Source of the DNA: a virus
Reading direction: 5' to 3' (one strand)
Length of the DNA stretch: 26,488 nt
IMG/VR virus record: IMGVR_UViG_3300042924_000392
Coordinates: 1-26,488 of that record
Shown: positions 1-26,488 of the stretch, piece by piece
How positions within the stretch are numbered: position 1 is the first letter of the stretch
How the letters are laid out: each line of letters begins with the position of its first letter
Translations under genes and position numbers: made by a program
The notes under the pieces: generated by a model
The model's database searches: none
The model's input: only the letters and a program-made list of their open reading frames with translations
Told to the model about the DNA's origin: nothing

Positions 1-74
1 TTATTTCTTACTATTTTGGCTCATCGGCAAGTTCTCAAAACAAGACAGATTTATTGTCAAAGGCAGCAAAATGA
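1..74 (+). CDS. C-terminus of a probable 3-TM phage holin (partial)
   Basis: The third forward frame is open from the window edge to a TGA at 72-74. It encodes a tail reading ISYYFGSSASSQNKTDLLSK followed by AAK. The YYFGSS..S..K pattern is, from memory, the C-terminal signature of the three-transmembrane phage holins of the gene-transfer-agent/3TM type; the membrane segments would lie upstream of the window. Its stop overlaps the start of the endolysin gene in an ATGA, the usual layout of a lysis cassette. A holin would form inner-membrane lesions that let the muralytic enzyme reach the cell wall. The second frame is also open here and is continuous with the endolysin, but it lacks a start inside the window. 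Only 23 codons are visible, so the call rests on one motif and the context. Confidence 0.55.
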   Translation, partial: ISYYFGSSASSQNKTDLLSKAAK

Positions 75-502
75 CCCACCTAAGTAAACACTTTACCCTT
101 GACGAACTGACCGTCACCGACCACCGTGAGTTTGACAACAGCCCAACACAGGAAGAAATTAGTAACCTGCAACGCTTGGCGCAATTGCTGGAGCAGGTAA
201 AGGAAACCCTTGGCGGCAAGCCCGTGATGATTAACTCTGCGTTCCGCAGTAAGCAGGTCAATGATGCAGTTGGAAGTTCTGACAAGTCTCAGCATCGTCA
301 CGGTTGTGCGGCTGACTTCCGAGTGCCAGGTGTGACCCCTGACGAAGTAGTCCGTGCCGTGATTGCCGCGGGTTTGCCATTCGATCAGATCATCCGAGAG
401 TTTGACCGCTGGACGCACATCAGCATCTCTAATGTGGATGGAGCCGAACCCCGTGGCAAAGCACTGATTATTGACAAATCAGGCACTAGACAGTTTACAT
501 AA
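71..502 (+). CDS. M15-family peptidase, probable endolysin
   Basis: This 143-aa protein fits the M15A (Peptidase_M15_3) family, zinc peptidases that cleave D-Ala-containing crosslinks of peptidoglycan. The zinc-binding signature SxHxxGxAxDF is present at residues 73-83 (SQHRHGCAADF), giving H75 and D82 as ligands. E110 in REF is the expected catalytic acid and H116 in WTHIS the third ligand. The N-terminal LSKHFTLDELT is the family's usual opening. The ATG at 71 is chosen because it overlaps the holin stop as ATGA and begins the family start; the frame stays open upstream without a visible start. Length is complete for a single-domain phage enzyme, with no signal peptide or wall-binding domain, so export should depend on the holin. 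The next gene starts inside its stop codon. Confidence 0.88.
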   Translation: MTHLSKHFTLDELTVTDHREFDNSPTQEEISNLQRLAQLLEQVKETLGGKPVMINSAFRSKQVNDAVGSSDKSQHRHGCAADFRVPGVTPDEVVRAVIAAGLPFDQIIREFDRWTHISISNVDGAEPRGKALIIDKSGTRQFT

Positions 503-1167
503 TGGCAACAAACTACACCAGCCAACTCACGACACCGGCAGTACCCAACACGGGTACGCCTGGTCCCGAGTACGAGCAGAGATACTTCAGCCAAACCCTG
601 TCCAACTTAGGAAACTACTTTCAGCGCGTCACAAGCATCATTGCTGCGCTGTTTGGACCAAGGGGTGGGAAGTACATCAACATACCCTACGGTGCGTTTC
701 AGGACGGTACAAATCAGACGGCTGCCAACACCACCACGGCCTATCCCGTTACGTTTGACACTACAGACTTTAGCAACGGGGTGACATTGTCAAACTCGTC
801 AAGACTTAACGTGTCGCAGTCTGGCTTGTACAACCTGCAATTCAGCATCCAAATTAAGAACACAACAAACAGTTCTCAAGACATTGACTTTTGGTTCAGA
901 AAGAACGGGACAGACATTGCCAAATCCAATAGCAGGTTCGGTATGCCAGCAAGGAAGTCGGCGGGCGACCCATCTCATGGAATTGTTGCCCTTAATTTCT
1001 TTGTGAGCCTAGTCGCTAATGACTATGTGCAAATCGTTTGGAGGACAAGCGACGTTGCGGTGACCATTGAAACCTTTGCGGCGGGAACCTCCCCGACTAG
1101 ACCGGCAATCCCTTCGGTGATCGCCACCATGTCGTTTGTCTCCAATTTGTCCACAGAAACAGCATAA
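502..1167 (+). CDS. Jelly-roll (C1q/TNF-like) virion protein
   Basis: This is a 221-aa protein whose ATG shares one base with the endolysin stop (TAATG). Residues about 1-60 are polar with a short amphipathic stretch (LSNLGNYFQRVTSIIAALFG). From about residue 75 to the end comes alternating beta-rich sequence (YPVTFDTTDFSNG, SGLYNLQFSIQI, IDFWFRKNG, FVSLVANDYVQIVW). The order threshold-value segment, then 'SGLYNLQFS', then 'FWFRKNGTDI', then 'ANDYVQI' is typical of the C1q/TNF-like jelly-roll domain found in phage head- or tail-decoration proteins. That identification is by pattern recall. Placed between the endolysin and tail/neck genes, it is probably a fibre tip, receptor-binding or decoration protein. 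Which surface it decorates cannot be told from sequence. Confidence 0.6.
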   Translation: MATNYTSQLTTPAVPNTGTPGPEYEQRYFSQTLSNLGNYFQRVTSIIAALFGPRGGKYINIPYGAFQDGTNQTAANTTTAYPVTFDTTDFSNGVTLSNSSRLNVSQSGLYNLQFSIQIKNTTNSSQDIDFWFRKNGTDIAKSNSRFGMPARKSAGDPSHGIVALNFFVSLVANDYVQIVWRTSDVAVTIETFAAGTSPTRPAIPSVIATMSFVSNLSTETA

Positions 1168-1174
1168 TCTTGTC

Positions 1175-2656
1175 ATGGCACTCATACCACTCAAAATCCC
1201 CCCAGGCGTTTACCGTAATGGTACTGAGTACCAGGCTGCGGGACGCTGGTACGACTCAAACCTTGTGCGCTGGTACGAGAACACTCTGCGACCCATTGGC
1301 GGGTGGCGTAAGAAGTCGGAGACGCAACTCACGGGCAAATGCCGTGGATTGATAGCATGGAGAGGCAACAGCGGTGGACGTTTTGTTGCCGCAGGCACTC
1401 ATTCAAAACTCTTTGCGATGGACGAGAACTCCGTTGTCAAGGACATTACCCCAACGGGTTTCACTTCGGGCCGAGCAGACGCAGTCAGCGGAACGGGCTA
1501 CGGCTATAACACCTACGGATCGTTCTCTTATGGCGTTGCGCGTCCTGATATTGGGACGGTGGCCCCTGCCACGACGTGGAGCCTTGACACCTTTGGCGAG
1601 TACCTTGTGGCGTGTAGCGACACGGATGGCAAACTCTACGAGTGGCAGTTGGGCTTTACTACCCCAACAAAGGCGGCTGTAATCACCAACGCCCCAACAA
1701 GTTGCGCTGCCCTGCTGGTGACTTCAGAACGAATCATCTTTGCTTTGGGAGCCGGTGGGAATAACCGTCTAGTGTCTTGGTGTGACCAAGAGAACAACAC
1801 AGTATGGACTGCCGCGTCAAATAATCAGGCTGGGGACTTTGAGTTGGCCACAGTTGGCTCACTGAAGGCAGGCAAAAGAGTCCGTGGTGTAAACCTTTTG
1901 TTTACAGATGTGGACGTGCATACAGCCACTTACATCGGTCTGCCATTCGTGTACTCGTTTGAGAAGGCGGGTTCGGGCTGTGGTGTGATCTCTTCGCAAG
2001 CAATAGCGGCCATTGACACCTCCGCGATGTGGATTTCCAAGTCAGGTTTTTGGCAGTACGACGGCTACGTTAAGCCACTGCCTTGCGACGTTTCAGACTA
2101 CGTCTTTAACAACATCAACTACAACCAAGCCTCAAAGGTCTACGCTGTACACAACTCTTCGTTTGGTGAGGTAATTTGGTTTTACCCGTCAAGTGCCTCA
2201 AATGAGAACGATTCCTATGTAACGTACAACTACCGTGAGGGTCACTGGGCTATTGGAACTATGTCTCGCACGGCTGGCACTGACAGGGGCGTGTTCAGCA
2301 ACCCCCTAATGGTTGGCGCGGACTCCTACATCTACGAGCATGAGGTGGGTTTTGGCTATGACGGCGGCTCTGTCTACGCCCAGTCAGGACCCATTGAGAT
2401 CGGTACGGGAGAGAACATTATGTCCGTCAGGTCAGTTATCCCCGACGAGCAGACTTTGGGCGAGGTGGCTATCTCCTTCACGGCAAGGCTGTACCCGACC
2501 TCGGCTGAGTCTACCTATGGACCGTTCTCGGCCAAGGCTCCTACCGATGCTAGGTTCTCAGGCCGGTCCGTGAAGATGAAGGTTACAGGCGACGTGCTAG
2601 ACGACTGGCGCGTTGGGGTGATGCGGCTGGAGACTACAACCGCAGGGAAACGCTGA
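1175..2656 (+). CDS. Virion tail/neck protein, possibly a P22 gp10-like stabilisation protein
   Basis: The protein is 493 aa from the ATG at 1175. An in-frame ATG exists 13 codons earlier inside the previous gene, but MALIPLKIPPGVYRNGTEYQ is the N-terminus I recall for this phage family and avoids overlap. The body is rich in short beta repeats with conserved W, G and Y (GRFVAAGTHSKLFAMD, GEYLVACSDTDGKLYEW, SERIIFALG, SAMWISKSGFWQYDG, GEVIWFYPSS), suggesting a beta-propeller or stacked-sheet protein. Size and arrangement resemble packaged-DNA stabilisation proteins of P22-like phages (gp10, 472 aa), and a P22-sized portal elsewhere in the window supports that. The homology is inferred, not shown. 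Its stop shares one base with the next start (TGATG), so translation is probably coupled. Confidence 0.6.
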   Translation: MALIPLKIPPGVYRNGTEYQAAGRWYDSNLVRWYENTLRPIGGWRKKSETQLTGKCRGLIAWRGNSGGRFVAAGTHSKLFAMDENSVVKDITPTGFTSGRADAVSGTGYGYNTYGSFSYGVARPDIGTVAPATTWSLDTFGEYLVACSDTDGKLYEWQLGFTTPTKAAVITNAPTSCAALLVTSERIIFALGAGGNNRLVSWCDQENNTVWTAASNNQAGDFELATVGSLKAGKRVRGVNLLFTDVDVHTATYIGLPFVYSFEKAGSGCGVISSQAIAAIDTSAMWISKSGFWQYDGYVKPLPCDVSDYVFNNINYNQASKVYAVHNSSFGEVIWFYPSSASNENDSYVTYNYREGHWAIGTMSRTAGTDRGVFSNPLMVGADSYIYEHEVGFGYDGGSVYAQSGPIEIGTGENIMSVRSVIPDEQTLGEVAISFTARLYPTSAESTYGPFSAKAPTDARFSGRSVKMKVTGDVLDDWRVGVMRLETTTAGKR

Positions 2657-3018
2657 TGGAGGAGTTTTGGTCGCTGCGCAAACACATCGAAGCGGCTTTA
2701 GAATACTCAGGAGGGACACACACTATTGAGGACATTGCGGAGGGTGTGGCCAGTAACAGATTTCAGTTCTGGCCTGGCACAAAATCCGCAGTGATTACTG
2801 AGATCATTGTCTACCCGCGAATCAAGGACTTGCACTTCTTCCTTGCTGGCGGCGACCTAGATGAACTCAAGCAGATGCGACCATACATCGAGTCTTGGGG
2901 CAAGCAGTTGGGTTGCAGTCGAGTATCTCTTGCCGGCCGTCAGGGTTGGCAGAAGACGTTCTTAAAGGATGAGGGTTACGAACCTAAGTGGTTCATTTTG
3001 AGCAAGGAATTGATATGA
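2656..3018 (+). CDS. GNAT-fold-like small virion-associated protein
   Basis: This 120-aa protein is coupled to its neighbours: its ATG overlaps the previous TGA by one base and its own TGA overlaps the next ATG as ATGA. The order of elements resembles the GCN5-related acetyltransferase fold: an N-terminal helix (FWSLRKHIEAAL), a strand pair (SAVITEIIVYPRIKDLHFFLA), a helix (LKQMRPYIESWGKQLG), then SRVSLAGRQGWQKTFLKDEGYEPKWFILSKEL. The latter matches the usual GNAT ending in which a helix after GR.GW precedes a GY strand. Small GNAT-like proteins sit among virion genes in many podoviruses. The acetyl-CoA loop (Q/RxxGxG/A) is not clearly present, so it may be a structural derivative rather than an active enzyme. 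Confidence 0.5.
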   Translation: MEEFWSLRKHIEAALEYSGGTHTIEDIAEGVASNRFQFWPGTKSAVITEIIVYPRIKDLHFFLAGGDLDELKQMRPYIESWGKQLGCSRVSLAGRQGWQKTFLKDEGYEPKWFILSKELI

Positions 3019-3947
3019 GTCTAGGTGGCGGTGAAACACAAACCCCAGTTGCTGGCAGCAACAAATACGCACAGATCATGGAGTTGATGCGCCGACGCAA
3101 TGCCATGACACCACAGTCTTACACAGGTGGCTTTAATGCATATACGCCGACCTCTGCGTATTCTGGCCCATCAAGTAATTACGATGAGATTCTTCGCCTA
3201 CAGGCGTTAAATAATCCAAATCGTTTTCCTGCTGATCGTGGAAGTGGCGACTATGCAACTGGCGACGGTTACAGCCCAAATGTAAGCCCTTTATCTAACC
3301 CGATGACAGGTAGCGGTTTATACGGTTTTTTAGATGCTTACGGAAATGCTCTTGGCGGGATGTTGCCGCTTGGATTGGTTGCGCAAACAATAGCGCAATC
3401 TATGAATCCAGGACAAATAGAACAGGCTGGAAAATTATCATCGCAAGCCCTAAGTGATGCAATAGCGGGATATACGTCTGGAACTATGTTTGGTGCGCCA
3501 CCAAGTGCTGCATCAACTTTTGGTGGTGGTGGATACGGAACTCCCGAAAGCCAAGGCGGGTACGGTGTTACTGGGATGACCGGCGCAGGCATTGCAGCAA
3601 ACCCAATGGGTATTGACCCAGCAACAGCACAAGGACAGCAAGCTGCACAAGCCCAAGCACCTACTATGGGTGACCCTAATCAGGGGCCTCAAGCTAGTGA
3701 TAGTGGCTACGGCATGACACCAGATGGCGGCATTGACGGCAGTATGTTTAACAAAGGCGGCCAAGTCACAATGAATCGCCTGCTTGGTCCGAACCCAATG
3801 GGTCCAGATGACGGTTACGGTGGATTGGATCATGGCGAGTACGTCATCAACGCAAAGTCCGTTGGCAAGTACGGCATCGAGTTGATGAATGCCATCAACG
3901 CAGGTAAGATTTCAAAGGGCAAACTTCGCGGCTTGCTCGAAGCATAG
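3015..3947 (+). CDS. Gly/Ala/Gln-rich virion protein with C-terminal GEYVI motif
   Basis: The protein is 310 aa from the ATG at 3015, which overlaps the previous stop (ATGA) and has AAGGAA five bases upstream; an earlier in-frame start lies inside the previous gene. Residues about 20-230 are low-complexity Gly, Ser, Tyr, Pro, Ala and Gln, with one hydrophobic segment near 110-135 (GLYGFLDAYGNALGGMLPLGLVAQTIAQ). The C-terminal 65 residues are ordered: a FNKGG element, then DDGYGGLDHGEYVINAKSV, then KYGIELMNAINAGKI. The G-x-L-x-x-GEYVI-x-x-x-V-x-x-x-G pattern recurs at the ends of many phage tail and internal virion proteins. The exact role is unknown. Codon use looks more AT-rich than in the flanking genes. 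Confidence 0.6.
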   Translation: MSLGGGETQTPVAGSNKYAQIMELMRRRNAMTPQSYTGGFNAYTPTSAYSGPSSNYDEILRLQALNNPNRFPADRGSGDYATGDGYSPNVSPLSNPMTGSGLYGFLDAYGNALGGMLPLGLVAQTIAQSMNPGQIEQAGKLSSQALSDAIAGYTSGTMFGAPPSAASTFGGGGYGTPESQGGYGVTGMTGAGIAANPMGIDPATAQGQQAAQAQAPTMGDPNQGPQASDSGYGMTPDGGIDGSMFNKGGQVTMNRLLGPNPMGPDDGYGGLDHGEYVINAKSVGKYGIELMNAINAGKISKGKLRGLLEA

Positions 3948-3957
3948 GAGATACAAA

Positions 3958-4686
3958 ATGTCAAAAGGCGGTTCCACAACATCAACCCAAGCCATCGACC
4001 CGCAGTTAAAGGCTGCGTACCTTGAGAACTTGGGTCAGGCTAAGTCAGTCGCTACCGCGCTCCCTGTACGGCAGTTTGCTGACTTCAACCCAATGTACAT
4101 GGCGGGTGAGGAGCAGGTCGTTAACCAGTCCCTGACCCCGTTCAGTGGGCAGGACATCAACGCCTTCATGAACCCGTACCAGCAAGACGTTATTGATCGC
4201 AGCCTGGGCGACATTGAGACAAGCCGTCAGATGGCCGACCTTAGAGATCGTCAGATGGCTACACAAGCGAAGGCGTTTGGTGGAACACGTCAGGGTGTGC
4301 AGTCTAGCCTCACTAACGCTGCGGCTCTGAAACAGGCCGCTGACCTGTCAGCAAATATGCGCCAGCAGGGTTACGGACAGGCAGCAAACTTGGCTCAGTA
4401 CGCTAGAGCGCAGAACATCCAAGGCGGTCAGAACGTGATGAACTTGGGCGGTGCGCGTCAGCAGTTGCTACAGAGTCAGTTGGATGCGTTGCGCAACATC
4501 GGGACAGAGAAGTTGGGAGTGACTACCGCAGCACTTGGCGGCAACATCCCGAACCTTGGTATGTCTACCACAACGCCTTACTCACGTAATGTGGCATCAG
4601 GCGCGTTGGGCGGTGCATTGGCTGGTGGCCAAATGTTTGGACCCGTTGGTGCTGGCATCGGCGGTCTTCTTGGTCTTTTCGCTTGA
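3958..4686 (+). CDS. Putative internal virion / DNA-ejection protein
   Basis: The protein is 242 aa from the ATG at 3958, preceded by GGAG at 3947-3950. An earlier start inside the previous gene is rejected. The centre (about residues 75-190) is Gln- and Ala-rich helix (SRQMADLRDRQMATQAKAFGG, LKQAADLSANMRQQGYGQAANLA) with a conserved-looking FGGTRQG. The C-terminus is a glycine-zipper hydrophobic segment (SGALGGALAGGQMFGPVGAG, then IGGLLGLFA). This layout resembles the smaller core or ejection proteins of podoviruses (T7 gp14 or P22 gp7 type) that pass into the cell envelope to extend the short tail. That comparison rests on composition and position at the head of an ejection-protein cluster, not on recognisable homology. 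Confidence 0.55.
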   Translation: MSKGGSTTSTQAIDPQLKAAYLENLGQAKSVATALPVRQFADFNPMYMAGEEQVVNQSLTPFSGQDINAFMNPYQQDVIDRSLGDIETSRQMADLRDRQMATQAKAFGGTRQGVQSSLTNAAALKQAADLSANMRQQGYGQAANLAQYARAQNIQGGQNVMNLGGARQQLLQSQLDALRNIGTEKLGVTTAALGGNIPNLGMSTTTPYSRNVASGALGGALAGGQMFGPVGAGIGGLLGLFA

Positions 4687-4694
4687 GGTGAATC

Positions 4695-6221
4695 ATGGCA
4701 ACTTTTGATTTTGGTGGTCTTCTCGGCTCCAATATGTTTGGCGGTGGCGACATGGGGCTGGAGGAGTACCTTACCCCAGAGCAACGCGCACGGATGAATC
4801 AGCAGGGTGTTATGGCTTTGGCCGCGTCCCTTCTCAAGTCATCAGGTCCAAGCGCAGTGCCAATCGGACTTGGACAGGCTTTGGGTGAGGCTTACGGTGC
4901 TGGGCAGCAAGGTTATCAGCAGGCTCAGACAGGAAGCATTGCCAACATCATGACCAAGCAGAAGTTGGATGAGTTTAAGCGTGCGAAGGATATAGAAGAC
5001 CAAATCGCAAAGATTCAAGCAAGAACCGGCTCAAGTATGCCAACTGCCGGTGTTGCCATTACGCCTGACCAAGCACTCCTACTTCCAAATATGCCAGCAG
5101 GTCCAACTCAGGCTCGTGCTGACATGATCGGTCAGATTCCTGCTTCCGGTGCTGCTGTGACACCAATGTCTGCAAATGACTTGCAGTATGAAAAATATAT
5201 GGATATGTCAAGGGTTTACAGCCGTGATCCCGTAAAGGCAAAAGCATACCAAGACTTGGCGATGCAACTTAAACCAACAGAAGAGTACAGCACAACACCA
5301 CAGTATGGTTTAAGTGCCGCTGGCACTCCAATCTCTTTTGTACTAAACAAATCTGGCGGCATGAAGTTGCTTGATGTCAAACGTAATCCTGAATACAACT
5401 ATCAAGATGCTGGTGGTTACATCAGCGTCCGTGACAGGATTACAAATAAAGAAATTGAGCGCATCTCTAAAACACTTGCACCTCAAGTAGTTGGCAATGC
5501 TGAAACAGGATTTTTCCAACTTGGAGGTGGTGGCGCACCACGCGCACCGGCTGCTGCGCCATCCGCAGCACCTAGTGCTGTAGCACCACCTCGATATGTC
5601 CCAAGCAGGGATGCAGCAGCACCAGCCGCTGCTGCTCCAGGCGTTGGCAATGTGCCAGGTCTTGTTCCGCTGATACCTGGAACTGGTCCTGCTACCAAGG
5701 CGTTTAGCAATGAGGGCGACCTGCGTAAAGAGTTTACAGCGCAGGTTAAGCCGTTCATTGAATTAAGTCAGGCGTATCAAAAGATTGAGACTGCTGCAAA
5801 AAACTCATCTCCAGCGGGTGATATTGCACTTGTCTATGGATTTATGAAAGTTCTTGATCCTGGTTCTGTTGTGCGAGAGGGAGAATTCGCAACTGCACAA
5901 AATGCAGGTAGCGTACCTGAGTCAGTTCGTAATATGTACAACAGGGCTATGAGTGGTGAGCGTCTTGGTGAAAATACACGTCTTGACTTTTTAAATCAGG
6001 CTCGCAACATTATTGAGTCTCAACGACAGATTTCAGGCGACCTTGTGCAAAGATACACTGACATTGCAAAACGGTCAAAGTTAAGCCCTGAACAAGTTGT
6101 GTTTGACCCGTTCAGCAGAATCAAAACAAGTAGCGAGCGTATTGCTGATACGGCAAATACACCATTACCAAAACGCAGAAAAGATTGGTACGAACGATTT
6201 GATTTAGTTCCAGCGCAGTAA
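4695..6221 (+). CDS. Putative internal virion protein with conserved C-terminal helical domain
   Basis: This 508-aa protein has GAGGTG four bases before its ATG. The N-terminal 75 residues (LEEYLTPEQRARMNQQGVMA, GLGQALGEAYGAGQQGYQQA) resemble the start of many phage internal proteins. Residues about 275-325 form a Pro/Ala linker. The C-terminal part, about 335-500, is a helical domain containing ELSQAYQKIETAAK, SPAGDIALVYGFMKVLDPGS, VVREGEFATAQN and NTRLDFLNQARNI. The 'YGFMKVLDPGSVVREGE' segment is a recurring hallmark of structural or ejection proteins in short- and long-tailed phages, and I recall no biochemical function for it. The gene lies between two other probable ejection proteins. 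Base composition shifts to AT-rich after about 5170 and again after 5750, hinting at mosaic origin. Confidence 0.6.
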   Translation: MATFDFGGLLGSNMFGGGDMGLEEYLTPEQRARMNQQGVMALAASLLKSSGPSAVPIGLGQALGEAYGAGQQGYQQAQTGSIANIMTKQKLDEFKRAKDIEDQIAKIQARTGSSMPTAGVAITPDQALLLPNMPAGPTQARADMIGQIPASGAAVTPMSANDLQYEKYMDMSRVYSRDPVKAKAYQDLAMQLKPTEEYSTTPQYGLSAAGTPISFVLNKSGGMKLLDVKRNPEYNYQDAGGYISVRDRITNKEIERISKTLAPQVVGNAETGFFQLGGGGAPRAPAAAPSAAPSAVAPPRYVPSRDAAAPAAAAPGVGNVPGLVPLIPGTGPATKAFSNEGDLRKEFTAQVKPFIELSQAYQKIETAAKNSSPAGDIALVYGFMKVLDPGSVVREGEFATAQNAGSVPESVRNMYNRAMSGERLGENTRLDFLNQARNIIESQRQISGDLVQRYTDIAKRSKLSPEQVVFDPFSRIKTSSERIADTANTPLPKRRKDWYERFDLVPAQ

Positions 6222-6233
6222 TTAAGGATCATC

Positions 6234-8303
6234 ATGGCAGACAATCAAACCAATATTCAACGCATTCAAGAGAATGTGAGACGACTTAAAGAAAAAGGGC
6301 AGACTGATTTTGCTGTTGAGTCCTACTTAAAAAGTGAGGGGTTTACACCCACAAAATTTGAGGCATCAGTCCAAAGCGCAAGCAAACTGGGCGCTGCACC
6401 GATCAAGTCAACATTCCTTGGCCCATTACTTCAAGGTCTGTCGTTTAACACTTCAGACGAGATTGAGGCCGGTATGCGCGCATTGATGCAATCAGGCATG
6501 AGCGCGTTTGACGCCAAGCAGACCATAAATGGGATTGCCACAGGACAAAAGCCACAGTCAGCATATGACCAGCAATTGGCTCGTGTCCGTGCTGGAATTG
6601 ATGAGTACTCCCAGCAGAACCCAAAGACGGCAGTTGCTGCTGAACTTACCGGCGCACTGATTCCAATGGCCGCAACGTACTTGATGACTGCTGGCAGCGG
6701 TGGTGCTACGGCTCCGGCTGCTGTGGCGCAAACAGCAAGAGTTGGCAAATTGGCATCAAGCGCAGCAACCCAGTTGGGTAAGCAGGTACTTAAAGGTTCT
6801 GCCTATGGCGCTGGATCAGGTGCATTAAGTGGCTTTGGTGCTGCAAAGGGTGATATAGGTACTCGCGCAACTGGCGCATTGATTGGAGGAACTACTGGAG
6901 CCGTCCTTGGCGCTGCTGCACCAGTAGTTACCGCTGGCGGTGGAAGTGTAGTCCGCAAGGCTAGTGAGTTGGCAGGAGCCAATCCCATCACGGCGGCAGA
7001 GAAGGCGCAGGAACTTATTGCACGAGCCATTAACCGATCAGGAATTACCCCGCAACAGTTGGCTGCGCAGCAGGCTATGACAGTCGGCAGACTAGGCCAG
7101 CGTGACGAGACACTCGCAGACATTGGCGGTGAGTCTGCACGCAGACTTGCACGTGGTGCTATGGCTATCCCATCAGGTGCGCAGGATGACGTTCGCCAAA
7201 TGCTATTGCAACGTGCGCAGGGTGCTGGACAACGTGTTGGTCAGGACATCACAGACTTAACGGCTGTTGGACCACGAAGCATTTTTGAAGTTGGTCAGGA
7301 TATTATTGCAAAACGCAAGGAATTAGCGTCACCACTGTATAAGCAAGCAAGTGATGTTGGAGTGGTTGAGTCAGAAGAAATAAATAATTTACTTGCAAAG
7401 TCAAAACATATTCAGAACGCAATTAAAAATGCTAAGGATTTACCGCAATATGCGGACCTTCCTGATAACCACATGATTCTGCTTGACAAGGCATATAAAT
7501 ACGTTGGCGATATGGCTAACGAGGCAAAAAGAGGTGGGGCTACAGATCGTGCGCGTGATCTTGAGGGTCTTAGAATTTCACTCAGAGATGCCATAACAAA
7601 AAAGGTTCCTGTGTATGGAAAGGCTCTTGATACATTTTCAAGCGAGTCTTTACTTAACGAAGCGTTAGATGCTGGATCTAAGAACTTTATGCGTAAGGCT
7701 CCTGAAGAGATCAAAAGAGAACTTACAAAATTCAGTGATGAAGGTCAGCGCGAGATGTACCGTTTAGGTGCTATTCAGCAATTACGAAACGACATATATG
7801 AACAACCATATACTGCTGACATTGCAAGCCGGTACTTGGGTAAAGGAATCATGAAGGATCGTCTTGCAACAGTATTTAACTCTCCAAATGAGTACGAGGC
7901 ATTTGTTAAGCAGTTGGAGCGTGAGCGTCAGATGGCGATTACTCGTTCGCGTATTGAAGGTGGTTCAATAACCACACCACTTGCGCAAGACGTTGCAGAA
8001 CTTCAAGGCCCGGCACCAGGCGAGTTGGCAAGTGCTGGTGCGCAGATGGTTCGTGGTGATTTCATTGGCGGTGCTGCCAATCTTGCACGTCAACTTGGAC
8101 CGCGCATTCAAGGCCTCAACCAAAACGTGGCAGAGGAGGTTTCACGGAACCTGCTTAACCCAAGTTATTTGCAGAACCAACAGTTCCTTGGAACCTTGAC
8201 TCCCGTCATGGATGAACTGCAACGTCGTGCAATGGCTCAAGGTGCGCGTCGTGCTGGATACTCCACGGGTGCTGGTATGGTGTTACCAGGTCTTCTAGAT
8301 TAA
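6234..8303 (+). CDS. Large internal virion / DNA-ejection protein
   Basis: This 689-aa protein has AAGGA five bases before the ATG. Residues about 1-45 are a helical opening (IQRIQENVRRLKEKGQTDFA). Residues about 130-245 hold two or three Gly/Ala-rich hydrophobic stretches (AAELTGALIPMAATYLMTAG, GSAYGAGSGALSGFGAAKGD, ALIGGTTGAVLGAAAPVVTA) that could insert in membranes. About 250-330 contains GITPQQLAAQQ and ETLADIGGESARRLAR; 340-600 is a long helical region ending in FNSPNEYEAFVKQLERERQM. This architecture is common in phage ejection proteins that leave the virion with the DNA. No transglycosylase motif is evident. It is the longest of the cluster and the best candidate for a periplasm-spanning component. 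The region around 7270-7900 is AT-rich relative to its surroundings. Confidence 0.62.
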   Translation: MADNQTNIQRIQENVRRLKEKGQTDFAVESYLKSEGFTPTKFEASVQSASKLGAAPIKSTFLGPLLQGLSFNTSDEIEAGMRALMQSGMSAFDAKQTINGIATGQKPQSAYDQQLARVRAGIDEYSQQNPKTAVAAELTGALIPMAATYLMTAGSGGATAPAAVAQTARVGKLASSAATQLGKQVLKGSAYGAGSGALSGFGAAKGDIGTRATGALIGGTTGAVLGAAAPVVTAGGGSVVRKASELAGANPITAAEKAQELIARAINRSGITPQQLAAQQAMTVGRLGQRDETLADIGGESARRLARGAMAIPSGAQDDVRQMLLQRAQGAGQRVGQDITDLTAVGPRSIFEVGQDIIAKRKELASPLYKQASDVGVVESEEINNLLAKSKHIQNAIKNAKDLPQYADLPDNHMILLDKAYKYVGDMANEAKRGGATDRARDLEGLRISLRDAITKKVPVYGKALDTFSSESLLNEALDAGSKNFMRKAPEEIKRELTKFSDEGQREMYRLGAIQQLRNDIYEQPYTADIASRYLGKGIMKDRLATVFNSPNEYEAFVKQLERERQMAITRSRIEGGSITTPLAQDVAELQGPAPGELASAGAQMVRGDFIGGAANLARQLGPRIQGLNQNVAEEVSRNLLNPSYLQNQQFLGTLTPVMDELQRRAMAQGARRAGYSTGAGMVLPGLLD

Positions 8304-8314
8304 AAGGTACAGAC

Positions 8315-9745
8315 GTGGCTACAAAAAAACGCAATCTTCTTAATACGAAAATGCTGGCTCGTCCGGAAGATTCATATTTGCGCTCTCAATATCCAACCGT
8401 TTACGGTGCTTTAGGTGGATTGCTTGGTACTTCACCTGATGAGATGGATGGCAGCGTTTTGGACCCTAATACGGCTGCTGTGCGTCAAGGCGCAGAGATG
8501 GCTTACTTGCCAGGTTTAATCTCAAGCGCATTACCTGTTGGTAATGCAGCACCACTTCTTGGAATGCTTGGAGCCACTGGAAAAATGGCCGGCATAGGTA
8601 AGAAGAGCCAGACAGTGATGCGCCCACAGCGCATGGCATTTCCTGACATTTACAAGAACCCTAAGGAACTTGTTTCAGAGGCTGCCGGCCGTGTCGCTGC
8701 TGAAGACCCACTCCTAAAGCAATTGTTTGGCGTGACTCGTGAAGACCTTTGGAACATTTCTCAGCAAGGAACACGTCAAGGAAATATCACAGATATCCCG
8801 TTCAAGACAGCAGCAAAACCTAAAGGTGCTGCACACGCTGGTGAGGTGATGAACCCACGAAATACTCAACGTATGCAGGACATCATCGGAGAGGCGCAGC
8901 AGCAGCCTGAACTGTACAAAGGCATGGCTTCTTGGTACACGATGGACCCACTGTTTCAGCGTTTTGTAGACATCTATGGTCCTGAGAAAGCAGTTGCCGA
9001 ATACAGTAAATTCAATACTTTGACCGGCATGGCATCGCCAGGCTCTGAAGTTCTTACTGAGTTGAACCGAGGCAGTGCCGCCAATTGGTTATCAAAAGAA
9101 GGACGTTTTGGCGACTTCCAAAAGTATGGTGGTATGGCTGGCAGCGGTCCTGCTGACATGGCTGCCGTAATGGGTCACCCATATCACAGCACGGCTCAAA
9201 GCGGTCCAATGTCGAAGTACTTAGAAGGTGGATTGCTTGACATGGGTTCCGCAAAAGTACCAAGTTACATTGCTGCGTCGGGAGTCCCTGAGACTGGATT
9301 CCAAACTCAGTGGCCGGTTGGTGACGCACATTGGTCGCGTCTAGTTGGCCTTCCTGATGTGCGTGGTGCTGCTACCAAAAAAGGTAAAGATGTAATGCCA
9401 GTCGCAAGCGCATCAGTCCCTGAGATGGTGGCTCTTGGACCTTGGTGGAAAAACCAAGTCGCAGGACCAATGGGACTTGAGGCAGTACCTGCCCAGGCTG
9501 TTGTTTGGGGTGCTGGATCAGGAGCCACTGGAGTCACATCTCCAATCGGCGCAGGAAAACTTGAGTTGCTGTCTCAGCAAATTGGCAAGACAGCAAACCG
9601 TCTGAACATTACTCCTGAAGAGGCCCGTGATTTAATCATTCGCGGGAAAACTCACGCAGGGTTTATTGACCCAACACTCGCAGGAATAATGGGTGGTGCT
9701 ATTGGCGGTGGACTTCTTGCGAACCAATACTTTGACGAGTACTGA
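8315..9745 (+). CDS. Uncharacterised virion-cluster protein, possibly DUF7178-like
   Basis: The protein is 476 aa with a GTG start at 8315, supported by AAGG seven bases upstream and by the sensible MATKKRN opening. It is globular, with a short N-terminal Gly-rich helix (YGALGGLLG) and a C-terminal hydrophobic glycine segment (AGIMGGAIGGGLLANQYF). The middle contains WYTMDPLFQRFVDIYGPEKA, then MSKYLEGGLLDMGSAKVPSY, VGDAHWSRLVGLP and AVPAQAVVWGAGSG. The pairing of a 'D..W.R..G' element with 'PAQ...WG' recalls DUF7178-type phage proteins; function is unknown and the match is tentative. It ends the rightward virion block, and its 3' end overlaps the leftward gene at 9699-9881 by 47 bp. No terminator is visible after it. 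Confidence 0.5.
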   Translation: MATKKRNLLNTKMLARPEDSYLRSQYPTVYGALGGLLGTSPDEMDGSVLDPNTAAVRQGAEMAYLPGLISSALPVGNAAPLLGMLGATGKMAGIGKKSQTVMRPQRMAFPDIYKNPKELVSEAAGRVAAEDPLLKQLFGVTREDLWNISQQGTRQGNITDIPFKTAAKPKGAAHAGEVMNPRNTQRMQDIIGEAQQQPELYKGMASWYTMDPLFQRFVDIYGPEKAVAEYSKFNTLTGMASPGSEVLTELNRGSAANWLSKEGRFGDFQKYGGMAGSGPADMAAVMGHPYHSTAQSGPMSKYLEGGLLDMGSAKVPSYIAASGVPETGFQTQWPVGDAHWSRLVGLPDVRGAATKKGKDVMPVASASVPEMVALGPWWKNQVAGPMGLEAVPAQAVVWGAGSGATGVTSPIGAGKLELLSQQIGKTANRLNITPEEARDLIIRGKTHAGFIDPTLAGIMGGAIGGGLLANQYFDEY

Positions 9746-9881
9746 TCTCTTTATCTATAAAGTCCTGTACCCAATCTATTACTTCTTGCGCAGTCGGCTG
9801 CTCACCAGTAGACGCCTGAACCTCATCCGCAAGGAGTGATAGTTCAGACAGTAGGTCGGAGATTTTCTTTAAGTCATCCAT
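9699..9881 (-). CDS. Small acidic helical protein, last gene of the leftward operon
   Basis: The protein is 60 aa from the ATG at 9881-9879. An in-frame TTG one codon earlier is less likely because the ATG overlaps the upstream stop as TGATG and has GGGAG about seven bases upstream. The product is acidic and helical (DDLKKISDLLSELSLLADEV, then QEVIDWVQDFIDKEI), with no membrane segment or known motif. The 3' end runs antisense into the last 47 bp of the virion gene on the other strand. Function is unknown; coupling to the winged-helix gene before it suggests they are made together. Confidence 0.55.
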   Translation of the reverse strand: MDDLKKISDLLSELSLLADEVQASTGEQPTAQEVIDWVQDFIDKEISTRQSIGSQEVHRQ

Positions 9882-10243
9882 CAATTACTCCCAAAGAACG
9901 CGGCCACCAACGGGTCGCGTTTGATCTTCCACTTCTTTGCACGTTGCCTTGCCAAAGCAAAGGCGTGTTCCTCGACACCCTGACCATCACGGCACTTTCG
10001 TGAACGCTCCGCGCAAGGCACTGGCGGCGGCTTGGTGGCATCTACCCCTATCCCGTAACGCCACATCGCTGCAATGCCAGCGCGCTGCCTTCTGTAGCCC
10101 TGTACGTGTATCAGCCCTGCCTTGCGCAACTTCGTGATGATGATCTGAGTCCCACGCAACCCGCAGTGGATCACCTTTGACAGTTCCGCTGATGTCATTG
10201 CCTTGGCCGTGATGAGTTCGATCACCCTGTCTCGCCTCTTCAT
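9881..10243 (-). CDS. Winged-helix-type DNA-binding protein
   Basis: The protein is 120 aa. Residues 1-55 look like a winged helix-turn-helix: KRRDRVIELITAKAMTSAEL as helix 1 and the turn, SKVIHCGLRGTQIIITKLRK as helix 2 and recognition helix, then AGLIHVQGYRR as the wing hairpin. The rest is basic with two cysteines (PCAERSRKC) and ends in RDPLVAAFFGSN. The family is commonly a transcription regulator, so it may control the leftward operon or the virion genes it faces; that is inference. Its ATG overlaps the stop of a 37-aa zinc-ribbon gene as ATGA, and its own stop overlaps the next ATG. An alternative 105-codon frame over the same bases (9987-10304) has His/Gly-rich composition and is rejected. 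Confidence 0.65.
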   Translation of the reverse strand: MKRRDRVIELITAKAMTSAELSKVIHCGLRGTQIIITKLRKAGLIHVQGYRRQRAGIAAMWRYGIGVDATKPPPVPCAERSRKCRDGQGVEEHAFALARQRAKKWKIKRDPLVAAFFGSN

Positions 10244-10353
10244 TTTCTAAGCAGCCAGCAGTGCTGGCATATCCACCTGACGGGTGACATATCCACCCCA
10301 CCATCGTGCGGCTTGGACTCCAGGCACTTGGCGCATATCTTGTACTGGCTCAC
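10240..10353 (-). CDS. 37-aa zinc-ribbon microprotein
   Basis: A GTG-initiated frame of 37 codons fills exactly the space between two neighbouring leftward genes. Its GTG overlaps the preceding stop as GTGA, and its TGA overlaps the next ATG as ATGA. The product begins MSQYKICAKCLESKPHDGG and ends with WICQHCWLLRK, giving C7-x2-C10 and C29-x2-C32: two CxxC knuckles 18 residues apart, the layout of a one-zinc ribbon. Such tiny ribbons occur in phages as modulators of host RNA polymerase or nucleic-acid binders, but nothing here identifies the target. It directly precedes a winged-helix gene, so a joint role in transcription is possible. It is short enough to be missed by usual length cut-offs. 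Confidence 0.7.
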   Translation of the reverse strand: MSQYKICAKCLESKPHDGGVDMSPVRWICQHCWLLRK

Positions 10354-10562
10354 TCCACCACCTCCTGCTTTGCAGTCAAAGATTCCAAGCGTTTAATCCG
10401 TGCTACGTTGTACGAGACAAGGGCAGTGTGGTACTCCATGCTTGATTGATGGCGCAGTTTGGTGCGCTGCGCTTGTATCAGTTCCTCGGCGATAAGTTCC
10501 GCAGGGGTTGGCATGACCCAGTGGTTCGTGAGCCACTCCCATACATTTTTTAAGTGGTTCAT
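10350..10562 (-). CDS. Small helical phage protein (70 aa)
   Basis: The start is the internal ATG at 10562-10560, because it overlaps the upstream stop as ATGA; the frame is open 14 codons further upstream from an ATG inside the previous gene. The product opens MNHLKNVWEWLTNHWVMPTP, followed by an amphipathic helix (AELIAEELIQAQRTKLRHQS) and MEYHTALVSYNVARIKRLES. I recall similar short 'Trp-rich head, PTP-AEL, coiled helix with a YxxAL-Y turn' proteins in phages of Burkholderiales and other proteobacteria, all uncharacterised. The helix after residue 22 may form a coiled coil. The final codons overlap the zinc-ribbon start as GTGA. Function unknown. Confidence 0.65.
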   Translation of the reverse strand: MNHLKNVWEWLTNHWVMPTPAELIAEELIQAQRTKLRHQSSMEYHTALVSYNVARIKRLESLTAKQEVVE

Positions 10563-10765
10563 TTGAATATGCTCTTTGTCAAAACTGTCTTGGTTGGTTC
10601 GCACTGCTTGGTCTGCGCTTTGGTATCACTGAAATAACCAATGGCAACGCAGATGGCGGCAAACACACCCACGCATTTGATGAACGTCATCAAGCTGCTC
10701 CACATCCACTCCCATGTTGATGGGGTTTCTTCGTCTTCTACCAGTTGGATTTTTATCTTGCTCAT
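10559..10765 (-). CDS. Single-pass membrane protein (68 aa)
   Basis: The ATG at 10765-10763 and the stop both overlap neighbouring genes as ATGA. The first 20 residues are charged and Trp-containing (KIKIQLVEDEETPSTWEWMW), residues about 23-45 form one hydrophobic helix (SLMTFIKCVGVFAAICVAIG), and the tail is basic and polar (TKAQTKQCEPTKTVLTKS). With an acidic N-terminus and a K-rich C-terminus the orientation is not obvious. There is no lipobox or holin signature. As a phage-encoded inner-membrane protein away from the lysis genes it could act in superinfection exclusion or host-membrane takeover; this is speculation from topology alone. Confidence 0.65.
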   Translation of the reverse strand: MSKIKIQLVEDEETPSTWEWMWSSLMTFIKCVGVFAAICVAIGYFSDTKAQTKQCEPTKTVLTKSIFK

Positions 10766-11229
10766 AGTGTCTCCAAAATTACTCTTGCACGTTTCTTTTT
10801 AATTTCACCAAGGACGATGTCCATAGCCTTCTCCATCGTGGCAATGGATGTCACCTCGACTTGGGCATCGTGTATCTCCATTCCGAGATTGATGGCGTTC
10901 AGTTCCGCAGCCTTCAGCACAAACCGATACCCAGCATCCACACCACGCTTTGCGGCGGCGTAGAGTGCGTCCTGGGCTGCCTTGATCTCGTCCTTGTAAT
11001 CGGACGCAACCCCAAGCCGAGACAGTGCCTCCATCACGTTGAACGCCTCGATGATGTAGTCGATGTCAAGGCGGGTGGCAACGCCACGTCTCAGGGCATC
11101 AATTGCGCTGTGGTTCTTAATCTGCACATCCACAATCCCAGCCTCTGCCACCGGCTTGAGTCCGTTCAGGACCCACGCCAATGGGTCAGGCAGTTGCGGC
11201 TTTGGCCTGTACTTGCTGCGCTTTCTCAC
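10762..11229 (-). CDS. Conserved hypothetical phage protein (155 aa)
   Basis: The protein starts with GTG at 11229-11227, overlapping the previous stop as GTGA, and reads MRKRSKYRPKPQLPDPLAWV. It is helical throughout: VLNGLKPVAEAG, IVDVQIKNHSAIDALRRGVA, TRLDIDYIIEAFNVMEALSR, EIKAAQDALYAAAKRG and LNAINLGMEIHDAQVEVTSI. I recognise this as a family repeated in phages and prophages of Burkholderiales, where it is annotated only as hypothetical. The basic N-terminal ten residues could contact nucleic acid. It is the largest gene of the leftward operon and probably its most conserved marker. No catalytic motif is visible. Confidence 0.75.
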   Translation of the reverse strand: MRKRSKYRPKPQLPDPLAWVLNGLKPVAEAGIVDVQIKNHSAIDALRRGVATRLDIDYIIEAFNVMEALSRLGVASDYKDEIKAAQDALYAAAKRGVDAGYRFVLKAAELNAINLGMEIHDAQVEVTSIATMEKAMDIVLGEIKKKRARVILETL

Positions 11230-11492
11230 TGCTGCAACCCCATTATCTCAAGTTCAAGTTCTTTGATCCTGTCCTTGTTATTTTGGTTCTCGTACTCCAT
11301 TTGGGCAAGGGCGCGGCCGGCGCGTTCCTTGACATCCTTCTCAGCGGCCAGCCACCCGACCAATGCGCCCTTTGAGGCTGCGCGTCTGACAATGTCTTGC
11401 ACATCACGGGCGGTGAGCAGCCCTGCGCTGCTTGGTGGTGGGGCCATCATCGCAACAATGGCATCAATCTCCTTTTGCATTGACTCGCTCAT
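11226..11492 (-). CDS. Small helical/coiled-coil protein (88 aa)
   Basis: The ATG at 11492-11490 is preferred over one four codons earlier because it overlaps the stop of the 27-aa membrane peptide as ATGA. The product starts MSESMQKEIDAIVAMMAPPP, then has LTARDVQDIVRRAASKGALV, an Ala-rich helix (WLAAEKDVKERAGRALAQME) and a C-terminal coiled coil (NQNNKDRIKELELEIMGLQQ). No known domain is recognised. Its stop overlaps the following GTG start. Coiled-coil content suggests self-association or pairing with the equally helical neighbours. Confidence 0.6.
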   Translation of the reverse strand: MSESMQKEIDAIVAMMAPPPSSAGLLTARDVQDIVRRAASKGALVGWLAAEKDVKERAGRALAQMEYENQNNKDRIKELELEIMGLQQ

Positions 11493-11572
11493 GACGACCA
11501 CCACTGAACAAGTGACGCTGCCAACGCAACGCCGATGGCGATGGCCAGGGCGTAGTCCTTAAATGAATTCAT
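11489..11572 (-). CDS. 27-aa single-span membrane micropeptide
   Basis: A 28-codon frame lies between two leftward genes. Its ATG (11572-11570) sits inside the end of the 52-aa gene with a 14-base overlap, and its TGA overlaps the next ATG as ATGA. The product is MNSFKDY followed by ALAIAIGVALAASLVQWW and SS: a seven-residue polar head and one membrane helix ending in paired tryptophans at the interface. A possible ribosome site, GGAG at 11579-11582 (CGATGGAGTACGAA on the minus strand), lies about six bases upstream. The clean composition, tight stop/start fit and RBS argue that it is translated. Function unknown; phage micropeptides of this shape often bind host membrane proteins. Confidence 0.6.
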   Translation of the reverse strand: MNSFKDYALAIAIGVALAASLVQWWSS

Positions 11573-11717
11573 TTCGTACTCCATCGTTAAGTGAGCCAAT
11601 GGCTCGGAGAAAACTATTTTGCTCCATTACTTGGCGACGCTCGATGGCCAGTTCGCGCATGAGTTGGGCGAGGTCTTCGACCTGCTCCGTGAGTTTCTTT
11701 TCTTCTTGTTCAGTCAT
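11559..11717 (-). CDS. 52-aa charged coiled-coil protein
   Basis: The ATG at 11717-11715 is preceded by AAAGGAAACAAAG, a strong ribosome site. The product starts MTEQEEKKLTEQVEDLAQLM, continues RELAIERRQVMEQNSFLRAI and ends GSLNDGVRNEFI. Leucine and hydrophobic spacing across residues 9-38 suits a two-stranded coiled coil. The stop TAA lies inside the start of the 27-aa membrane peptide gene. A UUCG-capped hairpin sits just upstream, between this gene and the first gene of the operon. No family is recognised. Confidence 0.6.
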   Translation of the reverse strand: MTEQEEKKLTEQVEDLAQLMRELAIERRQVMEQNSFLRAIGSLNDGVRNEFI

Positions 11718-11738
11718 CTTTGTTTCCTTTCAATTGCT

Positions 11739-11752
11739 GGGGCCGAAGCCCC
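11739..11752 (-). promoter_or_regulatory. cUUCGg tetraloop hairpin between two leftward genes
   Basis: On the minus strand the RNA would read GGGGC-UUCG-GCCCC, a perfect five-pair G/C stem closed by the very stable C(UUCG)G tetraloop. It lies after the stop of the 48-aa gene and just before the ribosome site of the 52-aa gene. There is no T-run after it, so it is more likely a processing, stability or partial-termination element than a full terminator. It could lower expression of the downstream nine genes or protect a 3' end after cleavage. Confidence 0.55.
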
Positions 11753-11759
11753 GTTGGGT

Positions 11760-11906
11760 TTAACTTGGCAAAATTTGGCAGTGGCAGCCTTGCTTTACCA
11801 TCAGAGAAATAAAAGCCATTGCTTTTGTGAGTGATGTGAATTCTTTACGCGCCCAATCGGATTGCAGATTGGTTGGACTAAATTCAACTACGTAAGTTCG
11901 TTTCAT
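11760..11906 (-). CDS. 48-aa hypothetical protein, first gene of the leftward operon
   Basis: The internal ATG at 11906-11904 is chosen because AAAGGA lies directly upstream; an ATG 12 codons earlier has no ribosome site and would put the leader inside the gene. The product opens MKRTYVVEFSPTNLQSDWAR and continues KEFTSLTKAMAFISLMVKQG, ending CHCQILPS. The pattern strand, loop, helix suggests a small alpha/beta fold. It lies about 45 bp downstream of a sigma70-like promoter. Function is unknown; first position after an early-type promoter suits a host-takeover or anti-defence protein, but this is inference. Confidence 0.55.
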   Translation of the reverse strand: MKRTYVVEFSPTNLQSDWARKEFTSLTKAMAFISLMVKQGCHCQILPS

Positions 11907-11950
11907 TTTGTTTCCTTTCAGTTGCATCTGACGGTGTGTCATTGATTATT

Positions 11951-11980
11951 ATTGTAATCCTGTTTTGCACAAGTCGTCAA
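11951..11980 (-). promoter_or_regulatory. Sigma70-like promoter for the leftward operon
   Basis: On the minus strand TTGACG (11980-11975) and TACAAT (11956-11951) are separated by 18 bp; each box matches the bacterial consensus at five of six positions. Transcription would start near 11944 and run into the 48-aa gene at 11906. A second TTGAC lies 20 bp further upstream (11996-12000 on the plus strand), and GTATTGGTATTG between them is a six-base direct repeat that could be an operator. Control would rely on host RNA polymerase. Confidence 0.65.
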
Positions 11981-12023
11981 TACCAATACATTTTAGTCAA
12001 CTATTCTGCTGTAAGATACCAGC

Positions 12024-12058
12024 GCGGGGTATTGTTTCCCCCGCAGTTGCCTTCGGGG
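12024..12058 (+). promoter_or_regulatory. Attenuator-like leader: competing GC stems before a terminator
   Basis: A first stem pairs GCGGGG (12024-12029) with CCCCGC (12039-12044) around a nine-base loop. The same CCCCG (12039-12043) can instead pair with CGGGG (12054-12058), which would consume the 5' arm of the terminator at 12055-12076. The three pairings are mutually exclusive in the order expected of anti-antiterminator, antiterminator and terminator. No clear promoter is visible upstream; TAAGAT at 12012-12017 is the only weak -10 candidate. GC runs can give such overlaps by chance, so this is a structural hypothesis. Confidence 0.4.
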
Positions 12059-12083
12059 AGAGTTCACGCTCTCCCCTTTTTTT
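12055..12083 (+). terminator. Intrinsic terminator, plus strand
   Basis: GGGGAGAG (12055-12062) and CTCTCCCC (12069-12076) form a perfect eight-pair stem around the loop TTCACG and are followed directly by seven T residues (12077-12083). It lies 45 bp before the HTH regulator gene. It could stop late rightward transcription that reads antisense through the leftward operon, or it could be the regulated terminator of the leader described just upstream. On the minus strand the hairpin has no T-run and should not terminate. Confidence 0.85.
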
Positions 12084-12128
12084 CTGTACACTTGCGCTGT
12101 TTATCAACTACGGGTTAGCATCGCAATC

Positions 12129-12368
12129 ATGGAAACTTCTACACAGCAAGCAATCAAGGCGATCCGAGATCGCGCAAAGTCGGCAGGGTTTCGTCTCTCC
12201 GACGTGGGCAGGGTCGCCCAAATTGACCCAGCCCAACTCTCACGCTGGGCAACCGGCAAGACAGTCCCCTTGTACTCATCAATCATCAAGTTGAATGAGG
12301 CCGTTGACGCGCTGATCTCTGCACGTATGACGCAGTTGGCCAAGGACATGGAAGAGGCCGTCAAGTGA
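12129..12368 (+). CDS. Small HTH (Cro/XRE-like) regulator
   Basis: This is a 79-aa protein with a helix-turn-helix at about residues 23-45 (LSDVGRVAQIDPAQLSRWAT, then GK), where AQIDPAQLSRW is the turn and recognition helix. Flanking helices (QQAIKAIRDRAKSAG; IIKLNEAVDALISARMTQLA) complete a minimal Cro-like fold. It is the first gene of the rightward replication operon, next to a divergent promoter region, the usual place for a phage switch or early repressor. No strong ribosome site precedes the ATG, so expression may be low or depend on the structured leader. Its TGA overlaps the next GTG start. An alternative of a pure DNA-replication accessory role is not excluded. Confidence 0.7.
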   Translation: METSTQQAIKAIRDRAKSAGFRLSDVGRVAQIDPAQLSRWATGKTVPLYSSIIKLNEAVDALISARMTQLAKDMEEAVK

Positions 12369-12838
12369 GGATCATCTCTATTGACCCTGGGCTGAGTGGA
12401 GCCGTTGCGCTGCACGTTGACGGGACACTTGAGTCCGTGACGGATATGCCGGTGGTCAGCATCATGCGCGGCAAGACTCAGAAACGTCAGGTGTCTGCGC
12501 AGGGGCTGGCGACTCTCATCATTGATCTGAAGGCAGACCACGCAGTAATTGAGAAGGTGTCCGCAATGCCAGGTCAGGGCGTGAGTTCCATGTTTTCCTT
12601 TGGCCGTAGTGCCGGCGTGATTGAGGGAGTCTTGGCCGCATTGATGGTTCCGCAGACCTTTGTGCAGCCGGCGGTGTGGACTAGAGCCATCACCCGTGGG
12701 ATTGGCAAGGACGCATCACGCAGCCGCGCAATGGAACTGTACCCATCACACCAAAAAGAGTTTGCTCGCGCTAAGGACGATGGCAGGGCTGACGCTGTGC
12801 TGATTGGCTTTTGGTACTTGAGGGAGTTGACGAAGTGA
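12365..12838 (+). CDS. RuvC-like Holliday junction resolvase
   Basis: The protein is 157 aa from a GTG that overlaps the previous TGA (GTGA). It has the RNase H-fold layout of RuvC: D7 in SIDPGLSG on strand 1, E63 in AVIEKV on strand 4, and D139 and D143 in AKDDGRADAVLIG on the last helix, giving the four acidic metal ligands. MPGQGVSSMFSFGRSAGVIE is the helix region typical of phage members. It should cut four-way or branched DNA intermediates, either during recombination or to clear concatemers before packaging. Length is near that of bacterial RuvC (about 170). Its own stop overlaps the next GTG, and both downstream neighbours belong to the replication module. Confidence 0.88.
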   Translation: MRIISIDPGLSGAVALHVDGTLESVTDMPVVSIMRGKTQKRQVSAQGLATLIIDLKADHAVIEKVSAMPGQGVSSMFSFGRSAGVIEGVLAALMVPQTFVQPAVWTRAITRGIGKDASRSRAMELYPSHQKEFARAKDDGRADAVLIGFWYLRELTK

Positions 12839-13056
12839 CAACAGACGAGATCAAGGTCATGCGTGACCACATCATCTACTTGGGAACCCAGTTGGAGAAC
12901 GAGCGTCACCAGTCGGGTCAGAAGACCGTGCTGCTTAAACGGATGCTTGACCCTGAAGACCTCGGACACGCAGTTAGCACCGAGGTGCGCAAGTTGGCAT
13001 ACCAAATCCTTATCAACGACACGGACAACGAAAGAAAACAATGGAAAACAAAATAA
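12835..13056 (+). CDS. Small helical protein between resolvase and nuclease
   Basis: The protein is 73 aa with a GTG start at 12835 overlapping the RuvC stop as GTGA; a TTG eight codons earlier lies inside the RuvC gene and is less likely. The sequence is charged and helical (TTDEIKVMRDHIIYLGTQLE, then NERHQSGQKTVLLKRMLDP, then STEVRKLAYQILINDTDNER). No motif is recognised. It overlaps the next gene by 16 bases. Its position suggests a role in DNA metabolism, for instance as a partner of the resolvase or nuclease. Confidence 0.6.
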   Translation: MTTDEIKVMRDHIIYLGTQLENERHQSGQKTVLLKRMLDPEDLGHAVSTEVRKLAYQILINDTDNERKQWKTK

Positions 13057-14111
13057 TCCTACGGCCAAGTGCAGCGTCCCGCTGGATCGCCTGCCCCGCA
13101 TCTGTACGGCTCTCTGAGGGCGTACCCTACGAACCCGCTGGTGAGGCCGCGCAGATCGGTACTGCCATCCACGCCCTGGCCGAGAAGTGCTTTGTCACAG
13201 GTGAGAAGGCTGATGCCTACCTTGGCAAGCAGGTTGAGGGCATCACGATGACTCAGGAGAACGTGGACTTTGCCCAGGCTCACCTTGACCACATTACAAA
13301 TCTGAAATCTGAACTTGGGGCTGTAAAGGTTGAGCAGTACGTGACGGTCTTTGATACTCCTGCGGTGAAGTTGGGCGGTACGGCCGACGTGATCGGGTTC
13401 GGCAACGGCATCCTTGAGATTGCAGACTTAAAGACAGGCCGTGGGTACGTGGACGCGGACAGTGAGCAGATGAAAATCTACGCGCTGGGTACGCTGGCCA
13501 AGATCAAGACCAAGCCCGTGGAGATGGTCAGGCTGTCCATCATCCAGCCGCACTCAGGTGACATACGCACCCATGCCATGACGGTGGATGCGTTGAACCT
13601 GTGGATGGATGATGTCCTGCTGCCTGCCATTAAGGAAGCAGCCGACGATAACGCACAGCCCAAGCCATCCACTAACGCTTGCCGTTACTGTCCAGCCAAG
13701 GTGATCTGTCCCGCGCAGTCCAAGGCGTTGGAGTTGATCCCCGTCAAGTTGGATGTCAAGACCCTTGCGCCTGAAGTGGTCAGCGACCTGCTGGCTCGGT
13801 CTGAGATGGTCGAGGACTTCATCGCTGCGCTACGCAAACACGCCACCAAGGTCTTGGAAGACGGCGGCGTGCTTACAGGCTGGCAACTGTCACCTAAACG
13901 CGCTACCCGCAAATGGATAGATGAGGCGGCAGCCGTTGCTGCGCTTGAGGCTGCGGGCATAGAACACAGCAAACTTATGCTTACCGAGATCATTTCACCT
14001 GCGGCCGCAGAGAAACTCTTGGGTAAGGAAAAGAAACACGTCCTTGAGGACATCACGAAAAAAGAAAGTTCAGGATTAACGCTTGCCAAAGCGGTTGGAC
14101 TTGGACAATAA
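13041..14111 (+). CDS. RecB-family PD-(D/E)XK nuclease (DUF2800 type) with Fe-S cysteine pattern
   Basis: This 356-aa protein has the opening RPSAASRWIACPASVRLSEG, then GTAIHALAE (H44), GGTADVI (D116) and LEIADLKTGRG (D129, K131), followed by Q143 and Y147. That is the RecB/Cas4-type nuclease core: H, D, D-x-K and Q-x3-Y. C18 near the start and C214, C217, C223 after the core (NACRYCPAKVICPAQ) form the one-plus-three cysteine set that holds a 4Fe-4S cluster in AddB and Cas4 proteins. The family is known as DUF2800 in phages and usually sits beside an SSB gene, as here. A recombination exonuclease role is likely. Its start overlaps the preceding gene by 16 bases. Confidence 0.85.
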   Translation: MENKIILRPSAASRWIACPASVRLSEGVPYEPAGEAAQIGTAIHALAEKCFVTGEKADAYLGKQVEGITMTQENVDFAQAHLDHITNLKSELGAVKVEQYVTVFDTPAVKLGGTADVIGFGNGILEIADLKTGRGYVDADSEQMKIYALGTLAKIKTKPVEMVRLSIIQPHSGDIRTHAMTVDALNLWMDDVLLPAIKEAADDNAQPKPSTNACRYCPAKVICPAQSKALELIPVKLDVKTLAPEVVSDLLARSEMVEDFIAALRKHATKVLEDGGVLTGWQLSPKRATRKWIDEAAAVAALEAAGIEHSKLMLTEIISPAAAEKLLGKEKKHVLEDITKKESSGLTLAKAVGLGQ

Positions 14112-14112
14112 T
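14083..14112 (+). promoter_or_regulatory. Sigma70-like promoter before the SSB-like gene
   Basis: TTGCCA (14083-14088) and AATAAT (14107-14112) match the -35 and -10 consensus at five of six positions each, with an 18-bp spacer. The boxes lie in the last codons of the nuclease gene. Predicted transcription would start near 14119, immediately before a 16-bp dyad. This would give the SSB-like gene, which ends in a strong terminator, its own high-level transcript. Confidence 0.5.
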
Positions 14113-14121
14113 CACCTCCCC

Positions 14122-14137
14122 GTGACTACTTAGTCAC
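14122..14137 (+). promoter_or_regulatory. 16-bp dyad, possible operator
   Basis: GTGACTA and TAGTCAC are perfect inverted repeats separated by CT. The dyad falls at the expected start point of the promoter at 14083-14112 and 24 bp before the SSB-like ATG, which suits an operator or a short 5' RNA hairpin. Its right half is part of the string ACTTAGTCACATAACCT, which recurs with one extra A after the small terminase gene (19078 onward). The small HTH regulator would be a candidate binder; this is inference. Confidence 0.45.
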
Positions 14138-14160
14138 ATAACCTTGAAAGCAAAACGCAA

Positions 14161-14724
14161 ATGCTAAATCTCTCATCCTCCGGCGGCTCTGGTAACTACA
14201 TCCGCTTCTCTCCCCAGGCTAACGCTTGGACAAACTCAAACAACGAGGAAATCCAGTTAAAAAAAGTCGTGTTCGACATCGACAACGTGCAGACAGGCTG
14301 GCTCCTGCTGGCCGTTGGTCAGCGTGAGTGGAACCCTGACGTGGCACTCGGTAAGAAGGGTCCGCAGCCAACGCCTGAACACAAGCGCGGGTTCATGGTC
14401 ACGCTGTACAACAAAGAGATCGGCGCAGCCGAGTGGTCTAGCAACGGTGTCGGCCCTAACATGGGCTTGGAGCAGTTGTACAAGACCTGCGACGCGCAAC
14501 GCGCTGCAAACCCTGGCAAGTTGCCCGTGGTTGAGTACAAGGGTTCCAAGTTGGAGAAGATCGGCAAGGGTACGACTCGCATCCCCAACTTTGAGTTGGT
14601 GAACTGGGTTGTGCGTCCCGAGGGAATGGACGCTGTGGCGGCTCCTGTTGAGCAAGCACCGCAGCCAGTGCGTCAAGCACCGGCAAAGGCGGCTGTAGTG
14701 GAAGACGATGACGAGATGTTTTAA
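14161..14724 (+). CDS. Single-stranded DNA-binding protein-like
   Basis: This 187-aa protein has a beta-rich body (YIRFSPQANAW, EIQLKKVVFDIDNVQTGWLL, AVGQREWNPDV, RGFMVTLYNKE) consistent with an OB-fold, a Pro/Gln/Ala linker from about 158 to 177, and an acidic tip VVEDDDEMF. The acidic tail ending in an aromatic residue is the hallmark of bacterial and phage SSBs, which use it to recruit partners. I recall this family as the phage ssDNA-binding protein found next to DUF2800 nucleases, as here. It likely coats exposed strands in replication and recombination. The gene has its own promoter candidate upstream and a terminator directly downstream, implying high, separately controlled expression. 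Confidence 0.75.
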   Translation: MLNLSSSGGSGNYIRFSPQANAWTNSNNEEIQLKKVVFDIDNVQTGWLLLAVGQREWNPDVALGKKGPQPTPEHKRGFMVTLYNKEIGAAEWSSNGVGPNMGLEQLYKTCDAQRAANPGKLPVVEYKGSKLEKIGKGTTRIPNFELVNWVVRPEGMDAVAAPVEQAPQPVRQAPAKAAVVEDDDEMF

Positions 14725-14739
14725 CTCGTAGTCCCGAAC

Positions 14740-14769
14740 GCCGAGGTGTAACAGCCTCGGCTTTTTTTT
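14740..14769 (+). terminator. Intrinsic terminator after the SSB-like gene
   Basis: GCCGAGG (14740-14746) and CCTCGGC (14755-14761) form a perfect seven-pair stem with an eight-base loop, followed by eight T residues (14762-14769). It lies 16 bp past the SSB-like stop codon and 24 bp before the methyltransferase gene, separating the two transcription units. Confidence 0.88.
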
Positions 14770-14792
14770 CCCCTAAAAATAAAGAATAACAA

Positions 14793-15713
14793 ATGAACAA
14801 GATTCAATTTGGTGATTGCAGAGAAACAATGCGTGAATGGGCTGCACAAGGAATCAAAGCTCAAACTTGCGTGACTAGCCCACCTTACTACGGACTGCGT
14901 GACTACGGGCATGAGGGGCAGATAGGGTTAGAAGAAACGCCAGAGGAATACATCAAGGCAATGGTCGAAGTGTTTCGCTGTGTGTGGAATGTGCTGGAAG
15001 ATGATGGGACGCTATGGCTAAACATTGGGGACAGCTATTGTGGAACTGGTAGCAAGGGTGATTGGGTAGACCCTAAGAATCCTAATGGTCGTAATGGTCA
15101 AGCAGTCAGCAAGACTCAAAAAATTGCAGGGTACAAATCCAAAGACCTTATCGGCATCCCTTGGATGATGGCGTTTGCTCTTCGTGCCGATGGCTGGTAT
15201 CTACGTCAGGACATCATTTGGCATAAGCCAAACCCCATGCCTGAGTCAGTGCAAGACCGTTGCACTAAGTCGCATGAGTACATTTTTCTATTAAGCAAGT
15301 CGCAGAAGTATTACTACGATGCTGATGCGATAAAAGAGCAGTCAACATCCAAAAGCGAAGGCATTAGATTTGGCGGCAACAAGTACGGGGATGATGATGA
15401 CCCTAAATTTGCCACAAAATCAGGAAACGTAAGCAAAGAATACGACAAAGCAAACAAGCGCAGCGTCTGGACGGTGACTACCAAGCCTTACGCTGGCGCA
15501 CACTTTGCCGTATTCCCTTCTGACCTTATCGAACCCTGCATCTTGGCTGGCGCACCAGTGGGCGGCATTGTCCTTGATCCATTTATGGGCAGCGGGACAA
15601 CAGCGCAGGTGGCGCAAAACCTTGGTCGCCAGTATCTTGGCTGCGAATTAAACCCTGAATACAAAACCCTGCAAGACAACCGTTTAGCGCAGCAATCTTT
15701 GATATTGGAATAA
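14793..15713 (+). CDS. Beta-class DNA methyltransferase, probable N4-cytosine type
   Basis: This 306-aa protein has the catalytic motif TSPPY at residues 28-32 and the AdoMet motif DPFMGSG at 262-268. The order catalytic then AdoMet-binding places it in the beta class. T/S-PP-Y is typical of N4-cytosine enzymes, whereas DPPY marks adenine enzymes; that is why m4C is preferred, without certainty. The variable target-recognition region is between about 95 and 250. No restriction endonuclease is adjacent, so it is an orphan enzyme, likely protecting phage DNA from host restriction or marking it for replication or packaging. The gene follows a terminator, looks more AT-rich than its neighbours and has only a weak ribosome site, all consistent with later insertion. 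Confidence 0.9.
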   Translation: MNKIQFGDCRETMREWAAQGIKAQTCVTSPPYYGLRDYGHEGQIGLEETPEEYIKAMVEVFRCVWNVLEDDGTLWLNIGDSYCGTGSKGDWVDPKNPNGRNGQAVSKTQKIAGYKSKDLIGIPWMMAFALRADGWYLRQDIIWHKPNPMPESVQDRCTKSHEYIFLLSKSQKYYYDADAIKEQSTSKSEGIRFGGNKYGDDDDPKFATKSGNVSKEYDKANKRSVWTVTTKPYAGAHFAVFPSDLIEPCILAGAPVGGIVLDPFMGSGTTAQVAQNLGRQYLGCELNPEYKTLQDNRLAQQSLILE

Positions 15714-15715
15714 CT

Positions 15716-17779
15716 ATGCAAGCCGAACAAATAGCGCAGGCACTAGGCAACGCAAAGCAAGCAAACGGATCCTGGCTGGCATCTTGCCCAGTCCAATCAC
15801 ACGGTAAGGGCAACGGGGACAAGAACCCAAGCCTATCCATCACGGAGACTCAGGACGGGAAGTACCTGTTCCACTGCCACGGCGGGTGCGATCAGCAGGA
15901 CGTGTTCAACGCAATCAAGGACAGGGGTCTGTTGCCGGAACTACCCAAACGCGAGGAGATATTCAGCAGCCTAGCAACTCTTGCTCCGCAGCCCATGACC
16001 TTGGAGCAGGAGTGGGAGTACATGGACGAGGACAGGAACACCCTGTTCATCAAGCAGAGGTACAAGACAAACACAGAGAAGGGCAAAGACTATCGCCTGG
16101 TCAGGGTTGATGCACTCGGCAGGCGGCACTCGCGGCTTGGGGATGTAAGGATTGTCCCTTACCGATTCCCCGAACTCTTGGACGCAAAGACAGCAGGAAG
16201 AGCCATCTACCTGGTCGAAGGCGAGAAGGCAGCGGACGCGCTGGTGTCCATTGGGGCCATAGCCACAACGTCACACGCTGGGGCTGGGCATTGGCCTGCT
16301 GAGATAACGCAGTACTTCGCAGGGGCGAACGTGGTGGTGGTTCCCGACAACGACAAGGCGGGGCAGGAGTACGCGAAGAAGGTAATCAAGAACCTACTGC
16401 CGGTGGCAAAGTCTGTGAGGTACTTGGACTTGGACCTGCCGTTCCCTGGCGATGATGCCTTCGAGTGGGTCAAGATGGGAGGCACTAGGGCTGAACTTGC
16501 TGCACTCGCAAAGAACCTACCAGCCATCACGGAAACGGATACCGCAACGAACAGCGAACAGTACGACTCGCACAGCGAAAATACATCACAGGATGACTAC
16601 GACTCCAACGCACCTATGCACGAGGAGTCAACCAAGGCCAAGCCTTTGTTCCTCAACATCGAGTCTTGGGACACCATTCAGGACGAGCCAGTGGAGTGGC
16701 TGATAGAGAAGGTCATACCTAAGAAGTCCTTTGTCGCGCTGTACGGGCCGCCAGGCAGTTACAAGTCCTTTATTGCCTTGGACATTGCCGAGGCGGTGGC
16801 GACGGGCAGGACGTGGATGGGTAACGAGATCAGGACACCAGGCGCGGTGCTGTACATCTGCGGAGAGGGACACGGCGGTATCGGGGCGCGTATCAGAGCC
16901 TGCAAGATACACAACAACACTCAGCAGGGCGCGGAAATCTACGTCATCAGACACCAACTCAACCTGCGGTCAAGTGAGGAGGACTTCAACCTATTGATGC
17001 TGTCCATCCAGCAACTCATCAACGAGACGGGCGTGGAGTTTAGCCTGCTGCAAATAGATACCTTAGCCAGAGCCTTCGGCGGCGGCAACGAGAACGACTC
17101 CCAGGACATGGGCGCGTTCATCACCAACATCGGACGGGTACAGAGGATGTTGGACTGCACCATCATGATCCTCCACCACTCAGGCAAGGATGCCACAAGA
17201 GGACTGCGCGGACACTCTTCGCTGCTTGGAGCCGTGGACACGCAATTGGAACTGCTGAAGATGGAAGGCGGTAAACGCGACGGGATTGCGGGGTCAGGAC
17301 TGCTCACAATTAGCAAGCAAAAGGACGGCGCGGACAACATCAAGATCGGATTTGAGATGGTTGAGGTGCAGTTATCAGCGTCCAGTTTGGGCCTAGAACC
17401 TGTCATCAGCCTTGCCGTTAACCCTTCGGATGAGGCAACGAGGGTCATGGCAGACACGGAAAAGAAGGAGAAAAAGCCTCCTTTGATGCGGGATAAGGGC
17501 GGCGATCAGAAGGTTTGTATTGACTCTCTGCACAAGGCAATCAAGGAATTTGGGGAGATGCGGGACCTTGACGGTAAGAGAAACAAGGCCGTAAAGATCG
17601 ATTATTGGAAGGAAAAGTTTAAGGAAGTGTGGGGATATGAGAAAACTGGCAAGCAGATTTCCAACAAATTCAGCTTCCTGATGCGTCAGTTTGTAGCAAG
17701 AAACAAGGTTGTTGTGTTCAAGGATTACGTTTGGGCGGTATTTGAGGACGAATCTGAGTTTGGTGGTGATGATGAGTGA
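15716..17779 (+). CDS. Primase-helicase fusion (Zn finger, TOPRIM, RecA-type ATPase)
   Basis: This 687-aa protein begins two bases after the methyltransferase stop. Domains in order: a CHC2-like zinc finger (C24, H29, C54, C58 in SCPVQSHG...FHCHGGC); a TOPRIM fold with E168 in LVEGEK and D211/D213 in VVPDNDKAG; an acidic linker at about 275-310; a RepA/AAA_25-type ATPase with Walker A GPPGSYKS (344-351), Walker B LLQID (D448) and the sensor-like ILHHSGKD (H487, H488); and a C-terminal winged-helix-like part near 600-680. It should both prime and unwind DNA at the fork, as T7 gp4 does, though the ATPase is of RepA type rather than DnaB type. The iteron array begins three bases after its stop. 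Confidence 0.88.
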   Translation: MQAEQIAQALGNAKQANGSWLASCPVQSHGKGNGDKNPSLSITETQDGKYLFHCHGGCDQQDVFNAIKDRGLLPELPKREEIFSSLATLAPQPMTLEQEWEYMDEDRNTLFIKQRYKTNTEKGKDYRLVRVDALGRRHSRLGDVRIVPYRFPELLDAKTAGRAIYLVEGEKAADALVSIGAIATTSHAGAGHWPAEITQYFAGANVVVVPDNDKAGQEYAKKVIKNLLPVAKSVRYLDLDLPFPGDDAFEWVKMGGTRAELAALAKNLPAITETDTATNSEQYDSHSENTSQDDYDSNAPMHEESTKAKPLFLNIESWDTIQDEPVEWLIEKVIPKKSFVALYGPPGSYKSFIALDIAEAVATGRTWMGNEIRTPGAVLYICGEGHGGIGARIRACKIHNNTQQGAEIYVIRHQLNLRSSEEDFNLLMLSIQQLINETGVEFSLLQIDTLARAFGGGNENDSQDMGAFITNIGRVQRMLDCTIMILHHSGKDATRGLRGHSSLLGAVDTQLELLKMEGGKRDGIAGSGLLTISKQKDGADNIKIGFEMVEVQLSASSLGLEPVISLAVNPSDEATRVMADTEKKEKKPPLMRDKGGDQKVCIDSLHKAIKEFGEMRDLDGKRNKAVKIDYWKEKFKEVWGYEKTGKQISNKFSFLMRQFVARNKVVVFKDYVWAVFEDESEFGGDDE

Positions 17780-17781
17780 AA

Positions 17782-17850
17782 GTAAACAAATGGTAAACAA
17801 ATGGTAAACAAATGGTGCGTCCATTTGTTGGTGGTAAATGTAAACAAATG
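17782..17850. repeat. Iteron array: GTAAACAAATG, three in tandem plus one
   Basis: GTAAACAAATG occurs at 17782-17792, 17793-17803 and 17804-17814 with no spacers, and again at 17840-17850. An inverted copy (CATTTGTTTAC) lies at 17879-17889 and a partial inverted copy (CCATTTGTT) at 17821-17829. The third copy and the partial inverse form a perfect nine-base hairpin (AACAAATGG / CCATTTGTT) around TGCGT. The 11-bp period places every copy on nearly the same face of the helix, as in iteron-type replication origins. Position directly behind the primase-helicase gene supports an origin, while a repressor-binding array for the next gene is the alternative. Confidence 0.85.
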
Positions 17851-17894
17851 GTGGCAAATCCCTTAAGGGATGCCCATCCATTTGTTTACATTTA
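17835..17894. repeat. 60-bp nested inverted repeat (possible cruciform or origin core)
   Basis: TAAATGTAAACAAATGG (17835-17851) and its exact complement (17878-17894) form 17-bp perfect arms. Inside lies a second perfect palindrome, ATCCCTTAAGGGAT (17858-17871), partly extended by GGC/GCC. The arms contain the fourth direct and the inverted iteron. The whole can extrude as a cruciform or fold as RNA just before the gene at 17928. It lacks a T-run, so a terminator role is less likely than an initiator-binding or origin role. Confidence 0.85.
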
Positions 17895-17927
17895 TGAGGA
17901 CAGCGTAAGAAACTAGTAAGGATTGAT

Positions 17928-18581
17928 ATGGTGACTAAAAAACGTGCAGTAGTAGTAAAGGTTGAGCAGCCAAGTTTTCCAACAGACCCGTTCAAGGTTA
18001 AGTTGAACTCGTTGCTGTTGTCGATTAGCAATCGGAACAAAGACCACACTGCGGTGTGGGGTACTGATCGTTTGATTAACTTGGTGGATGCGGAGTTGCG
18101 GACTAAGTTTTGGAATCAGATGGAGCGGGTCTGGTTGGCTCAAGAGAATCGGGACGAGGAAAGGTTGGAGAAGGCGGTCAAGGGAATGATTGCGGGTTAC
18201 GACGCTTTGGAACGGTACGCGGTTGCGAACGGGATCAACCCGATGCCTGACATTGCGGCGATTGAGCATGAGATGGCTGACGGTTCGGTGATGGTCATTG
18301 TCAAGACGAAGGCTGACGCGTTGCTGTACCAGCAGTTCCGTCCAGAGGTACAAGGACGGCACATCTGGAACATGGAGGAGATCGAGACGATGATGGCCGG
18401 TGCGGTGATGCGAGAGGTCATCAAGATCAAGCAGTTGGACGCTGGAGCCACGATGGTGAAGGTGGGCGGTGACAGCGGGTTCGATGACATGGAGAGTGAC
18501 TTGGATTTCAGCAAACCGTCAACGCTGGCAAAGAAGTTCAACACGGAACTGGCTGAGGCTGGCAGGAATGCCTCAATTTAA
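17928..18581 (+). CDS. Uncharacterised protein downstream of the iterons
   Basis: This 217-aa protein has AAGGA five bases before the ATG. The start is basic (MVTKKRAVVVKVEQ), followed by PTDPFKVKLNSLLLSISNRN and a helical middle (LVDAELRTKFWNQMERVWLA, RLEKAVKGMIAGYDALERYA). After that comes a possible alpha/beta part (ADGSVMVIVKTKADALLYQQ) and an acidic, charged tail. I do not recognise the family. It lies right after the repeats and before the terminase genes. It could bind the array as an initiator or autoregulator, or belong to packaging; neither is shown by a motif. Confidence 0.65.
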   Translation: MVTKKRAVVVKVEQPSFPTDPFKVKLNSLLLSISNRNKDHTAVWGTDRLINLVDAELRTKFWNQMERVWLAQENRDEERLEKAVKGMIAGYDALERYAVANGINPMPDIAAIEHEMADGSVMVIVKTKADALLYQQFRPEVQGRHIWNMEEIETMMAGAVMREVIKIKQLDAGATMVKVGGDSGFDDMESDLDFSKPSTLAKKFNTELAEAGRNASI

Positions 18582-18648
18582 CGAGAAAATGGGTAGGTTG
18601 ATAGGTTGGGTGCTTGGATAGACTAAAACGCTTAGAAAGGGCTTAGAA

Positions 18649-19083
18649 ATGGCTGGTAGACCGAAACGTAAGGAGGACTTGATTAAATTGGATCAAATTC
18701 CGCAGGAACAGATCATCGTGATGCTGGAGGAGGGCAAGTCGATTACGCGGGTATGTATGGCGTTAGGCGTGGGTCGGACGGCTATGAATGTGTGGTTAAG
18801 CAAGCCAGAGAACGTAGAATTGGTCTCGCGTGCGCGTGTGAGGGCGGCTGATCTGATGGTCTCCGATGCGCTGGACATCGCGGACTCAGCGTCCATCGAG
18901 GAGGTCAACCTGGCCAAACTACGCATCCAAACGCGCCACTGGACGGCTGAGAGGTGGAATGCGCCTGCTTACGCGCAGCAGAAGGGTCAGCAGGTCAGCA
19001 TCAACATTCAGGGTATGCGCATGGACGCACTGCGACACGTCGAGGTGCTAGAGGACTTATCCACACCCAAATTGTCCACTTAG
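18649..19083 (+). CDS. Terminase small subunit
   Basis: This 144-aa protein opens MAGRPKRKEDLIKL, followed by a helix-turn-helix at about 31-52 (SITRVCMALGVGRTAMNVWL) and ARVRAADLMVSDALDIADSA. The segment AKLRIQTRHWTAERWNAPAY, ending in QQKGQQVSINI, is typical of Sf6-type small terminases, in which the N-terminal HTH binds DNA and the C-terminal strands form the ring. It recognises the viral packaging site and feeds the large subunit encoded 241 bp downstream. AAAGGG lies seven bases upstream of the ATG, within a tandem GCTTAGAAA repeat. The last codons contain a consensus DnaA box (TTATCCACA, 19057-19065). Confidence 0.82.
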   Translation: MAGRPKRKEDLIKLDQIPQEQIIVMLEEGKSITRVCMALGVGRTAMNVWLSKPENVELVSRARVRAADLMVSDALDIADSASIEEVNLAKLRIQTRHWTAERWNAPAYAQQKGQQVSINIQGMRMDALRHVEVLEDLSTPKLST

Positions 19084-19146
19084 TCACAATAACCTGTGTA
19101 TAAGTACCATACGACCACACAATCCATGTATAACCTGTGCGTAAGT
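19057..19146. promoter_or_regulatory. Cluster of DnaA-box-like sites and a 17-bp direct repeat
   Basis: TTATCCACA at 19057-19065 is an exact DnaA box. TGTGTATAA at 19095-19103 reads TTATACACA on the other strand, which also fits TTWTNCACA, and TGTGCGTAA at 19136-19144 (TTACGCACA) has one mismatch. The latter two sit in a direct repeat, ATAACCTGTGTATAAGT (19089-19105) and ATAACCTGTGCGTAAGT (19130-19146), 41 bp apart, about four helical turns. This may be a host-DnaA-responsive site, a regulator-binding site or part of a packaging signal near the small terminase gene. Confidence 0.5.
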
Positions 19147-19170
19147 GGCAATCCTATTAACATAATGAAC

Positions 19171-19274
19171 ACTGTATCAATTACAGTTCCGCATCGTGGA
19201 ATCCTGCCCGTCTGGGGCTGGGTTCTGGCCGTCGGGCGGCTGACCCCCCCCTTCGCGCCATCGGCGGGGGCGGG
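19171..19274. other. Dyad and G/C-homopolymer hairpin in the terminase gap
   Basis: The 241-bp gap between the two terminase genes contains no convincing gene. ACTGTA (19171-19176) and TACAGT (19182-19187) form a six-base dyad with a five-base spacer, operator-like in shape. Further on, C8 (19244-19251) can pair with G5 (19266-19270), and inside it CGCC (19256-19259) pairs with GGCG (19263-19266) around ATC, giving a compact GC hairpin with a TTCG bulge. The stretch 19205-19282 is much more GC-rich than its surroundings. There is no T-run after it, so it is not an ordinary terminator; a packaging (pac/cos) element or acquired sequence is possible. Confidence 0.45.
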
Positions 19275-19324
19275 ACTGATGCTGCCCCTAAGAAATACCG
19301 ACCACAACCCATAGAAAGCCGCCA

Positions 19325-20845
19325 ATGACCACACCCCCCCCCCCCACTATGGAACTCGCCCCTCTCCCAAAAAAAAATAAAAAAAACGTGGAATTGACTA
19401 CTCAGGCAATAGAACAGATTGCGGCCATGTCCGCAGCCGAAGACAAGAACCCGTTCATTGCGTTCGTGAAACGCTACAAGCACAACCCGACCCTGTTTGT
19501 CCAAGAGGTACTCAACACACAGCCCGATGACTGGCAGAAGGAGTTCCTTGCCCACATCGCGGACGGCAATCGACGAATCAGCGTCAGGTCAGGCCACGGA
19601 GTCGGCAAGTCAACAGCAGCGTCATGGGCGATCCTTTGGTATCTGTTCCTACGCTTCCCAGTAAAAATTGTCTTGACGGCCCCCACCTCCAGCCAACTGT
19701 ACGACGCGCTGTTTGCTGAGTTGAAGCGTTGGGTGAAGGCACTGCCCGAGACCCTAAGAGATCAACTCGAAGTCAAGCAAGACCGCATCGAGGTCAAAGA
19801 AGCCCCCAACGAGGCGTTTATCTCAGCACGGACATCACGAGCCGAGCAGCCCGAAGCACTCCAAGGGGTTCACTCAGAGAACGTGATGCTGGTGGCTGAC
19901 GAGGCATCGGGTATACCTGAACAGGTATTCGAGGCCGCAGCCGGCTCTATGTCGGGTCACTCTGCTGTAACGCTATTGCTGGGCAACCCTGTGCGCAGTT
20001 CAGGGTTCTTTTACGACACGCACAACAGGCTGAAGGATGACTGGATCACGATGCGGGTCAACTGCACCGACTCCCCACGAGTGTCAGAGGCTTACGTCGA
20101 TGAGATGAGGTCAAGATACGGCGAGGAGTCCAACGCCTTCCGTATCCGCGTACTTGGCGAGTTCCCGCGTTCAGACGATGACACCGTCATCCCAATGGAA
20201 TTGCTAGAGATGGCCATGAACCGTGACGTGGAACCCTCCGCGCACGCACGTTTGGTGTGGGGCTTGGACGTTGCGCGGTTCGGTTCCGACAGGTCAGCCC
20301 TGTGTAAGCGTCAGGGTAATGCCGTCTTGGAACCCGTGAAGACTTGGAAAAACCTCGACCTGATGCAACTCACCGGCGCGGTGGTGGCAGAGTACGAGGC
20401 ACTTCAACCCAGCCAGCGACCCCATGAGATTCTTGTGGACAGCATCGGATTGGGTGCTGGCGTAGTTGACAGGCTGCGAGAACTGAAGTTGCCGGCGCGA
20501 GGCATCAACGTCTCAGAGTCACCGGCAATGGGTGCGACCTACCGAAACCTGAAGGCTGAGTTGTGGCACAAGGCGAAAGCCTGGTTGGAGCAGCGGGACT
20601 GCAAGATGCCCAGGGACGAGTCCTTAATTGCTGAACTGGCGGCTGTCCGCTACTCGTTCACAAGTTCAGGGAAAATACAGATTGAGGGCAAAGACGAGAT
20701 TCGCAAGCGTGGCTTGGCCTCTCCCGATAGGGGTGATGCATTCTGTCTCACATTTGCCAGCGATGCCATCATGGGAATGTACGGCTCGGCGGCAAGTTCC
20801 GTTTGGAACAAACCCCTGCGCCGAAATATCCCGAGAGTTGCATAA
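19325..20845 (+). CDS. Terminase large subunit
   Basis: This 506-aa protein is the packaging ATPase and nuclease. Walker A is SGHGVGKST (89-97), Walker B is MLVADEASG (D192, E193), and the coupling motif is LLGNP (about 218-222). The C-terminal RNase H-like nuclease shows D315 in WGLDVARFGSDRS, D372 in ILVDSIGLGAG and D471 in SPDRGDAFCL. It docks on the portal, pumps DNA and cuts concatemers. The start is uncertain: the ATG at 19325 is followed by a run of 12 C (four prolines), and a second in-frame ATG at 19349 would bypass the run. An A9-T-A8 tract follows at 19369-19386. Neither start has a strong ribosome site. Confidence 0.95.
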   Translation: MTTPPPPTMELAPLPKKNKKNVELTTQAIEQIAAMSAAEDKNPFIAFVKRYKHNPTLFVQEVLNTQPDDWQKEFLAHIADGNRRISVRSGHGVGKSTAASWAILWYLFLRFPVKIVLTAPTSSQLYDALFAELKRWVKALPETLRDQLEVKQDRIEVKEAPNEAFISARTSRAEQPEALQGVHSENVMLVADEASGIPEQVFEAAAGSMSGHSAVTLLLGNPVRSSGFFYDTHNRLKDDWITMRVNCTDSPRVSEAYVDEMRSRYGEESNAFRIRVLGEFPRSDDDTVIPMELLEMAMNRDVEPSAHARLVWGLDVARFGSDRSALCKRQGNAVLEPVKTWKNLDLMQLTGAVVAEYEALQPSQRPHEILVDSIGLGAGVVDRLRELKLPARGINVSESPAMGATYRNLKAELWHKAKAWLEQRDCKMPRDESLIAELAAVRYSFTSSGKIQIEGKDEIRKRGLASPDRGDAFCLTFASDAIMGMYGSAASSVWNKPLRRNIPRVA

Positions 20846-20875
20846 TTGGGCATTCAGTTTTTGAAAGGATAGGTA

Positions 20876-21373
20876 ATGGCCACACAACCAAGCCGTAGCG
20901 TCCCGTCACGCTACCAAGGCGCAATGGATCAGATGATGAAGGAAGACACCGACACATCAAACTGTCCGCTTCCCACGCAAGACATTACCCTAAATCTCAA
21001 GAACCGAGCCAAGGCGATCACCACCGCAGCCTACGGTCCTGAGAACCCCAAACTGCCAAACGAGGCTTACTGGAAGCGCATGGCCGACGAGTGGGATGTG
21101 TCTGCCGAGGAAGCAAAGCAAAGCCGTTGCGGTAACTGCGCGGCGTTTAACGTCTCCGATTCAATCAAGCAGTGCATCGCTGACGGCATCGGCAACGACG
21201 CTGACCCTGCTGACGTTATCAAGTTGGCCGACCTTGGCTACTGCGAAATCTTTGACTTCAAGTGCGCGGCCAGCCGCAGTTGCCGTGCGTGGGTTGTTGG
21301 CGGTCCCAACACCGGCGAGGCCAAGGATGAAGACGAAGAGATGGATTCAGAAACCGAAGGAGAAGACGAATGA
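20876..21373 (+). CDS. Cysteine-rich probable metal-binding phage protein
   Basis: This 165-aa protein has AAAGGATAGG before the ATG. Residues 1-80 are polar (QPSRSVPSRYQGAMDQMMKE). Then come six cysteines: C85-x2-C88 in SRCGNCAAFNVS, C100, C123 in DLGYCEIFDFKC, C130 and C136 in ASRSCRAWVVGG. The tail is strongly acidic. The CxxC...GYC.(I/M)F.FKC..SR.C..W pattern recurs in phages next to terminase and portal genes; it resembles small iron-sulfur (high-potential) or zinc proteins. Its role in packaging or head assembly is unknown. The stop overlaps the next ATG as ATGA. Confidence 0.7.
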   Translation: MATQPSRSVPSRYQGAMDQMMKEDTDTSNCPLPTQDITLNLKNRAKAITTAAYGPENPKLPNEAYWKRMADEWDVSAEEAKQSRCGNCAAFNVSDSIKQCIADGIGNDADPADVIKLADLGYCEIFDFKCAASRSCRAWVVGGPNTGEAKDEDEEMDSETEGEDE

Positions 21374-21528
21374 AAGCAGGACTCTACGCAAATATCAACG
21401 CAAAACAAGCCCGTATCAAGGCAGGCAGCGGCGAGAAGATGAACAAGGTCGGCAGCAAGGCAGCACCCAGCGCAGCCGACTTCAAGAAGTCTGCCAAGAC
21501 AGCCAAAAAGCCAATGAAAAAGAAATGA
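21370..21528 (+). CDS. 52-aa lysine-rich basic protein
   Basis: A 53-codon frame is joined at both ends by ATGA overlaps. The product begins MKAGLYANINAKQARIKAGS and ends with lysine clusters (KKSAKTAKKPMKKK). I recall the 'MKAGLYANINAKRxRIxAGSGE' opening from small phage proteins of unknown function between terminase and portal genes. High positive charge and lack of hydrophobic core suggest nucleic-acid binding or a disordered assembly factor. Confidence 0.75.
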   Translation: MKAGLYANINAKQARIKAGSGEKMNKVGSKAAPSAADFKKSAKTAKKPMKKK

Positions 21529-21815
21529 CAGCAGCCTGGCAACGCAAGGAGGGGAAGAACCCCGCTGGCGGTCTGAATGCCAAGGGTCGCGCCAGCCTGA
21601 AGGCGGCAGGCCAAGACATCAAGCCGCCTGTGAAGTCAGGAGACAACCCGCGACGTGCGAGTTTTCTTTCACGGATGGCGGGTAACGCCGGCCCTGAGTA
21701 CAAGGACGGCAAGCCGACGCGGTTGCTACTCAGCCTTAACGCTTGGGGCGCGTCAAGCAAGGCAGACGCAAAGTCCAAGGCGAAGGCGATCAGTGCGAGA
21801 AACAAATCAAAATGA
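21525..21815 (+). CDS. 96-aa basic protein, DUF6321-like
   Basis: The ATG at 21525 overlaps the preceding stop; the same frame is open far upstream inside the cysteine-rich gene, but those codons are a shadow. The product begins MTAAWQRKEGKNPAGGLNAK, with GRASLKAAGQDIKPPVKSGD, RRASFLSRMAG and TRLLLSLNAWGASSKADAKS. The 'W.RKEGK.P.GGLN.KGR' opening and 'RR.SFL.RM' core are those of a small family in phages (DUF6321-like by recall) with no known function. Strongly basic; possibly DNA-associated. Its stop overlaps the glycosyltransferase ATG. Confidence 0.72.
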   Translation: MTAAWQRKEGKNPAGGLNAKGRASLKAAGQDIKPPVKSGDNPRRASFLSRMAGNAGPEYKDGKPTRLLLSLNAWGASSKADAKSKAKAISARNKSK

Positions 21816-22510
21816 TTTCACCAATTTGCATATCAACCGTCACCGGCAAGGGTCTTGCTGTGATGCTGACAAGCCTCGACGAGTACTGCCCAGAGGCTCC
21901 CGTTTACCTGCGCGGACCTTTGCACGTTATCAGCCACTTCGAGGCCGATTACAAGATGGAGGGCGACAAGAGCAACTTCGGTGATGCCTATAACGCCATC
22001 ATCGACAAGGCGTTCTCCGATGGTTTCAGTTCCGTGGTGGTGGCAAACGATGACATTGTTGTAACGCCCACTAGTTACAAGTACCTGCTTGAGGACGTGC
22101 TGCAACTTAAGAAGCAGATCAAGGAACCCTTGGGCTGGGTATCGGCAAGATGCGACGCAGCCCGACCCGTGCAGAACATCAGGTCGAACCCGTTCAACGA
22201 AAAACTAAATTACTTTAAATACCCCTACGAGGACTCCATCATCCCGATGCAGTGCCTCTCCCCAATATTCGGGTGGATCAGCGACGAGGCGTGGAACACG
22301 TTCAAGTTCCCACCCCTGAACTGGTACTCCGATGATGTCCACTGCGAAGACCTGCGAGCCGCTGGGTTCCAGCACTACCTATCCCGATCCTACGTTCACC
22401 ACATTGGTTCGCAAACTATTGGCCTTGACGGAGAAAAACTTACTGCCCAGGCCAAGCCTTGGATCATTGAAAACAGGCCACGCTATGCAGCAGACTGGTT
22501 CAATTCTTAA
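21812..22510 (+). CDS. GT2-like glycosyltransferase
   Basis: The protein is 232 aa from the ATG at 21812 that overlaps the preceding stop as ATGA; the frame upstream is a shadow. It looks like a GT-A fold enzyme: an N-terminal strand/helix (SPICISTVTGKGLAVMLTSL), NFGDAYNAIIDKAFSDG, then the donor/metal site VVVANDDIVVTP (N79, D80, D81) and an acceptor half with WYSDDVHCEDLRAAGFQHYL and VHHIGSQTIG, where the late histidines would complete metal binding. It transfers a sugar from a nucleotide donor; the acceptor could be modified DNA bases, a virion protein or host surface glycan. A small SAM methyltransferase gene overlaps its end by 26 bases, so the two probably act on the same product. Confidence 0.72.
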   Translation: MISPICISTVTGKGLAVMLTSLDEYCPEAPVYLRGPLHVISHFEADYKMEGDKSNFGDAYNAIIDKAFSDGFSSVVVANDDIVVTPTSYKYLLEDVLQLKKQIKEPLGWVSARCDAARPVQNIRSNPFNEKLNYFKYPYEDSIIPMQCLSPIFGWISDEAWNTFKFPPLNWYSDDVHCEDLRAAGFQHYLSRSYVHHIGSQTIGLDGEKLTAQAKPWIIENRPRYAADWFNS

Positions 22511-22979
22511 CCTCGGCTCCGGCAAAGACCGGCGCGAAGGTTGTATCAACGCAGACATCCGTGATGATGTCGGAGCCGACTGGGTGATGGACATCTGCAA
22601 GCCAGTGCCAAGCCGCCAGTTCTCTCAGATCATTGCCAATGATGTGCTTGAACACCTGCCCGACCTAGTGGCGGCCATGAAGAATTGCAGGGATATGTTG
22701 GAGATGGGTGGCAAGATGCACATCCAAGTACCCTACGACTTGAGCCTTGGAGCCTGGCAGGACCCAACGCACGTCCGCGCCTTCAATGAGAAGTCGTGGG
22801 TTTATTACTGCGAGTGGTCGTGGTACTTAGGCTGGAAGGACACCAAGTTCGAGATGATCCACCTTGAGTGCAGGCTCAGTGACTACGGTGCTAGCCTAGA
22901 ATTACCCCAAGAGGAATTGATGCGGACACCCCGCGCCGTTGATTCCATGTACGTGATCTTGAAGAAAGTACCGATATGA
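22485..22979 (+). CDS. Small class I SAM-dependent methyltransferase
   Basis: The protein is 164 aa from the ATG at 22485, chosen because the fold begins at once with SILNLGSGKDRREGCINADI, the AdoMet-binding motif I. VMDICKPVPSRQFSQIIAND precedes VLEHLPDLVAAMKNCRDML, the usual motif II/III helix, and GGKMHIQVPY follows. The C-terminal half (FNEKSWVYYCEWSWYLGWKD) would hold the substrate site. It lacks DNA-methylase motifs and resembles sugar- or small-molecule O-methyltransferases seen with glycosyltransferases. It overlaps the glycosyltransferase by 26 bases and the portal start as ATGA, so all three are translationally linked. Confidence 0.78.
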   Translation: MQQTGSILNLGSGKDRREGCINADIRDDVGADWVMDICKPVPSRQFSQIIANDVLEHLPDLVAAMKNCRDMLEMGGKMHIQVPYDLSLGAWQDPTHVRAFNEKSWVYYCEWSWYLGWKDTKFEMIHLECRLSDYGASLELPQEELMRTPRAVDSMYVILKKVPI

Positions 22980-25162
22980 ACATGAACGAACTCCCAATCA
23001 GCACCGACATCTCAGCGCAGGAGCCGATGGACGATGACGAGTTGCAGGCAATCATCACGCAGGACATCACCGACGCAATCAGTTATATCGACACCGACAT
23101 CTCTCCAACCCGCGCCCGTGGCACTGAGTACTACCGTGGCGATCCCTTCGGTAATGAGGAGGAAGGTCGTTCCCAGGTCGTGGCGATGGAAGTCCGCGAC
23201 ACAGTCAGCGCGATGCTGCCCAGCCTGATGCGCGTGTTTTTCAGCACAGAGAACGTTGTCGAGTACACCCCAGAGGGTCCTGAAGACGTGGAGGGTTCCA
23301 AGCAGGCAACCGACTACGCCAACTTTATCTTTACCAAGGACAACAACGGGTTTATGACCACCTACGCGATCTTTAAAGACGCGCTGGTGCGTAAGTGTGG
23401 AATTGCAAAGTACTGGTGGGAGGAGGTCGAAAGCGTCCGAATCGAAGAGTACAGCGGACTCGATGACCAGACCCTGCAACTCTTAGAAGACGAGGCCGCC
23501 GAGGTCAAAATCGTTGTCTCTTACCCTGACCCTGCGTTTGAAAAGCAGATGCAACAGATGTTGCCACAGATCGACCCGATGACTGGCCAACCCGTCCCAA
23601 TGCCGCCACCCCCGATGCTGCACGACGTGCAGATCAAGCGCGTGATGAAGGATGGCCGGATCAAGATCATGGCAGTCCCACCCGAAGAGTTGCTGCTTGA
23701 TCGCCGCGCACGTTCCTTTGACGATGCCGGCATCATCGCCCACCGCAAGATGGCCACAGTCGCTGAGTTGATGGCAATGGGCTACGACGAGGACGAGATT
23801 GAGGAGAACATCAGTTCCACGGACTTGGACAACAACGAGGAGTACCTGGCTCGCCAGCCCCTGTCCACTACCTTTGGAACCAACGACTCTGCCAACCCAA
23901 TGCAGCGTCGCGTCCTGTACATCGAGGCATACGCACGGATTGACTATGACGGCGACGGCATCCCTGAGTTGCGCAAGATTTGCTGTATCGGTGCGGGTTA
24001 CAAGGTTGTCCGCAACTTACCTGCGTCTTACAACCCGTTTGTGGACTTCCCCTGCGACCCAGAGCCACACACATCCCCACTTGAGGCGATGTCCATCTTT
24101 GACATCACGCACGACCTGCAAGAGATCAAGTCCGAGATTCTGCGCAACACCCTTGACTCATTGGCACAGTCCATCCACCCCCGCACTGCGGTGGTCGAGG
24201 GCCAGGTCAACATGGACGACGTGCTAAACAACGAGACTGGGGCCGTCATCCGTATGCGCGCGCCTGGCATGGTGCAGCCGTTCTCCACCCCGTTTGTCGG
24301 ACAGGCAGCCTTCCCGATGCTGGACTACATGGACCAGATCAAGGAAGACCGCACTGGCATGAGCAAGGCGGCGATGGGTCTGAACGCTGACGCGTTACAG
24401 TCCAGCACCAAGGCGGCAGTTGCGGCCACCATCAGCGCAAGCCAAGGTCGGATTGAACTCACGGCACGTCTGATGGCCGAGGGCATGAAGAAACTCTTTA
24501 AGGGAATCCTGTTCCTGATGACGACGCACCAGGACAAGCCTCGAATGATTCGCCTGCGCAACGAGTTTGTGGAGATCGACCCCCGTGCGTGGAACTCCAA
24601 CATGGACGTAAATATCAACATCGGGCTTGGCAACGGCGACACCAACGAGCGTATGCAATCCCTGATGATGATCTCCGCAAAGCAGCAGGAGGCTCTGACC
24701 CAACTCGGACCACAGAACCCATTAGTGACCCCGTCCCAGTACGCCTACACATTGCGCAAGATTGTGGAAATGTCCGGCTTTGCCGACACCAGCCAATACT
24801 TCAACGCAATCCCTGCCGACTACCAGCCACCACCAGCCCCAGAGCCAAAACCAACACCTGAACAGGTGCTGGCAGATGTCCAAGCCAAGTCAATTGAAGC
24901 CGACATTCAGAAGAAGGCGGCTGAGTTGGAACTTAAGCGCGATCAGATGATGCGTGATGACGACTTCCGTCGTGACCAAATGGCACAAGATGGACTACTA
25001 AAGAAATACGAACTTGAGTTAAAGTACAACACACAGATCAGTACTGCGGAGATTAAGGCTGCGCAGGACATGGATCGAGAAGTATTGCAGCAACAGGCAA
25101 ATATCGTCAATCAGGCGATGCAACCTATGGCTGCGCCCATCAACCCTACAGGAATGGCGTAA
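22976..25162 (+). CDS. Portal protein, P22-like
   Basis: This 728-aa protein is close in size to P22 gp1 (725 aa). The N-terminus has DITDAISYIDTDISPTRARG, EYYRGDPFGNEEEGRSQVVA and VRDTVSAMLPSLMRVFFS. The centre contains VPPEELLLDRRARSFDDAGI, YDGDGIPELRKI and NPFVDFPCDPEPHTSPLEAM, all typical of the podovirus-type portal family. A long C-terminal helix from about 640 (QVLADVQAKSIEADIQKKAA, LELKRDQMMRDDDFRRDQMA) resembles the barrel seen in P22. The dodecameric ring is the DNA gate, docks the terminase during packaging and anchors neck and tail afterwards. The ATG overlaps the methyltransferase stop; another ATG lies two codons later. Confidence 0.92.
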   Translation: MNMNELPISTDISAQEPMDDDELQAIITQDITDAISYIDTDISPTRARGTEYYRGDPFGNEEEGRSQVVAMEVRDTVSAMLPSLMRVFFSTENVVEYTPEGPEDVEGSKQATDYANFIFTKDNNGFMTTYAIFKDALVRKCGIAKYWWEEVESVRIEEYSGLDDQTLQLLEDEAAEVKIVVSYPDPAFEKQMQQMLPQIDPMTGQPVPMPPPPMLHDVQIKRVMKDGRIKIMAVPPEELLLDRRARSFDDAGIIAHRKMATVAELMAMGYDEDEIEENISSTDLDNNEEYLARQPLSTTFGTNDSANPMQRRVLYIEAYARIDYDGDGIPELRKICCIGAGYKVVRNLPASYNPFVDFPCDPEPHTSPLEAMSIFDITHDLQEIKSEILRNTLDSLAQSIHPRTAVVEGQVNMDDVLNNETGAVIRMRAPGMVQPFSTPFVGQAAFPMLDYMDQIKEDRTGMSKAAMGLNADALQSSTKAAVAATISASQGRIELTARLMAEGMKKLFKGILFLMTTHQDKPRMIRLRNEFVEIDPRAWNSNMDVNINIGLGNGDTNERMQSLMMISAKQQEALTQLGPQNPLVTPSQYAYTLRKIVEMSGFADTSQYFNAIPADYQPPPAPEPKPTPEQVLADVQAKSIEADIQKKAAELELKRDQMMRDDDFRRDQMAQDGLLKKYELELKYNTQISTAEIKAAQDMDREVLQQQANIVNQAMQPMAAPINPTGMA

Positions 25163-25417
25163 ATGAATGATGAAGAAATAGTTCGCAAGGGCTTGAAAGC
25201 CAAACAGTTTTTGGAGGATGAGTCCTTCAACACTGCCATCAACAAGATGGAGGCAGATCAGGTCTGGATTTTCAGGTCTACCAAGCCAGAGGAGTCAGCC
25301 AAACGTGAGATCGCTTGGTCTATGCTCAAGGCAATTGAGAATCTGAAAATAGAATTATCAAAAATGATGGACAACGCAAAGGTGGCACAACGTGCCATCG
25401 AGCGTGTCAGTAAGTAA
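25163..25417 (+). CDS. Small helical protein between portal and scaffold
   Basis: This 84-aa protein starts immediately after the portal stop (TAA-ATG). It is helical and charged: NDEEIVRKGLKAKQFLEDES, NTAINKMEADQVWIFRSTKP and SAKREIAWSMLKAIENLKIE. Proteins of this size with a 'W.....P.eRE..W..l.al..l...L' pattern often lie beside portal or head genes in phages, without known function. It probably takes part in head assembly. Confidence 0.75.
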   Translation: MNDEEIVRKGLKAKQFLEDESFNTAINKMEADQVWIFRSTKPEESAKREIAWSMLKAIENLKIELSKMMDNAKVAQRAIERVSK

Positions 25418-25430
25418 TTAGAAAGTAGCC

Positions 25431-26429
25431 ATGTCAACAACACCAACCCCACAAGGAAGTGTCCCAGCAGGGCCAATGAGTATCACCGAAGCGGTGAATG
25501 CAATCTCTTCAATACTGCCCGATGAGGGAGAACAGTCAATTGACGAGGCGCAAATAGAGGAGGAGCAATCCGACTCTGCGGCGTTGGACGAAGAATTATC
25601 GGAGAGTGCAGACGCAGCCGATAACGAAACGAACGACGAACAGTCTGAAGAGAATGAGGAATCCGAGGAGGAAACCCAGCCACAGACCTTCACCGTCAAA
25701 GTTGACGGACAAGAAGTATCAGTGACGTTGGACGAACTTCAGAAGGGTTACTCACGAACACAGGACTACACACGGAAGACGCAGCAAATTGCCGAAGTGC
25801 GCAAGCAAGTCGAGCAAGAGGCTGAAGCAATCCGTGCCGAGCGTAGTCAGTACGCTCAGTTACTTGGAGCGTTGCAAGTTCAAGTTCAGCAAGCAGCCGA
25901 GCCACAGATCGACTGGGACCGTCTCTACCAAGAGGACCCCATCGAATGGGTACGGCAGAAAGAGGTGATGCGTGAAAACCAAGAGAAGGCACGTGCTATT
26001 CAATCCGAACAGCAACGACTTAATCAGATTTCACAGCAGGAGCAAGCACAGACGATGCAGCAGTTTCTCGCTCACGAGCAAGAACAGTTGCTGAAGGCAC
26101 TGCCTCAATGGAGCGATCCAGAGAAGGCAAAAGCCGAGAAGTCTATGCTGATCGAGTTCGGCCAAAAGGCTGGATTTGCACCTGATGAACTGAAGAACAT
26201 ATTTGACCACCGAGTCGTATCGGTACTGCGTAAAGCAGCCCTGTACGAGCAGATGATGTCCAAAAGGGGCAACATCAAACCGGTAGTCAACAACGGCCCT
26301 CGCCCTGCCAAGCCTGGTGCAGCAGGTCGCGTCTCACAGTCAACTGGGAATGCTCTCGCACAAAAGCGTCTTGCAAAAACCGGCCGCGTCCAAGACGCAG
26401 CCGCCGCAATTGAACTTCTACTGAAATGA
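25431..26429 (+). CDS. Scaffolding protein
   Basis: This 332-aa protein has an acidic first quarter (EEEQSDSAALDEELSESADA and more E/D), then a short beta segment FTVKVDGQEVSVTLDELQKG joined to YSRTQDYTRKTQQIAEVRKQ, the hallmark of a common phage scaffold or capsid-assembly family. A long coiled coil follows (to about residue 230), then a basic tail (NNGPRPAKPGAAGRVSQS; AQKRLAKTGRVQDAAAAIEL). Scaffolds of this type guide coat-protein polymerisation and bind coat through the basic C-terminus. Position between portal and coat matches. The ribosome site before the ATG at 25431 is weak (GAAAG). Confidence 0.85.
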   Translation: MSTTPTPQGSVPAGPMSITEAVNAISSILPDEGEQSIDEAQIEEEQSDSAALDEELSESADAADNETNDEQSEENEESEEETQPQTFTVKVDGQEVSVTLDELQKGYSRTQDYTRKTQQIAEVRKQVEQEAEAIRAERSQYAQLLGALQVQVQQAAEPQIDWDRLYQEDPIEWVRQKEVMRENQEKARAIQSEQQRLNQISQQEQAQTMQQFLAHEQEQLLKALPQWSDPEKAKAEKSMLIEFGQKAGFAPDELKNIFDHRVVSVLRKAALYEQMMSKRGNIKPVVNNGPRPAKPGAAGRVSQSTGNALAQKRLAKTGRVQDAAAAIELLLK

Positions 26430-26438
26430 GGCACTTAA

Positions 26439-26488
26439 ATGGCTATTGTTGCTAACACCTTTACCACCTACTCTGCAAAGGGTATTCG
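26439..26488 (+). CDS. Major capsid protein, N-terminus only
   Basis: A gene starts at 26439 with GAGG seven bases upstream and runs off the window after 16 codons (MAIVANTFTTYSAKGI). The 'ANTFTTYSAKGI' opening matches, from memory, the N-terminus of a frequent phage major capsid protein family, and the position straight after the scaffold agrees. Fold and length cannot be judged from so few residues. Confidence 0.7.
   Translation, partial: MAIVANTFTTYSAKGI

Follow-up and report, generated by a model that had tools for sequence, protein, structure and literature searches.

Few environmental phages have a replication origin that has been identified. Directly behind the primase-helicase gene of a viral record of 26,488 bases (IMG/VR IMGVR_UViG_3300042924_000392; this whole stretch is hereafter the window) lies a compact array of short repeats, which raises the question of whether the phage begins replication there and, if so, which of its proteins would recognize the repeats.

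The repeat array and its setting

An earlier note on this DNA had described tandem and inverted iterons, long perfect arms and a palindrome at 17782-17894, all of which were recovered on the sequence (Table 1). The first repeat starts two bases past the TGA of the primase-helicase gene (17777-17779), and a G follows each of the three tandem copies of GTAAACAAATG; in total, GTAAACAAATG(G) is present at the site five times in exact form and once more as a partial inverted copy. The latter, CCATTTGTT, pairs with 17843-17851 to form a 9-bp hairpin. The outer arms of the large inverted repeat (17835-17851 and 17878-17894) match without a mismatch for 17 bp; its tip carries a loop, TTAA, together with a bulge of two bases, AA, in the 5' arm. 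The central palindrome contains a CCCTWWAGGG-type core that is common to many relatives. Examination of all 150-bp segments of the record showed that only those over the array contained an 11-mer at least three times, and when the 148-bp intergenic region was shuffled 2000 times with its dinucleotide composition preserved, five copies never arose and four arose once. These results confirmed the repeats and placed them well outside what chance would produce. No further exact copies of the iteron occurred elsewhere in the 26.5 kb, and no second array was found in the window, the remaining matches with one or two mismatches being at chance level. The 65 bases from 17832 to 17896, folded as single-stranded DNA, reached -20.4 kcal/mol (z -6.8 relative to shuffled sequences), and both arms of the fold contained iterons. 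Neither a terminator nor a sigma70-type promoter was found in the array region.

Table 1. Features of the array and of the genes beside it (window coordinates).
Feature	Position	Strand	Remarks
Primase-helicase gene	15716..17779	+	Pfam AAA_25 (3e-38); Toprim_2 below cut-off; PHROG DNA primase/helicase
Predicted iteron-binding winged-helix domain	17483..17776 (codons 590-687)	+	AlphaFold2 model and co-variation
Predicted recognition helix	17648-17698 (~residues 645-661)	+	AlphaFold2 model
Three tandem iterons, GTAAACAAATG	17782..17815	+	Copies at 17782, 17793 and 17804; 11-bp period, gapless
Partial inverted iteron, CCATTTGTT	17821..17829	-	
Large inverted repeat, 60 bp	17835..17894	.	Candidate origin melting/priming centre
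Fourth direct iteron, GTAAACAAATGG	17840..17851	+	Left base of large hairpin
Central palindrome, ATCCCTTAAGGGAT	17858..17871	.	Perfect over 14 bp; hairpin tip
Full inverted iteron	17878..17889	-	Right base of large hairpin
217-aa protein gene	17928..18581	+	Usually next after the array

The array belongs to a replication block that encodes, in order, a RuvC-like resolvase, an exonuclease, a 187-aa protein, a DNA methyltransferase and the primase-helicase, and that continues past the array with the 217-aa protein; terminase small and large subunits, an SU10-type portal and a scaffold follow. The primase-helicase consists of a weakly recognizable Zn/Toprim-like N-terminal primase, an AAA_25 (RepA/RecA-fold) helicase and a predicted C-terminal winged helix. 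By sequence, the only solved relative found for the helicase domain was RepA of RSF1010 (1g8y), a weak match (E 0.004) over residues 324-495. No separate genes for a RepC iteron-binding protein or a RepB' primase were recognized beside the array. As in iteron origins, tandem short direct repeats that are specific to one replicon lie beside a replication gene.

A GC-skew minimum, which the earlier note expected near 17.8 kb, was absent at the array, also in assemblies with end overlaps. In small phages whose genes lie mostly on one strand, a clear skew switch is often lacking. A strong G excess (skew 0.29-0.34) extended from 17501 to 19000, over the array and the 217-aa gene, and a local rise was also seen in the relatives examined. 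The N6/N4 DNA methyltransferase gene (14793-15713), located between the 187-aa gene and the primase-helicase gene, is missing in nearly all relatives and present in two distant ones; the methyltransferase was considered as a partner and rejected, since most relatives lack its gene.

Conservation of the array and change of the iteron in close relatives

Searches at the DNA level returned no relatives among isolated phages. Protein searches identified ~100 loci with the same gene order and an array in the same place, and an array was present in every one of ~60 distinct intergenic regions, down to ~50% primase identity. These regions have a common architecture, in which direct repeats are accompanied by inverted copies and iterons form the base of a large hairpin (the DNA folds of L007 and L016 were left out, as the left arm lay outside the folded stretch). 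The iteron itself varies from phage to phage, copies inside one phage agreeing with each other, and includes GTAAACAAATGG, CCTACAAATGG, TCAACGAATGG, GGACAAATGG, GAAAAATGG, ACGGAATGG, GCCAAATGG, TAGCCGACTT, TAGGCAACTT and others, while the central core CAAATCCCTTWAGGGATG is constant in the window's clade whichever iteron surrounds it. Loss of the repeats from relatives that keep the flanking genes, which the earlier note had set as the outcome that would count against an origin, was thus not observed; the exact repeat differs, but an array is always present. In three arrays (L006, L026 and L029) the variants CCTACAAATGG and GTAAACAAATGG occur together, as though one iteron type were giving way to another. 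Two different cassettes of primase-helicase, array and 217-aa gene (L037 and L038) occur near the two ends of the 41-kb contig IMGVR_UViG_3300028025_001978, which could be a chimeric assembly, a duplication or two related phages.

Considering that pac and cos sites often adjoin the gene for the terminase small subunit, and that this gene starts 755 bp past the array, the repeats might instead be a packaging recognition site for that subunit. However, eight relatives in which the window's terminase small subunit and portal were not found retain the array, unchanged in place and form, and the large subunit is just 31-33% identical in four of these eight. Conversely, small subunits 99-100% identical to that of the window accompany different iterons (e.g., in G001 and G005), and contigs pass through the array rather than ending there. 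Terminase modules are therefore swapped while the array stays, so that the array does not belong with its terminase, and we consider a packaging site extremely unlikely. The small HTH protein encoded at 18649, which the earlier note had named as one to be checked for binding to the array, is a terminase small subunit and belongs to this replaced module.

The kept place and architecture, the association with the replication module and the co-variation of iteron and protein domain described below support an iteron-type origin. Accepting these comparisons of sequence as a guide, we regard it as likely that the phage starts its replication at the array and that the primase-helicase encoded just upstream reads it.

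A candidate reader of the iterons

Distances between iterons were compared with protein distances along the primase-helicase and the 217-aa protein in two clades. The last ~90 residues of the primase-helicase tracked the iteron closely (r 0.87 for the window's clade, 0.74 for the second; 0 of 2000 permutations), and this co-variation began sharply near residue 590. For the remainder of the enzyme r was 0.14 and 0.27, and for the 217-aa protein it was 0.00 and 0.21, the first 60 residues of the latter likewise showing no tracking. These results suggest that the tail of the primase-helicase recognizes the repeats.

The earlier note had named the 217-aa protein as a possible initiator, in which case this protein would bind the iterons and the primase-helicase would be recruited afterwards. 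Although its gene directly follows the array in the relatives identified, the 217-aa protein hardly changes between phages whose iterons differ (99% identity), it does not follow iteron distance (see above), and its model is a helical bundle without an HTH; no family was recognized for it. The protein is thus not supported as initiator and does not appear to determine iteron specificity, which makes such a role very improbable. Comparative evidence supports the origin that the earlier note had put forward as a candidate, but not the initiator that it had suggested.

Nearness alone does not explain the tracking by the C-terminal segment, because the 217-aa gene borders the array on its other side. 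Between type A, which is that of the window, and type B, the segment is changed at most third codon positions too, so that alleles of C-terminal domain plus array appear to have been exchanged as a block. Some pairs of domain and iteron come from phages that are ~95% identical elsewhere in the enzyme. Since domain and array are mostly adjacent, some of the co-variation among close relatives stems from the two being exchanged together as a linked unit.

The segment is predicted to form a winged helix. AlphaFold2 modelled it with the topology a1-b-b-a2-a3-b-b at moderate confidence (pLDDT ~76-89 in the fold; mean 71.5), and structure comparison showed that the winged helices of ORC1, CRP and Cdc6 resemble the modelled domain (Z ~8.8-9.1). 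The domain of P4 alpha was not among the structure matches listed, which excludes nothing. Many of the differences between types are located on the predicted recognition helix.

In our best reading, it is the primase-helicase that would bind the origin, through its own C-terminal domain, and not the 217-aa protein. Winged-helix domains of several primase-helicase subunits would occupy the iterons to the left and right of the palindrome, and binding in opposite orientations would melt the palindrome or extrude the hairpin. The single strand exposed in this way could then receive a RepA-type hexameric motor, perhaps with a ring at either side, and no separate loader would be needed. Synthesis of the first primer would fall to the primase part, perhaps at the bulged hairpin, and a polymerase, probably that of the host, would extend this primer. 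Of these steps, priming at the hairpin has the least support; it is suggested by the conserved one-sided bulge and loop and by analogy with RSF1010.

Parts of such a scheme occur in known systems. The helicase of P4 alpha belongs to SF3. The motor of the window's enzyme, in contrast, is AAA_25/RepA-like and not of the SF3 type that characterizes the P4 alpha family, and the window's array, again unlike that of P4, lies directly 3' of the gene and is centred on a bulged hairpin. In P4 alpha, as in the window (where the winged helix is predicted), primase, helicase and C-terminal winged helix are joined in one polypeptide, which in P4 is reported to bind the origin repeats through the winged helix and then to unwind and prime (PMC4234260). 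SaPI Rep and SCCmec Cch2 are initiator helicases that are reported to bind, through their C-terminal domain, iterons lying just past their own gene, and self-loading has been proposed for them (PMC7581432). The window likewise has iterons directly downstream of a helicase gene, and its predicted C-terminal winged helix would be in keeping with the self-loading helicases represented by P4 alpha and SaPI Rep; however, the staphylococcal islands carry DUF927 or D5-type helicases, whereas those considered here are RepA-type helicases of proteobacterial and environmental phages. The IncQ plasmid RSF1010 has a RepA helicase, iterons and the hairpin priming sites ssiA and ssiB (PMC4234260), and the window resembles it in a RepA-type helicase (the weak 1g8y match and AAA_25), iterons and hairpins. 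In RSF1010, recognition, unwinding and priming are divided among the separate proteins RepC, RepA and RepB', whereas in the window one polypeptide would do all three. Finally, pRN1 of Sulfolobus (ORF904) shares with the window a C-terminal winged helix, predicted in our case, and an origin stem-loop 3' of the replication gene, but it has no iterons and uses an SF3 helicase and an archaeo-eukaryotic primase (PMC4234260).

RepA-type helicases of distant phages and probable prophages

A search of bacterial genomes with the single primase-helicase protein returned no relatives, while a search with an alignment returned 80 loci with RepA-type helicases, mostly proteobacterial, which are probably prophages. 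In the 64 loci scanned, 11.5% of segments at the helicase stop contained a repeated 8-mer (at least four copies) vs 0.47% elsewhere, a 25-fold enrichment, and the CCCTWWAGGG-type core occurred 0.67 times per kb at the helicase stop vs 0.014 elsewhere (48-fold). Array and core were also present in named phages, including Rhizobium 16-3, BcepGomr, Idiomarinaceae 1N2-2, Salicola CGphi29 and MW202867; four other phages examined that have RepA-type helicases (Caulobacter GB2A, Vibrio 1.210.O, Gordonia Trine and Microcystis Mae-JY30) had no array. Cultured roseophages show the same gene order, with iteron ACTACAAA in CRP-811/-823 and GTATAAAA in CRP-821/-831, and their arrays have AAACCCTTTAGGGTTT at the centre with the same two-base bulge and the same four-base loop as the window. 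The paper on these roseophages makes no mention of repeats or iterons. The window's 187-aa protein showed no similarity to the ssDNA-binding protein encoded at the same position in roseophages. Pairwise similarity of the 217-aa protein to its roseophage counterpart is weak (E 0.085), and the link between them rests on the GenBank phage MW202711 as intermediate, which encodes a homologous helicase and a probable 217-aa homologue.

In a distant set of 53 RepA-type helicases, taken from bacterial genomes as well as phages, the C-terminal domain tracked the iteron when the helicase core was controlled for (partial r 0.40; 0 of 2000 permutations), and the core, with the domain controlled, gave 0.06. 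MW202711 has its array 1.5 kb away from the primase-helicase gene, and yet the GGGACA iteron there matches the type of C-terminal domain that the phage encodes. The distant set and MW202711 weaken the objection from linkage but do not remove it. Strong co-variation, in the two clades and in the distant set, marks the C-terminal domain as a candidate determinant of iteron specificity.

An array placed directly upstream of the 217-aa gene might serve mainly as an operator, through which the C-terminal domain or another regulator would control the downstream gene, and it may do so in addition to being an origin. Iteron-bound initiators of plasmids often autoregulate, and in MW202711 the array stays with the probable 217-aa homologue and not with the primase gene. 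Against this, the gene that follows the array differs in distant relatives (VRR-NUC in 16-3, NTP-PPase in 1N2-2, and others), whose arrays nevertheless remain beside the helicase gene; operators do not typically contain a large conserved bulged hairpin; and the region lacks a recognizable sigma70-type promoter. We therefore consider a mainly regulatory array unlikely, and return to the array as an origin.

It appears to us evenly balanced whether proteobacterial phages and prophages with RepA-fold helicases share a single large class of self-recognizing origins that has not been described before, with a private iteron in each phage, a swappable winged-helix tail and a common bulged CCCTWWAGGG-type hairpin for melting or priming. 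Included in that same balanced reading are three families of tail and iteron, namely FSRWLxKL with AAGTGNGN, FxRAxxxL with GGGACA, and ERAxxAIxGLV with CGGGAA. No description of such an origin class was found in open-access papers. If the origin reading holds, the origins of many phages with RepA-type helicases could be found from sequence, as iterons around a bulged hairpin behind the helicase gene, and another helicase motor, that of the RepA/RecA fold, would have become an origin-reading initiator beside the SF3 (P4) and SaPI types. In a single class of this kind, the pairing of tail and iteron would come close to a readable recognition code that sorts phages into replication-incompatibility groups. 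The natural series of paired domains and iterons makes protein-DNA recognition and replication exclusivity directly testable, and the cultured members Rhizobium 16-3, roseophages CRP-811/-821 and BcepGomr allow such tests.

The N-terminal primase part of the enzyme has also been exchanged. It is Zn/Toprim-like in the window's clades (window 15716-17779) and of unrelated sequence, with weak matches to DNA primases, in roseophages and MW202711 (L164:1005-3239, L161:3987-6284), where the helicase, the C-terminal domain and the array are kept.
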